From Microbispora hainanensis (GTDB lineage Bacteria > Actinomycetota > Actinomycetes > Streptosporangiales > Streptosporangiaceae), in NCBI RefSeq assembly GCF_006874475.1, contig NZ_VIRM01000051.1, positions 1 to 64,000 of the forward strand: 64,000 nt of DNA, in the 5' to 3' direction. A program made the position numbers and the translations under genes. This document shows positions 1 through 64,000 of the stretch, piece after piece. Numbering within the stretch: the first letter of the stretch is position 1; each line of letters opens with the position of its first letter. The notes under the pieces were generated by a model. That model ran no database searches. It saw only the letters and a list, made by a program, of their open reading frames with translations, and was not told the origin of the DNA.

Positions 1-585
1 GAGCCACGCGCCGCGCGACGGGATCACCCGGCAGCCGAACAGGTCCTTGTCGGAGGTCTTGTCGACCGAACGGTCGAAGTAGACACCCGGCGAACGGACG
101 AGCTGGGAGACCACGACACGCTCGGTGCCGTTGATGATGAAGGTGCCCTTCGACGTCATGAGCGGGAAGTCGCCCATGAACACCGTCTGGCTCTTGATCT
201 CACCTGTGGTGTTATTGATGAACTCCGCCGTGACGAACATCGGGGCGGAGTAGGTCATGTCCTTGTCTTTGCACTCATCGACTGAGTACTTGGGCGGCTC
301 GAACCTGTGATCCCGGAACGACAGGGACATGGTTCCGGAGAAGTCCTCGATGGGACTGATCTCCTCGAAGATCTCTTCGAGACCGGATTGGGTCGGAATG
401 TCCTTGCGCCCGGCCTGGCGAGCCGCCTCGACCCGGCCCTTCCATTTCTCGTTTCCGAGCAACCAGTCGAAGGACTCGGTCTGCAGGGCGAGAAGGTCGG
501 GTACTTCGAGCGGCTCCTCGATTCGTGCGAACGACACGGTTCGGGGACCGGCGGGTACGGCGGAGGCGTTGCGCGAGGCTGCCAA
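1..585 (-). CDS. rpoB: DNA-directed RNA polymerase subunit beta, N-terminal part (gene runs off the window)
   Basis: This is the first 195 codons of the RNA polymerase beta subunit. The translation starts [20 protein letters not shown] and continues through recognisable RpoB segments such as [32 protein letters not shown] and [20 protein letters not shown]. The start is a TTG at 585-583. It is chosen because GGAAGGA lies about six bases upstream and because this N-terminus matches actinobacterial RpoB proteins. The rest of the gene lies before position 1. A consensus-like promoter sits at 689-717. The rifampicin-binding region is outside the window, so nothing can be said about resistance. 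Confidence 0.97.
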
Positions 586-1005
586 CAGATGTCCTTCCGA
601 GGGCTCGCGGACTGACTACACGCACGCCAGACGACCAGGACTAAGAGTTACTCAGAGAGACGGTCGTCAAAGGGCAGCGCAAAGGGGCAGTGTAGCCGAT
701 CGGCATACACCTGTCCACTCCGCTATCGCTCTGCGCTCCACGTTGGTGGCAGCATCACCCGTCAGCGCCGAAACGTCAAGCCCGAGAGCCGACATTTCGC
801 CTAACCGGCAGGGGTCTCGCAGGGTTTTTCCGCCCTCGCGACCGAGCGAGCTCCGGGGATCCAGTCCCTACCCGGGACCGGACACGGGTAACGCTCAGTC
901 ACGCGAACGACCCAACGCTGACCGTCGGTCGACGCCGCCGTGCCGTGGATACCCACCGGGTGGCACCGCTTAAACGTGTTCTTTGCTAACAATTTAGCCA
1001 CGGGC
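586..1005. other. Intergenic region between rpoB and the Mce-associated gene pair
   Basis: About 420 bases without a credible gene on either strand. The part nearer rpoB holds its promoter (689-717) and a leader of roughly 100 bases. I see no clear terminator hairpin for the upstream Mce-associated gene, and nothing convincing between 720 and 1005. Confidence 0.6.
689..717 (-). promoter_or_regulatory. Candidate rpoB promoter
   Basis: Reading the minus strand, TGGACA (717-712) is followed after exactly 17 bases by TACACT (694-689). Just downstream is a conserved-looking start region, CCCCTTTGCGCTGCC, which resembles what I remember of other actinobacterial rpoB leaders. This would give a leader of about 100 bases before the TTG start at 585. 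Confidence 0.6.
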
Positions 1006-1512
1006 TCAGGGAACGGGCGTGTCACCCAGGAGCGTGGACAGCCGGGAGGCCTGCCAGCCGTCGCCCTGCGTCACCATGACCAGGCGGGCTCTCCCCTGGC
1101 TGACCTGCTGCTTCGGCTCCTCCTGACCCGGGCCCGACCGCGTCGTGACCATGTTCACGAACAGCAGCACCCGGACCTCTTCCGGCGTCGCCGACTCCAC
1201 GCCGGCGGCGGCCACGACCGCGTGCTGCACCGTCCGCCGCTCGCGCGCCTGCGGTCCCAGCGTCGCCGCGAGCGTCCGGTAGTGCTCCGCCAGCTGCCCG
1301 GTGGCGTGCGCTCCCGCCCTCAGCATGTCCCGATCGATCGTACGGTAGTCGTACGACAACATGTCGGGTGCGTAGGACCGGGCGGCCGACAGGGCCTCTC
1401 TGGAGGCTCTCTCGGTGGCCTGGAGGCGGCGCAGATCGAGCAGGAGCCACACGGCGGCGACGGCCAGCCCGGCCGCCACGAGGGCCGTCAGCGCCCGCAG
1501 CAGGCGCCTCAC
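1006..1512 (-). CDS. Mce-associated membrane protein (second of a pair)
   Basis: A 168-residue protein with one N-terminal membrane segment (about residues 5-26) followed by an extracytoplasmic domain. The segment MLSYDYRTIDRDM near residue 51 is the typical motif of Mce-associated (Mas-like) proteins, which accompany Mce lipid importers. The GTG start at 1512 overlaps the stop of the upstream paralogue by four bases (GTGA), so the two are translationally coupled. No mce genes are visible in this window. A longer reading upstream in this frame would overlap the whole neighbouring gene and is rejected. The exact role is unknown. Confidence 0.75.
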   Translation of the reverse strand: MRRLLRALTALVAAGLAVAAVWLLLDLRRLQATERASREALSAARSYAPDMLSYDYRTIDRDMLRAGAHATGQLAEHYRTLAATLGPQARERRTVQHAVVAAAGVESATPEEVRVLLFVNMVTTRSGPGQEEPKQQVSQGRARLVMVTQGDGWQASRLSTLLGDTPVP

Positions 1513-1997
1513 CGCACCAGCTCCGCCCGCGAGACCAGCCACAGGCCCGAGGCCTTCGTGACGTCCATGCGCCACCGGAAGAAGCGCTCCTCCGGAGGGG
1601 CCTTCCTGCCGTCCTCCCAGTGGATCACGGCGTCGCCGACGATCAGCACCTGTGCCGTGCGCCGGTCGCCGGCGAGGGAGGTGAGCGCGGAGGCCCGCAG
1701 CACGCCCGTCTGCACGGCCTTGTTCTTCAGCGTGGCGGCCTTCAGAGCCGCCTGCCCGGCGGCGTACTGGGCCCGCTCCGGGCCCGTGGAGGTCGCCAGA
1801 GCGCGTTTGATGTCGTCGTCGATGCTGCGGTGGTCGATCGACATCAGGCTCACGGCGTGCGCCGCTGCGGCCCGTACGGCCATCTCGCCGTCCTCGGCCG
1901 CCGCGAGGGCCTCCGTACGGGCCTGGGCGAGATGGCGGACCGCCAGGGCCAGCGCGACCACGAGGAGCACGAGCCCGGCGGTCAGCGCGCGCCGCAT
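1509..1997 (-). CDS. Mce-associated membrane protein (first of a pair)
   Basis: A 162-residue protein with a membrane segment at about residues 5-21 and a periplasm-like domain carrying SLMSIDHRSIDDDIK. That motif corresponds to SYDYRTIDRDM in the gene that follows, so the two are diverged duplicates. The ATG at 1997 is chosen because GGAGGTG lies about six bases upstream. An in-frame extension back to 2123 lacks a ribosome site and is low-complexity. The gene lies between rplL and rpoB, and the terminator at 2186-2227 separates it from rplL, so it probably has its own promoter. Confidence 0.75.
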   Translation of the reverse strand: MRRALTAGLVLLVVALALAVRHLAQARTEALAAAEDGEMAVRAAAAHAVSLMSIDHRSIDDDIKRALATSTGPERAQYAAGQAALKAATLKNKAVQTGVLRASALTSLAGDRRTAQVLIVGDAVIHWEDGRKAPPEERFFRWRMDVTKASGLWLVSRAELVR

Positions 1998-2185
1998 CCC
2001 CCGCACCTCCTGAGCACCCGGTCGTCGTCTCGGCCCGTTCACGTCGCGCGGATCCACGGTCGTGCCCGGCGAAGCCGGCGTGCCACCCGCGCTCGCCGTG
2101 GTCGGACACTCCCTAGTCGGCACGATAGATCAGCCGGCCCGCCCTGCCCATAGATTCCGCATTCCGTACGGTGTCCGGGCACGCG

Positions 2186-2227
2186 AAAGGGGCGGTCCCA
2201 TCCGGCACCTGGATGGACCCGCCCCTT
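2186..2227 (-). terminator. Terminator after rplL
   Basis: A long hairpin downstream of the rplL stop. The arms AAGGGGCGGTCCCATCC and its near-complement enclose a seven-base loop, with one unpaired position. There is no long T tract, which is common for actinobacterial terminators. Confidence 0.7.
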
Positions 2228-2252
2228 CGGTGAAGCGTGTTGCGAGACCGTC

Positions 2253-2648
2253 TTACTTGACGGTGACGGTGGCGCCGGCGCCCTCGAGGGCGGCCTTCGC
2301 CTTCTCGGCCTGCTCCTTGTTGACCTTGCCGTCGAAGACCGGCTTCGGAGCGCCGTCCACGAGGTCCTTGGCCTCCTTGAGGCCCAGGCTCGTCAGGGCG
2401 CGGATCTCCTTGATGACCTGGATCTTCTTGTCGCCGGCGGCCTCGAGGATGACGTCGAACTCGTCCTGCTCCTCGGCCTCCTCGGCGGCGCCACCGGCGC
2501 CACCGGCGGCCGGGGCGGCGGCGACGGCGACCGGAGCGGCGGCCTTCACGTCGAAGGTCTCCTCGAAGACCTTCACGAACTCGGACAGCTCAAGGAGGGT
2601 CATCTCCTTGAAGGTCTCGAGCAGCTCGTCGGTGCTGAGCTTCGCCAT
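2253..2648 (-). CDS. rplL: 50S ribosomal protein L7/L12
   Basis: A 131-residue acidic stalk protein. The N-terminal dimerisation helix begins [16 protein letters not shown], followed by an Ala/Gly-rich hinge at about residues 35-55 and the C-terminal factor-binding domain with EKTKVQ-like and LVDGAPKPV segments. It binds L10 and recruits translation GTPases. The ATG at 2648 has GGAGGA upstream. An in-frame extension to 2675 is ignored because L7/L12 proteins normally begin MAKLS. It follows rplJ by 78 bases and is presumably co-transcribed with it. Confidence 0.98.
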
Positions 2649-2726
2649 GATGTGTTCCTCCAGTGGATCTAGCAAAAAACGTGTAAAGGGACCGCGGTGC
2701 GCGCTTCCCCCGTCCGCTGCGCGGAC

Positions 2727-3251
2727 CTACTCGCCGGCCTCTTCGCGCTTGGCGCGCAGAGCCTCGGCCAGTCGAGCCATCGTGGTGGGCAGCGCGGCGA
2801 AGGTGGCGGCAGCCTGGGACTGCTTGGCCTTCAACGCACCGGCCAGCTTCGCGAGGAGCACCTCACGGGACTCAAGGTCGGCAAGCTTCGTGATCTCGTC
2901 GGGGGTCATCGACTTGCCGTCGACGACACCACCCTTGATCACCAGGAGGGGGTTGGCCTTGGCGAAGTCACGCAGACCCTTCGCCGCCTCCACCACGTCG
3001 CCCTTGACGAACGCGATGGCGGTCGGGCCCTGGAACAGGTCGTCCAGGGAGGTGATCCCGGCGTTGTTGGCCGCGATCTTGGTAAGCGTGTTCTTCGCCA
3101 CGGCGAACTTCGCATTCCCACCGAGAGAAACGCGCAGCTGCTTGAGCTGAGCGACGGTGAGACCGCGGTATTCGGTCAGAACGGCGGCGCTGGATCCCTC
3201 GAACTCACTCTTGAGCTCGGCGATCGCGACGCTCTTCTCCGCCTTCGCCAT
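2727..3251 (-). CDS. rplJ: 50S ribosomal protein L10
   Basis: A 174-residue stalk base protein that anchors L7/L12 dimers to the large subunit. The N-terminal part contains [16 protein letters not shown] and [12 protein letters not shown], typical of L10, and the C-terminal helix ending [13 protein letters not shown] is the L7/L12 binding region. The ATG at 3251 is preceded by GGAAGGAGG. L10 with L7/L12 often represses its own leader mRNA, and a leader of about 185 bases with an attenuator-like hairpin lies upstream here. Confidence 0.98.
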
Positions 3252-3299
3252 GGGCCTCCTTCCAGATGTGCCGCCGGCGAAGGCCCTCAGAAAACAGAC

Positions 3300-3326
3300 A
3301 AGCCCCGGCGCAGGCGCACGGGGCTT
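3300..3326 (-). promoter_or_regulatory. Attenuator-like hairpin in the rplJ (L10) leader
   Basis: On the minus strand AAGCCCCG and CGGGGCTT pair around an 11-base loop, followed by GTCTGTTTTCTG, a U-rich run. The hairpin sits between the rplJ promoter (3444-3473) and the rplJ start (3251), so transcripts for L10-L7/L12 must read through it. This fits a ribosomal protein leader of the L10 type. It could also terminate transcripts from the lipoprotein gene. Confidence 0.6.
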
Positions 3327-3443
3327 GGATAGACGTCAAACGTCCTCAAGCATCTCCACACCTACGCGGGCCGTCCACTCACGTGGATCCTTCGGTCACC
3401 GGGTTGTGGGCCCAGTGACGACCGGCGGTCTTCGGCAGGAGAC

Positions 3444-3473
3444 AGACTACGTTGTCAACCGGCAGGACGCCAA
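3444..3473 (-). promoter_or_regulatory. Candidate rplJL promoter
   Basis: Minus strand TTGGCG (3473-3468), an 18-base spacer and TAGTCT (3449-3444). The -35 element lies right after the stop codon of the lipoprotein gene, so rplJL can be transcribed independently of rplKA. Confidence 0.5.
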
Positions 3474-3474
3474 A

Positions 3475-4332
3475 TCAGCCTGTGGTGCCGGACGGCTGCC
3501 GCGTCGTGTCCGGCAGCGTCTGCGGCAGCTCGCCGACCTGGTCGGCGGCCGGCGCCTTGATCGAGACCGGCTCGTTGAACGACTTGAACATCGCCGTCGC
3601 CTTGAACGTGCCGGCGCCCGGCTTGCCGCCGTTCAGCTCGACCTTGCGCGGCAGGCCCTGGGCGTCGATCCAGGCGTCGAACGTGACGTCCTTGGCGTTC
3701 GCCAGCTCGGCCTGCAGGTGGCCGCGCCGGTCCTCGGGAAGCTGCTTGACCGCCTCGGCCACGGGGAACGTGCCCGAGTAGTGGGTCGTGTCCACCCCGC
3801 CGACCTGCTCGCTGCCCACCGGCTTGACGTCCTTCGACGCCGTGAGCATGGCGGCGCTCGTCTTCAGGTCGAACTGCCGGGCCTGGGCGAGGTACTGCTC
3901 GATGTCCACGCCGGCCTGCGAGCCGAGCTGCTTCAGGTCGAGCCTGATCCACGGCTTGGTGGCGCCCACCAGGGTCCTGAGCATGTCGAGCTTCACGTAC
4001 GCCACGTCGCCCTGGAGGATCACCCGCACGCCGCCGGGCACGTTCCGCCCGTTGAACGTCACCTGGCCGAGGTTGATGTCGGAGGCGATCTGCGGGGTCT
4101 TCTGGTAGAGCATGGTGCCCTGGACGACCCCTGCCTGACCGCCGTCGGCGCCGGTGACGTTCAGCACGAGGTCGGCGGCATAGGTGTTGACGTCGTCGGC
4201 CTTCTGCGCGGTCTGCTGGATGACCTCGGCCGCCGAGAGCTTGGCGTTCTGGAGAGACGGAGTCGCGGTCGTGCCGCATCCCGCGACCGTGATCGCGGCC
4301 ACCGCCCCCGCGGCCACCATTAGTCGTCGCAT
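3475..4332 (-). CDS. LppX/LprG-type lipoprotein
   Basis: A 285-residue lipoprotein beginning MRRLMVAAGAVAAITVAGCG, with the lipobox Cys at residue 19. The rest has the alternating beta-strand pattern of the LolA-like LppX/LprAFG fold, with phrases such as DVAYVKLDML and YSGTFPVAEAVKQL. Members bind lipids or lipoglycans at the outer face of the membrane. The ATG at 4332 has GAAGGGA about nine bases upstream. An alternative ATG at 4341 would add three residues. A lipoprotein gene between rplA and rplJ appears to be a recurring actinobacterial arrangement (from memory), and it is probably transcribed apart from the ribosomal genes. Confidence 0.85.
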   Translation of the reverse strand: MRRLMVAAGAVAAITVAGCGTTATPSLQNAKLSAAEVIQQTAQKADDVNTYAADLVLNVTGADGGQAGVVQGTMLYQKTPQIASDINLGQVTFNGRNVPGGVRVILQGDVAYVKLDMLRTLVGATKPWIRLDLKQLGSQAGVDIEQYLAQARQFDLKTSAAMLTASKDVKPVGSEQVGGVDTTHYSGTFPVAEAVKQLPEDRRGHLQAELANAKDVTFDAWIDAQGLPRKVELNGGKPGAGTFKATAMFKSFNEPVSIKAPAADQVGELPQTLPDTTRQPSGTTG

Positions 4333-4497
4333 TGTGTCCATCCCTTCGGTGTCCCCCTTTACCTGCCCTTGACCCTATGCGCCTAACGCGGCCGGCGCGT
4401 CGCTAGCGGACAAACCCCCATGAGCCGTGCACAGAACCTTCACATCACCCGAGTTCTGCCTGCCGACAGCACGCCTCCTGACCGCCCGCGGACGCGC

Positions 4498-4530
4498 GGA
4501 AGCCCCCGCCCGGAGAGGGCGGGGGCTTCC
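4498..4530 (-). terminator. Strong hairpin after rplA
   Basis: GGAAGCCCCCGCCC pairs perfectly with GGGCGGGGGCTTCC across a five-base loop, directly downstream of the rplA stop. No T tract follows on the minus strand. Confidence 0.7.
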
Positions 4531-4558
4531 GTTCCGTCGTGTCGGCCGGGAAGACGGC

Positions 4559-5272
4559 TCAGGCGTCGATCTCGGCGGTCATCGCCCGCGTCACGTTCGG
4601 GTCGACCGGGATGCCCGGGCCCATGGACGTGGTGAAGGTGACCTTCTTGAGGTAACGGCCCTTGGCCGCCGACGGCTTGAGACGCAGCACCTCGTCCAGC
4701 GCCGCGGCGTAGTTCTCCACGAGCTGGCGGTCGTCGAAGGACGCCTTGCCGATGATGAAGTGCAGGTTCGCGTGCCGGTCGACCCGGAACTCGATCTTTC
4801 CGCCCTTGATGTCGCTGACGGCCTTGGCCACGGCGGGCGTGACGGTGCCGGTCTTCGGGTTCGGCATGAGGCCGCGGGGGCCGAGCACGCGGCCCAGACG
4901 ACCGACCTTGCCCATCATGTCGGGGGTGGCGACGACCGCGTCGAAGTCGAGACGGCCCTTGGACACCTCGTCGATCAGCTCGTCGGAGCCGACGATGTCG
5001 GCGCCCGCCGCGCGAGCCTCCTCGGCACGGTCACCGGTCGCGAAGACCAGGACCCGGGCGGTCTTGCCGGTGCCGTGCGGGAGGTTGACGGTGCCGCGGA
5101 CCATCTGGTCGGCCTTGCGCGGGTCGACGCCCAGCCGCAGGGCGACCTCGACGGTCGCGTCGAACTTCGTGGTCGCGGTCTTCTTGGCCAGCCGCACGCC
5201 CTCGAGCGGGGCGTACAGGGCGGTGCGGTCGATCTCGGCCGCCGCGTTCTTCCAGTTCTTGCTGCGCTTCAC
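4559..5272 (-). CDS. rplA: 50S ribosomal protein L1
   Basis: A 237-residue L1 protein, which binds 23S rRNA at the L1 stalk and helps release deacylated tRNA. Typical segments are [50 protein letters not shown] and FIIGKASF. The start is GTG at 5272 with GAGGAG upstream. It follows rplK by 71 bases and ends in a strong hairpin. L1 commonly represses the rplKA message, but no target structure was resolved here. Confidence 0.98.
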
Positions 5273-5343
5273 TTCGTGCTCCTCGTGGAGATCGTGGTCC
5301 GGGCCTGCGCGGGCCCTCCCACTGCGTTGGTCACCGCTGAGAG

Positions 5344-5775
5344 TCAGTCGGCGATGGTGATGCCCATGGAACGGGCGGTGCCGGCGATGATCTTCTCGGC
5401 GGCCTCGACGTCGTTGGCGTTGAGGTCCTGCATCTTGGTCTCGGCGATCTGGCGAAGCTGCTCGCGGGTCAGCTTGCCCACCTTGTCCTTGTGCGGGTTC
5501 GCGCTGCCCTTCTGCAGACCGGCGGCCTTCTTGATCAGCTCAGGCGCCGGCGGCGTCTTCGTGATGAAGGTGAAGGTGCGGTCTTCGAAGATGGTGATCT
5601 CGACGGGGATGATGTTGCCCCGCTGGGCCTCCGTCGCAGCGTTGTACTGCTTGACGAAGTCCATGATGTTGACGCCGTGCGGACCGAGCGCGGTACCGAC
5701 CGGCGGCGCGGGGGTGGCCTGCCCAGCGGGAAGCTGGACCTTCACCAGGGCCGCGACTTTCTTCTTTGGAGGCAT
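5344..5775 (-). CDS. rplK: 50S ribosomal protein L11
   Basis: A 143-residue L11 protein of the GTPase-associated centre. It begins [20 protein letters not shown] and has the conserved [19 protein letters not shown] proline-rich N-terminal domain and the C-terminal rRNA-binding domain near [16 protein letters not shown]. This is the site targeted by thiopeptide antibiotics. The ATG at 5775 has GGAGAAGGA upstream. Order and strand fit the secE-nusG-rplK-rplA cluster. Confidence 0.98.
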
Positions 5776-5869
5776 TTGTCCTTCTCCGGGTCCTTTGTCC
5801 TACAAAAGCCTCACAGGCACGCCGAAGCAGGGCGTGCGTGAGGACGGCTATCGAGTCTACGCGAGGCGG

Positions 5870-6655
5870 TCAGATCTTCGAGACCTGGTTGAACGACAGC
5901 TCGACCGGGGTCTCTCGACCGAAGATCGAGACGAGGACCTTGAGCTTCTGCGACTCGGCGCTGATCTCGCTGACCGTGGCCGGCAGCGTGGCGAACGGCC
6001 CGTCCATGACCGTGACGGACTCGCCGACCTCGAAGTCGACGGTCGCGGTGGTGGTCTTGGTCGTGGCCTTCTTGACTTCCTCGGAAGGCTCCGGCGCGAG
6101 CAGCTTGGCGACCTCGTCGAGGTTCAGCGGGCTCGGCTTGTTGGACAGGCCGACGAAGCCGGTCACACCGGGCGTGTTGCGCACCGCGGCCCAGGACTCG
6201 TCGGTCAGGTCCATCCGGACCAGAACGTAGCCGGGAAGCACGCGCTCCTTGATCGGAGTCTTCTTGCCGCCCTTGAACTCCGTGATCGTGTGGGTCGGCA
6301 CCTCGACCTGGAAGATGAAGTCCTCCATGTTGAGGGACCCGATCCGGCTCTCGATGTTCTGCTTCACGCGGTTCTCGTAACCGGCGTACGAGTGGATGAC
6401 ATACCACTCGCCGAACTGACCGCGAAGCTGACGCTTGAACTCCTCGACCGGGTCGACATCCGGAAGGACGTCACCGTCCTCGTCGACCTGTGCGGCGACC
6501 TCGGCCGAGTCTTCGCCGTCGCCGTCGCCGTCGTCGTCGTCGTCTGAGTCGGCGACCGTGGTCTCCTCGACCTCTGCTACGGCCTCGTCCTGCTCGGTGC
6601 CCCACTCGTCATGCTCGTCATGGGAGCGGTCGGCCGACATCGGGGACTCGGACAC
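5870..6655 (-). CDS. nusG: Transcription termination/antitermination protein NusG
   Basis: A 261-residue NusG with an unusually acidic N-terminal extension of about 80 residues containing [14 protein letters not shown]. The NGN domain starts at [16 protein letters not shown] (about 82), and the KOW domain (about 210-261) includes [20 protein letters not shown] and ends [10 protein letters not shown]. It binds RNA polymerase through the NGN domain and the ribosome or Rho through KOW. The GTG start at 6655 follows AAGGAAGA; an ATG five codons later (6640) is the alternative. Acidic NusG extensions are common in actinobacteria. Confidence 0.95.
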
Positions 6656-6710
6656 GGGACTCTTCCTTCTTCGCTTGGTGTCTTGACGTGCTGTGACGTC
6701 TCGGGCGGGA

Positions 6711-6968
6711 TCAGGATCCGCCGAAGAGCCAGAGCACTGCCTTACCCAACAGCGTATCGATCCCGAACACGAGCCCAACCATGATCACAACGAAGACCAG
6801 GACAACTACCGTGTACGAGATCAGGTCATTGCGCCGAGGCCAGATGACCTTGCGCAGCTCGGCGACGACCTGCCGGTAGAACAGAGCGGGCGAGGTGCGC
6901 TTTGCCTTCTTCTCACTGGTCGGCTTGCCTGGCTTGCCAGCGGTTTCACCGCGGGTGTCGATCGCCAC
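6711..6968 (-). CDS. secE: Preprotein translocase subunit SecE
   Basis: An 85-residue SecE with a cytoplasmic N-terminal part and one membrane segment (about residues 48-75). The signature [19 protein letters not shown] precedes the helix. SecE clamps the SecY channel. The GTG at 6968 is chosen because GGTGA lies five bases upstream, the best ribosome site; a GTG three codons earlier (6977) is possible. It sits 55 bases upstream of nusG, the standard arrangement. Confidence 0.95.
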
Positions 6969-7043
6969 AGTCCTCACCTGATCCGTCGTGTCCGTCGCAG
7001 TTGCGGCGCGCTTTCACGCCATTGTTGCGCGGACCGCACTCCG

Positions 7044-7116
7044 CAGGGCACGAGGGACTCGAACCCCCAACCGCCGGTTTTGGAGACCGGTGCGCTACCA
7101 ATTGCGCTAGTGCCCT
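7044..7116 (-). tRNA. tRNA-Trp (anticodon CCA)
   Basis: A 73-base cloverleaf on the minus strand. The acceptor arms AGGGCAC and GTGCCCT pair completely, and the discriminator base is G as expected for tryptophan. The anticodon loop reads CTCCAAA with anticodon CCA, and the T arm contains GGTTCGAGTCC. CCA is not encoded. A tRNA-Trp directly upstream of secE is a common actinobacterial arrangement. Confidence 0.95.
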
Positions 7117-7351
7117 AAGCCGTGCACCACGATACCCGAGAAACGCGCCGAAGCGTCCGTCGCGTCGTTCACGTGGCCCACTAGTCGGTGAAGTGTACGC
7201 GGGAATCACCACTCCGTCGAACCACATGGCCGCCGCACCGCCCGGAGGCGGCCCGAGTGCCGTTTCTGTGCGATCTAAAGCTACCGTGCGGACCCGTCCG
7301 GATCCTGGATATGGAGACGAAACCGCGTGGCGCGTCTGGAACGATGGAGGC

Positions 7352-8557
7352 ATGACGCGACCTCGCATCTCCGCACGTATTTCCGCGATCTCCGAGTCCG
7401 CGACTCTGGCCGTGGACGCCAAGGCCAAGGCGATGAAGGCGGCCGGTCGCCCGGTCATCGGCTTCGGCGCCGGCGAGCCCGACTTCCCCACGCCCGACTA
7501 CATCGTCGAGGCGGCCGTCGAGGCGTGCCGGAACCCCAGGTTCCACAAGTACACGCCGGCCGGGGGCCTGCCCGAGCTCAAGCAGGCGATCGCCGACAAG
7601 ACGCTGCGCGACAGCGGGTTCCAGGTCGAGGCCTCCCAGGTCCTGGTGACGAACGGCGGAAAGCAGGCGGTCTACGAGGCGTTCGCCACGCTGCTCGACC
7701 CGGGTGACGAGGTCCTGGTCGTGGCGCCCTACTGGACGACGTACCCGGAGGCGATCAAGCTCGCGGGCGGCGTCCAGGTCGACGTGGTCACCGACGAGAC
7801 CACCGGCTACCTGGCCTCGGTCGAGCAGCTGGAGGAGAAGCTGACCGACCGCACCAAGGTGCTGCTGTTCGTCTCGCCGTCCAACCCGACGGGGGCCGTC
7901 TACTCCCCCGCCCAGGTCGAGGAGATCGGCCGCTGGGCGCTCGACAAGGGCCTGTGGGTCGTGACCGACGAGATCTACGAGCACCTGGTCTACGGAGACA
8001 CGAAGTTCTCCAGCATCGCCACGGCCGTGCCCGAGCTGCGCGACCGGGTCGTCGTGCTGAACGGCGTGGCCAAGACGTACGCGATGACCGGCTGGCGGGT
8101 GGGCTGGCTGATCGGCCCGTCCGACGTGGTCAAGGCGGCGACGAACCTGCAGTCCCACGCCACCTCGAACGTCTCCAACGTCGCCCAGGCCGCCGCGCTC
8201 GCGGCCGTCTCCGGCGACCTGTCGGCCGTCGCGCAGATGCGCGCGGCGTTCGACCGGCGCCGCCAGACCATGGTCCGGATGCTCAACGAGATCCCCGGCG
8301 TGCTCTGCCCGGAGCCGTTCGGCGCGTTCTACGCGTATCCGTCGGTCAAGGCGCTGCTGGGCAAGGAAATCCGCGGCAGGCGCCCGCAGACCTCGGCCGA
8401 GCTGGCCGAGCTCATCCTGGAGGAGGCCGAGGTCGCGCTGGTGCCCGGCGAGGCGTTCGGCACCCCGGGCTACTTCCGCCTCTCGTACGCACTGGGCGAC
8501 GACGACCTGGTCGAGGGCGTCAGCCGGGTGGGCAAGCTCCTGGCCGAGGCCCGCTGA
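7352..8557 (+). CDS. aspC: PLP-dependent aspartate aminotransferase family protein
   Basis: A 401-residue class I aminotransferase that exchanges amino groups between aspartate and 2-oxoglutarate, or a related pair. Visible features are [14 protein letters not shown] (substrate binding), the [11 protein letters not shown] loop, [12 protein letters not shown] with the PLP-binding Asp and Tyr, and the Schiff-base Lys in [16 protein letters not shown]. The start [20 protein letters not shown] agrees with Streptomyces homologues. GGAGG lies only one base before the ATG, so initiation may use a site further up or a leaderless transcript. It points away from the secE cluster and ends at a terminator at 8630-8667. 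Confidence 0.93.
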
Positions 8558-8629
8558 AGCTGAGAATCACTAAAACCGAGGCTCACTGAAACGGAAACCG
8601 AGGCCGTCGGGACTCTGCAAGTTTCAGCG

Positions 8630-8667
8630 CGAAGGCCCGGTCCCCGAGAAGCGGGACCGGGCCTTCG
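8630..8667. terminator. Bidirectional terminator between aspC and the PASTA-protein gene
   Basis: CGAAGGCCCGGTCCC and GGGACCGGGCCTTCG form a perfect 15-bp stem with an eight-base loop between convergent genes. Confidence 0.75.
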
Positions 8668-8735
8668 CCGTGCCGGGGTGCGCCCCACCCGCCTCCGGGC
8701 CCGTGGGGACCGCGGAGGCCCGGATCGGATCGGGA

Positions 8736-9734
8736 TCACTTGTCGAGGGTGGCCCCGGCGGCGATCTTCTTGAGCTCCCTGTCGGCCGCGTCCGCGCCGA
8801 TCTTGGCCGCGTAGTCAGGGCTGATCATGACCTCGGCCCCGACGCCGGGAGCGAGGGTCCACACGATCGTGCGGGTGCCGCCGTCCATGACCCGGTCGCC
8901 GCCCTCCGACACGCTGACCAAGTAGGCCTTCCTCCCGCCGATCTCGATCGCCGTGGCGCCCTGCGCGGCGTAGCTCTGCATGCGCTTGGTCAGCCGGCTC
9001 ACGGCGCCCTTCCGATAGACGATCATCTGGACGCTGTACATGCCGGGCTCCAGGCCGGGCTCCGCCCAGCTCGTGGTGTAGCTCCGCTTGCCGAAGCCGT
9101 CCTTGCCGGACCACTTGCCCCATTCGAGCCCTTCGGGCAGATAGCCGACGTGCACGCCGCCGAGCGTCCGGCCGTCCCCGAGGTCGCCGAGGTCCTGGGG
9201 CATCCCCGGGTCTTCGGTGCCCTCCGAGGGGGCGGGGGTCGGGCCGGCCGTCGTGGCGATGATGATCGTGACCGCCGCGCCAGCGGGAGCGGCCGTCCCG
9301 GGCTGCGGCATCTGACCGAAGACCGTCCCCGCCGGGGCCTGGTCGGTGACGATCTTCGTGATCCGCACCGTGTAGCCGGCCTCCTTCAGGATGGCGTCGA
9401 CCTCCTTGGCGTTCTTGCCGGTCAGGTCGGGCACGACCCCTCCCGGCGTCGCGACCGCGTCACCGGAGGCGGCCGTGGACCCTGCCGCGGCTCCCTGATC
9501 GCCGGCGCCGGCCCCCACGAGGCTGCCGCCGGCCGGGACGGTGTCGGGCCGGGCGGTCAACGCCACGGGCACGCCCACGGCCACCGCCGCCGTGAGCACG
9601 GCCGCTCCCGCCACCCGAAACCTGACGATGTGGCGGCGGTTGCCCCGCCGGACGGCCTGGCCCAGCGACGGCGACGCGTGCACGCCGGCGACCTGAGCGG
9701 CCATGGCGTCTTTCAGCGCCTCTTCGACGTTCAT
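8736..9734 (-). CDS. Membrane protein with one extracellular PASTA domain, putative ECF sigma partner
   Basis: A 332-residue protein with a short cytoplasmic N-terminus (MNVEEALKDAMAAQVAGVHA), one membrane segment (about 41-60) and an extracellular part. Residues about 100-165 form a PASTA domain (VVPDLTGKNAKEVDAILKEA ... TVFGQMPQPGTAAPAGAAVT). A second domain of about 130 residues (LGGVHVGYLPEGLEWGKWSG onward) was not recognised. The ATG overlaps the stop of the sigma factor by four bases (ATGA). The topology fits an anti-sigma-like partner that senses cell-wall fragments, but no zinc-binding anti-sigma motif is visible, so that role is inference. Confidence 0.8.
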   Translation of the reverse strand: MNVEEALKDAMAAQVAGVHASPSLGQAVRRGNRRHIVRFRVAGAAVLTAAVAVGVPVALTARPDTVPAGGSLVGAGAGDQGAAAGSTAASGDAVATPGGVVPDLTGKNAKEVDAILKEAGYTVRITKIVTDQAPAGTVFGQMPQPGTAAPAGAAVTIIIATTAGPTPAPSEGTEDPGMPQDLGDLGDGRTLGGVHVGYLPEGLEWGKWSGKDGFGKRSYTTSWAEPGLEPGMYSVQMIVYRKGAVSRLTKRMQSYAAQGATAIEIGGRKAYLVSVSEGGDRVMDGGTRTIVWTLAPGVGAEVMISPDYAAKIGADAADRELKKIAAGATLDK

Positions 9735-10231
9735 GCGGACACTCCTTGCAGGTTCTCCATGCGTGCGCGCACGCGTGCCAGCCCGCGGGCGGCCTGGCTC
9801 TTGACGGTGCCGACCGAGCAGCCGAGCAGCGCGGCGGTCTCGGCCTCCGACAGGTCCTCCCAATAGCGCAGGACCAGTACGGCCCGCATCCGGGCCGGCA
9901 GTTTCCTGAGCTCGGCGACGAGCACGTCGCGCAGGCCGAGGTCCGGCGACTCCACGGGCGTCTCCGGCGGGTGGGCGAAGGTGATCTCCTGGAGCACCTT
10001 GCGCCGCCTGGCCTTGCTGATCGCGCCGTTCACCACGACCCGGCGCGCGTACGCCTCTGGGTTGTCGTGGCGGATGCGCGGCCAGTGCCGGTAGACCTTC
10101 TCCAGCGCGTTCTGGACCATGTCCTCGGCGTCGGACTCCGAGGCGCCGCAGACCAGGATCGCGGTGCGCAGGAGGGCGGTGCTGCGCGCGGCCAGGAACT
10201 CGTCGAAGGCCGCCTCGTCTTCTTCGGTCAT
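9731..10231 (-). CDS. ECF RNA polymerase sigma factor, SigE family
   Basis: A 166-residue extracytoplasmic-function sigma factor. Region 2 runs from FDEFLAARSTALLRTAILVC through DAEDMVQNALEKVYRHWPRI. Region 4 is YWEDLSEAETAALLGCSVGT followed by VKSQAARGLARVRARM. The phrase LLRTAILVCG marks the SigE-type group common in actinobacteria. The ATG at 10231 has AAAGGGGAG upstream. It is coupled by a four-base overlap to the membrane protein downstream and diverges from adenosine deaminase. Confidence 0.92.
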   Translation of the reverse strand: MTEEDEAAFDEFLAARSTALLRTAILVCGASESDAEDMVQNALEKVYRHWPRIRHDNPEAYARRVVVNGAISKARRRKVLQEITFAHPPETPVESPDLGLRDVLVAELRKLPARMRAVLVLRYWEDLSEAETAALLGCSVGTVKSQAARGLARVRARMENLQGVSA

Positions 10232-10287
10232 GAGCTCCCCTTTCGCCCCTCCCCAACGCGCCAACCTCGCCACGGGTTGAGAGCGAC

Positions 10288-11325
10288 ATGCGGCAACATA
10301 TGGAGATGGCACGTCCACTAAACACGCTCCCCAAAGCACATCTGCACCTGCACTTCACCGGCTCGATGCGGCATTCGACGCTGATCGAGCTCGCCCGGGA
10401 GCAGGGCGTCCATCTTCCCGACGCTCTGGTGGAGGACTGGCCGCCGAAGCTGCGGGCGACCGACGAGCGCGGCTGGTTCCGGTTCCAGCGGTTGTACGAC
10501 ATCGCGCGGTCCGTGCTGCGCCGGCGCGAGGACGTCTACCGGCTGCTGCGCGAGGCCGCCGAGGACGAGGCCCGGGAGGGGTCGCGCTGGCTGGAGATCC
10601 AGGTCGACCCGTCCGGGTACGCCCAGCGGTTCGGCGGGCTGACCGAGACGCTCGAACTCGTCCTCGACGCGACCGAGAAGGCGGCCAGGCAGGCCGGGAT
10701 CGGCATGGCGGTGATCGTGGCCGCCAACCGCATCCGGCACACGCTCGACGCCAGGACGCTGGCCCGCCTGGCGGCGCACTACGAGGGCAGGGGCGTGGTG
10801 GGCTTCGGCCTGTCCAACGACGAGCGGCGCGGCCGGGCCAGGGACTTCGAGCACGCCTTCCGGATCGCCAGGCGGGCCGGGCTGCTCGCCGTGCCGCACG
10901 GCGGCGAGCTGCTGGGCGCGGCGAGCGTCGCCGAATGCCTCGACGACCTGGGCGCCGACCGGATCGGTCACGGGGTGCGCGCGGCCGAGTCGCCCCGCCT
11001 GATGGAACGGCTGGCCGACCGGCAGATCACCTGCGAGGTGTGCCCGCTGTCCAACGTGGGCCTCGGGGTGGCGGAACGGCCCGAGGACGTGCCGCTGCGG
11101 CGGCTGTTCGACGCCGGGGTGCCGATCGCCCTCGGCGCCGACGACCCGCTGCTGTTCGGCGCCCGGCTGCTGCCGCAGTATGAGCTCGCACGGGACGTGT
11201 ACGGCTTCGCCGACGCCGAGCTCGCCGAGCTGGCCCGGCAGTCGATCCGGTCGTCGACGGCGCCCGACGCGGTCAAGAAGGAGTTGATCGGCGAGATCGA
11301 CGCCTGGCTCACCTCTCCCGAGTGA
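10288..11325 (+). CDS. add: Adenosine deaminase
   Basis: A 345-residue metallo-hydrolase that converts adenosine to inosine in purine salvage. Zinc ligands and active-site motifs are visible: KAHLHLHFTGSM near the N-terminus, VPHGGELLG in the middle, DRIGHGVRA, and ALGADDPLLFG near residue 285. It belongs to the actinobacterial group whose N-terminus reads LPKAHLHLHFTGSM. The start is uncertain: ATG at 10288, 10300 or 10306 all precede the conserved part and none has a strong ribosome site. Only 56 bases separate it from the divergent sigma gene. Confidence 0.92.
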   Translation: MRQHMEMARPLNTLPKAHLHLHFTGSMRHSTLIELAREQGVHLPDALVEDWPPKLRATDERGWFRFQRLYDIARSVLRRREDVYRLLREAAEDEAREGSRWLEIQVDPSGYAQRFGGLTETLELVLDATEKAARQAGIGMAVIVAANRIRHTLDARTLARLAAHYEGRGVVGFGLSNDERRGRARDFEHAFRIARRAGLLAVPHGGELLGAASVAECLDDLGADRIGHGVRAAESPRLMERLADRQITCEVCPLSNVGLGVAERPEDVPLRRLFDAGVPIALGADDPLLFGARLLPQYELARDVYGFADAELAELARQSIRSSTAPDAVKKELIGEIDAWLTSPE

Positions 11326-11330
11326 GCCCG

Positions 11331-11390
11331 CCGTTCATTTCAGCGGTCACTTCACCGGTCATCTCACCGGTCATCTCACCGGTCATCTCA
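11331..11390 (-). repeat. Five 12-bp tandem repeats overlapping a stop codon
   Basis: On the minus strand the unit TGAGATGACCGG occurs three times exactly (11390-11355) and twice in altered form (11354-11331). The array begins inside the last codons of the gene ending at 11383, so each unit carries a copy of its stop. Confidence 0.8.
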
Positions 11391-12132
11391 CCGAGCGGGC
11401 GATCCGCACGGCCTCCTCGAGGTCCGGTCCCTCCAGCCGCAATCCGACCAGCCTGTGCTGCCACACGAGCGTCGGCCCGGCCACCCGCTCCTGGCGCGGC
11501 GCGCCCCCGCCCGACGGCACGTACGACACCCCGTGGGGCTGCTGGATCCACCATCCGCCGACCGCGCTCACCTGATCGGGCCACGGTTCTCCGAGCTCCT
11601 TGCGCCAGACGACGCCCAGCGTGCCGTCGTACTCGTCGAGCCGGACGCCCGGCCACAGCAGCGTCACCACCCGGCCGCCGTCGGCGACGCGGATGTCGGC
11701 GGGCGCGCCGAGCACGGACGGCACGACGACCGGGAAGCGGACGGTCCGCCGCGCCTCCTCCAGCGTCACCCGGCGCTCGCCGGGCAACGGGCTCGGCACC
11801 CCCGTGGGCAGCGGCCCGGCGCCGCCCACGTGGATCTCGACGCCCGCGAAGCGCAGCACCGACACCACCGCGGCCCGGCCCTGCGGGGTGGCCCCGAGCA
11901 GCACGGCCATCAGCACCGCCACCGCCGCCGCCGCCACGCGCGGCGTCGGCCGCCACGCGGCCCGCCGGGGTGCTCTCTCTTCCGCCCGGCCGTCCTCGAT
12001 GCGGGCGCGTACGGCGCGCGCCACGCCGGCGGGCGGCGGCGCGGGGGGCACGGCCAGGTCCTCGCCGAGGGCCCGGAGCCGTGACTCGAGATCGTGCGGT
12101 GCGATCGGTTCGCTGTCACCCGAGGTGCTCAC
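11383..12132 (-). CDS. Membrane protein partner of ECF sigma factor (putative anti-sigma)
   Basis: A 249-residue protein with a cytoplasmic N-terminus of about 65 residues, one membrane segment (RVAAAAVAVLMAVLLGA, about 65-81) and an extracytoplasmic domain of about 165 residues. The outer domain contains FAGVEIHVGGAGPLPTG and TLLWPGVRLDEYDGTLGVVW and has no family I recognise. The GTG start at 12132 lies inside the end of the sigma gene (overlap 17 bases), so translation is coupled. The layout suggests an anti-sigma factor; no HxxxCxxC motif is present. Its 3' end runs into a 12-bp tandem repeat. Confidence 0.75.
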   Translation of the reverse strand: MSTSGDSEPIAPHDLESRLRALGEDLAVPPAPPPAGVARAVRARIEDGRAEERAPRRAAWRPTPRVAAAAVAVLMAVLLGATPQGRAAVVSVLRFAGVEIHVGGAGPLPTGVPSPLPGERRVTLEEARRTVRFPVVVPSVLGAPADIRVADGGRVVTLLWPGVRLDEYDGTLGVVWRKELGEPWPDQVSAVGGWWIQQPHGVSYVPSGGGAPRQERVAGPTLVWQHRLVGLRLEGPDLEEAVRIARSVR

Positions 12133-12667
12133 GGCCCACCTCCTCCCGCAGGCGCCGCAGGGCCCGGAACGTCCGCGACTTCACCGTGCCGAGGCGCACG
12201 CCGAGGACCTCGGCCGTCTCCGCTTCGGACAACTGCAGGAAATACCGGCAGACCACGGCTTCGCGTTCCCGGTCGGGCAGCGTGCGTACGGCCTCCAGCA
12301 GTCTGCTCCTGCCGTCGGCGTCCACGGCCGCGCCCTCGGGGTCCTCGGGATCCCCCGGCCCGTACGGCTCCCGCTCGCGGCCCAGCCGTACGGCGAGGTC
12401 GGAGCGGCGGCCGCGCGACCGGGTGAGGTCATGGGTCACGTTGGCCACGATGCGCAGCAGCCAGGGGCGGAAGGCCGAGCCCCGGCGGAATCCCTTGAGG
12501 TGGCGGAACGCCTTGACGAACGCCTCCTGGACGACGTCCTCCGCCTCGTCGGCCGCGCCGAGCAGGCTCGCCGTACGGTGGGCGACCGCGCTGTATCGGG
12601 TGACCAGCACCTCGAAGGCGTCAAGGTCACCGGCCAGGGCGCGGGTCACTGCTTCGTCGTCGTCCAT
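12116..12667 (-). CDS. ECF RNA polymerase sigma factor
   Basis: A 183-residue sigma-70 family protein. Region 2 contains DLDAFEVLVTRYSAVAHRTA and DVVQEAFVKAFRHL, and region 4 contains YFLQLSEAETAEVLGVRLGT then VKSRTFRALRRL. It begins MDDDEAVTRALAGDLDAFEV at 12667. The C-rich sequence upstream has no obvious ribosome site, so the mRNA may be leaderless. Longer in-frame readings up to 12949 run through the divergent promoter region and are rejected. It is coupled to the membrane protein gene downstream. Confidence 0.9.
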   Translation of the reverse strand: MDDDEAVTRALAGDLDAFEVLVTRYSAVAHRTASLLGAADEAEDVVQEAFVKAFRHLKGFRRGSAFRPWLLRIVANVTHDLTRSRGRRSDLAVRLGREREPYGPGDPEDPEGAAVDADGRSRLLEAVRTLPDREREAVVCRYFLQLSEAETAEVLGVRLGTVKSRTFRALRRLREEVGREHLG

Positions 12668-12869
12668 CGGGGCAATCGGGGGGGTGGGATGGAGGTGAAG
12701 CCTACGATCACACGGGCATCCCGTCCACAGCGCTCCGCGAAGAAACGTGCCGCCGGAAGAACAGTGTGGGCGTAAGCCGTCATCGACGGCCCCTCCGGCG
12801 AAGCGGACGTCCGCCAATGGGGCGGGCACTACACTTTCCACGACCGTCAGCGTGCAGATCGAGGATCCT

Positions 12870-13601
12870 ATGTCTGGGTATGACCGAGTAGTCCAGCCGG
12901 CGGCCGGGGACGAGGCTCTGGAGAACCACCTCGGCGGCGACGAGGCCAAGAACTACCGGCAGTACGAGTTCGACATGGTCGCCCCGCACGTCGGGCGGTC
13001 GCTCCTGGAGATCGGTTCGGGTCTCGGGCACTTCGCCGAGCAGTTCCTGCCGCGCCTGGACAGGCTCGTGGTGAGCGACTTCGATCCCTACTGCGTGGAG
13101 CAGCTGCGCAAGAGGTTCGCCGACCGCGACGACGTGTCGGTGCTCCAGTTCGGCCTGCCGACCGACATCCCCCTCGCCGACCCGGTCGACACCGTCGTGA
13201 TGATGAACGTCCTGGAGCACATCGAGGAGGACGCCGAGGCGCTGCGGTCGCTGGCCAAGGTGACCGCTCCCGGCGGCCGGATCGTCATCTGGGTGCCCGG
13301 CTACATGCAGCTTTACGGGGACTTCGACCGCAAGGTGGGGCACGTCACCCGCTACACCCCAGCCACCCTGCGCAAGACCGTGACCGACGCCGGGCTTGAC
13401 GTCCAGGTGCTCAAGCCGATCAACTTCCTCGGCGGCATCGCCTGGTGGGCGGCCGTACGGCGGGGCGGCGTGGGTTACCCCGACCCCCGGCTCGTGAAGA
13501 TCTACGACCGCACCGTCGTGCCGACGACCCGGTTCATCGAGCGGTTCATCCGCCCGCCGTTCGGCCAGACCGTGTTCTGCGTGGCGCGCGTTCCGCGCTG
13601 A
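12870..13601 (+). CDS. Class I SAM-dependent methyltransferase
   Basis: A 243-residue methyltransferase. Motif I is LLEIGSGLGHFAEQFL (SAM binding), followed by VVSDFDPYCVEQLRKRF, VVMMNVLEHIEEDAEALRSL (motif IV region) and APGGRIVIWVPGY. The substrate is unknown; the combination resembles methyltransferases found next to cell-envelope or glycosyltransferase genes. The ATG at 12870 follows GAGGA by four bases. It diverges from the sigma factor gene and lies 78 bases before the two-component system, which may be independent. Confidence 0.85.
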   Translation: MSGYDRVVQPAAGDEALENHLGGDEAKNYRQYEFDMVAPHVGRSLLEIGSGLGHFAEQFLPRLDRLVVSDFDPYCVEQLRKRFADRDDVSVLQFGLPTDIPLADPVDTVVMMNVLEHIEEDAEALRSLAKVTAPGGRIVIWVPGYMQLYGDFDRKVGHVTRYTPATLRKTVTDAGLDVQVLKPINFLGGIAWWAAVRRGGVGYPDPRLVKIYDRTVVPTTRFIERFIRPPFGQTVFCVARVPR

Positions 13602-13679
13602 CACGCGAGTGCCGCGCGGGGCGCCCGCGTAAACCCGAATTGTGCGGCAAATGCTTTCTACCTGCACAATGGGTCCCCC

Positions 13680-14378
13680 ATGAGTGAAACCAGGATCCTC
13701 GTCGTCGAGGACGAGCCAAACATCCGGGACATCGTGGAAGTCGCCCTCAGATTCCACGGCTTCCGGGTGACGGCCGTGGGCACGGGGGCCGCGGCGCTCG
13801 GCGAGGTGCTGAGAGATCAGCCCGACCTGGTCGTCCTCGACGTCATGCTGCCCGACATCGACGGATTCGAGGTGTGCCGCCGGATCCGGGCCGACGGCGT
13901 GCACCCTCCTGTGATCTTCCTCACCGCCCGCGACGCGGTCGCCGACACCGTGCGCGGGCTGACGCTCGGCGGCGACGACTACGTCACCAAGCCCTTCTCC
14001 GTCGAGGCACTGGTCGCCCGGATCCGCGCCGTGCTCCGCCGTACGACGGTGCCGGCGGCGGCCGAACGGGCCGACGGGCCGATCCTCCGGGTGGCCGACC
14101 TGGAGCTCGACGAGGCACGCTGGGAGGTGCGGCGTGGCGGCGTCCCGGTGGACCTGTCGCCGACCGAGTTTCGCCTGCTGGCCTTCCTGATGGCCAACGC
14201 CGGTCTGGTCCTCACCAAGCGGCGGCTGCTCGAGGAGGTCTGGGGCTACGGCGGGAGTTCGCAGGTGCTGGAGACCTACATCTCCTATCTGCGCCGCAAG
14301 CTCGACCCGCTCGGACCGCCGCTGATCCACACCCAGCGCGGCATCGGATACGCCCTGCGGCCTCCCCAGGACTCCTGA
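13680..14378 (+). CDS. OmpR-family response regulator
   Basis: A 232-residue response regulator. The receiver domain (1-115) has acidic residues in VVEDEPNIR, the phosphoacceptor Asp54 in VVLDVMLPD and Lys104 in YVTKPF. The C-terminal winged helix (about 130-228) has PVDLSPTEFRLLAFLMANAG and VWGYGGSSQVLETYISYLRR. It shares one base with the following kinase gene (TGATG), so both are made together. Confidence 0.95.
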   Translation: MSETRILVVEDEPNIRDIVEVALRFHGFRVTAVGTGAAALGEVLRDQPDLVVLDVMLPDIDGFEVCRRIRADGVHPPVIFLTARDAVADTVRGLTLGGDDYVTKPFSVEALVARIRAVLRRTTVPAAAERADGPILRVADLELDEARWEVRRGGVPVDLSPTEFRLLAFLMANAGLVLTKRRLLEEVWGYGGSSQVLETYISYLRRKLDPLGPPLIHTQRGIGYALRPPQDS

Positions 14379-15763
14379 TGTCGCTCAGGACGCGCCTGCT
14401 CGCCGGGCTGCTCGGGGTGAGCGCCGTCCTGCTCGTCGTGTTCTCCCTCGTCAGCGTCATCGTCCTGCGCGGGCACCTGCGTACGCGGCTGGAGGGGCAG
14501 GTGGTGGCGGCGACCGTCACGGCGGCGCGCCGGGTGGTCGTGGGCGACCCGCTCGAACAGGCGCTGACCGGCTCCACCTATGCCCTCGCCGCCTACGACC
14601 TCAGCGAGAACCGCGCCCATCTGGTCAGCGGCGACGCCGCCGACGCCGCGGCGGTCCCCGTGCTGGCCGAGGCCATGGGCAAGGACAGATTGCTGGCGTA
14701 CGCGGCGCAGGGCCGCACGTTCGACCTCGACCCGAGCCACGACCACGAGATGATCGCGGCGGCGTCGATGTCGCCGAGCGGTCTGCGACTGGTGGTCGTC
14801 GCGGTGCCCCTGGACGCGGTCGACGATCCGGTGCGCCACCTGCTGATCAGCGAGCTGGCGACCGGCGGGGCGCTGATCCTGCTGCTGGCCGCGGGCGGCC
14901 GGCTGCTGATCGCCGGTGGTCTGGCGCCGCTCGGGAAGATGGCGGGCACCGCCCACCTGGTGGCCGAGCGCGTCGACCTGTCGGCCCGGATGCCCGAGGG
15001 GCCGTCGGAGGTCGGCAGGCTCGGCGCCGCGATCAACCTCATGCTCGACCGGATCGCCGACGCCTTCCGCGACCGCCAGGCGTCGGAGGACCGCGTGCGC
15101 CGCTTCGCCGCCGACGCCTCCCACGAGCTGCGCACCCCGCTGTCGACCATCTCGGGATATGCGGAGCTCTACCGGGCCGGGGCGATCCCGTCCGAGGACC
15201 TGCCCACGATCATGGGTCGGATCGAGGCCGAGGCCAACCGCATGGGCCGCCTGGTGGGCGAGATGCTGGAGCTGGCCCGGCTCGACCGGGGCGCCGCGCT
15301 CGCGCTCGACGAGACCGATCTGGCCGAGATGGCCCGCGAGGTCGCCGCCGACTCGGCCGCCCTCGATCCCGCGTATCCCGTGACGGTGGAGGCCCCGCCC
15401 TCCCTGGTCGCGACCGTGGACGAGGCCCGGGTGCGCCAGGTGCTCGTCAACCTGCTCGGCAACGTGCGGGCGCACACCCCCGAGGGCACCAAGGCCACCG
15501 TACGGCTGCTGCGGGCCCCGGAGTCGGTGACGATCGAGGTGCGCGACACCGGGCCGGGGATGAGCGAGGAGCAGGCGGAACGCGCCTTCGACCGCTTCCA
15601 GCGCGGGGAGGTGCACCTGTCCGGCGGGGCGGGGCTCGGCCTGTCGATCGTGAAGGCCATCGTGGAGGCGCACGGCGGCCGGTGCCGGATCGTCTCCTCC
15701 CCCGGCGAAGGGATGGCCGTACACATCGCGCTGCCCGCGATGCAAAAGGCTACTGGCGGGTAG
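14378..15763 (+). CDS. Sensor histidine kinase
   Basis: A 461-residue membrane kinase. Membrane segments lie at about 8-30 and 158-180, with an extracytoplasmic sensor of about 125 residues between them. HAMP follows (about 180-235). The phospho-acceptor is His249 in DASHELRTPLSTISGY, and the ATP-binding domain shows the N box VNLLGNVRAHTPEG, G1 VRDTGPGMSEEQ and G2 GGAGLGLSIVKAI. Signal unknown. The layout resembles TcrY/PrrB-type actinobacterial kinases. Confidence 0.93.
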   Translation: MSLRTRLLAGLLGVSAVLLVVFSLVSVIVLRGHLRTRLEGQVVAATVTAARRVVVGDPLEQALTGSTYALAAYDLSENRAHLVSGDAADAAAVPVLAEAMGKDRLLAYAAQGRTFDLDPSHDHEMIAAASMSPSGLRLVVVAVPLDAVDDPVRHLLISELATGGALILLLAAGGRLLIAGGLAPLGKMAGTAHLVAERVDLSARMPEGPSEVGRLGAAINLMLDRIADAFRDRQASEDRVRRFAADASHELRTPLSTISGYAELYRAGAIPSEDLPTIMGRIEAEANRMGRLVGEMLELARLDRGAALALDETDLAEMAREVAADSAALDPAYPVTVEAPPSLVATVDEARVRQVLVNLLGNVRAHTPEGTKATVRLLRAPESVTIEVRDTGPGMSEEQAERAFDRFQRGEVHLSGGAGLGLSIVKAIVEAHGGRCRIVSSPGEGMAVHIALPAMQKATGG

Positions 15764-15765
15764 TT

Positions 15766-15782
15766 AACGAGCACAGCTCGTT
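15766..15782 (+). promoter_or_regulatory. Perfect dyad upstream of acyl-CoA dehydrogenase (candidate operator)
   Basis: AACGAGC-ACA-GCTCGTT, a perfect 7-3-7 inverted repeat, lies 21 bases before the ATG at 15804. It is typical in size for a TetR-family operator of a fatty-acid degradation gene. It could also be a short mRNA hairpin. Confidence 0.45.
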
Positions 15783-15803
15783 TCACCGCCGAGGAGGTCG
15801 ACG

Positions 15804-17681
15804 ATGACGACCGATTATGCCAAGGCCAGGGAGGTGGCCGAGCAGGCGCGCGAGACGGAGTGGACCCGCCCGAGCTTCGGCAAGCAGCTCTTCCTCGGGG
15901 ACTTCCGGCTGGACCTCGTGCACCCCGCCCCCCGGCTCACCGAGGAGGAGATCAAGAAGGGAGACGACTTCCTGCGCGCCCTGCGGGCGTTCCTGCAGGA
16001 GAAGGTCGATCCCGCGCTCATCGAGCGCACCGCCGTGATTCCGGACGAGGTGATCAAGGGCCTGGCCGCGATCGGCGCATTCGGCATGACCATCGAGGAG
16101 GAGTACGGCGGGCTGGGCCTGAGCCACCTGTACTACTGCCGCGCGCTGGAACTCGTGACCTCGTGCTCCCCCGCGCTCACCGCGCTGCTGTCGGCCCACC
16201 AGTCCATCGGGGTTCCGCAGCCGCTGCGGCTGTTCGGCACCCCGGAGCAGAAGCGCCGCTTCCTGCCCCGCTGCGCCCGGGGCGAGATCTCCGCCTTCCT
16301 GCTCACCGAGCCGGACGTCGGCTCCGATCCCGCCCGGCTGTCGACGACCGCCGTACGCGACGGCGACGCCTATGTGATCAACGGCGTCAAGCTGTGGACG
16401 ACCAACGGCGTGGTGGCCGATCTGCTGGTGGTGATGGCCCGGACCGGCTCCAAGATCTCGGCCTTCGTGGTCGAGGCCGACGCCCCCGGCATCACCGTCG
16501 AGCACCGCAACCAGTTCATGGGCCTGCGCGGCATCGAGAACGGCGTCACCCGCTTCCACCAGGTGCGGGTGCCGGTGGAGAACCTGATCGGCCGGGAGGG
16601 CCAGGGCCTGAAGATCGCCCTGACCACGCTCAACACCGGCCGGCTCTCCCTTCCGGCCACCTGTGTCGGCGCGGCGAAGTGGGCGACGAAGATCGCCCGC
16701 GAGTGGGGGCGCGAACGGGTCCAGTGGGGCCGGCCGGTCGGGCAGCACGAGGCCATCGCCAGCAAGATCGCCTTCATCGCCGCCACCGCGTACGCGCTCG
16801 AGTCGGTGGTGGACCTGGCCGGCCGGATGGCCGACGACGAGCGCAACGACATCCGCATCGAGGCCGCGCTCGCCAAGCTGTACAGCACCGAGATGGCCTG
16901 GCGGCTGATGGACGAGCTGGTGCAGATGAGAGGCGGGCGCGGTTACGAGACCGCCGAGTCGCTGCACGCCCGCGGGGAGCGCGGTGTGCCCGCCGAGCAG
17001 ATGCTGCGCGACCTGCGGATCAACCGCATCTTCGAGGGCTCGACCGAGATCATGCACCTGCTCATCGCCCGTGAGGCGGTCGACGCCCACCTGTCGGTCG
17101 CGGGCGAGCTCGTCGATCCGAAGGCCGACCTGCGGGCCAAGGGTCGGGCGGCCACCCGGGCCGGCGCCTTCTACGCCAAGTGGCTGCCGAGCCTGATGGC
17201 CGGGCCCGGCCAGGTGCCCACGTCGTACGCCGAGTTCGGCCCGCTGGCCCAGCACCTGCGCTACGTCGAGCGGACCTGCCGCAAGCTCGCCAGGTCGACG
17301 TTCTACGGCATGTCGCGCTGGCAGGCGCAGCTGGAGCACAAGCAGGGGTTCCTGTCGCGGATCGTGGACATCGGCGCCGAGCTGTTCGCCATCACCGCGG
17401 TCTGCGTGCGCGCCCAGGAGGACGGGGCCGAGTTCGGGCGCAAGCCGTACGAGCTGGCGGACACCTTCTGTCACCAGGCCCGGCATCGGGCCGAGGCGCT
17501 GTTCGACCGGCTCTGGGACAACACCGACGCCATGGACGTGCGGCTGGCCCGGCGGGTGCTCGACGGGCGCTACACGTTCCTGGAGGAGGGCATCATCGAC
17601 CCGTCGCTGGAGGGGCCGTGGATCGCGCCCCAGCGCACCGGGCCGTCCATGTTCGACGACGTCCACCGGCACATCGGCTGA
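15804..17681 (+). CDS. Acyl-CoA dehydrogenase family protein (long form)
   Basis: A 625-residue flavoprotein of the acyl-CoA dehydrogenase family, longer than the usual 380 because of a C-terminal extension of about 170 residues. The FAD/substrate region reads LTEPDVGSDPARLSTTAVRD and INGVKLWTTNGVVAD. The catalytic base is the Glu in NRIFEGSTEIMHLLIAREAV. Acyl chain preference cannot be read from the sequence. GGAGGTCGACG precedes the ATG. A perfect dyad at 15766-15782 may be the operator, and the gene ends at a strong terminator. Confidence 0.93.
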   Translation: MTTDYAKAREVAEQARETEWTRPSFGKQLFLGDFRLDLVHPAPRLTEEEIKKGDDFLRALRAFLQEKVDPALIERTAVIPDEVIKGLAAIGAFGMTIEEEYGGLGLSHLYYCRALELVTSCSPALTALLSAHQSIGVPQPLRLFGTPEQKRRFLPRCARGEISAFLLTEPDVGSDPARLSTTAVRDGDAYVINGVKLWTTNGVVADLLVVMARTGSKISAFVVEADAPGITVEHRNQFMGLRGIENGVTRFHQVRVPVENLIGREGQGLKIALTTLNTGRLSLPATCVGAAKWATKIAREWGRERVQWGRPVGQHEAIASKIAFIAATAYALESVVDLAGRMADDERNDIRIEAALAKLYSTEMAWRLMDELVQMRGGRGYETAESLHARGERGVPAEQMLRDLRINRIFEGSTEIMHLLIAREAVDAHLSVAGELVDPKADLRAKGRAATRAGAFYAKWLPSLMAGPGQVPTSYAEFGPLAQHLRYVERTCRKLARSTFYGMSRWQAQLEHKQGFLSRIVDIGAELFAITAVCVRAQEDGAEFGRKPYELADTFCHQARHRAEALFDRLWDNTDAMDVRLARRVLDGRYTFLEEGIIDPSLEGPWIAPQRTGPSMFDDVHRHIG

Positions 17682-17688
17682 ACGGGCA

Positions 17689-17723
17689 CGGCCCCGCCCC
17701 CCTTGTGCGCGGGGGCGGGGCCG
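17689..17723. terminator. Terminator after the acyl-CoA dehydrogenase gene
   Basis: CGGCCCCGCCCCC pairs with GGGGGCGGGGCCG over a nine-base loop. It lies between convergent genes and can serve both. Confidence 0.75.
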
Positions 17724-17742
17724 TTCGGCGAGCCGGTCAGGC

Positions 17743-17901
17743 TCACACGTCGAGGCACCACATCCAGCCGTGGTCCGAGACGTAGCAGCGGTACCAGCCG
17801 TCGGGCTTCTGGGCGTGCGCCGGGGCGGACAGGACGCCGAACGTGGTGACCGCGACGGCGGTGGTGGCGAGCACGGCGGCGACGCGCTTGATCGACCTCA
17901 T
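17743..17901 (-). CDS. Small secreted peptide with two cysteines
   Basis: A 52-residue precursor, too short for most gene callers. A clear signal peptide MRSIKRVAAVLATTAVAVTT continues to a predicted cleavage after APAHA (residue 30). The mature peptide would be only 22 residues, aromatic-rich, with two Cys (WYRCYVSDHGWMWCLDV) that could form a disulfide. AGGAG lies seven bases upstream of the ATG at 17901, a strong ribosome site that supports this start over longer readings. No modification or export genes are adjacent. Function unknown; a signalling or antimicrobial peptide is conceivable. Confidence 0.65.
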   Translation of the reverse strand: MRSIKRVAAVLATTAVAVTTFGVLSAPAHAQKPDGWYRCYVSDHGWMWCLDV

Positions 17902-18027
17902 GGGTATCTCCTGACTCCTGTGCAAGGGATGTCTCTCTGACGCGTCTGAGTACACAGGACCCCACTTGTCGCGGTCTGGTGAGCCACTTGGAGACGGCTT
18001 GGCCGTCTTGGACGGGCGAAAAACCCT

Positions 18028-18057
18028 TTGTCCGGCGATACGGCGGCTTGTTACCGT
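18028..18057 (+). promoter_or_regulatory. Candidate promoter for the 48-residue basic peptide gene
   Basis: TTGTCC, an 18-base spacer and TACCGT, about 140 bases before the start codon at 18195. It lies between the two small divergent genes. Confidence 0.35.
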
Positions 18058-18194
18058 CGTCCGCATGTGGATTCTGTACGGCGACCGCTGATCAGCCCAG
18101 CTGATCCGCTCAGCTTTCCGGCCCTGTCCATCCGACGCGGCAGCTGAGTGACGGCACCTCGGTGCCGCGTTCCCGACGTACAAGGAGATCCCGT

Positions 18195-18341
18195 ATGCGT
18201 ACTCGCGCGTCCAGCAAAGGCGGCAAGCGGCAGAACCCGCGCACGCCGCAGCCCCAGCGTTCCTTCCCACCGCCGCGGCAGATCCCGGCCCCGCCCATGC
18301 GACCGGTGCGCCAGCCGCGGCGCCTGCCGAAAGGCCGCTGA
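18195..18341 (+). CDS. Very small Pro/Arg-rich protein
   Basis: A 48-residue protein with 12 Pro and 14 Arg or Lys, beginning MRTRASSKGGKRQNPRTPQP. It has no signal peptide or membrane segment. Support comes from a textbook ribosome site (AAGGAG, seven bases before the ATG), a promoter-like pair upstream, and a hairpin just after the stop. Such basic, disordered peptides could bind nucleic acid, or it could be a host-defence-like Pro/Arg peptide. No family recognised. Confidence 0.5.
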   Translation: MRTRASSKGGKRQNPRTPQPQRSFPPPRQIPAPPMRPVRQPRRLPKGR

Positions 18342-18345
18342 GTAA

Positions 18346-18398
18346 GCCGGCCCGGCAGAGGAAAGGGCACCCCGGAATCGATCCGGGGTGCCCTTTCG
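18346..18398. repeat. 53-bp direct repeat, copy 1 (contains a terminator hairpin)
   Basis: This segment recurs at 19134-19186 with one difference (G at 18375, A at 19163). Its core, 18361-18397, is a near-perfect hairpin with arms GAAAGGGCACCCCGGA and TCCGGGGTGCCCTTTC, which serves as a terminator between convergent genes. The two copies flank the Uma2 gene. Confidence 0.85.
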
Positions 18399-18447
18399 GT
18401 GTCCATGCCCTGCCGTCATGGCCTTCGCAGGGATGACAGACCCGAGC

Positions 18448-19047
18448 TCAGACCGAGAGGAGAACAGCCGGATCGATGGAGAGCTCGACTGGGACATCCG
18501 TCTTCAGCAGGTCCCCGGCGAAGACACGATCGACCTGCGGGTAGACATCATGACCTGGCATCAGCGCCCAGACCGTGACGTTCGGCTTGGGCTCCAGGTC
18601 CACCACCCAATATTGGGCGATCCCCGCTTTGGCGTATTCGCTGGGCTTCTCGTACCTGTCGGTGCGCTCGCTGGCGCTCTCCCGGGAGACGACCTCGACC
18701 ACGAGGAGCAGGTCGACTCCCTGATATGCCCGTTCGTCTCGCTCGACCGCGCGACGAGCGGCCCTGCCGTCGACGACCGCGACGTCGGGCACGCGTATCC
18801 CGGTCGACGTGAACACGTCGACCGGGCCGTTCACATAGAGATCGGCACCGGCGCGCGCGACCGCCGCATCCAGTCGGGTCCGCAGGTTCCGGACCGCGTG
18901 GTCATGACGAATGCTGGGCCAGGGGGACATGACGATCCATCCGTCGACGAGCTCGTACCGCGCGTCCCTGGGCATGCGATCCAGATCGGCGATCGTGTAC
19001 GGACCGTGGTGATAGGAGTGCTCTCTGTCATCGTAAGCGACGCTCAT
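18448..19047 (-). CDS. Uma2 family endonuclease-like protein
   Basis: A 199-residue protein of the Uma2 (DUF820) family, which has a PD-(D/E)XK nuclease fold and is abundant in cyanobacteria and actinobacteria with no settled role. Likely catalytic residues lie in STGIRVPDVAVVD (Asp) and LLLVVEVVSRES (Glu), followed by the family phrase KPSEYAKAGIAQYWVVDLEP. GAAGGAGG precedes the ATG at 19047. The gene lies between two 53-bp direct repeats, which suggests it arrived by, or caused, a local duplication. Confidence 0.85.
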   Translation of the reverse strand: MSVAYDDREHSYHHGPYTIADLDRMPRDARYELVDGWIVMSPWPSIRHDHAVRNLRTRLDAAVARAGADLYVNGPVDVFTSTGIRVPDVAVVDGRAARRAVERDERAYQGVDLLLVVEVVSRESASERTDRYEKPSEYAKAGIAQYWVVDLEPKPNVTVWALMPGHDVYPQVDRVFAGDLLKTDVPVELSIDPAVLLSV

Positions 19048-19133
19048 CCCGCCTCCTTCGCCCCGGATCCCACGAGCCACGACTCAGCGTAACCCAGCGG
19101 GCCCACGAGGACCGGGGCCCGGCACCGGACGTC

Positions 19134-19186
19134 GCCGGCCCGGCAGAGGAAAGGGCACCCCGAAATCGATCCGGGGTGCCCTTTCG
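19134..19186. repeat. 53-bp direct repeat, copy 2 (contains the thiolase terminator)
   Basis: 52 of 53 bases match 18346-18398. The hairpin core at 19149-19185 lies 11 bases downstream of the thiolase stop on the minus strand and is its terminator. Confidence 0.85.
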
Positions 19187-19195
19187 CGCGAACGG

Positions 19196-20341
19196 TCAGA
19201 GACGCTCGATGATCGTGACGTTGGCCTGGCCGCCGCCCTCGCACATCGTCTGCAGGCCGTAGCGCCCGCCGGTGCGCTCGAGCTCGTGCAGGAGCTTGGT
19301 CATGAGGATCGCGCCGGTGCCGCCCAGCGGGTGCCCCAGCGCGATGGCGCCGCCGTTGGGGTTGGTCCGGGCCGGGTCGGCCCCGATCTCCTTGAGCCAG
19401 GCCAGCGGCACCGGGGCGAACGCCTCGTTGATCTCGATGACGTCGATGTCCTCGATCGAGAGCCCCGCCTTGGCCAGCGCCTTGCGGGTGGCCGGGATCG
19501 GCGCCGTCAGCATGTAGATCGGGTCGTCGCCGGTCAGCGCGAGCGTGACGATCCGGGCGCGCGGGACCAGGCCGTGCTCGCGCACCGCCTGCTCCGAGGC
19601 GATGAGCAGCGCGCCCGAGCCGTCGGAGATCTGCGAGGAGGTGGCCGCGGTGATCCGGCCGCCCTCGCGGAGGGTCTTCAGCCCGGCCATCTTCTCCAGC
19701 GTGGTGTCGGGCCGCGGGCCCTCGTCGTCGATCACGCCGTTGATCGGGGCGATCTGGTCCTTGAAGTGTCCGTTGGCGATCGCCTTCGCGGCCCGCTGGT
19801 GGCTCTCGTAGGCGTAGCGCTCCAGCTCGTCGCGCTCCAGGCCCCACTTCTCGCACATCAGCTCCGCGCCGCGGAACTGGGAGATCTCCTGCTTGCCGTA
19901 CCGCTCGACCCACTTGTCGCCGAACGGGAACGGCATGCCCTTCTCCAGGGCCGCCGAGATGCTCGATCCCATCGGCACGATGGACATCGACTCGACGCCG
20001 GCCGCGACGACCAGGTCCTGCGTGCCCGACAGCACCCCCTGCGCGGCGAAGTGGATGGCCTGCTGCGACGAGCCGCACTGCCGGTCGATCGTGACCCCGG
20101 CCACGGTCTCCGGGAGGCCCGCGCTGAGCCACGCGTTGCGCGCGATGTCCATGGACTGCGGGCCGAACTGCATGACGCAGCCCATGATCACGTCATCTAC
20201 GGCGGCGGGGTCGACGCCGGTGCGCTCGACGAGCGCGGAGAGAGTGTGGGCGGCCAGGTCGACCGGGTGGACCGTGGAGAGCCCGCCCTTCTTCTTGCCG
20301 ACCGGCGTGCGAACCGCCCCGACGATGTACGCCTCTGCCAC
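19196..20341 (-). CDS. Acetyl-CoA C-acyltransferase (thiolase)
   Basis: A 381-residue thiolase that joins or cleaves acyl-CoA in fatty acid metabolism. The nucleophile is Cys89 in TIDRQCGSSQQAI, and the remaining active-site residues lie in NPNGGAIALGHPLGGTGA (His) and MCEGGGQANV (Cys). The sequence MCEGGGQANV is of the degradative FadA type. The GTG start at 20341 has GGAGG upstream. An inverted repeat at 20358-20376 lies in the promoter, and the gene ends at the hairpin in the 53-bp repeat. Confidence 0.95.
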   Translation of the reverse strand: MAEAYIVGAVRTPVGKKKGGLSTVHPVDLAAHTLSALVERTGVDPAAVDDVIMGCVMQFGPQSMDIARNAWLSAGLPETVAGVTIDRQCGSSQQAIHFAAQGVLSGTQDLVVAAGVESMSIVPMGSSISAALEKGMPFPFGDKWVERYGKQEISQFRGAELMCEKWGLERDELERYAYESHQRAAKAIANGHFKDQIAPINGVIDDEGPRPDTTLEKMAGLKTLREGGRITAATSSQISDGSGALLIASEQAVREHGLVPRARIVTLALTGDDPIYMLTAPIPATRKALAKAGLSIEDIDVIEINEAFAPVPLAWLKEIGADPARTNPNGGAIALGHPLGGTGAILMTKLLHELERTGGRYGLQTMCEGGGQANVTIIERL

Positions 20342-20357
20342 AGTGCCTCCATAAGAA

Positions 20358-20376
20358 ACCGAGCAATGTTCGGTTA
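20358..20376 (-). promoter_or_regulatory. Inverted repeat upstream of thiolase (candidate TetR-type operator)
   Basis: AACCGA-GCAATGT-TCGGTT, a dyad with perfect 6-bp arms, lies 17 bases before the thiolase GTG. Dyads of this kind (ACCGA...TCGGT) occur at TetR-regulated beta-oxidation genes; the regulator is not in the window. Confidence 0.5.
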
Positions 20377-20428
20377 GTGAGAGGTTACATCAGAACTTTC
20401 GTCGGGGGAGGCGGGGAAACGGACATAT

Positions 20429-21466
20429 TCAGGCATAACCTCCCGGGAGCGCGTCGGCAGGCTCGGCAAGCTGGAAGCCCCGGCTGTCGGCCGCGATCCC
20501 CCGGAGCTCGTTGGCGAGCGTCACCGCGACGGCCGCCCGGACGAGCAGCGCCTCCCGCGCCTCGTCGGCGTCCTCCGCGTCGTTCCCGCTCGGCGCCTCT
20601 TCCGCGTCGGAGCCGGAGTCCGTTCCGGAGGTGGCGTCCGTACCCGAGCCGGAGTCCGTTTCAGAGGTGGCGTCCGCGTCCGGGCCGGAGTTCGTGTCGG
20701 CGTGGCCGTCCAGCGGGGCCGCGTCCGCGCTCGGCGCGCCTTCCGTCGTACCGCCGGCCGCTTCTCCGGAGACGGCGCCGGCCGCGCCCTCGTCTCCGGT
20801 CTCCTCCGTACGTGCGATCGGGGAGACCCGGACGATCGCGATCTCCGTGAGGTACGGCCAGCGGGTCTGGGCGGCGGGCGGCAGACGATGCCCCTCCTCG
20901 ATCGTGACCAGCACGTCGGCGCCCGCGTAGACGTCCGCCACTCTGCCACGGCGAACGGGGACGTGGACGACGCCCTCGATCAGCTCGCCCTCCGGCCACC
21001 TCTCGGCGTCCACCGCCTCGGCGTGCCGTAGGGCCTCGGCCAGGATCGGCAGGATCTCCTCGGGCTCCGGCACGGCAGGCAGGTAGACCAGCGGGTCTCC
21101 GGTCTCCTCGGCGGGATCGAGCGGATCGCCCTGGCAGAGCAACCAGCCGCCCAGGCGGTAGGCGATGCCCTCGGCAAGACTCTTGTCGAAGAAGTCCACC
21201 GGCAGCGGGCCCTCGGCCGCGATCCGGCACGCCCAAAGTGTGTCCTCGTCGGGCACGCCGAGTTTGGCGAGGACGTCACCGGTCAGTTCGACGGGCGCCT
21301 CGATGCGCGACCCACCCGCGAGGATGTCGTCGCCGTCGGTTCTCGCCTCGGGATCGGCGAGTTGCGCGACCGCCAGCAGTGTCTTCGGATCCGGCCGGGC
21401 AGGCAGCAGCGCCGTGGGCCCCGTGCGCAGCCGACCGGGCAGCAGGAGTTTCGAGAACCAGCCCAC
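20429..21466 (-). CDS. Hypothetical protein with Asp/Thr/Ser-rich acidic insert
   Basis: A 345-residue protein that I do not recognise. Residues 1-215 look folded (FFDKSLAEGIAYRLGGWLLC, DVLVTIEEGHRLPPAAQTRW). Residues about 220-300 are an acidic low-complexity stretch with repeated SETDSGSGTDATSGTDSGSD phrases, and the last 45 residues are again helical (EALLVRAAVAVTLANELRGI). No signal peptide or membrane segment is seen, so it should be cytoplasmic. The GTG at 21466 has GAGGAGGG upstream. It lies 81 bases after the first sortase gene and may share its transcript. Confidence 0.75.
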   Translation of the reverse strand: MGWFSKLLLPGRLRTGPTALLPARPDPKTLLAVAQLADPEARTDGDDILAGGSRIEAPVELTGDVLAKLGVPDEDTLWACRIAAEGPLPVDFFDKSLAEGIAYRLGGWLLCQGDPLDPAEETGDPLVYLPAVPEPEEILPILAEALRHAEAVDAERWPEGELIEGVVHVPVRRGRVADVYAGADVLVTIEEGHRLPPAAQTRWPYLTEIAIVRVSPIARTEETGDEGAAGAVSGEAAGGTTEGAPSADAAPLDGHADTNSGPDADATSETDSGSGTDATSGTDSGSDAEEAPSGNDAEDADEAREALLVRAAVAVTLANELRGIAADSRGFQLAEPADALPGGYA

Positions 21467-21547
21467 AGGCCCTCCTCATGATCGGGTCGAAGAGACCATA
21501 GCCCCGACGGCCGCCCGCCACGAGCCCTTCCCGCGAGGTGCCCGAGA

Positions 21548-22459
21548 TCAGGACGTCGACTTCGCGAGCCGCGAACCCGTCATCAGGGCATAGACGATGA
21601 CGTTGTCGACATAGTGGCCAGTCGTGTGGTTGTAGGTGCCGCCACAGGTGATCAGCCTGAGCTCGGCGTTGTCGGCGTGGCCGTACACCCGGTTGGTGGG
21701 AAACGTTTGTTTGTCCGCCTGTTCGATCCCGCCCACCGTGAAGACGGCCACGGTGCCGTCGAGACGGACGACCTCGATCTTGTCGCCGTACTCCAGCTCG
21801 TGCAGGCGGCTGAAGACGGCGCCGCGCGTGGTGGTGTCCTTGTGGCCGAGCATGACGGCAGGGCCGGCCTCCCCCGCCGTCGGGCCGCCGCGATACCAGC
21901 CGACCAGGTTCGCGTTGCTGATCGGGGGCGTCTGGATCGCGCCGGAACGGTCGAGGCCGACCGACTTGATCGGCGCGTTGACGCCGATCTTGGGGATGAT
22001 CAGGCGCTTGGGCGTGGACGGCTGCATCGCGGGCGCGGCCGGGATCTTCGGGAGCGGCGGCGGCGCGGTGGCGACCGCCTGCGTCAGCGGCTGCCCGGCT
22101 CCGCCCGGCCCCACGGAGGGGGCGAGCCCGTCCTGCGGCGCCGCGAGCTTCAGCGTCGAACGCTCCGACGCGGCGTACTCGTCCGGATTGTTCACCATGA
22201 TCACTACGCCCACGATCATGATGACCAGGCCCACGATGGCCGCCGTGATCAGCAAGCGCCGGACGGCCTCCGCGCCGCTGCCGGGAGGCTTCTCCTCTGG
22301 CGGCGGAGGCGACGGCTGTACGGGCTGCATCTGGGGCATCATCACCGGTTGGAAGACCGGCTGGCCGTAAACCGGCTGTGGGTAGCCCTGCCCGCCCGGC
22401 CCGAGAGGCACGCCGTACGGCTGGCCCGGCGGGTACTGTCCAGGTGGCGGGGTGGTCAT
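21548..22459 (-). CDS. Class F sortase
   Basis: A 303-residue sortase with a cytoplasmic Pro/Gln/Gly-rich N-terminus, a membrane anchor (69-89), a stalk and an extracellular catalytic domain (about 150-300). Catalytic His206 lies in AVMLGHKDTTTRGAVF and Cys272 in LRLITCGGTYNH. Class F sortases of actinobacteria cleave C-terminal sorting signals and attach proteins to the cell wall. The first Arg after the Cys is near the C-terminus (SRLAK), so the usual third catalytic residue is not where expected. The gene starts 10 bases after the stop of a surface-protein gene, its probable substrate. Confidence 0.92.
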   Translation of the reverse strand: MTTPPPGQYPPGQPYGVPLGPGGQGYPQPVYGQPVFQPVMMPQMQPVQPSPPPPEEKPPGSGAEAVRRLLITAAIVGLVIMIVGVVIMVNNPDEYAASERSTLKLAAPQDGLAPSVGPGGAGQPLTQAVATAPPPLPKIPAAPAMQPSTPKRLIIPKIGVNAPIKSVGLDRSGAIQTPPISNANLVGWYRGGPTAGEAGPAVMLGHKDTTTRGAVFSRLHELEYGDKIEVVRLDGTVAVFTVGGIEQADKQTFPTNRVYGHADNAELRLITCGGTYNHTTGHYVDNVIVYALMTGSRLAKSTS

Positions 22460-22469
22460 GGCTCGCGTC

Positions 22470-23393
22470 CTACTGCCTCACCGGACGTCGCCGGGCCCGG
22501 AGCACGAGCCCGCCCGCGCCCGCCGCCAGCATGAGCGCGGTGCCGCTGAGGACGAAGAGCCGCGCGTCGGGGCCGGCGTCGCCTCCACCGCCGGTGGCCG
22601 CGCCGCCCCCGGGCGTGTTCTCGATCTGGGCGGACTTCGACTTCTTGGTCTTGACCGGCGTGGGCGACGCGAAGACCGTCTCGTACACCGTCCTGGTGTT
22701 ACGGGGCGTGGGCGAGGCGCTCGCGGAGGGGCTCGCGCTGGCACTGGCACTCGCGCTCGGGGACGCCGAGGGGCTCGCCACCGCGATCGTCGCGACGGCG
22801 GGCGCCGTGTTGGCGCCCGTGCTGGCGACCACGCAGTTGTAGAGCGCGGTGGGCGTCGTGGTGGTCGTGCCCGTGCCGGCGGGCGCGATCATACTGATCT
22901 TGAAGTCCTTCGCCGTCAGCACGACGGAGGTGGCCCCGCTTTGCGGTGTGACGGTCATCGTGGCCGTGGGAAGCGGCGGCATCGACCCCTGAGCCGCGAC
23001 GGCGGAGGTCAACGCTGCGCCGGTCGGCGAGGGCGTGGACACGCCCGCGGTCATGCCGGCCGGCAGCGCCGACGCCGACACGCTGGGCTGCAGCTCGATC
23101 TTCGCGCCGCTCGCGATCTCCACCGGCGCGGGGAACGCCGACGTGGTGACGGGCTGGACGCTCAGGGTCGCGGTGTACTGGGTGCCGGACACCGCCGTTG
23201 TGCTGGCGGTGAGCGTCACCGTGAAATCGTGCGTCACCGCAGCGCCACCCACGTTCGGAGTGCAGCTGTACGTCACGGTCTTCGTTTCGGCGTGCGCGCC
23301 GAGCGCGCTCAGGCCCAGGAGAAGGCCCGCGCTGACCACTCCGGCCGCGGCGGCCCTTCCGGCGACACGGCCCCGCGCCTTTGACTTCAGCAC
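22470..23393 (-). CDS. Secreted surface protein with C-terminal GGAxTG sorting-type signal
   Basis: A 307-residue protein: signal peptide (ending ALGAHA, about residue 36), a beta-rich domain beginning ETKTVTYSCTPNVGGAAVTH, a stalk of SPSASPSASASASASPSAS repeats, then GGAATGGGGDAGPDAR (from residue 263), a membrane segment and an RARRR tail. The end has the layout of a sortase signal, but with GGAATG in place of LPxTG. Two Cys (SCTP and YNC) may form a disulfide. The GTG at 23393 follows GGAGAG. It is paralogous to the gene at 23561-24826 and is followed after 10 bases by a sortase gene. Confidence 0.82.
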   Translation of the reverse strand: MLKSKARGRVAGRAAAAGVVSAGLLLGLSALGAHAETKTVTYSCTPNVGGAAVTHDFTVTLTASTTAVSGTQYTATLSVQPVTTSAFPAPVEIASGAKIELQPSVSASALPAGMTAGVSTPSPTGAALTSAVAAQGSMPPLPTATMTVTPQSGATSVVLTAKDFKISMIAPAGTGTTTTTPTALYNCVVASTGANTAPAVATIAVASPSASPSASASASASPSASASPTPRNTRTVYETVFASPTPVKTKKSKSAQIENTPGGGAATGGGGDAGPDARLFVLSGTALMLAAGAGGLVLRARRRPVRQ

Positions 23394-23560
23394 TGACGTC
23401 TCTCCACTTCGATGCTCGCAGTCAACAGGCGTACCAGCATTCCAGCGTACGGTCACAGTCAGGTAGAGATCTTACGGACAAATACCCCAAGACCGCCTCC
23501 TATTGCTCAAACATTCTCCCGTTCTCGGCATGTCCGCGTCAGCCGGACGCTAGCCGGACG

Positions 23561-24826
23561 CTAATGCCTGCCGTACGAGCCGGGGTTGAGGCCGAACCGC
23601 CGCAGCAGCAGCCCTCCGGCCGCCGCGGCGGCCATCAGCGCCAGGCCGGTGAGCACGACGAGGCGGGCGTCCGGGCCCGCGTCGCCCCCGCCCCCGGTCT
23701 GCGCGCCGCCGAGCGGGGTCGTCTTGATCTGCTTGGTCGCCGTGCGGGAGGCCGTCGCGGTCGCCGTGACCGTGGTGGTCGTCGTGGTCCTCGGGCTCGG
23801 GGTCGGGCTCGTCGATGCCGCCGCGCTGGGGCTGGGCGAGGCGCTCGCGTCGTCGTCGGTGTCGGACGGGCTCGGCGAAGCCGAGGGAGACGGCGAGGCG
23901 GACGAGGAGGAGGCGACGGCGAACGCGAGCGACGCCCTGCTCGCGGACGCCGGCAGCGTGCACGTGTAGAGCGCCTCGCCCTCGCCTGTGGTGTCCCCCG
24001 CGGCGCGCAGCTTCAGCGTGAAGTTTCCGGCCGCGACCCCGACCGTGCCCGTCGCCGTCGGCGTCAGCGTGACGAGCAGTTGGGGGATCGGCGTCAGCGT
24101 TGCCGACGGCGAGAGTGACGACGCGAGCACCGTGGAGGCGGACGGGCTCAGCGTGATCGCCGCAGGACTCTCCTCCTGCGTGCCGTTCTCCGTGTCGGTG
24201 CCGTTCTCCGGTTCAGCACTGGCGGAGGGTGACGGGCTCGGGGATGCCTCCGTCGCCGACTCGTTGCCGTCAGGAGAAGGCGATACCGACGCGGAAGGCG
24301 ATGCGGACGCGGAAGGCGATGCGGACGGAGAGACTGACGGAGAGACGGAGGGGGAGGGCGACGGGCTCGGCGTCGGGGTGGCACTGGGACTGGCACTGGG
24401 ACTGGCACTGGGACTGGGGCTGGGGCTGGGGCTGGGGCTCGGCGACGCGTCCGCGGGCTCGCTCACGACGGGAGCGCCGGTCACCTCCACCACACCCTCG
24501 GCGATCATTACGTCGTTCGCCGCGACGCCCGTCGCCGGCGCCACCATCGCGCTCTGGCCGTCGGACGGCGTCGCGGGAGCGATCTGCCAGGTCACGGTCG
24601 CCGCGCTGCTCACCACCGGGTCGGCGGGCCCGACCAGGGTCACGTTCACCGGGTAGGTCGCGGCGGCGGCGCTGCCGGCCGGAGTGCAGGAATACAGCAC
24701 GGTCGTGTTCTCGGTCTCGGCGAGCACCGGCCACGTCATCAGGGCCAGCGCGGCCGCCGCTCCCGCCGCCGATCGGGCCGCGATGCGACGCCGGGCACTC
24801 CTGCGCCGGGCACTGGGGTCGGGCAC
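23561..24826 (-). CDS. Secreted surface protein with long Ser/Pro stalk and GGAxTG sorting-type signal
   Basis: A 421-residue protein: signal peptide (to about VLAE, residue 36), a domain starting NTTVLYSCTPAGSAAAATYP, a Ser/Pro/Ala stalk of about 80 residues, a second domain (ITLSPSASTVLASSLSPSAT to ALYTCTLPAS), another stalk, then GGAQTGGGGDAGPDAR (from 373), a membrane segment and LLRRFG. The TGGGGDAGPDAR block is identical to that of the neighbour at 22470-23393. GTG at 24826 follows AGGAGAG. It may be a substrate of either sortase in this locus. Ligand unknown. Confidence 0.82.
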   Translation of the reverse strand: MPDPSARRRSARRRIAARSAAGAAAALALMTWPVLAETENTTVLYSCTPAGSAAAATYPVNVTLVGPADPVVSSAATVTWQIAPATPSDGQSAMVAPATGVAANDVMIAEGVVEVTGAPVVSEPADASPSPSPSPSPSPSASPSASPSATPTPSPSPSPSVSPSVSPSASPSASASPSASVSPSPDGNESATEASPSPSPSASAEPENGTDTENGTQEESPAAITLSPSASTVLASSLSPSATLTPIPQLLVTLTPTATGTVGVAAGNFTLKLRAAGDTTGEGEALYTCTLPASASRASLAFAVASSSSASPSPSASPSPSDTDDDASASPSPSAAASTSPTPSPRTTTTTTVTATATASRTATKQIKTTPLGGAQTGGGGDAGPDARLVVLTGLALMAAAAAGGLLLRRFGLNPGSYGRH

Positions 24827-24975
24827 GACGTCTCTCCTGCCACCACAGTCACGTACACGTGGCGAACAGTCTCCCAGGAGTTGACCATCGACATAACCGG
24901 CGGGCGGCCTATGTCAGGAAATTCCCAGGGAACCTTCATCGTCCCGCAACAGTAGGGAGGGTGGAGGTGTTGACC

Positions 24976-25755
24976 ATGAGACGACTGCTCGTGGCCCTCG
25001 CGGCGATGGCGGTGATCCTCGCGCCGTCCCTGCCCGCGCACGCGCGGGCCGGCTTCTGGGCCGTGACCGAGCTCGACCCGCTTCCCGCCACGGTGCGGCC
25101 CGATGTCTCCTACACGGTGGGCTTCTGGGTCCTTCAGCACGGCACCCATCCGTACGACGGCCCCGGCGACCTCGAACCGATCGCCCTGCGCCTGATCGGA
25201 AAGGACGGCACGACCCTGACGTTCGACGGGACGCCGTTGCCGGAACCCGCGCACTACGCCACGTCCATCACCGTGCCGGCCGGACGGTGGCGGGTCGAAG
25301 GTGTGCAGGGCATGTTCGCGACGTACGAGATCGGCACGCTCACGGTGCCGGGCGGGCTGAAGACGGCTCCGCCGCCGTTCCCGGTGCCCGTCGGCATCGT
25401 GATCAAGGATTATTGGGGGCCGGTGAAACCACCCGGGTTCCCCTGGAAGGCGACGAACGTCGTTCCCAACCGCCTGCCGACGGCGACGTCCGCGGCGTCC
25501 GCGCAGCCGGCCGGTGTATCCCAGTCGGCCCCCGCCCCCCAGGTGGTCCGGGCCGCCCCGCCGACGCGGCTGGCCGCGGCCGGCGGCGACTCCTCGCCGT
25601 GGCGTCAGCCGTACGCGCTGGTGGCCGTCGCGGTGGCGGCGGTGGCGGGCACGCTGCTGGTCCAGCGCGCTGCCCGGACGGTCGTACGGCGAAGGCCGCA
25701 CGATCCGCCCGAGCGCGAGGAGCGGGAGGGCGAAGAGGTGATCAGCATGGGCTGA
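24976..25755 (+). CDS. Membrane-anchored extracellular protein, possibly YtkA/CopC-like
   Basis: A 259-residue protein: signal peptide (MRRLLVALAAMAVILAPSLP, cleavage near AHA), an extracellular beta-sandwich-like domain (VSYTVGFWVLQHGTHPYDGP ... HYATSITVPAGRWRVEGVQG), a Pro/Ala linker, one membrane segment (about 210-230) and a charged cytoplasmic tail. The His-containing domain resembles YtkA/CopC-like folds, but only by general pattern. In-frame GTG codons at 24961 and 24967 are alternative starts; the ATG has GGAGG upstream. It points opposite to the flanking sortase genes and ends 12 bases from the second sortase. Confidence 0.75.
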   Translation: MRRLLVALAAMAVILAPSLPAHARAGFWAVTELDPLPATVRPDVSYTVGFWVLQHGTHPYDGPGDLEPIALRLIGKDGTTLTFDGTPLPEPAHYATSITVPAGRWRVEGVQGMFATYEIGTLTVPGGLKTAPPPFPVPVGIVIKDYWGPVKPPGFPWKATNVVPNRLPTATSAASAQPAGVSQSAPAPQVVRAAPPTRLAAAGGDSSPWRQPYALVAVAVAAVAGTLLVQRAARTVVRRRPHDPPEREEREGEEVISMG

Positions 25756-25767
25756 TCACCCCTGTGA

Positions 25768-26703
25768 TCACTTGGTCTGCGTCAGCGTCGCGTAGACGAT
25801 GATGTTGTCGGTGTAGTGGTGCTGCTTGGCGTTGTAGACCCCGCCACAGGTGATCAGCCGCAGCGACGACGTGATCGTGTTGCTGTAGACCCGCTTGGTC
25901 GGGAAGGTCGACTTGCTGACCTGCTCGATCCCGTCAACGGTGAAGATCGCCATCTTGCCGTCCGCGCGGAGAACGGCGATCTTGTTGCCCCGCTTGAGCT
26001 CGCGCAGACGGCTGAAGACGGCGGCGCCCTTGCGGGTGTTCACGTGTCCGAGGATGACCGCCGGCCCCTGGTCGCCGGGGGCCGGCCCGTAGCGGTACCA
26101 GCCGGTCAGGCTGGGCTTGCTCAGCGGGGGCGCCTGGATCACGCCGGACTTGTCCACGCCCACCGAGCCCACCACGGCCTTCACGCCGATGGCGGGAATG
26201 CTGATCTTGAGCGGCCGGCCGGCGGCCTTCTTGCTCGTCGTCTTCTTCGCGCCGGACGACGAGGACGACAGCGGCTTCGAGGACGACGAGGCCGCGCTCG
26301 TGAGGGTCAGCGGGGCGATCGGCTGCAGCGCGGGATCCGGCGGCGGCGCGGTCGGGTCGGCGGCCGTGAGCGGCACGCCCGGCCCGCCCGGGCCCACGGC
26401 CGGCGGCAGGAAGGCCACGTTGCCCGCGCCCCGGACGTTGACCGCGTCCGGAACCTGCCCGCTCTGCTGCGGGTCCGAGGGGCTCAGCACGACGAGCATC
26501 CCGGCCATCACGGCCGCGATGCCGCCGAACGACCCGGCCACGAGCAGCGTCGCGAGGACCGGCTGGGGCAGCGGCTTGCGCGCCTTCTTGGCGTCGGCCA
26601 CCGCACCGGTCTGCTCGGGAGCACCGCTCTGCTGGGGAACGCCGCTCTGCTGGGGAGCGCCACCGTGCTCGGGAGCGCCACCGTCAGGAATGCCGTCGTT
26701 CAT
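25768..26703 (-). CDS. Class F sortase
   Basis: A 311-residue sortase paralogous to that at 21548-22459. It has a cytoplasmic tail with GGAPQQSGVPQQSGAPEQ repeats, a membrane anchor (about 49-73), a Ser/Lys-rich stalk and a catalytic domain with His220 in AVILGHVNTRKGAAVF and Cys286 in LRLITCGGVYNA. No Arg at all follows the Cys (the end reads HHYTDNIIVYATLTQTK), so the canonical catalytic Arg is absent from its usual strand. The ATG at 26703 has GGAGG six bases upstream. It starts 11 bases after the surface-protein gene upstream. Confidence 0.92.
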   Translation of the reverse strand: MNDGIPDGGAPEHGGAPQQSGVPQQSGAPEQTGAVADAKKARKPLPQPVLATLLVAGSFGGIAAVMAGMLVVLSPSDPQQSGQVPDAVNVRGAGNVAFLPPAVGPGGPGVPLTAADPTAPPPDPALQPIAPLTLTSAASSSSKPLSSSSSGAKKTTSKKAAGRPLKISIPAIGVKAVVGSVGVDKSGVIQAPPLSKPSLTGWYRYGPAPGDQGPAVILGHVNTRKGAAVFSRLRELKRGNKIAVLRADGKMAIFTVDGIEQVSKSTFPTKRVYSNTITSSLRLITCGGVYNAKQHHYTDNIIVYATLTQTK

Positions 26704-26714
26704 CGTCATCCTCC

Positions 26715-28172
26715 TCAGCCCCGCTCGCCCGAGTGGGCCGCCCTGCGCCGGAGCATTGCCACACCGCTGAGCATGCCGATCAGCAACAACGCGCCGCCCG
26801 AGCCGATCAGCAGCATGCCCGAGGACGACACACGCTCCGGAGCCTCACCGGTCTGCGCGCCGCCCTGCGGCGTGATCGCCACCTGCGCCACGCTCGGCGT
26901 CGCGGTCAGCGTCACCGTCCTCGTCGCCGTCGGCGACGGACTGCCCTGCGTCACCACCGCCGTCACGATGTAGTGCTGCGTCTGCACGGCGGCCGGCGAC
27001 GGACTGGCCGACGGAGAAGGCGAAGGCGTGGCCGAGGGCGAAGGCGACGGGGAAGGCGACTCGTCGCCCGGGTCCTCGTCGGTGGGACTGGCCGAAGGGC
27101 TCGGCGACGAGCTCGGCGAAGCGGACGCGTCAGGCGAACTGTCCGGCGACGGACTGGCCGTGTTGTCGTCACCGCCCCCGATCTCCACCTGGATGGCGCC
27201 CGGCGCGTTGGCGAGGGTGCACTCGGCGCGGTACTCCTTCGGCGGATTGACCAGATCACGAGTGATCACGCGGAAGGCGTCGAGTTGGCCCGCCTTGGCG
27301 TCCTGGACGTTCTTGATCGTGATCGTGTGCTGCGCGTACTTCAGACCGTGGAACTTCCACAGGGTCTCGCCGCCCTTGTGGGCATCGTTCACGAGAGTGC
27401 CGTCGGGGTTTCGCGAGGGGTCCACCCGCGGCGGAGTCGCCGCCTGGCCGTCGATGGCGATGTCTATCGGTCCCGCGTCCCGGTCCTTTTGCGCGACGTA
27501 TTCGATGCCGGTGCCCGTGAAGGTGTAGGACGCCCAGGCGTCCTTGTCCGTGGTCCGATGCAGGTCGAGGTGATAGTCGTTGTCCTCGCTCGGCCGGTCG
27601 TTGAGGTCCTCCCAGCCGCCGCTGTAGGTGATCGCCGGATCGTCGTCGTTGACCATGACTTCAGAGGCCGCCGGCCGGAAATCGACGAACAACGTGTTGC
27701 CGGGCCGCACCGTGACAGTGCCTGCCCGGTCGGTGTGGCCGAAGTCCGAAATGCCGACGGGCAGATTGAGCGGGACGCCCTTGTCAAGCGGCCCCGACTG
27801 CTCCACGGTTCCCTTCGGCTGAAGCTGGCCGATCCAGCTGCCGCTGATGTTGGCTCGGCCGGTCACATCGATCCGGCCACCCTTGGGCATGTACGCGGGC
27901 GATCCGAAGCGCGTCGCGTCCTTGTAGTTCAGTTTCCACTCGACGTTGAGCGGGTCACCGACGTTGAGCGTCGTCGGGACGGTGAGCCTCGTCCTGAGGT
28001 TCACGGTCCCGGAGCCCGTTCCGGCGATGCCGTTGTTGCAGGTGTAGTCGACGACGAGAGTGGCGGTAGCGGCGCCTGCTGTCATCGACGGCCCGACGAC
28101 GAACGCCGTTCCGGCCAGGCCGAGGGCCAGAGCGGCCATGGTCCTAGGGAGACCAGCTTTCCACCGAATCAC
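26715..28172 (-). CDS. Large secreted surface protein with GGAxTG sorting-type signal
   Basis: A 485-residue protein: signal peptide (to about TAGAA, residue 35), two or more beta-rich domains (TLVVDYTCNNGIAGTGSGTV; ASYTFTGTGIEYVAQKDRDA, which looks like a carbohydrate-binding-type jelly roll), a Ser/Pro/Asp stalk (about 345-395), then GGAQTGEAPERVSSSG (from 437), a membrane segment and LRRRAAHSGERG. The early domain ending with LFVDFRPAA resembles DUF6801-like surface domains, but this is uncertain. The GTG at 28172 has CGGAG upstream. It directly precedes the second sortase gene. Confidence 0.82.
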   Translation of the reverse strand: MIRWKAGLPRTMAALALGLAGTAFVVGPSMTAGAATATLVVDYTCNNGIAGTGSGTVNLRTRLTVPTTLNVGDPLNVEWKLNYKDATRFGSPAYMPKGGRIDVTGRANISGSWIGQLQPKGTVEQSGPLDKGVPLNLPVGISDFGHTDRAGTVTVRPGNTLFVDFRPAASEVMVNDDDPAITYSGGWEDLNDRPSEDNDYHLDLHRTTDKDAWASYTFTGTGIEYVAQKDRDAGPIDIAIDGQAATPPRVDPSRNPDGTLVNDAHKGGETLWKFHGLKYAQHTITIKNVQDAKAGQLDAFRVITRDLVNPPKEYRAECTLANAPGAIQVEIGGGDDNTASPSPDSSPDASASPSSSPSPSASPTDEDPGDESPSPSPSPSATPSPSPSASPSPAAVQTQHYIVTAVVTQGSPSPTATRTVTLTATPSVAQVAITPQGGAQTGEAPERVSSSGMLLIGSGGALLLIGMLSGVAMLRRRAAHSGERG

Positions 28173-28326
28173 CGCATACTCCGATCACAGGACCGCCCTG
28201 GCGGGCCTATAGCAAACCGAAGGTAGATCTTAGAGGCAACCGAAGCGGGCCAAAGGGGTCGTTATGACGATGGTTTCGGAGTTGTGACCCTCCGTACAAC
28301 ATGATCCCGATCGACCAGGGAGGACT

Positions 28327-28339
28327 AGAATCGTATTCT
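28327..28339 (+). promoter_or_regulatory. Palindrome upstream of long-chain acyl-CoA dehydrogenase
   Basis: AGAAT-CGT-ATTCT, a perfect 5-3-5 inverted repeat 39 bases before the start. TAGAAT at 28326-28331 could also be a -10 box, so a bound repressor would cover the promoter. Confidence 0.45.
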
Positions 28340-28378
28340 GGTGCGGCCAACAGACCCTGGGACCGGAAGGCTTACCCG

Positions 28379-29524
28379 ATGCGGCGAGACCTCTTCGACG
28401 AGGAGCACGACCTCTTCCGCGAGACCGTCCGTGAGTTCATGGCCCGCGAGGTCGTCCCCCACCACGCGCAGTGGGAGAAGGACGGCATCGTCCCCCGCGA
28501 CGTGTGGAAGAAGGCGGGCGAGCTGGGCATGTTCGGCTTCTCCGTGCCCGAGGAGTACGGCGGTTCGGGCATCACCGACTTCCGCTACAACACGGTGATC
28601 GTCGAGGAGATCATCCGTGTCGGCGCCAGCGGCCTGGGATTCGGCCTGCACAACGACATCATGGCGCCGTACATGGTCGATCTGACCAACGACGAGCAGA
28701 AGCAGCGCTGGCTGCCCGGCTTCGCGTCGGGCGAGCTGATCACGGCCATCGGGATGACCGAGCCGGGGGCCGGCAGCGACCTGCAGGGCATCCGCACCAC
28801 CGCCGTCCGCGAGGGAGACCACTACGTGGTCAACGGGCAGAAGACCTTCATCACCAACGGCATCAACTCCGACCTCGTCGTGGTCGTGACCAAGACCGAC
28901 CCCTCGGCGGGCGCGCGGGGCACCTCGCTGCTTGTGGTGGAGCGCGGCATGGAGGGCTTCACCCGCGGCCGCAACCTGGAGAAGGTCGGCATGCACGCGC
29001 AGGACACCGCCGAGCTGTTCTTCGAGAACGTCCGGGTGCCGGTGGCCAACCTCCTGGGCGGCGAGGAGGGCCAGGGCTTCTTCCAGCTCATGAACAACCT
29101 GCCGCAGGAACGGCTGTCGATCGCGGTGGCGGCCGTGGCCGCGGCGGAGACGGTGCTGGAGCAGACGATCGAGTACTGCCGCAACCGTACGGCCTTCGGC
29201 CGCAGCATCGGCAAGTTCCAGAACACCCGGTTCCTGCTGGCCGAGCTTTCCACCGAGGTGGAGATCGCCCGCCACTACGTGGACAAGTGCATACGGGCGC
29301 TCAACGCCAAGGAGCTCACGGCCGTCGACGCCGCGAAGGCCAAGTGGTGGACGACCGAGCTGCAGAACAAGGTCATCGACCGGTGCGTCCAGCTCCACGG
29401 CGGCTACGGCTACATGCTGGAATATCCGGTGGCGAAGGCCTGGCTGGACAGCCGCGTGCAGACGATCTACGGCGGCACCACCGAGATCATGAAGGAGATC
29501 ATCGGCCGGTCCTTCGGCTTCTGA
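28379..29524 (+). CDS. Acyl-CoA dehydrogenase, long-chain type
   Basis: A 381-residue acyl-CoA dehydrogenase, full length for the family. FAD and substrate motifs are AIGMTEPGAGSDLQGIRTTA and VVNGQKTFITNGINSDLVVV. At the usual catalytic position the sequence reads IYGGTTEIMKEIIGR, with Gly where short/medium-chain enzymes have Glu. The base is then expected in the helix AAAETVLEQTIEY, as in long-chain and isovaleryl-CoA dehydrogenases. GGAAGG precedes the ATG at 28379; an upstream in-frame ATG at 28301 lies before the operator-like dyad and is unlikely. Confidence 0.94.
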   Translation: MRRDLFDEEHDLFRETVREFMAREVVPHHAQWEKDGIVPRDVWKKAGELGMFGFSVPEEYGGSGITDFRYNTVIVEEIIRVGASGLGFGLHNDIMAPYMVDLTNDEQKQRWLPGFASGELITAIGMTEPGAGSDLQGIRTTAVREGDHYVVNGQKTFITNGINSDLVVVVTKTDPSAGARGTSLLVVERGMEGFTRGRNLEKVGMHAQDTAELFFENVRVPVANLLGGEEGQGFFQLMNNLPQERLSIAVAAVAAAETVLEQTIEYCRNRTAFGRSIGKFQNTRFLLAELSTEVEIARHYVDKCIRALNAKELTAVDAAKAKWWTTELQNKVIDRCVQLHGGYGYMLEYPVAKAWLDSRVQTIYGGTTEIMKEIIGRSFGF

Positions 29525-29554
29525 AAAAGGGCCCCGGATCAGCAAAGGCACGGA

Positions 29555-29716
29555 TCAGCCGTGCTGCTGTCCCCAGATGAGCAGCATGGCCACCACGAAC
29601 ACGACGATCACGCCTCCGTAGGCCACCGGGCTCAGCCGGAAGAACCGGCGCACCTTGTTCAGCAGCCACGCGAACAGGAACGCCAGGAAGACCAGAAGGA
29701 TGAGTCCGGTGTCCAC
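29555..29716 (-). CDS. Small two-helix membrane protein
   Basis: A 53-residue protein with two membrane segments (about 4-20 and 32-48) joined by a basic loop KVRRFFRLSP. It starts with GTG at 29716 (VDTGLILLVFLAFLFAWLLN) and has only a weak ribosome site. Codon positions remain GC-biased as in real genes. It lies between convergent genes. Function unknown. Confidence 0.5.
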   Translation of the reverse strand: MDTGLILLVFLAFLFAWLLNKVRRFFRLSPVAYGGVIVVFVVAMLLIWGQQHG

Positions 29717-29799
29717 ACTGATCAGTATGCGCGGGTTTCCCCGCCCCCGCGTGTCCCTCGGCACAAGCCGCATGCGCGGCACGAGCCACACGGGAGGGC

Positions 29800-30582
29800 T
29801 CAGCGGGAGCCCTCGCGGGCGCCGCCTTCGAGGATCACCCGCGCGACCAGCTCCGGGTCGTCGCTCATCGGCAGGTGGCCGCAGCCCCGCAGCAGCAGCG
29901 CCCGCTGCCCCGCCCACCGTGCCGCGCGTACGGCCTGGCGGCGCGGCAGCAGCCGGTCGCGGTCGCCCCAGGCGATCGTGACCGGCACCTGAGGCGGCGC
30001 GGGCGGCGCGACCCACGCCATCGACTCCAGCGTCTCCTCGAACCCCACGCACTCGCGCATCGCCGTGGCCGCCGCGACCACGGCCTCGCGCGACAGCCGC
30101 TGCGGGTGAGCCACGAGCAGGCCCATGGCGAGCGCCCTGCCCTCGGCCGTGTCGGCCGCGAGCGCGGACAGCCCGCCCATCCGCGTCGCCTGCCGCAGCA
30201 GGCGCAGCACCGTCCGCGCGTACACGTGCTCGGACCGGGACCAGAACCCGATGGGAGACAGCGCGACGGCCGTGCGGACGTCGGCGGAGGACGCCAGGTC
30301 GAGCGCGATGTAGCCGCCGAGCGAGTTGCCCGCGACGTGCGGCCGGCTCAGGCCGAGGCCGGTCCAGAACTCGCGCACCGCCCGCCCCAGCGTCTCCGCG
30401 TTGTACGGCGTGCCGTACGGCAGGGGCGGAGAGTCCCCGAAACCGGGCAGGTCCACCGCGATGACGTCGTGCCGTTCGGCGAGCAGGTCGAGGACCGGCC
30501 GCCAGCCGTGCCGGTGATGACCGATGCCGTGCAGGAGGACCAGCGGCGGGCCGCTGCCGCGGCGGTCGTGGGCGAGCTCCAT
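29800..30582 (-). CDS. Alpha/beta hydrolase
   Basis: A 260-residue alpha/beta-hydrolase fold protein. The oxyanion loop is PLVLLHGIGHHRHGWRPV, the nucleophile is Ser in VAGNSLGGYIALDLA, the acid is Asp in TIAWGDRDRLLP and the His is in LLLRGCGHLPMSDDP. The substrate cannot be inferred. It most resembles small esterases or haloperoxidase-like hydrolases. The ATG at 30582 has a weak ribosome site. Confidence 0.9.
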   Translation of the reverse strand: MELAHDRRGSGPPLVLLHGIGHHRHGWRPVLDLLAERHDVIAVDLPGFGDSPPLPYGTPYNAETLGRAVREFWTGLGLSRPHVAGNSLGGYIALDLASSADVRTAVALSPIGFWSRSEHVYARTVLRLLRQATRMGGLSALAADTAEGRALAMGLLVAHPQRLSREAVVAAATAMRECVGFEETLESMAWVAPPAPPQVPVTIAWGDRDRLLPRRQAVRAARWAGQRALLLRGCGHLPMSDDPELVARVILEGGAREGSR

Positions 30583-30692
30583 GTGTCCGAGTGAAGCACC
30601 CGGAACGGCCGGAAAGAAGCGTGCGGCGCGGCGCGTACGTCGCCGTCAGTTAACGCGTTGGTCTTCTGCACCTGCAATCATGTTCCGTCGCA

Positions 30693-31613
30693 ATGGTTGA
30701 AAATGGAATGAACCGACACATGACTATCACTAAGCCGGAGGAAATCACCGGCGTCGTCCCCGACCTGCCGGAGCCGGACGCGAAGGCCAGCGTCGTCGAT
30801 CTGCTGGAACGCGGCGGATCGGTCGTGGTGCCGATCGGCATCGCCCTCTACGCGCTGCTCTACCTCGGCATCCAGCAGGTCTACGGCATCTTCAACATCA
30901 GCCCCGAGCAGGCGGGCATCGACCAGGCCACCATGTTCGGCCGCCTGGTGGGGTCGCTGGTCCTGCTCGTCATCGCCGGCGCCCTGCTCACGGGCATCGT
31001 CGTGGCTGTCGTGTGGCTGCTCGACAAGGTGACCCTCGGCTATCTGTTCCGCCTGGTCCAGGCCATAAGGGAGCGCCCGTGGGCCGCCGCGATCGTCGGC
31101 GCGCTGTGGTGCGGGGCGACCTACTGGGGCTTCCTCGGCTACCTGGGGCTGGGCGAAGGCGTGTCGCTGGCCGGTGTCGTGATCACCTCGGTGCTGATCG
31201 GCGCCCTGGCCTTCCTCGTGCCGTTCCGGCTGCTGCGGCGGCGGCCGTCCGGCCGCGCGGGCATGAAGATCGTGGTGGCGGCGTTCACCGGCATCGGGCT
31301 GGGCTTCGCGCTGATGGGGCAGATGGAGAGCGACGCGATCGCCGTCGCCGAGAAGGGCAGGCCCGCCAGCATGCTGCTGTCCATGGTGGGCTTCCAGGAC
31401 CAGTGGGTGGTGCTCAACGACCGCGAGAGTGGCAAGGTGCTGCGCAACGGTGTGGAGGTGCTGCTGCTCGGCGAACGCGAGGGCACGTACGCGCTGTATG
31501 ACTGCGCGCATCAGGAGACCTTCCGCATCTCGATGGAGGCGACCGTGCTGCGGCAGGTGACGCTCGAACCCGAGCGCCCGGACGGCTACAGCTGCCTCGA
31601 CCAGAAGCACTGA
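30693..31613 (+). CDS. Multi-pass membrane protein of unknown function
   Basis: A 306-residue protein with about five membrane segments (about 46-64, 87-109, 128-150, 157-175, 190-208) followed by a soluble C-terminal domain of about 95 residues (LSMVGFQDQWVVLNDRESGK ... CAHQETFRISMEATVLRQVT). I do not recognise a family. The start is uncertain among ATG 30693, 30708 and 30720. A hairpin follows the stop. Confidence 0.75.
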   Translation: MVENGMNRHMTITKPEEITGVVPDLPEPDAKASVVDLLERGGSVVVPIGIALYALLYLGIQQVYGIFNISPEQAGIDQATMFGRLVGSLVLLVIAGALLTGIVVAVVWLLDKVTLGYLFRLVQAIRERPWAAAIVGALWCGATYWGFLGYLGLGEGVSLAGVVITSVLIGALAFLVPFRLLRRRPSGRAGMKIVVAAFTGIGLGFALMGQMESDAIAVAEKGRPASMLLSMVGFQDQWVVLNDRESGKVLRNGVEVLLLGEREGTYALYDCAHQETFRISMEATVLRQVTLEPERPDGYSCLDQKH

Positions 31614-31615
31614 CC

Positions 31616-31645
31616 TGAAGCGCCCCCACAACGGGAGGCGCTTCA
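31616..31645. terminator. Hairpin between convergent genes
   Basis: TGAAGCGCC pairs with GGCGCTTCA over a 12-base loop, between the stops at 31613 and 31650. Confidence 0.6.
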
Positions 31646-31649
31646 CCGT

Positions 31650-33878
31650 CTAACGGCCGCCGATGGGGATCTCGAACCAGACCGCCTTGCCCTCACGGGT
31701 GGGGCGGGAGCCCCAGCGGCGCGCGAGCTGGTCGACGAGATAGAGGCCGCGGCCGCCCTCGTCGTTCTCCCCCGCGCTGCGGATGCGGGGCAGGCGCAGG
31801 TCCTGGTCGAAGACCTCGACCCAGACGGACTCCGCGCCCCTGCGCAGCCGCAGCGTGAACTCCTTGTCGCCCGCGATCTCCTCTTCGAAGCCCGGCACGT
31901 CCCACGACTCGTCGAACGGCAGCGGCGGCCCGTCGAGCACCAGTTCGCGGCGCGGCACGCTGGCGCTGGCGGCGTGCAGCACCACGTTGGTCACGACCTC
32001 GGAGACGAGCAGGCAGGCCAGCTCCGCGCGTTCCTCTGGCACCTGCCATCCGGCGAACGCCTCGGACGCCATCCGCCGGGCCTCGCTCACCATGATCGGC
32101 TGGGCCGGGAACGTGCGCTCCTGGGACTGCAGCTCGGCGCCCGCGGAGCGGACGACGAGGATCGCCATGTCGTCGTCGATCTCGCCGGGTACGGCCACCG
32201 TGGCCAGGTCGGCGATGCGCTCGACGGACTCCCCCGACGCCTTGGCGAGCTTCTCCCGCAGGATGTCGAGCGCCTCGTCGTCGGCGGGGACGCCCGTGGC
32301 GGAGTCGCGCGGCGGCCTGCGGTCGACCAGGCCGTCGGTGTAGAGGAGCAGGGTCGCGCCGGGCGGCAGCACCCGCGTCTCCTCCTTGTAGACCAGGTCG
32401 GCGTGCATGCCCTTGGCCCGCACGCCGAGCGGCTGGCCGACCTCGGTGATGTCCAGGTCTCTGACCTCGCCGTCCACGATCAGCAGCGGCGGCGCGTGCC
32501 CGGCGTTGGCGAACGACAACTGTCTCGACCACGCGTCGTACACCATGTATTGACAGGTGACGATCGGCGGGTTGGTGATGTCGGCGCCGAAGTCGTCGTG
32601 CTCCGGCGCGGCGACGATCCTGGTCCACTCGTCGAGGCGGGCGAGGATGTCGGCGGGCGGTTTGTCGTCCTGGGCGAAGGCCCGCAACGCGGCCCTGAGC
32701 TGGCCCATGACCGCCGCCGCCTTGGCACCCCTGCCCTCGACGTCGCCGATCACGATGCCGACGCGGCCGGCCGACAGCGGGATCACGTCATACCAGTCGC
32801 CGCCCACCTGGGTCTGGATGCCCTGGCCGTGCGAGGCGAGCGGGGCGGCCGGGTAGTAGCGGACGGCGATCTCCAGGCCGTCGAGCGAGGGCAGCGGCTG
32901 ACGCGGGAGCAGGTGCTTCTGGAACGACTCGGCGGTGTGCCGTTCCTCCTCGAACAGCAGCGCGTTGTCGACGGCGAGCGCGACGCGGGTGGCGATGGCG
33001 CCGACGAAGTCGCGGTCGAAGGTGTCGTAGTGGGGCGACCGCCGGTTGGTGAGGTTCGACAGGCCGAGGTACATGAGGCCGAGCGTCTCGCCGCGCACGC
33101 ACAGCGGGGCGACGATGGCGGAGGTCATCCCGATCTCGCCGCACAGCCGGGCCGCGCCCTCGCTCGGTGCGGGGTGGCTGACCTGGGAGAAGTCTTCGAC
33201 GAGGATCGTCTCCTGGCGGCGCAGGGCGCTCTCGGCGTAGTGCCCGAGGGGATATCTGATCTCCGCGCCCACCGGCCGCCAGGTGTCCGGCGGCGGCGTC
33301 CAGCCGTTCACGTGCGTGGAGACCTTGCGCACCAGGCGGTCGCCCTCGTTCAGCTCGATGAAGCAGTGGTCGGCGAACTGCGGGACGAGCATGTCCGCGA
33401 CCCGGTTGAGCGTCTCCTCGACATACAGGGAGCCGGCGAGCCGCTCGCCGATCCGTTCGAGCAGGCCGAAGCGGTCCTTCTCACGCTCGTTGCTGCGCAT
33501 CGCCTCGCGCGCGGTGATCACGATGCCGCTCACCGAGCCGGAGGGGTGGCGCAGCGGCACGGCCTGCGCGCGTACGTAGATCGTCGTGCCGTCGCCGCGG
33601 GTCACGTCGAACGTGCCCTCCCACACGTTGCCGCGCAGCACGTGCTTGGCCAGTTCGGCCGCGAGCGGATGGTCCTTCTCCGAGATTCCGAGGGTGTGCA
33701 GCGACTCCTTGCCGGGAGACGCGCCCACGCGGCCGAACAACTGCTCGGCGAAGGGGTTCCAGTACAGGACGTTGCTGAAGCGGTCGGTCACGACCACCGC
33801 CATCTCCGCGTGCTCGAGCACGGAACCGGCGGAAAGGTGGTCGTCGGCGTCCTGTGACAGATCTCCCCATCGCCTCAT
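31650..33878 (-). CDS. PAS-GAF-SpoIIE phosphatase with ATPase-like (anti-sigma kinase) domain
   Basis: A 742-residue multidomain regulator. Order: PAS (about 20-125, VLEHAEMAVVVTDRFSNVLY), GAF (about 145-300), PP2C/SpoIIE phosphatase (about 315-535; metal ligands in GGDWYDVIPL, VIGDVEGRGAKAAAVM and EIDDDMAILVVR) and a C-terminal HATPase domain (about 590-742; LVSEVVTNVVLHA, GGRGLYLVDQLA). Such Streptomyces-type proteins dephosphorylate STAS antagonists and can bind sigma factors. A STAS protein lies at 46618-46965, though not adjacent. The ATG at 33878 is the likely start, with AAGGGA some 11 bases upstream. Confidence 0.92.
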   Translation of the reverse strand: MRRWGDLSQDADDHLSAGSVLEHAEMAVVVTDRFSNVLYWNPFAEQLFGRVGASPGKESLHTLGISEKDHPLAAELAKHVLRGNVWEGTFDVTRGDGTTIYVRAQAVPLRHPSGSVSGIVITAREAMRSNEREKDRFGLLERIGERLAGSLYVEETLNRVADMLVPQFADHCFIELNEGDRLVRKVSTHVNGWTPPPDTWRPVGAEIRYPLGHYAESALRRQETILVEDFSQVSHPAPSEGAARLCGEIGMTSAIVAPLCVRGETLGLMYLGLSNLTNRRSPHYDTFDRDFVGAIATRVALAVDNALLFEEERHTAESFQKHLLPRQPLPSLDGLEIAVRYYPAAPLASHGQGIQTQVGGDWYDVIPLSAGRVGIVIGDVEGRGAKAAAVMGQLRAALRAFAQDDKPPADILARLDEWTRIVAAPEHDDFGADITNPPIVTCQYMVYDAWSRQLSFANAGHAPPLLIVDGEVRDLDITEVGQPLGVRAKGMHADLVYKEETRVLPPGATLLLYTDGLVDRRPPRDSATGVPADDEALDILREKLAKASGESVERIADLATVAVPGEIDDDMAILVVRSAGAELQSQERTFPAQPIMVSEARRMASEAFAGWQVPEERAELACLLVSEVVTNVVLHAASASVPRRELVLDGPPLPFDESWDVPGFEEEIAGDKEFTLRLRRGAESVWVEVFDQDLRLPRIRSAGENDEGGRGLYLVDQLARRWGSRPTREGKAVWFEIPIGGR

Positions 33879-33998
33879 GCCACGACCGTCCCTTGTCGAG
33901 GTGGGTTCGCTATGCCGGGCACGGGCGCTCCTGCGATGGCTGGGTCGCGAGAAATGAAAGGACTCCCTAGGGGATTCAACCAGGCACAACTCATTCCG

Positions 33999-34703
33999 TC
34001 ATCGTCTGGTGACAAAAACGTGTGAGGCGACGTCCCTCGGAAGGTCCGCGGTCGTGGTTCCCACCTCACCATCACCAGTCACCGTTACACCGTTGTCACT
34101 CGCCGCGAGCGTGACCTCGCGTCCCGGTTGTATCCCAACTTGCTTGAGTTTAAGCATCACAGCCGGGTCGCTTTGCACTTGTTCGCTGATTCGGCGCACT
34201 ACAACGGGCACGGGGGCCTGTCCCGCGAGGGTCACCATGGGAGACACCATCTCATCTCCGGTCGAAGCGGACTGGGGCACCCCCAGCTCGTCGAGACCCG
34301 GGATCGGGTTGCCGTGCGGGCACACCCGGGGGTTCTTGAGAAGGTTCACGAGCCGGGTCTCCACCGACTCGGACATCACGTGCTCCCAGCGGCACGCCTC
34401 GATGTGGACCTCTTCCCAGGGCATGCCGATCACCTGCGTCAGCAGGCACTCGGCGAGGCGGTGCTTGCGCATGACGCGGATCGCCAGCGTGCGGCCCAGC
34501 GCGGTCATGCTGAGGTGCCTGTCACCCTCGACCTTGACCAGGCCGTCGCGCTCCATGCGCGCGACCGTCTGGCTGACGGTCGGACCGCTCTGCTGCAGCC
34601 GCTCGGCGATCCGGGCGCGAAGCGGGACGATGCCCTCCTCTTCGAGCTCGAAAATCGTCCGGAGATACATCTCCGTCGTGTCGATCAGGCCGTGTGCGGT
34701 CAA
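33999..34703 (-). CDS. ideR: DtxR/IdeR-family metal-dependent transcriptional regulator
   Basis: A 234-residue regulator. The N-terminal HTH reads ARIAERLQQSGPTVSQTVAR. The dimerisation/metal-binding domain holds the expected ligands in MRKHRLAECLL, VHIEACRWEHVMSE, and a C-terminal SH3-like domain ends EVGTTTADLPRDVASHVFVT. It fits iron-dependent repressors of the DtxR/IdeR group. The TTG start at 34703 has GGAGGAGCC upstream. It diverges from the UdgX gene with 78 bases between. Confidence 0.9.
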   Translation of the reverse strand: MTAHGLIDTTEMYLRTIFELEEEGIVPLRARIAERLQQSGPTVSQTVARMERDGLVKVEGDRHLSMTALGRTLAIRVMRKHRLAECLLTQVIGMPWEEVHIEACRWEHVMSESVETRLVNLLKNPRVCPHGNPIPGLDELGVPQSASTGDEMVSPMVTLAGQAPVPVVVRRISEQVQSDPAVMLKLKQVGIQPGREVTLAASDNGVTVTGDGEVGTTTADLPRDVASHVFVTRR

Positions 34704-34781
34704 GGCTCCTCCAGTCCTTGTAAATCGATGCTACGACCTCCCCCGTGTTCGCAGCCGACCCTATTGGGGAAGCGACCCAGG

Positions 34782-35393
34782 ATGGGAAACATCGGGGCCC
34801 AGCGATTCCTTCCGGCGGAGATCAGCCTGCCCGCGCTCAGGGAGGCCGCGCGGCACTGCGAGGGCTGCGACCTCTACCGCGCCGCCACGCAGACGGTCTT
34901 CGGCGAAGGCGCCCCCGACGCGCGGTTCATGCTGGTCGGCGAGCAGCCCGGCGACCAGGAGGACCGCGAGGGCGCGCCGTTCGTCGGGCCCGCGGGGCGC
35001 GTGCTCGACAAGGCCCTCGAAGAGGCCGGCATCGAGCGCGAGGCGGTGTACGTGACCAACGCGGTCAAGCACTTCAAATACGAGCCACGCGGCAAACGCA
35101 GAATCCACCGGAAACCCACCATGGGAGAGATCAACGCCTGCCGGCCCTGGCTGGAGGCCGAGATGCGGCTGGTGGACCCGGATGTGACCGTGGTGCTGGG
35201 GGCCACCGCCGCCCGGGCCCTGCTGGGTGCGGACTTCCGCGTGACCAGGCGCCGGGGAGAGCCGGTCCCCCGGCGCGAGGGGGCCTACTACGTGGCGACG
35301 ATCCACCCCTCGGCGATTCTGCGCGCGCCCGACCGGGACGCGGCCTACGCCGGCTTCGTCGCCGATCTCACGGTCGCGGCCGGGCTGCCCTGA
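34782..35393 (+). CDS. udgX: UdgX family uracil-DNA binding protein
   Basis: A 203-residue member of the uracil-DNA glycosylase superfamily. Motif A is LVGEQPGDQEDREGAPFVGP. The R-loop KRRIH (residues 105-109) is the signature of UdgX and places the His at residue 109, the residue that bonds covalently to the deoxyribose in the Mycobacterium smegmatis protein. Iron-sulfur cluster Cys are at 26, 29, 120 and possibly one more. IHPSAILRA is the C-terminal catalytic segment. The ATG at 34782 follows CCCAGG. In-frame upstream extension overlaps the divergent regulator and is rejected. Confidence 0.9.
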   Translation: MGNIGAQRFLPAEISLPALREAARHCEGCDLYRAATQTVFGEGAPDARFMLVGEQPGDQEDREGAPFVGPAGRVLDKALEEAGIEREAVYVTNAVKHFKYEPRGKRRIHRKPTMGEINACRPWLEAEMRLVDPDVTVVLGATAARALLGADFRVTRRRGEPVPRREGAYYVATIHPSAILRAPDRDAAYAGFVADLTVAAGLP

Positions 35394-35398
35394 AAGGT

Positions 35399-36043
35399 TC
35401 AGGGAGCCAGACGCTCCAGTGTCCAGGTCGCGCCGGTCCGCCGGTAGCGGAGCCGGTCGTGCATGCGGTCGGTCTGGCCCTGCCAGAACTCGACCTCCGC
35501 GGGCACCACCCGGAAGCCGCCCCAGAAGTCCGGCAGCGGCGGGTCCTGCGGCCAGCGCGCGGCCAGCTCACGGAACCTGGCGTCGAGTTGCTCCCTCGAC
35601 TCCACGACCGCCGACTGGCGGGAGGCCCACGCGCCGATGCGGGAGCCGTACGGACGAGAGTGGAAGTAGGCGGCGCTGTCCTCGCGCGGGAGCCGTACGA
35701 CGGAGCCCTCCACTCGGACCTGCCGCCTGATGGGATGCCAGGGGAACAGCAGGCAGGCCCGCGGGTTCTCACCGAGGTCGCGGCCCTTGCGGGACTCGTA
35801 ATTGGTGAAGAAGACGAACCCGCGCTCGTCGAAGCCCTTGAGGAGGACGGTGCGGGCGGAGGGGCGGCCACCGGCGGAGCTGGTGGCGACGACCATCGCG
35901 TTCGGTTCCGGCAGGCCCGCGGCGACCGCGTCCGCGAACCACAGCGCGAACTGCGTCACCGGGTCGGCCGCCATGCCGGATTCGAGCAGGGGCTCACCTT
36001 CGTAGCTGTGCCGGAGCCCGGGGAGGTGCGAAGCGCTGTCCAC
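35399..36043 (-). CDS. pdxH: Pyridoxamine 5'-phosphate oxidase
   Basis: A 214-residue FMN enzyme that oxidises pyridoxamine/pyridoxine phosphate to PLP. It has the FMN-binding phrases SARTVLLKGFDERGFVFFTN and GENPRACLLFPWHPIRRQVR, the family segment SRPYGSRIGAWASRQSAVV and the C-terminal signature DFWGGFRVVPAEVEFWQGQT. The GTG start at 36043 has only a weak ribosome site. It diverges from citrate synthase. Confidence 0.95.
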   Translation of the reverse strand: MDSASHLPGLRHSYEGEPLLESGMAADPVTQFALWFADAVAAGLPEPNAMVVATSSAGGRPSARTVLLKGFDERGFVFFTNYESRKGRDLGENPRACLLFPWHPIRRQVRVEGSVVRLPREDSAAYFHSRPYGSRIGAWASRQSAVVESREQLDARFRELAARWPQDPPLPDFWGGFRVVPAEVEFWQGQTDRMHDRLRYRRTGATWTLERLAP

Positions 36044-36213
36044 GGAAAGGTATTCTCGCGTGCTCGGTGCACGTCTCGCTCGGTGGCCCCTACCTGGGGG
36101 AACCCCGTTGGGTAGGGCCGGGGGCGCGACAGTCGGGCGCTGCGGGTTAAATTGACCCGCCGGTATCTCGACATCAAGGCTCTGGACTTCACAAGAGAGG
36201 GAGGCGGCCGAGA

Positions 36214-37320
36214 ATGTCCGACTTCAAACCCGGGCTCGAAGGCGTGGTGGCGTTCGAGACCGAGATCGCGGAACCGGACAAAGAAGGGGGCGCCCTGCGT
36301 TATCGGGGCGTCGACATCGAAGAGCTCGTGGGCAATGTCTCCTATGGACACGTCTGGGGCCTGCTCGTCGACAACACGTTCCAGCCGGGTCTGCCCCCGG
36401 CGGAGCCGTACCCACTTCCCGTCCATTCCGGCGACATCCGAGTAGACGTACAGAGCGCGCTGGCCATGCTGGCGCCGTCGTACGGTTTCCGTCCGCTGCT
36501 CGACATCGACGACGACCAGGCCCGCGACGATCTCGCACGCGCCTCGGTCACCGCTTTGTCGTTCGTCGCGCAGTCGGCTCGTGGCCTGGGCCAGCCGATG
36601 GTCCCCCAGAAGCGCGTCGACGAGGCCGAGAGCATCGTCGAGCGCTTCATGGTCCGCTGGCGCGGTGAGCCCGATCCCAAGCACGTGAAGGCCATCGACG
36701 CCTACTGGACGTCGGCGGCGGAGCATGGCATGAACGCGTCCACGTTCACCGCCCGCGTCATCGCCTCCACCGGGGCCGATGTGGCGGCCGCCCTGTCGGG
36801 CGCGGTGGGCGCGATGTCCGGCCCGCTGCACGGCGGCGCGCCGGCGCGCGTGCTGCACATGATCGAGGGCGTCGAGAAGATGGGTGACGCCCGCAAGTAC
36901 GTCCAGAGCGAGCTCGACAAGGGCCAGCGGCTCATGGGCTTCGGCCACCGGGTCTACCGGGCCGAGGACCCCCGTGCCCGCGTGCTGCGGCGTACGGCCA
37001 AGGAGCTGGGCGCGCCGCGCTACGAGGTCGCGGCCGCGCTGGAGACCGCCGCGCTCGAGGAGCTGCACGCCCGCAAGCCCGACCGGGTCCTCGCGACCAA
37101 CGTGGAGTATTGGGCCGCGGTGGTCCTCGACTTCGCCGAGGTGCCGTCGAACATGTTCACCTCGATGTTCACCTGCGCCCGGACCGCCGGGTGGGCCGCC
37201 CACATCCTGGAGCAGAAGCGCACGGGCAGGCTGGTCCGCCCCAGCGCGAACTACGTGGGCCCGAAGCAGCGCTCCATCAACGAGGTGCCCGGCGCCGCCG
37301 AGGTCGTCGGCAAGGTCTGA
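36214..37320 (+). CDS. Citrate synthase (citrate synthase 2 type)
   Basis: A 368-residue citrate synthase, condensing acetyl-CoA and oxaloacetate. Active-site residues are His in SGPLHGGAPARVLHM, His in LMGFGHRVYRAEDPRAR and Asp in AAVVLDFAEVPSNMFT. It is shorter than the main GltA form and starts MSDFKPGLEGVVAFETEIAE, the actinobacterial second-citrate-synthase type. GGGAGG lies about 10 bases before the ATG. Confidence 0.94.
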   Translation: MSDFKPGLEGVVAFETEIAEPDKEGGALRYRGVDIEELVGNVSYGHVWGLLVDNTFQPGLPPAEPYPLPVHSGDIRVDVQSALAMLAPSYGFRPLLDIDDDQARDDLARASVTALSFVAQSARGLGQPMVPQKRVDEAESIVERFMVRWRGEPDPKHVKAIDAYWTSAAEHGMNASTFTARVIASTGADVAAALSGAVGAMSGPLHGGAPARVLHMIEGVEKMGDARKYVQSELDKGQRLMGFGHRVYRAEDPRARVLRRTAKELGAPRYEVAAALETAALEELHARKPDRVLATNVEYWAAVVLDFAEVPSNMFTSMFTCARTAGWAAHILEQKRTGRLVRPSANYVGPKQRSINEVPGAAEVVGKV

Positions 37321-37405
37321 GACCCGGGCGCGGGTCGCGGCCCTGCGGCGTGCCACAAGCTCCGAGAGACCGCAGGGCCCGACCGCGCACCGTCGGCACA
37401 CGTGG

Positions 37406-37433
37406 CGGCCCGTTCCTTCCGGGGAGCGGGCCG
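37406..37433. terminator. Terminator between citrate synthase and the convergent gene
   Basis: CGGCCCG and CGGGCCG form a stem; GTTTCC follows on the plus strand. Confidence 0.55.
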
Positions 37434-37468
37434 TTTCCGCGTACGGCTCACTCACCGGTCCGGACGTG

Positions 37469-40159
37469 TCAGCGGCCGGAGTCCGCGGGCGCGGCTGTAG
37501 GCGTGGACGAGACTGAGGGAGCCGCCGGGGCGTTCCGGACCCCGCGCCCCGCGTCGAGGTTCCGGCAGATGTCCCTGGTGTCCGGGGGCTCGGTGGTCGC
37601 CAGGAGCCCGCAGCGGACCGCGACCTCGGACTTCCCCGAATCGGTCACCTTCAGGATCGCGACGGCCTTGTTCTCGGGCTGGTGGACGGTGGCGCCGAAG
37701 GAGATCACCCCGCTGGAACCGTTCCACCTGTCGCGCGGGGAGATGAGGGAGATCTGGTAGAGCACGTCTCCCCTGCTGGGCAGCCCGCCCCGGTAGGCCG
37801 CGTTGACGCGCTCGTAGAACAGCTTGACGGCGTCGTAGCTGAGGATGAGGTTGTCGTCGGACTCGTTGGCGTGCCGGCCGCCCAGCAGGCTCTGGACGAA
37901 GCCCGTGGGCGCCGCGGCGCCGTCACGCCACAGCTCGCGGCTCGCCAGCGCCGCGTAGTAGACCTGGACCCGCCGGTAGTTGCCGATCTCGGCGCCGCTG
38001 TTGGCCACCGCCTTGATGACGTCGTCGCCCGCGAGGACCTTGATCTGCTCCTTGCCGCAGTCCTTGCCCTCGACGTAGCGCAGGAAGTCGAGGAAGTCGG
38101 CCGCGCGCCCCGCGTAGAGGAGCAGGTCGGGCCGGTGGCCGCAGGCCCGGCTCACCGCCATGTCCATCCCGGTCCCCCGGTCCTTGTAGGGGACGCTCTC
38201 GGCGATCCTGATCCGCTCCGCCCGGGCCTCGCTCACGTAGTCGTCGGCGAGGTTGTTCGTGTAGTTGTCGTTGTCCGTCTGGTCCTTGACGACGACCGCG
38301 GTCGGCTCGGATACGGCGCCGAGGAGCCGCTCGCGGGCGAACCGGACGGCCAGCCGCGCCTGCCGCAGGTTCGTCGGGCCCAGCCGGAACACGTATGGCG
38401 AGGGGTAGTCGGATCCGGCGGAGCCGTCGGGAACGTACCCGAGCCGGTCCGCTGTCGCGGTGGTGACCAGCATCGGGATCTTCGCCGTGTGCAGCGTCCT
38501 GATGGCGTCCTCGACACCGCTGACGCTGCGCTGGAAGCCGATCACCCCGAGCATGCGCGGGTCCTCGGCCGCCATCTCGCTGACCAGCTCCGCCGTACGC
38601 CGCCCTTGGGCGAAGTTCGTGCCGGCGTTGGCCACCAGCACCTGGAGTCGGGGCGCGCTCGAGACGCCCCGCTGGTATTCCTCGACGGCCGCCAGCTCAG
38701 CCCGGGCCCCGACGAACGCGCTGTCGTTCTCGTTCTCCGCGACGGAGTATTCGCCGAACAGCACCACGCTCACGTACGTCCCGGCCTTTCTGGCCAGGGC
38801 GTTGTTGCCGTCGATCTTGGCGACGAGATCCTTCATCTCTTGGGAGGGGAAGATGTCCTCCGGGGCGGGCCCGTCGGCGTTCACGACGCCGACGCACTCC
38901 GTGCCGATGCGCTCGACCCACGACAGGCCGCCGCAGTGCGCGTTCCGGTCCTGCTGGATGCGTCCCAGCAGCACGACCGGCCCGATCAGCAGCAGCGCCA
39001 TCACGCACCAGTAACCGAGGGCCCGCATCCGGGGGGCCAGCAGATGCGGCCGATAGTCGTCGTCCAGCGGCATCGCGGGCGCGCTGACCATCAGCCGCAG
39101 CGGCGGCACCCTCCGCCGGGCCGCCGTCCGCCACGCCGCGACGAGCGCGGGCAGGTCCGCCAGCCGGCCCGCGGTGACCGGGCGGCGGCCCGGCGCGAAC
39201 GACTCGGGCACCGCGGCCAGCGCCAGAAGCGGCGGCAGCAGGCCGGTCTCCTCGACCGTCTCCTCCAGGGTGCGCAGGAACCGCTCGTTGACGTCGCCGG
39301 GCCGGCGCGCGTCGAGGACGAGCATCGCGTAGAGGCCGCGTCCCCAGCTCGGCCACGGGATCAGCCACTTCCCGTAGGCCTGGCGCAGGTCCTGGCACAG
39401 CGCGTGGACGAGCAGCCGCTCGACCTCCGCCTCGCTCGCGTTGGCGACGCGCAGCGCGTACTTCGGCAGGCGTTCGAAGGGCTTCCTGGCCAGGTAGGGC
39501 TGCTTCCCGAACCAGCCGTTGAAGAAGGACCCCCGGATCGAGAGCATGGCCTGGATCAATGTGCCGACGACGGCGACGAGCACGCCCAGCGCCCACGGGA
39601 TCAGGCCGACCAGGTCGGAGGCGCCGCCCAGCCACCAGGCGGCGAGCGTGCCCACCGGCACCCAGGTGGTGGCCGCGCGGCCGAGGAAGTCGGCCGCGGT
39701 CCTGCGCCCCCGGTCGCCGCCATATCTGCCCCTGCGCCAGTCCTTGAGCCGCTCCTTGAACTCCTCCTGGCCCGTACGCGACTGGGGATCGGGCGGCCAG
39801 GTCCGGGCGGGCACGTCGACCTGCTCCCCGGGAGGCGGCTCCTCGCGCTGACGCCGCGCCCACAGCACGAACTGGACGAGCGGGAACCGCGGCGGGGGGA
39901 GGAACGAGCCGCCGACCGGCTTGCCGAGCTGGCCGTGCTCGCCCGCCAGCGCCTCGACCAGCTCACGCAGCGTGTCGTACTCCCCCGCCCGCACCGTGGC
40001 CTGCGGGAGGAAGTCCTCGAAGGGCTCGGCGAGCCGCCGGGCCGCGTCGAACGCACCACCGTCGCGGCCGACGACGAGGACGAGAGGCAGTGGACGGTCG
40101 GCTCGCCAGAAGAACGGCCTGCGAACCAGTGCCTCGATGACGGCGTGCGGGTCGGCCAC
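37469..40159 (-). CDS. Membrane protein with C-terminal periplasmic-binding-protein-like domain
   Basis: An 896-residue protein. Residues 1-160 are cytoplasmic (LPLVLVVGRDGGAFDAARRL resembles a P-loop lead but lacks the GK[ST]). Two membrane segments lie at about 164-178 and 183-206, a second cytoplasmic part of about 170 residues follows, and a third membrane segment is at about 381-399. From about 430 on it resembles type 1 periplasmic binding proteins of the Leu/Ile/Val group (VSVVLFGEYSVAENENDSAF, MLGVIGFQRSVSGVEDAIRT). Topology puts that domain outside the cell. No permease or ATPase is nearby, so it may be a receptor and not a transporter part. GTG start with AGGAG upstream. Confidence 0.82.
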   Translation of the reverse strand: MADPHAVIEALVRRPFFWRADRPLPLVLVVGRDGGAFDAARRLAEPFEDFLPQATVRAGEYDTLRELVEALAGEHGQLGKPVGGSFLPPPRFPLVQFVLWARRQREEPPPGEQVDVPARTWPPDPQSRTGQEEFKERLKDWRRGRYGGDRGRRTAADFLGRAATTWVPVGTLAAWWLGGASDLVGLIPWALGVLVAVVGTLIQAMLSIRGSFFNGWFGKQPYLARKPFERLPKYALRVANASEAEVERLLVHALCQDLRQAYGKWLIPWPSWGRGLYAMLVLDARRPGDVNERFLRTLEETVEETGLLPPLLALAAVPESFAPGRRPVTAGRLADLPALVAAWRTAARRRVPPLRLMVSAPAMPLDDDYRPHLLAPRMRALGYWCVMALLLIGPVVLLGRIQQDRNAHCGGLSWVERIGTECVGVVNADGPAPEDIFPSQEMKDLVAKIDGNNALARKAGTYVSVVLFGEYSVAENENDSAFVGARAELAAVEEYQRGVSSAPRLQVLVANAGTNFAQGRRTAELVSEMAAEDPRMLGVIGFQRSVSGVEDAIRTLHTAKIPMLVTTATADRLGYVPDGSAGSDYPSPYVFRLGPTNLRQARLAVRFARERLLGAVSEPTAVVVKDQTDNDNYTNNLADDYVSEARAERIRIAESVPYKDRGTGMDMAVSRACGHRPDLLLYAGRAADFLDFLRYVEGKDCGKEQIKVLAGDDVIKAVANSGAEIGNYRRVQVYYAALASRELWRDGAAAPTGFVQSLLGGRHANESDDNLILSYDAVKLFYERVNAAYRGGLPSRGDVLYQISLISPRDRWNGSSGVISFGATVHQPENKAVAILKVTDSGKSEVAVRCGLLATTEPPDTRDICRNLDAGRGVRNAPAAPSVSSTPTAAPADSGR

Positions 40160-40280
40160 GCGAAAGTCTCCTGGGGGGCGGAGTGCCGGTCGTCAGGTGG
40201 TGCGTGATCTTAAAACCCGACCATGATGTCTCAGAATCCGGACCATGGTCTAGAGCATCCGCAGGTCTCACTAGGCTTGA

Positions 40281-41396
<1,116 letters not shown>

Positions 41397-41437
41397 TCGT
41401 TCCCACGGCGGCCGCCTCCCTGGCGGCCGCCGATCTC

Positions 41438-41466
41438 GCCGACGGTCTCCGGACCGTCGGCTTTTT
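41438..41466 (+). terminator. Rho-independent terminator of serC
   Basis: GCCGACGGTC-TCCG-GACCGTCGGC followed by TTTTT. It is one of few in the window with a real T run. A second GC hairpin lies just before it at 41407-41431. Confidence 0.9.
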
Positions 41467-41563
41467 CGTTTCTCCGGTTCCGTAGTTTCTCCAGTCCTGT
41501 AACGGTGTGCGGCGCTCCGTCCAAGCAGGGATGTGTTTTCTCACACGACCGAGGGGAGCGCCG

Positions 41564-42130
41564 GTGCGCCGTAGACAGACGGGTCCGGCGGACTTCGCCT
41601 GTGATCCCGACGCGTTCGAGGCCTTCTACCGGCGGCATGTCGACGCCGTGACACGGTTCCTGGCCAGGCGGGTGGACGATCCGCACACCGTCGCCGACCT
41701 CACGGCAGAGGTGTTCCTCGCCGTGCTCGATTCCGCGCACACCTACCGCCCGGACAGGGGCAGCGAGATCGCCTGGCTTTACGGCGTGGCGCGCAACACG
41801 GTGCTGGCACAGCGCCGCCGTACGGCGAGGGAGTTACGCGCCACCAGCAGGATCGCCGGCCGCCGCCTGCTCAACACCGACGACATCGCCCGCCTGGAGG
41901 AACGCGTCGACGCCGAGTCGCCGGCCCGCCTGGCACTGGAGGCGATGGCCGATCTGCCGGACGGCGACCGCGCGCTGCTGGAGCTCGTGGCCGTGGACGG
42001 GCTCAGCCCCGCCGAGGCCGCCGCCGCGCTCGGCATCAGGCAGGGCACCGCCCGGGTCAGGCTGCACCGCGCCCGGCGGCAGGTCCAGCGCTTTCCCGGG
42101 GTCATGGAACTGATCGGAGGAGCCAAGTGA
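41564..42130 (+). CDS. ECF RNA polymerase sigma factor
   Basis: A 188-residue sigma factor. Region 2: FEAFYRRHVDAVTRFLARRV and VADLTAEVFLAVLDSAHTYR. Region 4: DGLSPAEAAAALGIRQGTAR and VRLHRARRQVQRF. The GTG at 41564 has AGGGGAG six bases upstream; the in-frame ATG at 41507 lies too close to the serC terminator and lacks a ribosome site. It overlaps the next gene by four bases (GTGA). Confidence 0.9.
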   Translation: MRRRQTGPADFACDPDAFEAFYRRHVDAVTRFLARRVDDPHTVADLTAEVFLAVLDSAHTYRPDRGSEIAWLYGVARNTVLAQRRRTARELRATSRIAGRRLLNTDDIARLEERVDAESPARLALEAMADLPDGDRALLELVAVDGLSPAEAAAALGIRQGTARVRLHRARRQVQRFPGVMELIGGAK

Positions 42131-42804
42131 ACGACACTTTCGAGGACAGACTGCTCGCGCAGCTCAAGGCGGAGATCGTGGCCCGGGAGGCGCGTACGCG
42201 CGTGCCGGCCGTACGCAGGATCGCCCGGCCCCGATACCTGGCCGGCGCCGCGGTCGCCGCCGCCGCGGTGGCCGCCGCCGTACCGCTGGTGGTCGGCGGG
42301 CACACTCCTGCGTACGCGCTGACGAAGAACCCGGACGGCTCGATCAACCTCAAGATCAACGAGTTCCGGGACCCGGACCAGGTCGAGCGGGACCTGGCCA
42401 CGATGGGCGTTCCCGCCGACATCACCTACCTGCCGCTGGGCAAGAGGTGCGCCGACGGGCGCGCTCCCTTCGTGGAGGGCGACCGAACCTCCTTCGCCAA
42501 GAAGGACCTGGAGAGCAGGGACCCGGCCGTCCAGGCGCGCATCCGGAGGGCGACGGAGAATCTCGCCTCCAGCAAGGCCATCCGGCCGGAGAACGGCATC
42601 ACCATCCACCCCGAGTTCATCGGTCCGGGCCAGATCGTCATGATCGAGGTCAACGAGAATCCGGTGGAGCCGGACACCGGCCACCCGGGAGTCGCCTGGC
42701 AGTTCTCCGGCAGGCTGGCGGAAGGGCCCGTGCAGCCCTGCCGGGTCGTCGACGACCCGACCGCGTTCGAGATCGGGAACGCCACGCCGCCTCCCGGCTC
42801 CTGA
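42127..42804 (+). CDS. Membrane protein coupled to ECF sigma factor (putative anti-sigma)
   Basis: A 225-residue protein with a cytoplasmic N-terminus (MNDTFEDRLLAQLKAEIVAR), one membrane segment (about 37-57) and an extracytoplasmic domain of about 165 residues (DITYLPLGKRCADGRAPFVE ... IVMIEVNENPVEPDTGHPGV). The GTG start overlaps the sigma stop. It is probably the partner that controls the sigma factor, inferred from position and topology; no known anti-sigma motif is visible. Confidence 0.75.
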   Translation: MNDTFEDRLLAQLKAEIVAREARTRVPAVRRIARPRYLAGAAVAAAAVAAAVPLVVGGHTPAYALTKNPDGSINLKINEFRDPDQVERDLATMGVPADITYLPLGKRCADGRAPFVEGDRTSFAKKDLESRDPAVQARIRRATENLASSKAIRPENGITIHPEFIGPGQIVMIEVNENPVEPDTGHPGVAWQFSGRLAEGPVQPCRVVDDPTAFEIGNATPPPGS

Positions 42805-42816
42805 GCCGTTCGCGGG

Positions 42817-43443
42817 TCAGATCGTCACGGGCTTCCGGCGGCGTAGCAGCCAGGCGGCGAGCACGCCGCCGATGAGGCCGAACAGGTGGCCCTGCCAGGA
42901 GACGCCCGGCTGGGTGGGCAGGGCTCCCCAGAGGATCGAGTAGTAGAGCACGGCGACCACGACGCCGAGCACGATGTCGAGGGTCCGGCGGTCGAAGAGG
43001 CCCCGGGCCACGACATAACCGAAATATCCGAAGACGAGGCCGCTCGCGCCGATCGTCAGGGTGTCCGGCGGGCTGGTGAACCACACGCCCAGCCCGCTGA
43101 CCAGGATGACGACCAGGCTGGCCGCGAGGAACCTGCCGATCCCCCGGATGGCGGCCACGAACCCCAGGATCAGCAGCGGCACCGAGTTCGCCATCAGATG
43201 GCCGAACCCGGCGTGCAGGAACGGCGCGAACAGGATCCCGGGCAGGCCGTCCGTTTCGTGGGCGACGATGCCATACCTGTCGAGCCGTCCGTTCTCCACG
43301 TAGTCGACGATCTCGATCGCCCACATCGCCGAGACGAGCACGATCATCAGGATCGCACTGCCGAGGGCGCCGGTGAGCAGCGCGGACGTCCGCTCCCGCA
43401 TCGACCGGCCCGGCCGGGGGAGCCCGGGCCCGGAATCACTCAT
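42817..43443 (-). CDS. Rhomboid family intramembrane serine protease
   Basis: A 208-residue protein with about six membrane segments. Catalytic Ser134 lies in TIGASGLVFGYFGY and His186 in WQGHLFGLIGG. The oxyanion-type HxxxN is HLMANS (His82, Asn86). Rhomboids cleave membrane proteins within the bilayer. The ATG at 43443 follows GGTGAAAG; a GTG at 43470 has no ribosome site. It converges with the sigma/anti-sigma pair. Confidence 0.93.
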   Translation of the reverse strand: MSDSGPGLPRPGRSMRERTSALLTGALGSAILMIVLVSAMWAIEIVDYVENGRLDRYGIVAHETDGLPGILFAPFLHAGFGHLMANSVPLLILGFVAAIRGIGRFLAASLVVILVSGLGVWFTSPPDTLTIGASGLVFGYFGYVVARGLFDRRTLDIVLGVVVAVLYYSILWGALPTQPGVSWQGHLFGLIGGVLAAWLLRRRKPVTI

Positions 43444-43502
43444 GCTTTCACCGTACGCAGTCCCGCTCACAAACGAGCGGACTGCCCTGATCCGGCGGGA
43501 TC

Positions 43503-43838
43503 ATGCCGCCGGGTTGCGGAGGGAGGCCGGGCGGCGGTATCAACAACCACCTGGCGTTCCTGTGCATGGACCTCACCGATCCGCAACTGCACGAGTATGC
43601 CCTGGTCATCCATGAGGCACAGCGAGGGGCGATCCTGGCCCTGCTCGACGAGGCGGTGGCCGAGGGCGAGCTGCGGCCCGGCACCGACACCGCCGCGCTG
43701 GCCGAGTCCGTCCAGGCGCTGATCGCCGGCACCGGCCTGACGTGGGCCCTCGACCGGCAGGGCACGCTGCCGGAGCGGCTCCGGCAGGCGGTCACCGCCC
43801 TCATCTCGCCGCATGCCCGTTCGAAGGAGACGTCGTGA
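43503..43838 (+). pseudogene. Truncated TetR-family regulator (C-terminal ligand-binding part only)
   Basis: A 111-residue reading frame whose residues from about 16 on (HLAFLCMDLTDPQLHEYALV, then AVAEGELRPGTDTAALAESV and TWALDRQGTLPERLRQAV) match the C-terminal half of TetR regulators. The DNA-binding helix-turn-helix is missing; the sequence upstream is the rhomboid promoter. It still overlaps the next gene by four bases (GTGA), so it may keep that gene translated. Probably a remnant; a functional short protein cannot be ruled out. Confidence 0.55.
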
Positions 43839-44743
43839 ACGACAGACAGCCGCTCGCCGGGAAGGTCGCCCTGGTCGCCGGAGGCACGCGGGGCGGCGGA
43901 CGCGGCATCGCCGTCGAGCTCGGGGCCGCGGGCGCCACGGTCTACGTCACCGGCCGCAGCAGCACGGCCGGCCGCTCCGACCTCGACCGCCCGGAGACCA
44001 TCGAGGAGACCGCGGCGCGGGTCACCGCGACCGGTGGCACCGGCATCGCGGTGCGCACCGACCACAGCGACCCCGAGCAGGTGCGTGCCCTGGTCGACCG
44101 GATCGCCGCCGAACAGGACGGGCGGCTCGACGTCCTGGTCAACTCGGTGTGGGGCGGCGACGCGCTGACGGACTGGGAGCATCCCCTGTGGGAACAGGAC
44201 CTCGACACCGGCCTGCGCGTGCTGCGCCGGGCGGTGGAGACGCACATCATCACGAGCCGCTTCGCGCTTCCGCTGATGGTGGCCCGCCGGAGCGGGCTGG
44301 TGGTGGAGGTCACCGACGGCAACACCGCCCGCTATCGCGGCGTGTTCTTCTACGACATCGCCAAGTCCACCGTGATCCGCCTCGCCGTCGCTCAGGCCGC
44401 GGAGCTGAAGCCGCACGGTGTGGCGGCCGTCGCCATCACGCCGGGTTTCCTGCGCTCGGAGGCGATGCTCGACCACTTCGGCGTGACCGAGGCCACCTGG
44501 CGGGACGCGATCGCGCAGGATCCCCACTTCGCCCACTCCGAGACCCCCGCCTACCTGGGACGGGCCGTCGCCGCCCTCGCCGCCGACCCCCGCGTCATGG
44601 CCAAGACCGGACGCGCCCTGGCCACCTGGGGGCTGTACAAGGAGTATGGATTCACCGACGTGGACGGCACCCAGCCGGACTTCGCCGCCCACTGGGCGGA
44701 CGCGCTGGAGGAAGAGCACGGCCCGCTCGGCGACCCGCTCTGA
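43835..44743 (+). CDS. SDR family oxidoreductase
   Basis: A 302-residue short-chain dehydrogenase. The cofactor motif is ALVAGGTRGGGRGIAVELGA, a TGxxxGxG variant, and VYVTGRSSTAGRSDLDRPET indicates NADP preference. The usual catalytic Tyr-x-x-x-Lys is in GVFFYDIAKSTVIRLAVAQA (Tyr, Lys). The substrate is unknown. GTG at 43835 has AAGGAG upstream and overlaps the truncated TetR gene. Confidence 0.9.
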   Translation: MNDRQPLAGKVALVAGGTRGGGRGIAVELGAAGATVYVTGRSSTAGRSDLDRPETIEETAARVTATGGTGIAVRTDHSDPEQVRALVDRIAAEQDGRLDVLVNSVWGGDALTDWEHPLWEQDLDTGLRVLRRAVETHIITSRFALPLMVARRSGLVVEVTDGNTARYRGVFFYDIAKSTVIRLAVAQAAELKPHGVAAVAITPGFLRSEAMLDHFGVTEATWRDAIAQDPHFAHSETPAYLGRAVAALAADPRVMAKTGRALATWGLYKEYGFTDVDGTQPDFAAHWADALEEEHGPLGDPL

Positions 44744-44838
44744 CCCGGCTTCGCGCTCGCCCGGCGTCCGGCCCCTACGAACAGCGGCAGCGGGCGGCGG
44801 CAGCCGGCAGCGGGAGCAGGAAAGGAGACAGAGGCGGG

Positions 44839-44892
44839 CAAGGAGGCAGGGGCGGGCAAAGGGGCGGGGGCGGACAAGGAGGCAGGGGCGGG
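44839..44892. repeat. Three purine-rich 18-bp tandem repeats
   Basis: CAAGGAGGCAGGGGCGGG at 44839 and again at 44875, with a degenerate copy (CAAAGGGGCGGGGGCGGA) between at 44857. The whole 44744-44933 interval is G-rich on the plus strand and holds no gene. Confidence 0.75.
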
Positions 44893-44933
44893 AAGGCCGC
44901 GTGGCGGCGCCTGCGACGGGCCCGGACATGGCT

Positions 44934-44960
44934 CGGGGCGCCCCTGGACGGAGCGCCCCG
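44934..44960. terminator. Hairpin downstream of the enoyl-CoA hydratase gene
   Basis: CGGGGCGC pairs with GCGCCCCG over an 11-base loop, between convergent genes. Confidence 0.6.
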
Positions 44961-44991
44961 AACGGTCCTGCGGGCCTGTGAGGGAGTGTGG

Positions 44992-45789
44992 TCACTCGCC
45001 CTTCCAGACGGGGGCGCGCTTCTCGGCGAAGGCCGCCGCGCCCTCCATCGCGTCCTTCGAGGTGAAGACCGGGCCCACGATCTCGCCCTGCCTGCGGAAC
45101 ATCTCGTCGAGCGCCCAGTCGGCCGACTCGACGATGACCCGCTTGGTCGCGGCGAGCGCCAGCGGCGCGTTCGCGGCGATCCTGCGGGCCAGTTCGAGCG
45201 CGCCGTTGAGCGCCTCGCCCGGATACGTGATCAGGTTGACCAGCCCCAGCTCGTACAGCCGGGCCGCCGGATAGTGGTCGCCGGTCAGGGCGATCTCCAT
45301 GGCGGCGTGGTACGGGATCCGGCGCGGCAGCCGCATGATCCCGCCCGCGCCGGCGACCAGGCCGCGCTTGGGCTCGGGAAGGCCGAACTTGGCCTCCTCG
45401 GACGCCACGATGATGTCGCACGACAGCGCCAGCTCGAAGCCGCCCGCCAGCGCGTACCCCTCGACGGCGGCGAGGACGGGCTTCTTGGGCGGCGCCTCGG
45501 TGATGCCGCCGAAGCCCCGGCCCTCGACCACCGGCATGTCGCCGGTGAGGAAGCCCTTCAGGTCCATGCCTGCCGAGAACGTGCCGCCGGCCCCGGTGAG
45601 GACGATCACGGACACGTCGGGGCTGTCGTCCAGCTCGTCCATGGCGGCGGCGATCCCGCGCGCCACCGCGCCGTTCACGGCGTTCCTGGCCTTGGGACGG
45701 TTGATGGTGACGACGGCCACGCCGCCGTCGACGATCTCTACGAGTACCACGTCCGGCTCAGCGGCCGGCCCGGAGTTGACCTCGGACAC
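44992..45789 (-). CDS. Enoyl-CoA hydratase/crotonase family protein
   Basis: A 265-residue crotonase. The oxyanion-hole segments are GGTFSAGMDLKGFLTG and YALAGGFELALSCDIIVASE; the Glu pair region reads FGLPEPKRGLVAGAGGIMRL. The substitution pattern suggests a hydratase or isomerase acting on acyl-CoA. GTG at 45789 follows GAGGTCAG. It lies 15 bases after the SDR gene at 45805-46584, so the two form a beta-oxidation-like operon. Confidence 0.92.
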   Translation of the reverse strand: MSEVNSGPAAEPDVVLVEIVDGGVAVVTINRPKARNAVNGAVARGIAAAMDELDDSPDVSVIVLTGAGGTFSAGMDLKGFLTGDMPVVEGRGFGGITEAPPKKPVLAAVEGYALAGGFELALSCDIIVASEEAKFGLPEPKRGLVAGAGGIMRLPRRIPYHAAMEIALTGDHYPAARLYELGLVNLITYPGEALNGALELARRIAANAPLALAATKRVIVESADWALDEMFRRQGEIVGPVFTSKDAMEGAAAFAEKRAPVWKGE

Positions 45790-45804
45790 CTGACCTCACT
45801 CGCC

Positions 45805-46584
45805 TTACTTGGGCTGGAAGCGGATGCCGCCGTCGAAGCGGATGACCTCGCCGTTCATGTAGTCGTTCTCGATCAGCGCGCGCACCAGGTGTCCGAACTC
45901 GGAGGCCTTGCCGAGCCGCTTGGGGAACGCCACGGGCGCGATGAGCTTGGCCTTGAACTCCTCGGCGTTCTTGTCGCCGATCTTCCCGTAGATCGGGGTG
46001 TCGATGATGCCCGGGGCGATGGTCAGCACGCGGACGCCGATGGCCGCGAGGTCGCGGGCCGCGGGGAGGGTCATGCCGATGATGCCGCCCTTGGACGCGG
46101 AGTACGCCACCTGACCCGTCTGACCCTCGATGCCGGCCACCGACGCGGTGTTGACGACGACGCCGCGGGCGCCGTCCTCGTCCACCGGCTCGGTCTTGGC
46201 CATGGCCGCCGCGCCGATGCGCATGAGGTTGAAGGTGCCGATCAGGTTGACGTCGATCACCTTGCGGTAGGACGCCAGGTCGTGCGGCGAGCCGTCCCGG
46301 TTGACCGTGCGCTGGGCCCAGCCGATGCCGGCGCTGCTGATCACGGCGCGCAACGGCTTGCCGGTGGCGACCGCGGTGTCCACCGCGGCCTGCACCGACG
46401 CCTCGTCGGCCACGTCGGTGTGGGCGAACACGCCGCCGATCTCGTCGGCCAGCGCCTTGCCGCGCTCCGCGTTCAGGTCGGCCACGACCACGGTCGCGCC
46501 GACGCTGGCCAGCTCGCGAGCCGTGGCCTCGCCGAGGCCGCTGGCACCGCCCGAGATGATTGCTGCTGCTCCGTTCAGATCCAT
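45805..46584 (-). CDS. SDR family NAD(P)-dependent oxidoreductase, 3-hydroxyacyl-CoA dehydrogenase type 2-like
   Basis: A 259-residue short-chain dehydrogenase. The cofactor loop is AAIISGGASGLGEATARELA and VVVADLNAERG favours NAD. The catalytic residues are Ser in VVVNTASVAGIEG and Tyr/Lys in QVAYSASKGGIIGMTLPAAR. Residues such as RVLTIAPGIIDTPIYGKIGD resemble type II 3-hydroxyacyl-CoA dehydrogenases, which fits the crotonase gene next to it. Confidence 0.92.
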   Translation of the reverse strand: MDLNGAAAIISGGASGLGEATARELASVGATVVVADLNAERGKALADEIGGVFAHTDVADEASVQAAVDTAVATGKPLRAVISSAGIGWAQRTVNRDGSPHDLASYRKVIDVNLIGTFNLMRIGAAAMAKTEPVDEDGARGVVVNTASVAGIEGQTGQVAYSASKGGIIGMTLPAARDLAAIGVRVLTIAPGIIDTPIYGKIGDKNAEEFKAKLIAPVAFPKRLGKASEFGHLVRALIENDYMNGEVIRFDGGIRFQPK

Positions 46585-46617
46585 AGCCGGACCTTAACGC
46601 GCGAACCGAATGAAGTT

Positions 46618-46965
46618 CTACTCGGGGTGCTGCAAAATCGCGGTATCGACGTCGGGGTAGACCTTGATCCGCCGATCCAGGCCGGTCGTGCGCAGGATGC
46701 GGGCCACCGGAGGCTGCGGCGAGGCGAGGGACACACCCCCGCCCTCGCTCGTGGCGAGCCGCCATGCCTCGATGAGCACGCTGAGCCCGCTCGAGTCCAT
46801 GAACGACAGCTCGGCGAGGTCCAGCACGAGCGTCGGGCCGTCGTCGCGTATGGCGTCCCGTATCTCGTCACGCAGGAACGGAGCCGTGAACAAGTCGAGC
46901 TCCCCCTCCACGGCCACCACCACGACGGCGTTGGAAAGCGATTGGCGGGCGAGCCGCAGCTTCAT
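46618..46965 (-). CDS. STAS domain anti-sigma factor antagonist
   Basis: A 115-residue STAS protein. The phosphorylation site is in LSFMDSSGLSVLIEA (Ser58 or Ser59). Such antagonists bind anti-sigma kinases when unphosphorylated and are reactivated by SpoIIE-type phosphatases. The one at 31650-33878 is a candidate partner by family only. It begins MKLRLARQSLSNAVVVVAVE, and the start has GAGGAGGTCC upstream. Confidence 0.92.
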   Translation of the reverse strand: MKLRLARQSLSNAVVVVAVEGELDLFTAPFLRDEIRDAIRDDGPTLVLDLAELSFMDSSGLSVLIEAWRLATSEGGGVSLASPQPPVARILRTTGLDRRIKVYPDVDTAILQHPE

Positions 46966-47005
46966 CGTCGGGACCTCCTCAGCTCCGGCCCACTTTACTT
47001 ATCCA

Positions 47006-47758
47006 TCACCCCGGCTGAGCAGGGACGGCGAAGCCATAGGGAAGTTCGAGCCGGTGTGCGGCCAGCAACCGCGCGTCGGCGAGCAGCTCGCGCGTCGGCC
47101 CGTCGGCCGCGATCACCCCCTCGGACATGACCAGCGAGCGCTCGCACAGCTCCAGCGCGTACGGCAGGTCGTGGGTGACCATCAGCACGGTCACGTCCAG
47201 GCTTCTGAGAATCTCGGCCAGCTCCCGGCGGGAGGCCGGGTCGAGGTTCGACGACGGCTCGTCGAGCACGAGGATCTCCGGCTCCATCGCCAGCACCGTG
47301 GCCACCGCCACCCGCCGGCGCTGGCCGAAGGACAGGTGGTGCGGCGGCCGGTCGATCGCGTCCAGCATGCCGACCCGCTCCAGCGCGTCGCGTACGCGGC
47401 GGTCGAGCTCCGCGCCGCGCAGCCCGAGGTTGGCCGGGCCGAACGCGACGTCCTCCCGCACCGTCGGCATGAAGAGCTGGTCGTCCGGATCCTGGAACAC
47501 CAGCCCGACCCGGCGGCGGATCTCCCGCAGGGTGTCCGCGCGTACGGGGAGCCCGGCCACCTCCACCGTCCCGTGGCCGGCCGTGAGGATGCCGTTGAGG
47601 TGCATGACGAGCGTGGTCTTGCCCGCGCCGTTCGGGCCGAGCAGGGCGACCCGCTCTCCCCGCTCGATCGTCAGGTCCACGCCGTACAACGCCTGCGTCC
47701 CGTCCGGATAGGCGTACGCGAGCCTGCTCACCGTGAGGGAGGGGCTGCCGGAGGTCAT
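47006..47758 (-). CDS. cbiO: Energy-coupling factor transporter ATP-binding protein (nickel/cobalt)
   Basis: A 250-residue ABC ATPase. Walker A GPNGAGKTT (41-49), Q-loop VFQDPDDQLF, signature LSFGQRRRVAVA and Walker B ILVLDEPSSNLD are all intact. It powers metal uptake together with CbiQ and CbiM/N. Its ATG overlaps the cbiQ stop by four bases (ATGA). It is the last gene of the cbiMN-cbiQ-cbiO unit. Confidence 0.94.
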   Translation of the reverse strand: MTSGSPSLTVSRLAYAYPDGTQALYGVDLTIERGERVALLGPNGAGKTTLVMHLNGILTAGHGTVEVAGLPVRADTLREIRRRVGLVFQDPDDQLFMPTVREDVAFGPANLGLRGAELDRRVRDALERVGMLDAIDRPPHHLSFGQRRRVAVATVLAMEPEILVLDEPSSNLDPASRRELAEILRSLDVTVLMVTHDLPYALELCERSLVMSEGVIAADGPTRELLADARLLAAHRLELPYGFAVPAQPG

Positions 47759-48519
47759 GTCGTGCTCCACGCCAGTAGGGCCGTCACCGCGGCGAGGCAA
47801 GGCAGCATGCCCGCCATCGCCCAGTCTCGCCCAGTTGCTGATATATCCCTAATCGTCGGCATCTCGCCCATATAGCCGCGGCTCAGCATGGCGAGATGGA
47901 CCCGCTCCCCCCGCTCGTACGCGCGGATGAACAGGGCGCCCGCCGACTTCGCCAGCACGGGGGCCTGCCGGAGGTCGCGGGCGACGAATCCCCGCGACTC
48001 CCTGGCGATCCGCATGCGCCGCATCTGGTCGAGGATCACGTCGAGGTAGCGCAGCATGAACGTCGCGATCTGCACGAGCAGCCGGGGCAGCCGCAGCCGC
48101 TCGGCGCCGAGCAGCATCATGCGGGGCTCGGTCGTGGCCGCGAGCAGGATCGAGGCGACCACCCCCAAGGTGGCCTTGGCCAGGATGTTCCAGGCCGCCC
48201 ACAGGCCGGGCGCGCTCAACGACAGGCCGAGCACCTGCACCCGCTCACCCGTGCCGATCAGCGGAATAGCCAGCGCGAACAGCACGAACGGCACCTCGAT
48301 GGCCATGCGCCGCACGATCGTGCCCGCCGGCACCCGGGCGGCGGCCGCGACGGCGGCCAGCAGCAGCGCGTCGACGGCGAACGCCCAGAAGCGCTCGCGC
48401 GGCGTGGCGACCACGAACACCGCGAACGCGACGACCGCCGCCAGCTTGCACTGGGGCGGCAGCCGGTGGACGGGCGTGTCGGCGGGCCGGTAGATCGGGT
48501 GATGGTGTCCGGCGCTCAC
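47755..48519 (-). CDS. cbiQ: Energy-coupling factor transporter transmembrane protein (nickel/cobalt)
   Basis: A 254-residue membrane protein of the CbiQ/EcfT family with about five membrane segments. The coupling motifs that contact the ATPase are ARESRGFVARDL and MLSRGYMGEMPT. The N-terminus MSAGHHHPIYRPADTPVHRL is His-rich. GTG start at 48519. It lies 147 bases after cbiMN and is translationally coupled to cbiO. Confidence 0.93.
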   Translation of the reverse strand: MSAGHHHPIYRPADTPVHRLPPQCKLAAVVAFAVFVVATPRERFWAFAVDALLLAAVAAAARVPAGTIVRRMAIEVPFVLFALAIPLIGTGERVQVLGLSLSAPGLWAAWNILAKATLGVVASILLAATTEPRMMLLGAERLRLPRLLVQIATFMLRYLDVILDQMRRMRIARESRGFVARDLRQAPVLAKSAGALFIRAYERGERVHLAMLSRGYMGEMPTIRDISATGRDWAMAGMLPCLAAVTALLAWSTT

Positions 48520-48666
48520 TTCGCACTCACCGTGTCTTCATCCCGTGTCATCATCCCGTGTCGTCATGGCCGACCACGTCCCGCCCGGCACGCGGGCAGG
48601 GCGCTCACGGCCTCGCCGGCGCAGTGTTCGCCGTGCCCGCCGTGCGGGTCGTCGTGCTCGCGCGGC

Positions 48667-49716
48667 TCACCGGGCGCTCGCGGGCGTCATCGCGTCGGTT
48701 CCGCGCCTGCGCCGGCGGACGACGTAGAACACGCCGCCTCCGGCCGCGACCGTCAGCGCGACGCCCGCCACCCCGGCCAGGCCGTTGGACAGCCGCTGAT
48801 CGTCCACACCCTTGACGCTGTATCCGGCCAGCGGGCCGTTCTCCGCCGTGTGCGGCTTCTCCTGCGCGCTCAGGCCCTTGTCGGCCGCCACCTTCTCCAG
48901 CCCGTCGGGGGCGCTGGAGGCGTAGAACGAGACGACGCCGGCCAGCAGCACGGCCACGAGCGCGCCGCCCACCAGGACCGGGCGCAGACCTATACGGGCC
49001 GGGGGAGCCTCCGGAGCCGCCGGCCCGACCTCGACGTCCCCGTCGGCGGTGCGCAGCGTCAGCGTCCTGGTCATGCCACGCGCGCCGTACACGAGGTCGG
49101 GACGCACGGCCAGCACACTGCTCACGGTGAGCGCGGTGATGAAGCCCTCGCCGAGGCCGATGAGCAGGTGCACGCCGCCCATCGCGGCGGCGACCGAGCC
49201 CAGCTCGATCGGCGCGGTGCCGCCTAGCCAGAACAGGGCCGTGAACACGAGCGCCGCCGATGGCACGGAGACCAGCGCCGCCACGAACGACGCGGCCACC
49301 AGCGTCGCCCGCCCGCGCGGCGCACCCCTGGTGATCAGCCGGAAGACCGCCCAGCCGACGACCGAGGTCACGATCGCCATCAGCGTGATGTTGACGCCCA
49401 GCGCGGTCAGCCCGCCGTCGGCGAAGAAGAACCCCTGCACGAGCAGCACGACCGCGACGCACAACACGGCGGTATACGGCCCGACGAGTATCGCCGCCAG
49501 GGCCCCGCCGAGCAGGTGACCGCTGGTGCCGGCCGCCACGGGGAAGTTGAGCATCTGCGCCGCGAAGATGAACGCGGCCACCAGGCCCGCCATGGGGGCG
49601 GTTCTGTCGTCGAGCTCCCGTTTGGCGCCCCGAAGGCACACGGCCACCCCGGCGGCGGCGAAGACTCCGGCACCGACGGACACGGGGACGTCGAAGAACC
49701 CATCGGGCACATGCAC
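48667..49716 (-). CDS. cbiM: Nickel/cobalt ECF substrate-binding protein, CbiM fused to CbiN/PDGLE domain
   Basis: A 349-residue fusion. The N-terminal MHVPDGFFDVPVSVGAGVFA carries the metal-binding Met1-His2 of the CbiM/NikM family, and about seven membrane helices follow (to about 220). The C-terminal part (about 248-340) has two helices enclosing SSAPDGLEKVAADKGLSAQE, a PDGLE/CbiN-like accessory domain. Whether nickel or cobalt is carried cannot be read from the protein, but a Nur-like box upstream (49776-49792) favours nickel. Confidence 0.92.
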   Translation of the reverse strand: MHVPDGFFDVPVSVGAGVFAAAGVAVCLRGAKRELDDRTAPMAGLVAAFIFAAQMLNFPVAAGTSGHLLGGALAAILVGPYTAVLCVAVVLLVQGFFFADGGLTALGVNITLMAIVTSVVGWAVFRLITRGAPRGRATLVAASFVAALVSVPSAALVFTALFWLGGTAPIELGSVAAAMGGVHLLIGLGEGFITALTVSSVLAVRPDLVYGARGMTRTLTLRTADGDVEVGPAAPEAPPARIGLRPVLVGGALVAVLLAGVVSFYASSAPDGLEKVAADKGLSAQEKPHTAENGPLAGYSVKGVDDQRLSNGLAGVAGVALTVAAGGGVFYVVRRRRRGTDAMTPASAR

Positions 49717-49775
49717 GGCTTATAACCCCTTCGAAACGGGCGAATCCCCTCCCACTTTAGAGCACCATGTTGTAG

Positions 49776-49792
49776 TTGCAAATAATTCGCAA
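49776..49792 (-). promoter_or_regulatory. Nur-like nickel-responsive operator upstream of cbiMNQO
   Basis: TTGCAA-ATAAT-TCGCAA, a near-perfect match to the Nur box tTGCaa-N5-ttGCAA known from Streptomyces coelicolor nickel genes. It lies 60-76 bases upstream of the cbiM start, just after the stop of the glycosyltransferase gene. Confidence 0.65.
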
Positions 49793-51703
49793 TTAGCGCT
49801 GCCGCAGGAGCCTGGCCATCCGCCTGACCACGGTCAGCGGGGTCGCCACCCGCACCGACACGCTGAGCCGCCGGTTGACCGCCGTGGCGTACGGCCGGAC
49901 GGTCCACTGCGCCACTCCCCCTCTCAGCGCGCCGCGCCACCACCGCAGGGGCCGGTCGAGCGCGTCGGCCTCGGCGACCTTGACCGGGAATCGCACCGGA
50001 GGGCCGCCGAGGCCGAGTTCGAGGTAGGCGTCCCAGGTGCCGGGCCGCAGGCCGGCGGTCTCGGCCGCGAACTCCCGCGGCCCGGCCGCCACCGCCCGCT
50101 CACGGTGTTCGCGTCCCGACGCCCGTTCACGCCAGATCACCTGCCGTACGGCCGCGGCGGCCGCCTCCTCGCCCACCGTCGCCCTGCCCTCCACGCGCAG
50201 CCGCCTGCCCCGCCACCACGTCCGCGTCAGCCGTACGACGGCGGGGACCCGCACGACGTGGCCCCCGAGGTCGAGACCGAGATGGCCGTGAGACCGGGTG
50301 AGGAAGGGCACCGCGACGACCCCGCCCACCAGGTGGGCGGCCGGAACGCCGACGCCGGGTTCGCGGCGGGAGCCGAGCCGGGCGAGCCGGCGCGCCCCCT
50401 CGCACTCGACGGCCACGTGGACGTCCCACACTCCGGGCGGCAGCGCCGCCACGTCGAGCACCGCGGTGAAGGATCCGACGGCGCCGGTCGCGCCGCGCGT
50501 CACGACGGGCACGCGTTCCCGGCGCGACATGCGCTCGCGCAAGACCAGGCCCACGGCACCGGTCAACTCCGCACCGGTCAACCCCGTGCCGCTCGGGAGG
50601 CCGCCCGAGAGGCCGCCCGATATGCCGCCCGATATGCCGCCCGATATGCCGTCCCTGTCGCCGAGGACGGCCCACCCTTCGATCACCAGGCGGTCGCCCC
50701 GCCACTCGACACCGGTCAGCCGGTGCCGTAGCGGCGCGGCCTCCACGAGCGCGAGCCGTACGAGCCGGTCGGGGTCGTCGAGCGCGGCGACGCGGGCGGC
50801 GTCCACGCCGTCGAGACCGGCGCGCACGCCCGGTGTCAGCCACTGACCGCAGATGTCGGCCACCTCGACGGCGATCTTCTCGCGCTCGGCCTCGCAGGCC
50901 GCCAGGAACGGCACCCCGAGCTGGGCGAGCACGTCGCGGCGCAGGTGCCGCAGGAGCAGGCGGTCGCGCAGCGCGCCGGGCGGCACGTGCCGCGTCATGA
51001 CCTCGATGGGCGTGCGGACCACGCGCAGCCAGCCGAGCGGATCCCGCGCGGACGCCTCGCCCCAGCCCTCCGCGGAATAGCCGCCCTCCGCGTGATAGCA
51101 GTCCCCGTCGGCGACCACCGAGATCACCTGCGCGTGGCAGTACGCGTGGACGGCGAAGGTCATGTCCTCGCCACGCCGCTGCGTCTCGTCGAACCGGATG
51201 GCGTGCCGGTCCAGGAAGTCCCGGCGGAAGAGCTTGAAGCAGGTCAGATCGTCATAGACGGCGGTTAAGGAGGCCCTGTCGGCGCTCTCCCGCAGCCCCG
51301 GGCGGGCGCCGGAGATTCTTCCCACGACGACGTCGGCGCCGTTCCGGTCGGCCGCGGCGACGAGGCGGGCCAGCGCGTCGGGGGCGAGGTGGTCCCCGGC
51401 ATCGCAGAAGAAGACGTATCGGCCGGATGCTCGTTCGAGTCCGCGGTTGCGGGCGCCGCCGGGCGTGCCGGGCTGGGCGTCCCGGATCACGGTGATCACG
51501 CGCGGATGGTGGGCGGCGTAGAGGCCGAGCAGCGCGCGGGTTCCGTCCCGCGAACCGCCGTCGACCACGACGATCTCCTTGGCGACCCGCTGCACGAGCA
51601 ACGAGGTGAGGCAACGGTCGAGCGACGCCCGGCGGTTGTACGCCGGGACGACGACGCTGACGTCGATCCCCCGATCGACGCGTTGGCCACTCCCCGTATC
51701 CAT
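49793..51703 (-). CDS. Glycosyltransferase family 2 protein with long C-terminal region
   Basis: A 636-residue protein. Residues about 12-230 form a GT-A fold: VSVVVPAYNRRASLDRCLTS, EIVVVDGGSRDGTRALLGLY, GARNRGLERASGRYVFFCDA (acceptor-side DxD-like region) and FDETQRRGEDMTFAVHAYCH. The remaining 400 residues are beta-rich with GRRLRVEGRATVGEEAAAAA-type repeats, as in envelope polymer synthases. A run of ISGG repeats (about 360-372) is encoded by 12-bp tandem repeats. The substrate is unknown. Confidence 0.88.
   Translation of the reverse strand: MDTGSGQRVDRGIDVSVVVPAYNRRASLDRCLTSLLVQRVAKEIVVVDGGSRDGTRALLGLYAAHHPRVITVIRDAQPGTPGGARNRGLERASGRYVFFCDAGDHLAPDALARLVAAADRNGADVVVGRISGARPGLRESADRASLTAVYDDLTCFKLFRRDFLDRHAIRFDETQRRGEDMTFAVHAYCHAQVISVVADGDCYHAEGGYSAEGWGEASARDPLGWLRVVRTPIEVMTRHVPPGALRDRLLLRHLRRDVLAQLGVPFLAACEAEREKIAVEVADICGQWLTPGVRAGLDGVDAARVAALDDPDRLVRLALVEAAPLRHRLTGVEWRGDRLVIEGWAVLGDRDGISGGISGGISGGLSGGLPSGTGLTGAELTGAVGLVLRERMSRRERVPVVTRGATGAVGSFTAVLDVAALPPGVWDVHVAVECEGARRLARLGSRREPGVGVPAAHLVGGVVAVPFLTRSHGHLGLDLGGHVVRVPAVVRLTRTWWRGRRLRVEGRATVGEEAAAAAVRQVIWRERASGREHRERAVAAGPREFAAETAGLRPGTWDAYLELGLGGPPVRFPVKVAEADALDRPLRWWRGALRGGVAQWTVRPYATAVNRRLSVSVRVATPLTVVRRMARLLRQR
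50600..50647 (-). repeat. Four 12-bp tandem repeats inside the glycosyltransferase gene
   Basis: GCCGCCCGATAT occurs three times exactly (50612-50647) after one variant copy (50600-50611). It encodes the ISGG/LSGG repeats of the linker between the catalytic domain and the C-terminal region. Confidence 0.8.
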
Positions 51704-51814
51704 TGCACTTCATTATGTGCCGACGACCCGCCCCACCTCCGGCTGCGCCGCGCCGGGCGCGTACATCGCGTTCACCGCGACGGAGTAGCGGGTGCGGCGC
51801 GCGACGCGGCAAAC

Positions 51815-51824
51815 TGAGCGCTCA
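51815..51824 (+). promoter_or_regulatory. LacI-family operator candidate for the beta-glucosidase/LacI gene
   Basis: TGAGCGCTCA, a perfect palindrome with a central CG, lies 26 bases before the start. It resembles the core of the CebR/CelR operator TGGGAGCGCTCCCA. The LacI domain encoded by the gene itself is the obvious candidate to bind it. Confidence 0.6.
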
Positions 51825-51849
51825 CCGAGTCACCGGGGGTTTCGCGTAG

Positions 51850-54204
51850 ATGCGTACCGCGTTGTTCCCAGAGGGTTTCGTCTGGGGAGTGTCCACGTCC
51901 GCGTTCCAGATCGAGGGCGCCACCGACCTCGACGGCCGTGGCCCCTCCATCTGGGACGCCTTCGCGGGCGGGGCGTACGGCGACCCGGCCTGCGACCACT
52001 ACGCGCGCCACGCGGAGGACGTGCGGCTGATGCAGGACCTGGGCCTCGCCGCCTACCGGTTCTCGGTCAGCTGGCCGCGCGTGCTGCCCGATGGGCACGG
52101 CCGCGTCAACGGCGCGGGGCTCGACTTCTACGACAGGCTCGTGGACGAGCTGCTCAAGGCGGGCATCGCGCCGTACGCGACGCTGTATCACTGGGATCTG
52201 CCGCAGGCGCTGCAGGACGCCGGGGGATGGACCGCGCGGGACACCGCCCACCACTTCGCCGACTACGCCCAGGTCGTGTACGACAGGATCGGCGACCGCG
52301 TGGACACCTGGTTCACGTTCAACGAGCCGTGGGTCGCCGCCTTCCTCGGCCACGCCTCGGGCGTGCACGCCCCGGGCCTGCGGTCGGCGGGCGACGCCTT
52401 CGTCAGCGCCCACCACATGCTGCTCGCGCACGGGCTGGGCTTGGAGGCGCTGCGCGCGCGGGGCGCCGCACGGGCCGGCGTCGTGCTCAACCTCTCCCCC
52501 GTCCTCACCCCCGCGCAGCTCGGGGACATGTCCACCGGCATCCCCGAAGAGGACGCCGAGGCGGTGGCGCGGATCGACGCCCTGCACAACCGCCAGTTCC
52601 TTGAGCCGGTGCTGCGCGGCCGCTATCCCGCCGAGCTGCTGTCACTGGTCGAGAAGGCCGCCGGGCTCGGCCACGTCCACGACGGAGACCTCGACCTCAT
52701 CGGCAGGCCCATCGACCTGCTCGGCGTCAACTACTACGCGCCCATCGCGGTGCAGGCCCAGCCCAGCGCCCCGGCCGACCCGGCCTTCCCGGGCAGCGAG
52801 GGCGTGCTGTTCTGCAGCGTGCCCACGGCCGTCACCGCGATGGGCTGGCCCATCATGCCGAGCGGCCTTTCCGTGCTCCTGCGGCGCCTTTCGGAGGAGT
52901 ATCCCGAAACCGAGCTGATGATCACGGAGAACGGCGCCGACTTCGAGGACGTCGTCACCGCCGACGGCATCCACGACGTCGACCGGATCAGCTTCGTCGA
53001 GGAGCACCTGCGCGCCCTGCGGGCCTCGATCGACGAAGGCGCCCGGGTGCGCGGCTATCTGCTGTGGTCGCTGCTCGACTGCGTCGAATGGGCGGACGGC
53101 TACCGGCGCAAGTTCGGCATCGTCCACGTCGACTTCACCACGCAGCGGCGGCTGCTCAAGGACAGCGCCCTGTGGTATCGCGACGTCATCAAGCGCAACG
53201 GGCTCGGGGCGGAGCGGCCGAAGCGGCCCACGCTCGAAACCGTCGCCGCCCGCGCGGGCGTCTCCCGGGCCACGGTCTCCCGGGTGGTGAACGGGGAGGC
53301 GCGGGTCAGCCCCGACGTGCGCGCCGCCGTGCTGCGCGCCGTGCAGGAGCTGGGCTACGTGCCCAACGCCGCCGCCAGGAGCCTCGTCACCCGGCGTACC
53401 GACTCGGTCGCCCTCGTCCTGTCGGTCCCCCGGCACGGCGGCGAGGCGCTGACCTCGGCCGTCGTCCAGTACGTCACCAGCGTCCTCGAAGGGGCCGGCA
53501 AGCAGATCACGCTGATGCTCGCCGACACGGCCGAGAGCCATCGGCGCATCGTCCGTCATGTGGAGGCGCGGCAGGTCGACGGCGTCGTGCTCGTCCCCCC
53601 GGACGGCCCGGACACGCTCACCGAGCGGCTCGCCCGCACCGGGGTGCCGGTCGTGCTGCTCGGCAAGCCCGCCATCGCCTCCCTGGTGCCGCATGTGGAC
53701 GTGGACAACGCGGGCGGCGCGAGGGCGGCCACCCGGCACCTCATCGACCGGGGCCGCCGCCGGATCGGCGTGGTCTGCGGCCCCATGGACCTCGTCGCCG
53801 TACAGGACCGGCTCAACGGGCACCTGGCGACGCTTCACGAGGACGGACTGCGGCCGATGATCGCGCTCGCCGGCGTGGAGCGCGAATCGGGCGCCGCCGC
53901 CGCCCGCGAACTGCTGGCCGGCGACCAGGCCCCGGACGCCGTGTTCGCGACCTCCGACGAGCTGGCGATCGGCGCGATGGAGGCGGCGCGCGAGAGGGGG
54001 CTGCGGGTGCCGGAAGACCTGGCGGTCGTCGGCTTCGGCGACATCCACGCCGCCTCCTGCACGACTCCGGCGCTCACCACCGTGCGGGTGCCCGCCGCGG
54101 ACCAGGCCCTGGCGCTGGCGCGGCTGCTCCTGTCCCGCCTCGACGGCCGCCACACCAGCCCCGTCGTCCTCCCCACGCGCCTGGTGGTCCGCGCCACGAC
54201 ATGA
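51850..54204 (+). CDS. Natural fusion of GH1 beta-glucosidase and LacI-family transcriptional regulator
   Basis: A 784-residue protein. Residues 1-450 are a complete GH1 beta-glucosidase with acid/base Glu159 in TFNEPW and nucleophile Glu360 in MITENGADF. After the short linker GLGAERPKRP, residues 461-784 are a complete LacI repressor: HTH (TLETVAARAGVSRATVSRVV) and ligand-binding core (VDNAGGARAATRHLIDRGRR, AVVGFGDIHAASCTTPALTT). No ATG, GTG or TTG occurs in frame between the last GH1 residues and the helix-turn-helix, so a separate regulator cannot start there. A palindrome at 51815-51824 may be its operator. Confidence 0.9.
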   Translation: MRTALFPEGFVWGVSTSAFQIEGATDLDGRGPSIWDAFAGGAYGDPACDHYARHAEDVRLMQDLGLAAYRFSVSWPRVLPDGHGRVNGAGLDFYDRLVDELLKAGIAPYATLYHWDLPQALQDAGGWTARDTAHHFADYAQVVYDRIGDRVDTWFTFNEPWVAAFLGHASGVHAPGLRSAGDAFVSAHHMLLAHGLGLEALRARGAARAGVVLNLSPVLTPAQLGDMSTGIPEEDAEAVARIDALHNRQFLEPVLRGRYPAELLSLVEKAAGLGHVHDGDLDLIGRPIDLLGVNYYAPIAVQAQPSAPADPAFPGSEGVLFCSVPTAVTAMGWPIMPSGLSVLLRRLSEEYPETELMITENGADFEDVVTADGIHDVDRISFVEEHLRALRASIDEGARVRGYLLWSLLDCVEWADGYRRKFGIVHVDFTTQRRLLKDSALWYRDVIKRNGLGAERPKRPTLETVAARAGVSRATVSRVVNGEARVSPDVRAAVLRAVQELGYVPNAAARSLVTRRTDSVALVLSVPRHGGEALTSAVVQYVTSVLEGAGKQITLMLADTAESHRRIVRHVEARQVDGVVLVPPDGPDTLTERLARTGVPVVLLGKPAIASLVPHVDVDNAGGARAATRHLIDRGRRRIGVVCGPMDLVAVQDRLNGHLATLHEDGLRPMIALAGVERESGAAAARELLAGDQAPDAVFATSDELAIGAMEAARERGLRVPEDLAVVGFGDIHAASCTTPALTTVRVPAADQALALARLLLSRLDGRHTSPVVLPTRLVVRATT

Positions 54205-54281
54205 CCGGGCCTGCCATCGATCTTTTGCGCCGTACGGCATAGGTTGTCTGGTGTCGTCCCCCGGTGCGAAGGCAGGTCCTG

Positions 54282-54503
54282 GTGACTAACGAACTCAGCC
54301 ACGAGCGGTTCGAGACCCTCAAGCGCGAATTCGAGGCGATCGACGGCGACGGTGACGGCTTCATCACCGAGGCGGAGCTGCGGTCGTACTTTCCCGGCCT
54401 GCCGCCGGAGGCGATCGGCGCGCTCGACCGGGACGCCGACGTGGACGCCGACGGCCGGTTCTCCCTGGAGGAGTTCATCCGCCTGACCGGAGCACGCGAC
54501 TGA
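54282..54503 (+). CDS. EF-hand calcium-binding protein
   Basis: A 73-residue protein with two EF-hands. Loop 1 is DGDGDGFITEAE (21-32) and loop 2 is DVDADGRFSLEE (53-64), both with full acidic ligands. Actinobacterial small calmodulin-like proteins of this type buffer or sense calcium. GTG at 54282 with CAGGT upstream is preferred; a GTG at 54264 would add six residues. Confidence 0.88.
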   Translation: MTNELSHERFETLKREFEAIDGDGDGFITEAELRSYFPGLPPEAIGALDRDADVDADGRFSLEEFIRLTGARD

Positions 54504-54544
54504 GACACCACACGGACGCAAACAAAAGTGCGCCTCCCGCAAAA

Positions 54545-54576
54545 ATACGTCTCACGCATCTTTGCGTCACACGCAA
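54545..54576 (+). promoter_or_regulatory. Two tandem palindromic operators over the TetR promoter
   Basis: TTGCGT-CAC-ACGCAA (54562-54576) is a perfect dyad, and ATACGT-CTC-ACGCAT (54545-54559) is a close second copy 17 bases upstream. The first contains the -35 element TTGCGT, so binding would block RNA polymerase. Confidence 0.55.
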
Positions 54577-54589
54577 GTAGTTGTATGGT
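54562..54589 (+). promoter_or_regulatory. Promoter of the TetR gene, leaderless transcript likely
   Basis: TTGCGT, a 16-base spacer and TATGGT (54584-54589). Only six bases separate the -10 box from the GTG start at 54596, so transcription should begin at or beside the start codon. Confidence 0.55.
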
Positions 54590-54595
54590 GATTCC

Positions 54596-55219
54596 GTGAG
54601 CAGGGAAGGCGAGCGCCCGGGGCTGCGCGAGCGCAAGAAGCAGGAGACGCGCATCGCGCTGAGCTGGGCGGCGATCAAGCTCGCCGTGGAGCGCGGGCTG
54701 GAGAACGTACGCGTCGAGGACATCGCCGCGGAGGCGCGCGTGGCCCCGCGGACCTTCAACAACTACTTCTCCAGCAAGGGCGAGGCGATCGCCGCGAGGC
54801 ATCTCGACCGCGCCCGCCTGATCGCGCAGGAGCTGCGCCGCCGCCCGGCGTCGGAGCCCCTGTGGGAGGCCGTCAAGAACGCCGTCGTCACCCAGCTCTC
54901 CCTAGGAGAGGACTACGACAACGGACAGCCGGACCAGCAGTGGCAGGCCGGCATCCGTCTCATGATCACCGAGCCCTCGCTGCTGGGCGAGATGCTCAAG
55001 GCCAACGCCATCGCCGAGGAGGAGCTGGCCTCCGCCATCGCCGAACGGACCGGCACCGACGTCGACCGCGACGTCTACCCGCGCCTGGTGTCGGGCGCGG
55101 TCGGGGCCGCGATCAGGGTGGCGATGGACCAGTGGTTGCGGGCCGATCCCCCGGTGCCCGTCAGACCGCTCATCGAGGACGCGCTCGACCGGCTCTCCGC
55201 CGGACTGCCCGAGCCCTGA
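54596..55219 (+). CDS. TetR/AcrR family transcriptional regulator
   Basis: A 207-residue regulator beginning with SREGERPGLRERKKQETRIA. The HTH is VRVEDIAAEARVAPRTFNNY and the ligand-binding domain follows. It lies upstream of an FAD monooxygenase gene on the same strand, a common pairing in antibiotic or aromatic detoxification. The GTG at 54596 is favoured because a promoter ends six bases before it; an upstream TTG at 54581 would lie inside the promoter. It is probably autoregulated through the two dyads at 54545-54576. Confidence 0.9.
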   Translation: MSREGERPGLRERKKQETRIALSWAAIKLAVERGLENVRVEDIAAEARVAPRTFNNYFSSKGEAIAARHLDRARLIAQELRRRPASEPLWEAVKNAVVTQLSLGEDYDNGQPDQQWQAGIRLMITEPSLLGEMLKANAIAEEELASAIAERTGTDVDRDVYPRLVSGAVGAAIRVAMDQWLRADPPVPVRPLIEDALDRLSAGLPEP

Positions 55220-55394
55220 CATGAACCCCGGGCCCTGACACAAGGACCCCCCGTTCCCGGACCGTGATGTGACGTGCCGCGCCGGCACGCCACCCGACCG
55301 TTCACGCCCTGACGCGGACGCCGAGCGCACCCGGCGCCGTCCCGTCATCCGTCATGCCCGCGAAGTCGCCACACCGCGAGTTCGCCCTGCCACG

Positions 55395-55458
55395 AAATCA
55401 CCGGGCCCCGAAATCACCGGGCCCCCAAATCACCGGGCCCCCAAATCACCGGGCCCCG
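55395..55458. repeat. Four 16-bp tandem repeats
   Basis: AAATCACCGGGCCCC plus G or C, four copies in a row upstream of the monooxygenase gene. No spacers separate them, so this is not a CRISPR. A related phrase (CCGCGAGTTCGCC) flanks the array on both sides, at about 55375 and 55468. Confidence 0.85.
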
Positions 55459-55512
55459 AATCCGCCGCGCCGCGAGTTCGCCATGCCCGCCCAACCCCCA
55501 AGGAGGACCGCC

Positions 55513-57051
55513 ATGACCGCCGACGTCGTGATCGCCGGAGCCGGACCGAACGGGCTGATGCTCGCCTGCGAGCTGAGCCTGGCCGGAGTGCGGCCGATCG
55601 TGCTGGAACGCCTCAACGGACAGACCAAGGAGAACCGGGCCAACGGACTCGTCGGCCAGGTCGTACGCGTCCTCGACCGGCGCGGCCTGTACGAACGCCT
55701 GAGCGGCAGCGCCGAGCCGCCCCGGCCGAGCCCGGGCTTCGTGTTCGGCGCGATGCCCCTCGACCTGGGCAGGCTCGACGACAATCCGATGTACGGCTTG
55801 GCGGTGCCGCAGAAGCGCCTGGAGCAGATCCTTGAGGATCGCGCCCGCGAACTCGGCGTGGAGATCCGCCGGGGACACGAGCTGACCGGCCTCTCCCAGG
55901 ACGAGGACGGCGTCACCGCGGAGATCGCGGGCCCCGAGGGGCCGTATCGGCTACGGACCCGCTACCTCGTCGGCGCGGACGGCGGGCGCAGCGTCACCCG
56001 CAAACTGTGCGGCATCGGCTTCCCCGGAGTGACCAGGGACGACTCGGTCTCCCGCACCGCGCACGTCAGCGTGCCCGCCGAGCTGATCGATCCCGCCACC
56101 GGCGGACTGAACGTGCCCGGCTACGGACCGATCCCCCCATTCATGCACCACCGCACCGAGCACGGCATGTTCGCGTTCGCGCCGTTCCCCACCGGGACGC
56201 TCGTCAGCGCGACGGAGTGGAGCCAGGACGGCGGCGACCAGCCGATGAGCCTGGACGAGCTGCGGGAGAGCGTCCGCCGGGTGCTCGGCGTCGACCTGCC
56301 GTTCGGGCCGCCCGAGGGCGCGGGACCCCACATGCTGCGCCGCCTGAACGGCGGCAACACCCGCCTGGCCGAGCGTTTCCGGGACGGCCGGGTGCTACTG
56401 CTGGGCGACGCCGCGCACGTCCACAGCGCGATCGGCGGCCCCGGCCTCAACCTGGGCCTCCAGGACGCGGTCAACCTCGGCTGGAAGCTGGCCGCCGAGG
56501 TCCACGGCTGGGCCCCGCCCGGCCTGCTCGACACGTACGAGACCGAGCGGCGCCCGGCCGCGGAACGCGTGGTCATGCACACGCAGGCACAGGCGGCGCT
56601 CATCGCCCCCGGGCCGGAGGTCACCGCGCTGCGCGTGCTGTTCGGCGAGCTGCTGCGCGACGAGCGGACCATCAAGCACATCGCGGACCTGATGTCCGGC
56701 GCGGACATCAGGTATGACCTCGAAGGAACCCACCCCCTGACCGGCCGTCCGGCCCCCGACCTCGTGCTGGAGACGGAGACCGGCTCCGTACGGCTGGCCG
56801 AGCTGACCAGGACCGCCCGGCCGCTGCTCGTCGACCTGACGCCGGACGCCGCGCTCGCCGGGGCCCTCGACGGCCGGCGCGACCGCGTCGACCTGGTCAC
56901 CGCGAAAACGAGCCGGGAAGGTCTCCCCACCGCGCTGCTGCTGCGCCCCGACTGCTACGTGGCCTGGGCGTCGGACTCCCTCCGGCCCGGCGCCAAGGAG
57001 CTCGACACCCTGCGTACGGCCCTGGCCTCCGCCTTCGGCCCCGCTCGCTGA
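55513..57051 (+). CDS. FAD-dependent monooxygenase (aromatic/rifamycin-type hydroxylase)
   Basis: A 512-residue group A flavin monooxygenase. Dinucleotide-binding motif VIAGAGPNGLMLACELSLAG at the N-terminus, the DG motif RYLVGADGGRSVTRKLCGIG near 150, and the FAD ribityl motif GRVLLLGDAAHVHSAIGGPG with NLGLQDAVNLGWKL near 300. The C-terminal thioredoxin-like domain is of the kind seen in rifampicin and tetracycline hydroxylases. The substrate is not known. AAGGAGG precedes the ATG. The in-frame upstream sequence over the repeats has no coding character. Confidence 0.92.
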   Translation: MTADVVIAGAGPNGLMLACELSLAGVRPIVLERLNGQTKENRANGLVGQVVRVLDRRGLYERLSGSAEPPRPSPGFVFGAMPLDLGRLDDNPMYGLAVPQKRLEQILEDRARELGVEIRRGHELTGLSQDEDGVTAEIAGPEGPYRLRTRYLVGADGGRSVTRKLCGIGFPGVTRDDSVSRTAHVSVPAELIDPATGGLNVPGYGPIPPFMHHRTEHGMFAFAPFPTGTLVSATEWSQDGGDQPMSLDELRESVRRVLGVDLPFGPPEGAGPHMLRRLNGGNTRLAERFRDGRVLLLGDAAHVHSAIGGPGLNLGLQDAVNLGWKLAAEVHGWAPPGLLDTYETERRPAAERVVMHTQAQAALIAPGPEVTALRVLFGELLRDERTIKHIADLMSGADIRYDLEGTHPLTGRPAPDLVLETETGSVRLAELTRTARPLLVDLTPDAALAGALDGRRDRVDLVTAKTSREGLPTALLLRPDCYVAWASDSLRPGAKELDTLRTALASAFGPAR

Positions 57052-57111
57052 AAGACCAAGCGTCGAAGTCGGGCCCGGGCGCGTCCGTCCGGGCCCGCGG
57101 GACGTGAACCG

Positions 57112-58344
57112 TCAGCCGGTGGCGCCCGACAGCTCCGGGTTCTGCTGGCGGATGGGCGTGAAGAACGCGGCGACGGCGATCAGCAGGCAGGCCGCCCCGG
57201 CCAGCAGGCAGACCGCCTCGACCCCGTGGTGCTGCGCGCCCCAGGTCAGCACGGCCGCCCCCGCCGGGCCCAGCGCGTAGTGGGTCATCCAGAAGGCCGA
57301 GGTGACCCTGCCGAGCAGGTGGTCGGGGGTGACCTGCTGGCGCAGCGACATCGAGCAGATGCCGGCCACGCTGACGCAGGCGAGATAGGCGGCGGCCGTC
57401 GCCCCGGCCACCGGGACGCCGGTGGACACGCCGAGCCCCATGATGGCGAGCCCGGCGACCGCGATCGCCCCGATCCACGACGCGCCGAACCCCAGCCGGC
57501 GGCGTACGGGACCGACGAGGAGCGAGCCGGCGACGGTGCCCAGCGCGGCGACCGCGAGCACCACGCCCACGGCGCCGTCGGACTGGCCGAGGTCGTGCTT
57601 GAGGTGATAGATCAGCACATCGGTCAGCCCGAGCGTCAGGAAGATGAAGAACGACAGCAGGACGGTCAGGGCACGCAGCACCGGCTGCCGCCACAGGAAA
57701 CGGGCCCCGGCGAGCAGCTCGTGCCAGGGCCCCCGCGCTGGTTCCTCTGCCGACGGCGCGGGCTGCCGCCTGAGCCGGATCAGCAGGACGCCCAGCGCCG
57801 AGACCCCGAAGCTCGCCGCGTTGATCGCGATCGCGGCCGTGGGCCCGAACCAGCCCGCCACCACCCCCGCGAGCAGCGGCCCGCCGATCCCGGCAGCGGC
57901 GGCGGTGGCGCTCAGCCGCCCGTTGGCCTCGGTGATCCGGTCCGCGTCGACCAGGCCACGCACCGCCGTGACGTACGCGACCTGGAAGACCATGCCGATC
58001 GCCTCGCTGAGCGGCAGGACCACGAAGAGCAGCCAGACCTTCGGCCCGAAGGCCCAGGCGACCGGGACGACGCCATACAGGGCCATCCGCGCCACGTCGC
58101 ACCAGATCAGCAGGCGCCTGCGGTCGAGCCGGTCGACCAGCACCCCGGCGAAGATCCCCGCCACCACCGACGCGGCGCTGGCAACGCCGGTCAGCAGGCC
58201 CATCTGCGCGACCGACCCGGTCACGTGCAGCACGAGCAGGGGTACGGCGATGAGGGCGAACGAGTCCCCCGCGACCGACAGCGTCTGGGACGCCCAGAAC
58301 ACGGTGAAGTTCCGGTCACGCCACAGCGATGATCCTTCTGGCAC
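57112..58344 (-). CDS. MFS transporter
   Basis: A 410-residue major facilitator with about 12 membrane segments, of the actinobacterial drug-exporter type. The motif A-like loop is GVLVDRLDRRRLLIWCDVA after helix 2, and the second half has SLLVGPVRRRLGF. It converges with the monooxygenase gene, so the two could serve the same toxic substrate. The GTG start at 58344 has a weak ribosome site. Confidence 0.9.
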   Translation of the reverse strand: MPEGSSLWRDRNFTVFWASQTLSVAGDSFALIAVPLLVLHVTGSVAQMGLLTGVASAASVVAGIFAGVLVDRLDRRRLLIWCDVARMALYGVVPVAWAFGPKVWLLFVVLPLSEAIGMVFQVAYVTAVRGLVDADRITEANGRLSATAAAAGIGGPLLAGVVAGWFGPTAAIAINAASFGVSALGVLLIRLRRQPAPSAEEPARGPWHELLAGARFLWRQPVLRALTVLLSFFIFLTLGLTDVLIYHLKHDLGQSDGAVGVVLAVAALGTVAGSLLVGPVRRRLGFGASWIGAIAVAGLAIMGLGVSTGVPVAGATAAAYLACVSVAGICSMSLRQQVTPDHLLGRVTSAFWMTHYALGPAGAAVLTWGAQHHGVEAVCLLAGAACLLIAVAAFFTPIRQQNPELSGATG

Positions 58345-58474
58345 CCGACCATGCTGCCGTACGTCGATCAGGTGCGCGGGCGACGGGTCGTTCGTCCATC
58401 CGGGTGTGCTGGCCTGGAGATCAACGGCTGACCCGAGCTCCCGGGGGGCCCTTCGTGCCCGGGGCCCCGCGGGT

Positions 58475-58861
58475 TCACTTCGCTGACCCCGGCTCGATCT
58501 CCGCCCGCATCGGCTGCCAGGGCGACGCGTCGAACACCAGCATGATCGCGACGATCTTGCCGTCGTCCAGGCGGAAATGCTCGGCCGTGCGCTGCGTGCC
58601 GGCGGGCGTGGCCGTGTGCACGTCGTAGACGAGCGTCGCCTCGGCGTCGCCGTACAGCTCGCTGATGAGGTCCACCCCCGTCACGATCGACACGAACCCC
58701 GGCAACGTCGCCAGATGCCCGGCCCGGTCGCCCGAGGTGAAGAACGGGCTCTGGAACCGGAAGGGCTCCCCCAGATGCGCCGCGGCGGCGGTCGCGTCCC
58801 CGCGGAATCGGGCCTCGTGATACCCGCGTACGGCGCGGCGCGTCTGTTCCAGGGTGGTCAT
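58475..58861 (-). CDS. SnoaL/NTF2-like protein
   Basis: A 128-residue NTF2-fold protein (TTLEQTRRAVRGYHEARFRG ... EHFRLDDGKIVAIMLVFDAS). Such proteins act as small isomerases, cyclases or binding proteins. The ATG overlaps the stop of the MarR gene by four bases (ATGA), so they are co-expressed. Length fits the family. Confidence 0.85.
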   Translation of the reverse strand: MTTLEQTRRAVRGYHEARFRGDATAAAAHLGEPFRFQSPFFTSGDRAGHLATLPGFVSIVTGVDLISELYGDAEATLVYDVHTATPAGTQRTAEHFRLDDGKIVAIMLVFDASPWQPMRAEIEPGSAK

Positions 58862-59415
58862 GGCCGGGTTCCGGTCTGACGGAGGTGGGCGGAGAGGCGC
58901 TGCTGGTTGACGGCCACGCGCAGGCACAGATCGCGCAGGACGACCAGTTCCTCGGGCGTGAACCCCTGGAACAGCGCCTTCATGGCGAGTTGCGATGGTT
59001 TGCGGAAGTCCTCGATCCACGTCCGGCCGGCCGGGGTGATCTCGGCGAGGACCGAACGCCGGTCGCCCGGATCGGGGACCCGGCGGACCAGCCCGTCGCG
59101 TTCGAGGGTGTCCACCAGGCCGGTGACGTTGCGGGAGCTGACCCCGGCGGCCCGCGCGAGCTCGCCGATGCTGATCCCCTGCTCGCGCGCGGCGAGCCGG
59201 ATCAGCAGGTCGAGCGCGCCCGCGCTGAGTCCTCTGCCCTCGGAGCCGTGGGAGCGGAGGCGCTCGACCGCGTGCGAGGCGGTGCGGACCGCCGCGCTCG
59301 CCTCGAACGCGGGCAGGTCGCCGTCGTCACCGGCGATCCACGCCATCGCCGCCCTGGCTCGCGGGTCATAGAGGAAGCCGTCAGGATCGTGCTCATAGGC
59401 ATCTACGTCCTTCAT
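58858..59415 (-). CDS. MarR family transcriptional regulator
   Basis: A 185-residue MarR protein beginning MKDVDAYEHDPDGFLYDPRA. The winged helix reads ISIGELARAAGVSSRNVTGL and VRRVPDPGDRRSVLAEITPA. A palindrome in its start region (59401-59430) may be its own operator. It is coupled to the SnoaL-like gene. An in-frame extension to 59460 precedes the palindrome and lacks a ribosome site. Confidence 0.88.
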   Translation of the reverse strand: MKDVDAYEHDPDGFLYDPRARAAMAWIAGDDGDLPAFEASAAVRTASHAVERLRSHGSEGRGLSAGALDLLIRLAAREQGISIGELARAAGVSSRNVTGLVDTLERDGLVRRVPDPGDRRSVLAEITPAGRTWIEDFRKPSQLAMKALFQGFTPEELVVLRDLCLRVAVNQQRLSAHLRQTGTRP

Positions 59416-59430
59416 AGTAAGAACGTAGAT
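59401..59430 (-). promoter_or_regulatory. Palindrome at the MarR start (candidate operator)
   Basis: ATCTACGT and ACGTAGAT, perfect 8-bp arms separated by 14 bases, span the ATG at 59415. A TACGTAC half-site lies beside it at 59434-59440. Confidence 0.4.
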
Positions 59431-59490
59431 TAGTACGTACTTCCAGATTTTGCGACCCACTGCTGGAAAGGCAGGCCGGCGGCCCGGCTT

Positions 59491-60054
59491 TCAGCAGGGC
59501 GGGACCTCGTCATGGGCGGCCGCCTCCGCCATACAGGCGGCTTCCACGCTCCCGGTGTCCGCCTCCACGCATGCCGCCTCCACGCCGCGGGTGGCCACCT
59601 GCTGGAGCAGGCTGAAGAGCGTCTCGCGCTGGTCGTGGTCGAGCGCGCCGAGCACCTCGTCCTCGACCGCCGCCAGCGCGCACTCGGCCCGCGCGAGCCG
59701 CTCCGCCCCGGCTTCGGTGAGCTCGACGATGTGCCTGCGGCGATCCTCCGGCGACCGCCGGCGCTCGATCAGTTTCTCGGCTTCGAGGTCGTTGAGCAGC
59801 CCGACGACGTTCGTCCCGTCCATCTCCAGCGTGCTCGCGAGCGCCTGCTGGGTGCTGCCGCCCCGGGCCCGCAGCACCGTGAGCGCGACGAGGTGGCGGG
59901 GACGCAGACCGAGCGGCGCGAGCACCGACTCGGAACGCAGACGCAGACGGCGCGCGAGGTGTTCGAGCAGCGCGCCGCACCGATGCACGGGCTGTTCAAC
60001 CTGTTCAACCTGGTCGGCCTGGTCGGCCTGATCGACGACGGGCGGGGACGTCAT
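59491..60054 (-). CDS. MarR family transcriptional regulator
   Basis: A 187-residue MarR protein. HTH and wing: GSTQQALASTLEMDGTNVVG and RRRSPEDRRRHIVELTEAGA. The first 20 residues are a DQADQADQVEQVEQPV repeat of unknown use. The C-terminus holds three Cys, one in ACVEAD and one at the end, which could allow redox sensing. It diverges from azoreductase, its probable target. Confidence 0.9.
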   Translation of the reverse strand: MTSPPVVDQADQADQVEQVEQPVHRCGALLEHLARRLRLRSESVLAPLGLRPRHLVALTVLRARGGSTQQALASTLEMDGTNVVGLLNDLEAEKLIERRRSPEDRRRHIVELTEAGAERLARAECALAAVEDEVLGALDHDQRETLFSLLQQVATRGVEAACVEADTGSVEAACMAEAAAHDEVPPC

Positions 60055-60072
60055 GACTCAACTCTAGCCGAC

Positions 60073-60108
60073 TTGACCTGCGATAGGTATGGGACTAATC
60101 ATTGGTCC
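60073..60108 (+). promoter_or_regulatory. Azoreductase promoter with overlapping operator
   Basis: TTGACC, a 17-base spacer and TAATCA form a promoter. GGACTAAT-C-ATTGGTCC (60092-60108), a dyad with one mismatched pair, covers the -10 box, as expected for a repressor such as the divergent MarR protein. Confidence 0.5.
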
Positions 60109-60137
60109 TGCGTCAATCATCTTCGAAAGGTTAAGAG

Positions 60138-60779
60138 ATGTCTCATCTGTTGCACATCGACGCGAGCATCCAGGGCGAGCGTTCGGTCAGCCGCAAGCTC
60201 ACCGCGCGGGCCGTGGCCGCCTGGCGCGCCGCGCATCCCGGGGGCACCGTCACCTACCGTGACCTGGGCAGCAGCCCGCTCCCGCATCTCGACCAGGAGA
60301 ACGGACTGGCCCGGATGGTCCCGCCGGAGCAGCACACTCCCGCTCAGGCGGCCTCGTGGAGGTTGACGGAAGAGCTGGTCGGCGAGGTGAAGCAGGCCGA
60401 CACGATCGTGCTCGGGCTCCCGCTCTACAACTACGGGCCGCCCAGCACCATCAAGTCCTGGGTCGACCACCTCATCGCCCCCGGGCTGTCGTACGACCCG
60501 ACGACGAACCAGGGCCTGCTGGGCGGGCGCGAGTTCCTGGTCCTCGCGAGCCGGGGCGGCGGCTACCGGCCGGGAACTCCCCGCGAGGGATGGGACCACG
60601 CGGAGCCGTGGCTCCCGCACGGCCTGTCCCTGACGGGCCTGGAGCCGCGCTTCATCACGGCCGAGCTCACCCTCGCCCACGTCACACCGGCGATGGCCGA
60701 CCTGATTCCGCTGGCGGAAAAGAGCCTCGCGGCGGCGGAGCAGGCGATCGACGGCCTCTGGAGCCCCGTCGCCGCATAA
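60138..60779 (+). CDS. azoR: FMN-dependent NADH-azoreductase
   Basis: A 213-residue flavodoxin-like reductase of the AzoR family, reducing quinones and azo compounds. Typical segments are HIDASIQGERSVSRKLTARA (FMN phosphate loop), IVLGLPLYNYGPPSTIKSWV and FLVLASRGGGYRPGTPREGW. AAGG lies near the ATG. It is divergent from the MarR gene at 59491-60054 and ends in a hairpin at 60797-60838. Confidence 0.93.
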   Translation: MSHLLHIDASIQGERSVSRKLTARAVAAWRAAHPGGTVTYRDLGSSPLPHLDQENGLARMVPPEQHTPAQAASWRLTEELVGEVKQADTIVLGLPLYNYGPPSTIKSWVDHLIAPGLSYDPTTNQGLLGGREFLVLASRGGGYRPGTPREGWDHAEPWLPHGLSLTGLEPRFITAELTLAHVTPAMADLIPLAEKSLAAAEQAIDGLWSPVAA

Positions 60780-60796
60780 GGACTCCGGCATTCGAC

Positions 60797-60838
60797 CGGC
60801 GAAGGCCACTTCCCGGGCGAGGGAAGGGGCCTTCGCCG
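60797..60838 (+). terminator. Terminator after azoR
   Basis: CGGCGAAGGCC and GGCCTTCGCCG form an 11-bp stem, with a further CTTCCC/GGGAAG pairing inside. Confidence 0.65.
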
Positions 60839-60949
60839 TCGCGAGCGCGGGCAACCGGCGTTCAGCCGCTCCCTCGACGGCCGGCTACAGGAACATTTCG
60901 AAGCGGGACGAACTCCCTGTCGGGCCGAATGAGAACTATCGTGACCAGC

Positions 60950-61582
60950 ATGGAAAATGCCCCTCAGCGCCGGGACTCCCCCACGTCTCACCTGCGCGCC
61001 TCTGACCAGAACAGGGACCAGGTCGCCGCCCTGCTCGGGGAGGCCCTGAGCACGGGTCAGCTGAGCCACGACGAATACTCCGAGCGGCTCGACAGCCTTT
61101 ATCAGGCCAAGACCGTGGGAGAGCTCGAACTCCTCACCAACGATCTCCAGGTCGAGCGGCACGGCTCCGCCGCGAGCCCGGCGTCCTACACGACGGGCGC
61201 GAGCGCCGTCTCCTACGCGCCGAGCGAGAGCACCGAGCCCGACAACGTTGTCGCCATCTTCGGCGGCGCCGAGCGCAAGGGCCGCTGGCGGGTACGGCGG
61301 AAGACCACGGCACTGGCCGTCTTCGGCGGCATAAAGTTCGACCTGTCCGAGGCCGTGTTCGAGGCGAAAGAGGTCGAGATCACCGTCAACGCCATCTTCG
61401 GCGGGGCCGAGATCATCCTCCCGGAGGGGGTCGAGGTGCGCTGCGAGGGCGTCGGCATCTTCGGCGGCTACGACGTGCACAACAGCCCGGACACCGACCC
61501 GTCGGCGCCGGTGATCGTGATCAAGGGCATGGCACTGTTCGGCGGGGTCAGCGGCAGGTTCCGTCGCCGCCGCGACCGCTGA
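60950..61582 (+). CDS. DUF1707 and LiaF-like domain protein
   Basis: A 210-residue protein. Residues about 12-60 form a DUF1707 SHOCT-like domain (LRASDQNRDQVAALLGEALS, HDEYSERLDSLYQAKTVGEL). Residues about 95-205 form a beta-solenoid-like LiaF C-terminal domain with repeated FGG turns (AIFGGAER, AVFGGIKF, AIFGGAEI, GIFGGYDV, ALFGGVSG). It is predicted cytoplasmic or membrane-associated. Related proteins act in envelope stress response. GTG at 60941 and ATG at 60929 are alternative starts. Its 3' end begins a tandem repeat. Confidence 0.88.
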   Translation: MENAPQRRDSPTSHLRASDQNRDQVAALLGEALSTGQLSHDEYSERLDSLYQAKTVGELELLTNDLQVERHGSAASPASYTTGASAVSYAPSESTEPDNVVAIFGGAERKGRWRVRRKTTALAVFGGIKFDLSEAVFEAKEVEITVNAIFGGAEIILPEGVEVRCEGVGIFGGYDVHNSPDTDPSAPVIVIKGMALFGGVSGRFRRRRDR

Positions 61583-61654
61583 ACCCTGCCGCGACCGCTG
61601 AGCCCTGCCGCGACGCCGAGCCCCACCGCGACGCTGAGTCCCGCCGCGACCGTG
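61570..61654 (+). repeat. Tandem repeats of 18-19 bp starting at a stop codon
   Basis: CCGCGACCGCTGAACCCTG, two near-identical 19-bp copies (61570 and 61589), then two diverged 18-bp copies and a partial one. The first copy contains the final codons and stop (CGCGACCGCTGA) of the LiaF-like gene. Confidence 0.75.
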
Positions 61655-61756
61655 CGCACCCGGTCCTCGGCCGGACAGGGCGGCATGGCGCACGCCTGAC
61701 GGCCCGCCGGCTCCGGCCGTGCCGCATTCCGCGGACCAGGTGGTGTTCTGAGGCGC

Positions 61757-62386
61757 TTACTGACTGGAGTCCGCCGGGCGGCGGTAGACGCCGTACCACC
61801 AGGTCAGTGCCAACTCGCGAGCGAACGCGGCGTCGCTGCCGGGATCCGCGGCGGTGACGTGGTCGACGAGGGCCCGTTCGCCGCCCATGACGATCACCCG
61901 GGTGGCGCTCACCGGGTCCATGTCGGCGGGAGTGCGGCCCGCGTCCTGCTCAGCGCGGAGCACCGCGATCGTCCAGTCCGTGAACTGGTCGAGTTCCGCA
62001 CTCCAGAAGTCACGCACGGTCGCGTCATAGGTGGCGACCTCGGCGAGCGCCCGCCGTACGGCGGCATGTTCCCGATAGACCTTCACCACTTGCAGGAAGG
62101 CGTCCGCGAGGCGTTCGACGCCGTCCGATGGCGCCCATGCCGAGGTGAGGTCGAAGGACGAGGTCATGAGTTCCGCAGCGAGGCGCATGATCAGATCGAT
62201 CTTGTCGCGGAAGTGGCTGTAGAAGGTCGAGCGGGCGACGCCGGCTTCGGTGCAGATCTGTTGCACGCCGAGCTCGGTGAAGTTCGCGCCATTGATCAGG
62301 AGACGCTGCGTCGCGGCCAGGATGTCCGCCTCGGCCGAGGTGGGGCGGCCGACTTTCGCGGTGCGTCGTCGGGTGATCGAGGGCAT
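61757..62386 (-). CDS. TetR/AcrR family transcriptional regulator
   Basis: A 209-residue TetR regulator. HTH: FTELGVQQICTEAGVARSTF followed by YSHFRDKIDLIMRLAAELM. ATG at 62386. It diverges from the aldo/keto reductase gene, its likely target. An inverted repeat lies between at 62436-62466. Confidence 0.9.
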   Translation of the reverse strand: MPSITRRRTAKVGRPTSAEADILAATQRLLINGANFTELGVQQICTEAGVARSTFYSHFRDKIDLIMRLAAELMTSSFDLTSAWAPSDGVERLADAFLQVVKVYREHAAVRRALAEVATYDATVRDFWSAELDQFTDWTIAVLRAEQDAGRTPADMDPVSATRVIVMGGERALVDHVTAADPGSDAAFARELALTWWYGVYRRPADSSQ

Positions 62387-62435
62387 ATCCGGATCCTAGG
62401 GTCGTCACCTTGCGGTTAACGTCACACTACACGTC

Positions 62436-62466
62436 GCACTACACATCGTCCGTACACGGTGTAGCG
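62436..62466. promoter_or_regulatory. Inverted repeat between TetR and aldo/keto reductase genes
   Basis: CGCACTACAC and GTGTAG-CG face each other around a 14-base spacer. Related copies of ACACTACACGT (62424) and ACACGGTGT (near 62500) lie on both sides, so several operator half-sites may exist. Confidence 0.4.
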
Positions 62467-62566
62467 TAATTTCCCGACACGGTGTCCGGACTCGGCGACC
62501 GGCAGGGCGTGGGAACGCCCGGTCTCCGGCCGATAGACCGGACGTACCCACAAGAAGGAGTAGCTG

Positions 62567-63608
62567 GTGAAATATCGTCTGCTGGGACGTACGGGGGTCT
62601 GGGTCTCCGAGATCTCCCTGGGCGCGATGACGTTCGGCGGCAAGGATCACCCGGTGTACCGCACCCATGGAGCACTCGGGCAGGAGGAAGTGGATCGGAT
62701 CGTCGGCACGGCACTCGACGCCGGGATCAACTTCATCGACACCGCCGACGTCTACGCCGACGGCGAGAGCGAGGAGTTGCTCGGCCGGGCGATCGGGAGG
62801 CGCCGACGGGACGTGCTGCTCGCCACCAAGCTGCTCGCTCCGGTCGGGCCGGGACCCAACGACCAGGGGCTTTCCCGTCTCCACGTGATGCGGGCCCTGG
62901 ACGACAGCCTGCGTCGGCTGAAGACCGATTACATCGATCTCTATCAGCTCCACAACTACGACCATGTGACGCCGATCGAGGAGACGCTGAGCGCGCTCGA
63001 CGACGCGGTGCGACAGGGCAAGGTCCGCTACATCGGCTGTTCCAACTTCGCCGCCTGGCAGATCAGCAAGGCGTTGGGCATCTCCGCACTGCACAACCAG
63101 GCGAAGTTCGCCGCCAACCAGACGCACTACTCGCTGGTGTCGCGCGATGCCGAGCGCGACCTGGTGCCCTTGGCCGAGGACGCCGGGCTGAGCCTGACGG
63201 TGTGGCAAACCGCTTGCCGGCGGATTCCTCACGGGCAAGTTCGACCGCGGCGGAGCGACCACCGAACAAGACTCCCGCCGAGCCCGGAACGGCTTCGACT
63301 TCGTGCCTTTCGACGAGGAGAAGGGCTTCAGGGTGCTCGACGCACTGCGGGTCGTCGCCGCGCGGCACGAGGTGAGCCCCGCTCGGGTCGCAATCGCCTG
63401 GCTGCTCGCTCAGCGCGCCGTCACCAGCGTCATCGTCGGCGCTCGCAAGCTGGAACAGCTCACGGACAACATCGCCGCCGGCGACCTGACGCTCACCGAG
63501 CAGGATCTCGCCGAACTCGACGAGGTCAGCCGGTCGCCGATCGCCTACCCGAACTGGATTCAGGAGTGGTTCGCTCCGACGCGAATCCCGGCCGGCAACC
63601 TGGCCTGA
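62567..63608 (+). pseudogene. Aldo/keto reductase, interrupted by a one-base insertion
   Basis: Residues from MKYRLLGRTGVWVSEISLGA to LSLTVWQ are a normal AKR, with NFIDTADVYADGESEELLGR (catalytic Asp and Tyr), VLLATKLL (Lys) and YQLHNYDHV (His). At 63207-63209 the run CAAA has one A too many: removing it continues in the frame of 63210 as PLAGGFLTGKFDRGG ... AIAWLLAQRAVTSVIVGARK to the stop at 63608, giving a full-length 346-residue enzyme. Either the gene is broken or the base is a sequencing error. GTG start with AGAAGGAG upstream. Confidence 0.8.
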
Positions 63609-63621
63609 TCAAAACGTCCGG

Positions 63622-63852
63622 CATTCGGCATGGCCGTTCAGTCTCGGCCGCATCCACACCCGGGCGATCGTCACCGTGCACGTCAGCGACACCACCCTGA
63701 CGTCCGAACTGCCCGACGACACCCGCGTGGTCCACCGCACCACCACTCAACCCGTCCGCAGCGTCAAAGCGGCCCGGTCACGCAAGGCCGGTCATGTTTC
63801 CCAGGGCACCCGTCAAGCATGTGGCGGGACAGAACTGTCAATCATGTCGTGA
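63622..63852 (+). mobile_element. C-terminal remnant of an IS transposase
   Basis: A frame of about 77 codons without its own start reads FSLGRIHTRAIVTVHVSDTT and ends GGTELSIMS. It resembles the end of IS481-type transposases, where a stop follows a HxGRxH strand and a Thr-rich tail. The DDE core is missing. The following bases (TGTCAATCATGTCGTGAGAC) resemble the terminal sequence of such elements. Family assignment is from memory and tentative. Confidence 0.45.
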
Positions 63853-63870
63853 GACCGGACAAATCGGTGA

Positions 63871-64000
63871 TCACAGGCCTGTGGCGGTGCTGCGGCGTTC
63901 GATGAAGACGACGTCGCGCCAGCGGCCGTGGTGGCGGCCGATGCGGTGGCGGGTGCCGACGACGCGGAAGCCGGCCTTCTCGTGCAGGCGCAGGCTGGCG
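63871..64000 (-). CDS. GNAT family N-acetyltransferase, C-terminal part (gene runs off the window)
   Basis: The last 43 residues of an acetyltransferase. ASLRLHEKAGFRVVGTRHRI matches the final strand-helix of the phosphinothricin/aminoglycoside-type GNAT group (N-x-x-A/S-x-x-L-H-E-K-x-G-F). GRHHGRWRDVVFIERR follows before the stop at 63873-63871. The acetyl-CoA binding motif lies beyond the window. Confidence 0.8.
   Translation of the reverse strand, partial: ASLRLHEKAGFRVVGTRHRIGRHHGRWRDVVFIERRSTATGL

Follow-up and report, generated by a model that had tools for sequence, protein, structure and literature searches.

The window analyzed here, a 64,000-nucleotide stretch from the soil actinomycete Microbispora hainanensis, contains two class F sortase genes adjoining three genes for secreted proteins that end in PxGGA[AQ]TG followed by a membrane helix and a basic tail (Table 1). 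Sub1 terminates in TPGGGAATGGGGDAGPDAR, the helix and RARRRPVRQ; sub2 in TPLGGAQTGGGGDAGPDAR, the helix and RRFGLNPGSYGRH; and sub3 in TPQGGAQTGEAPER, the helix and RRRAAHSGERG. Re-reading of the sequences confirmed three C-termini with GGAATG or GGAQTG, a helix and a basic tail, as described in the initial annotation, and in each of them the T-G pair is followed by the hydrophobic helix and basic tail that accompany known sorting signals. The GGAxTG motif named there is present, but conservation extends two residues further toward the N-terminus, to a proline, and the full motif reads P-x-G-G-A-x-T-G (positions P7 to P1′). P4, which is Leu in LPxTG and LAxTG signals, is Gly in all three proteins. 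Sortase b starts 10 bp past the end of sub1, in agreement with the claimed spacing of 10–11 bp, while the gap between sub3 and sortase a is shorter, at 5 bp; a GAGGAGG stretch resembling a ribosome-binding site overlaps the sub3 stop codon, ahead of sortase a.

Table 1. Genes and putative sorting motifs of the sortase locus (positions within the window).
Feature	Positions	Strand	Description	Conservation
sub3	26715..28172	-	Secreted protein with a hydrophobic start, an ectodomain and a Ser/Pro-rich spacer, then PQGGAQTG, a helix and a basic tail	Orthologs at 8/8 Microbispora loci
sub3 motif	26847..26870	-	PQGGAQTG (P7–P1′), putative sorting motif	8/8 positions invariant, 9 rows
Sortase a	25768..26709	-	Class F; retains His222 and Cys288; Asn302 replaces the catalytic Arg; Arg284 at Cys-4	
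Further gene	24961-25755	+		
sub2	23561..24826	-	Secreted protein ending PLGGAQTGGGGDAGPDAR, helix, basic tail	
sub2 motif	23693..23716	-	PLGGAQTG, putative sorting motif	7/8 positions invariant, 9 rows
sub1	22470..23393	-	Secreted protein ending PGGGAATGGGGDAGPDAR, helix, basic tail	
sub1 motif	22590..22613	-	PGGGAATG, putative sorting motif	7/8 positions invariant, 9 rows
Sortase b	21548..22459	-	Class F; retains His and Cys; Asn replaces the catalytic Arg; Arg at Cys-4	

Sortases a and b score 203.3 and 195.1 bits, respectively, against the NCBIfam class F profile NF033748 (cutoff 166); the two enzymes match Pfam PF04203 with 78.8 and 78.7 bits, and each has one hydrophobic helix, at its N-terminus. 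Both keep the catalytic His and Cys, which across the surveyed class F enzymes occupy 193/193 and 194/194 filled columns, and few parts of class F sortases are as conserved as the LRLITCGG strand. Where the catalytic Arg is expected, the two window enzymes have Asn, as do 191 of 194 class F sortases. Since this Arg-to-Asn change has already been reported for actinobacterial class F sortases (PMC6998099, citing an earlier study), the class F membership of the window enzymes stands; with the catalytic Arg absent, however, the activity of enzymes of this type is not certain. They might be no transpeptidases at all, acting instead by binding the C-terminal signal, or by cleaving it so that the protein is shed into the medium. 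Although the near-universal Asn speaks for such a role, the invariance of His and Cys and the conservation of the LRLITCGG strand argue against it, and we consider it unlikely.

All 24 orthologs of the three secreted proteins that were found, at 8/8 Microbispora loci returned, end in GGA[AQ]TG. Per-column conservation within Microbispora is 94–100% for P7–P1′, 89–94% for the helix and tail that follow, and 78–84% for the ectodomains. A tail profile of 35 rows, the three window tails among them, gave a single additional strong match in the M. hainanensis genome (8.7 Mb), on contig C113 (E = 6e-13), and this protein was outside the training rows. The next eight matches (E 0.002 to 0.76) start at model positions of at least 10 and so do not cover the motif. 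The LPXTG anchor model TIGR01167 yielded weak matches in the same genome (best E 0.099; 4/21 at or over its low cutoff) and was useless for counting. The GlyGly-CTERM/rhombosortase system was dropped as a candidate, since none of the three proteins matched such a family in NCBIfam at E values up to 1.

We then surveyed 194 distinct class F genes for which upstream sequence was available, a set that includes near relatives and whose counts are not independent. Because a second gene caller preferred antisense frames over a Ser/Pro-rich substrate, candidate partners were chosen irrespective of gene calls, as any predicted ORF whose product ends in a helix and a basic tail (tail ORF). Such an ORF lies within 250 bp upstream and on the same strand in 152/194 cases, never more than one per gene, and 145 of these 152 carry P-x-G-[GA]-[AVP]-x-[TA]-G or a near form of it (score of at least 10). 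That score was reached in only 6.6% of shuffled contexts of the same composition (20 shuffles each) and by none of 37 tail ORFs located more than 2.5 kb away at the same loci. On these controls, together with the Microbispora ortholog ends and the genome-wide tail profile, we rejected a chance match. Eighteen more genes have a motif protein within 3 kb, which brings the number of class F genes with such a partner to 163/194. The other 31 have no scoring motif protein: for 24, none was found within 3 kb (3 of these 24 lie in stretches shorter than that), and for 7 the upstream tail ORF scores below 10, with 5 of the 7 at 9.5.

Among 150 aligned rows, P4 is mostly Gly (90; Ala 34, Ser 10), P3 is Ala (57), Val (56) or Pro (28), and P1 is Thr (106) or Ala (38). 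Pro occupies P7 in 116/127 contexts even though this position was outside the first anchoring rule, by which 19 further contexts are left unanchored. These patterns bear on the simplest alternative, namely that the GGxTG stretch is a flexible Gly-rich linker preceding an ordinary membrane anchor, and that the proteins are held in the membrane and are no sortase substrates. Gly, Ser and Pro are indeed abundant near the membrane, and in Microbispora the helix and tail are conserved to about the same degree as the motif. A linker does not, however, account for residue preferences at P7, P5, P4, P3, P1 and P1′, for the low scores of shuffled and distal sequences, or for linkage to class F sortases, and we judge this explanation improbable.

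Motif types follow the sortase tree, with 14 changes at P1, 24 at P3 and 16 at P4, versus 34.0, 62.5 and 39.9 in 200 shuffles. P2, which was expected to be free, likewise tracks the tree (55 versus 102.8 changes), so joint inheritance is by itself no proof of recognition. The TGGGGDAGPDAR block, cited originally as strengthening the case, occurs mainly in partners of one sortase clade and is not general to the signal. In the reverse direction, starting from the motif, 57/80 matches to the NCBIfam family NF058571 (GVDTG_CTERM) have a listed class F sortase no more than 3 kb away, where about 0.22 would be expected. The three window proteins themselves score 14.9, 23.6 and 17.0 bits against this model in a protein scan (cutoff 29); in a genome scan sub2 reaches 28.7 bits, or 29 when frame context is included. 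Enrichment beside class F sortases, the finding on which the initial annotation had staked its proposal, is thus clear in both the motif-blind and the motif-first direction, and the glycine-rich tag is the usual signal beside most of the actinobacterial class F sortases surveyed.

As a control, 30 class E loci with about 1.5 kb on each side contained four tail ORFs, none of the GGAxTG kind; one ends in LAKTG, 3 bp upstream of a class E gene, which indicates that the method detects known signals. The idea that the tag is a local variant of LAxTG did not survive, as it is the usual signal beside actinobacterial class F genes, has mostly Gly at P4, and is absent from the four tail ORFs detected at the 30 class E loci. 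A related possibility is that the three proteins are LAxTG-like substrates of the one class E sortase of this genome (contig C13; 225.6 bits, cutoff 160), and that the class F genes are adjacent for another reason. Ala at P3 and the T-G bond are compatible with LAxTG, but Gly rather than Leu at P4, the lack of such ends among the four tail ORFs at class E loci, and genomic locations of the signal that track class F make this very improbable.

Based on these comparisons, the GGAxTG tag is very probably the recognition signal of the adjoining class F sortases. We further consider it likely that the locus as a whole comprises two class F sortase/substrate units acting from recognition through to wall transfer, an explanation based on gene content, conservation, two-way linkage, and inheritance of motif type with sortase clade. 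Signal peptides would direct export of the three proteins, the C-terminal helix with its basic tail would hold them in the membrane, and P-x-G-G-A-x-T-G would mark them for recognition by the class F sortase encoded next to them. The sortase Cys would most likely cut between T and G and transfer the protein to the cell wall. Sub2 and the orphan substrate encoded on contig C113 would most likely be served by sortase b, whose partner has the TGGGGxAGPD block in common with them. Against this explanation stand the missing catalytic Arg, the 31 surveyed class F genes lacking a scoring motif protein, and several distant, viral and published cases described below.

Class F-like enzymes that keep the Arg are accompanied by [LMV]PxTG in 5/5 cases, versus 2/187 in the comparison; these five represent about four lineages and, with four of them checked, score below the class F cutoff. 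The 13 Arg-type enzymes include L310, which is probably not class F. Six remote Arg-bearing actinobacterial sortases (L292–L296) have no tail partner and so speak neither for nor against an Arg rule. A pairing of Asn enzymes with the glycine-rich signal and of Arg enzymes with [LMV]PxTG, as these sequences suggest, is possibly new, and the split would provide a natural experiment on P4 selection by sortases. Distant Asn-type loci vary. On a Cutibacterium acnes plasmid, a case found after the motif rule had been set, a class F-like sortase follows a surface protein ending in PSGGVQTG at a distance of 65 bp; at two loci, in Tsukamurella and Amycolatopsis, the adjoining surface-type protein has no C-terminal helix; and on an Arthrobacter plasmid (L354) the partner ends in VVAETG, near LAxTG. 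Among 24 distinct class F sortases on viral contigs, 22 have no motif protein alongside, and no relatives of the Planococcus enzyme were found in viral contigs.

A broader reading, which we offer tentatively, is that actinobacterial class F sortases form a mechanistically separate branch in which the loss of Arg and a shift of the signal from [LM]PxTG to a small P4 co-evolved in ordered steps. Asn would have replaced the catalytic Arg on strand 8, with a later gain of Arg four residues ahead of the catalytic Cys (LRLITCGG). The signal would have passed from [LM]PxTG first to P-x-[AG]-V-x-[TA]-G and then to P-x-G-[GA]-[AVP]-x-[TA]-G, with Arg-keeping relatives remaining at [LMV]PxTG. The position of the Arg-type enzymes under the class F cutoff lowers the odds of this scenario; if it is true, a further rule of sortase substrates is violated by Ala in place of Thr at P1.

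Actinobacteria commonly carry class F sortases, five being predicted in S. coelicolor alone (PMC5148588), and papers from 2020 to 2026 term their roles unknown or unsettled (PMC6998099, PMC13251363, PMC13257024). The glycine-rich tag is a concrete candidate for their targets, and a signal distinct from LPxTG could serve protein ligation. This kind of signal is not new, since a GVDTG sorting domain has its own NCBIfam entry; our literature search for that domain found no paper. NF058571 resembles the window tails in layout and motif (G-V/A-x-T-G, helix, basic tail), but the signal described here is wider, with Pro at P7, Gly at P5, Ala, Val or Pro at P3, and Thr or Ala at P1. The class E/LAxTG system of S. 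coelicolor SrtE1 (PMC5148588) shares Ala at P3, the T-G bond, the helix, the basic tail and an actinobacterial host, and differs in having Leu at P4 and the catalytic Arg (26/30 of our class E loci; 4 not read), where the window has Gly and Asn. The P. acnes (C. acnes) SrtF is class F by name like the window enzymes, but is reported to use LPQTGE in vitro (PMC7451113). PDB 5UUS, presented as a class F example with a conserved triad (PMC8361268), matches the class F profile weakly (E = 0.0018), over profile positions 39–107 and not via the Cys. In Actinoplanes missouriensis, deletion of all four class F sortases (SrtF1–4) is reported to have changed no examined phenotype (PMC13251363). Two of the four genes have next to them, as here, a gene for a secreted protein that carries a helix and a basic tail; the two proteins, AMIS_11010 and AMIS_36440, were set aside in that 2026 study because its authors detected no known pentapeptide in them, and with a concrete consensus such proteins beside class F genes become immediately testable.

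Both sortases of the window exceed the NCBIfam class F cutoff and score far under the cutoffs for classes C, D and E in an NCBIfam protein scan. Each follows a secreted candidate substrate closely, with a gap of 5 bp between the end of sub3 and sortase a and of 10 bp between the end of sub1 and sortase b. All three candidate substrates (sub1, sub2 and sub3) start with a hydrophobic, signal peptide-like stretch, contain a Ser/Pro/Thr-rich spacer, and end in PxGGAxTG followed by a helix and a basic tail. In the same scan GVDTG_CTERM (NF058571) matches the C-terminal part of each, in every case under its cutoff.

Genes of the class F sortase locus
Feature	Position	Strand	Placement
sub3, secreted protein	26715-28172	minus	first in minus-strand order, before sortase a
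class F sortase a	25768-26709	minus	after sub3
secreted protein without GGxTG	24961-25755	plus	between the two sortase units
sub2, secreted protein	23561-24826	minus	beyond the plus-strand gene, before sub1
sub1, secreted protein	22470-23393	minus	before sortase b
class F sortase b	21548-22459	minus	after sub1

The product of the plus-strand gene has a hydrophobic start, a C-terminal helix and a longer tail of mixed charge, and had no hit in Pfam at E ≤ 1 or in NCBIfam at E ≤ 0.01. The sub3 ectodomain weakly resembles Pfam CE2_N (18 bits for the window protein, cutoff 27.9), a match seen at E ≤ 0.1 in 7 of 9 sub3 orthologs (best E 0.00027).

With the class F profile NF033748, matches over the cutoff were obtained in 60 of 396 genomes of the phylum and in 50 of 61 of the own family. 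Stretches at 100 phylum places, 40 family or own-genome stretches, short loci from both searches and 8 Microbispora loci together yielded 195 distinct class F genes, 194 of them with more than 400 bp upstream; near relatives are included and the genes are not independent. Using a motif-blind criterion, an ORF on the same strand and at most 250 bp upstream whose product has a helix and a basic tail at its C-terminus, we found such a tail ORF directly upstream of 152 of the 194 genes, and never more than one per gene. Of the other 42 genes, 18 have a tail ORF within 3 kb and 24 have none within that distance, 3 of the 24 lying in short stretches. Simple patterns divide the 152 into GxxxTG (95), Gxxx[AS]G (24), [AT]GGGGT (20) and 13 outside, several of which are visible variants. 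A graded motif score of at least 10 was reached by 145 of the 152, as compared with 6.6% of shuffles; it was reached by 28 of 82 tail ORFs less than 2.5 kb away that were not directly upstream and by 0 of 37 farther off.

Counted from the presumed T-G cut and aligned on P1′ (150 rows, two having been dropped for low score), the signals have Gly at P5 in 126 rows; Gly (90), Ala (34) or Ser (10) at P4; Ala (57), Val (56) or Pro (28) at P3; and Thr (106) or Ala (38; for example at loci L203 and L110) at P1. Pro occupies P7 in 143 rows under an anchoring rule that rewards it, and in 116 of 127 under an earlier rule without this reward, which left 19 contexts unanchored. Ala at P1, though common here, would be atypical of sortase signals.

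The same association appears when the search starts from the signal. NF058571 gave 80 matches at E ≤ 1e-4, spread over 49 of the 396 phylum genomes, and among the matches listed at least 57 of the 80 have a class F sortase no more than 3 kb away, where about 0.22 would be expected (46 precede the sortase in the same orientation, 10 precede it in the opposite orientation and 1 follows it). Some class F match occurs in 47 of the 49 genomes; in the remaining two, G312 and G331, the NF058571 matches are weak and miss the first model columns. The pairing of substrate and enzyme proposed in the initial annotation is well supported, and it is ordinary, being the rule beside the actinobacterial class F sortases surveyed.

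Among the matches listed, the nearest relatives are the 8 Microbispora loci, all of which hold both sortases and three substrates, with GGA[AQ]TG in 24 of 24 substrates. Column conservation there is 94–100% in the motif, 89–94% in helix and tail, and 78–84% in the ectodomains. In the own genome three sortases pass the class F cutoff, and one belongs to class E. On contig C112 (L002, L196) the third of the class F enzymes lies between an upstream gene for a small secreted protein, which ends in RAPHAGGGGTAAGG, and tsaB (TIGR03725, 173.8 bits); this tail type was found again in related genomes (L182–L195). A tail profile whose training rows include the three window tails gave four strong matches in the own genome, namely the three window proteins and an orphan GGAATG protein on contig C113 (L181, 5845-7053) that ends in PVGGAATGGGGEAGPDGR and in whose 12 kb neighbourhood no class F gene was called.

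As a control, 30 class E loci of the own family held 4 tail ORFs, none glycine-rich and one, 3 bp upstream, carrying LAKTG; Arg was kept in all 26 readable active-site stretches. On the sortase tree (144 rows for P1, 141 for P3, 134 for P4) there are far fewer changes of motif letter than with shuffled labels, which shows that sortase and signal pairs are inherited together. Joint inheritance cannot on its own establish recognition, because the free position P2 likewise follows the tree.

At the site of the catalytic Arg, 194 aligned class F sortases have Asn (191), Ser (2) or Asp (1), and none has Arg. Distinct class F-like ORFs, 269 in all, fall into three groups: 210 of the window's kind, with Arg, His or Lys four residues before the catalytic Cys (Cys-4) and Asn, rarely Ser or Asp, at the Arg site; a middle group of 46, with a non-Arg residue at the Arg site and another residue at Cys-4; and 13 that have Arg. 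Alignment of tail partners succeeded for 162, 25 and 5 of these, respectively, while 75 had no partner and 2 were unanchored. The motif [LMV]PxTG is present in 5 of 5 Arg-type partners versus 2 of 187 others (Fisher p = 1e-8, kinship ignored), the Arg side representing about four lineages and the groups being defined on the same data as tested. The five are MPETG and MPDTG on two Planococcus plasmids, VPRTG in Virgibacillus, LPATG in Thermomicrobium, and LPITG in one remote actinobacterium, where PPVTG also occurs closer to the helix. In both non-Arg exceptions the script had picked a PPxSG/PPxTG stretch and a motif of the other kind sits closer to the helix. Gly, Ala or Ser at P4 is found in 0 of 5 Arg-type partners as opposed to 160 of 187 of the rest, and Gly at P5 in 125 of 162 of the window's group as opposed to 4 of 25 of the middle group (p = 5e-9, kinship ignored), in which Pro at P6 (17) and Val at P3 (16) are frequent. 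Arg-type enzymes match class F best, at 82 to 129.5 bits in the four checked against a cutoff of 166, and therefore count as related to class F, their membership being uncertain.

Other Asn-type enzymes were seen later in several settings. A surface protein that ends in PAPSGGVQTGD precedes a C. acnes plasmid class F-like sortase (66 bits) by 65 bp, and an enzyme on a viral contig (L369) adjoins PVGGVVTG; both fit the pairing of Asn with a glycine-rich signal. In Arthrobacter (L354) the partner ends in VVAETG, and in Tsukamurella and Amycolatopsis the neighbour has no C-terminal helix. Proteins annotated as prealbumin-like, in which a C-terminal helix is absent, directly precede Asn-type class F-like sortases at L352 (1625-2872) and L397 (1971-2624). 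Viral contigs from IMG/VR (L369–L394), searched with a pattern that itself demanded L[RN][LV][IV]TC[GA]G, contain 24 distinct class F-like sortases, 2 with a motif protein alongside and 22 without; their Arg site is mostly Asn, with Gln in L393 and L394 and Ser in L372. These enzymes might act on host proteins.

In models of SrtE1, as described in the relevant passage, the pocket for P4 Leu is formed by the strand 6-7 loop together with strands 7 and 8 (PMC5148588). The surveyed class F enzymes share K-x-x-F-P-x-x-x-V-Y in this loop (K 173, F 186, P 190, V 186 and Y 188 of 194), and 181 of 194 have Arg at Cys-4, versus Asn, Thr or Ser in the five Arg-type rows compared, where the K, F and V-Y positions differ and Pro is kept in four. 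Judging from these residues, the altered loop and the new Cys-4 Arg may fill the P4 pocket, leaving room for Gly or Ala only, and recognition would move upstream, to P5 and P7.

Replacement of the Arg in actinobacterial class F was already stated, from earlier work, in a passage of a 2020 paper (PMC6998099); a passage of a 2021 paper places Arg in all native sortases and gives 5UUS as a class F example with a conserved triad (PMC8361268). In the open-access literature searched we found no paper with both 'GVDTG' and 'sortase', nor, by titles and abstract openings on class F, sorting signals and arginine/asparagine, a description of the signal. The kind of signal is already named in NCBIfam release 20, as the GVDTG sorting domain; what is new is mainly that it is widened and quantified here, together with its link to the loss of the catalytic Arg.
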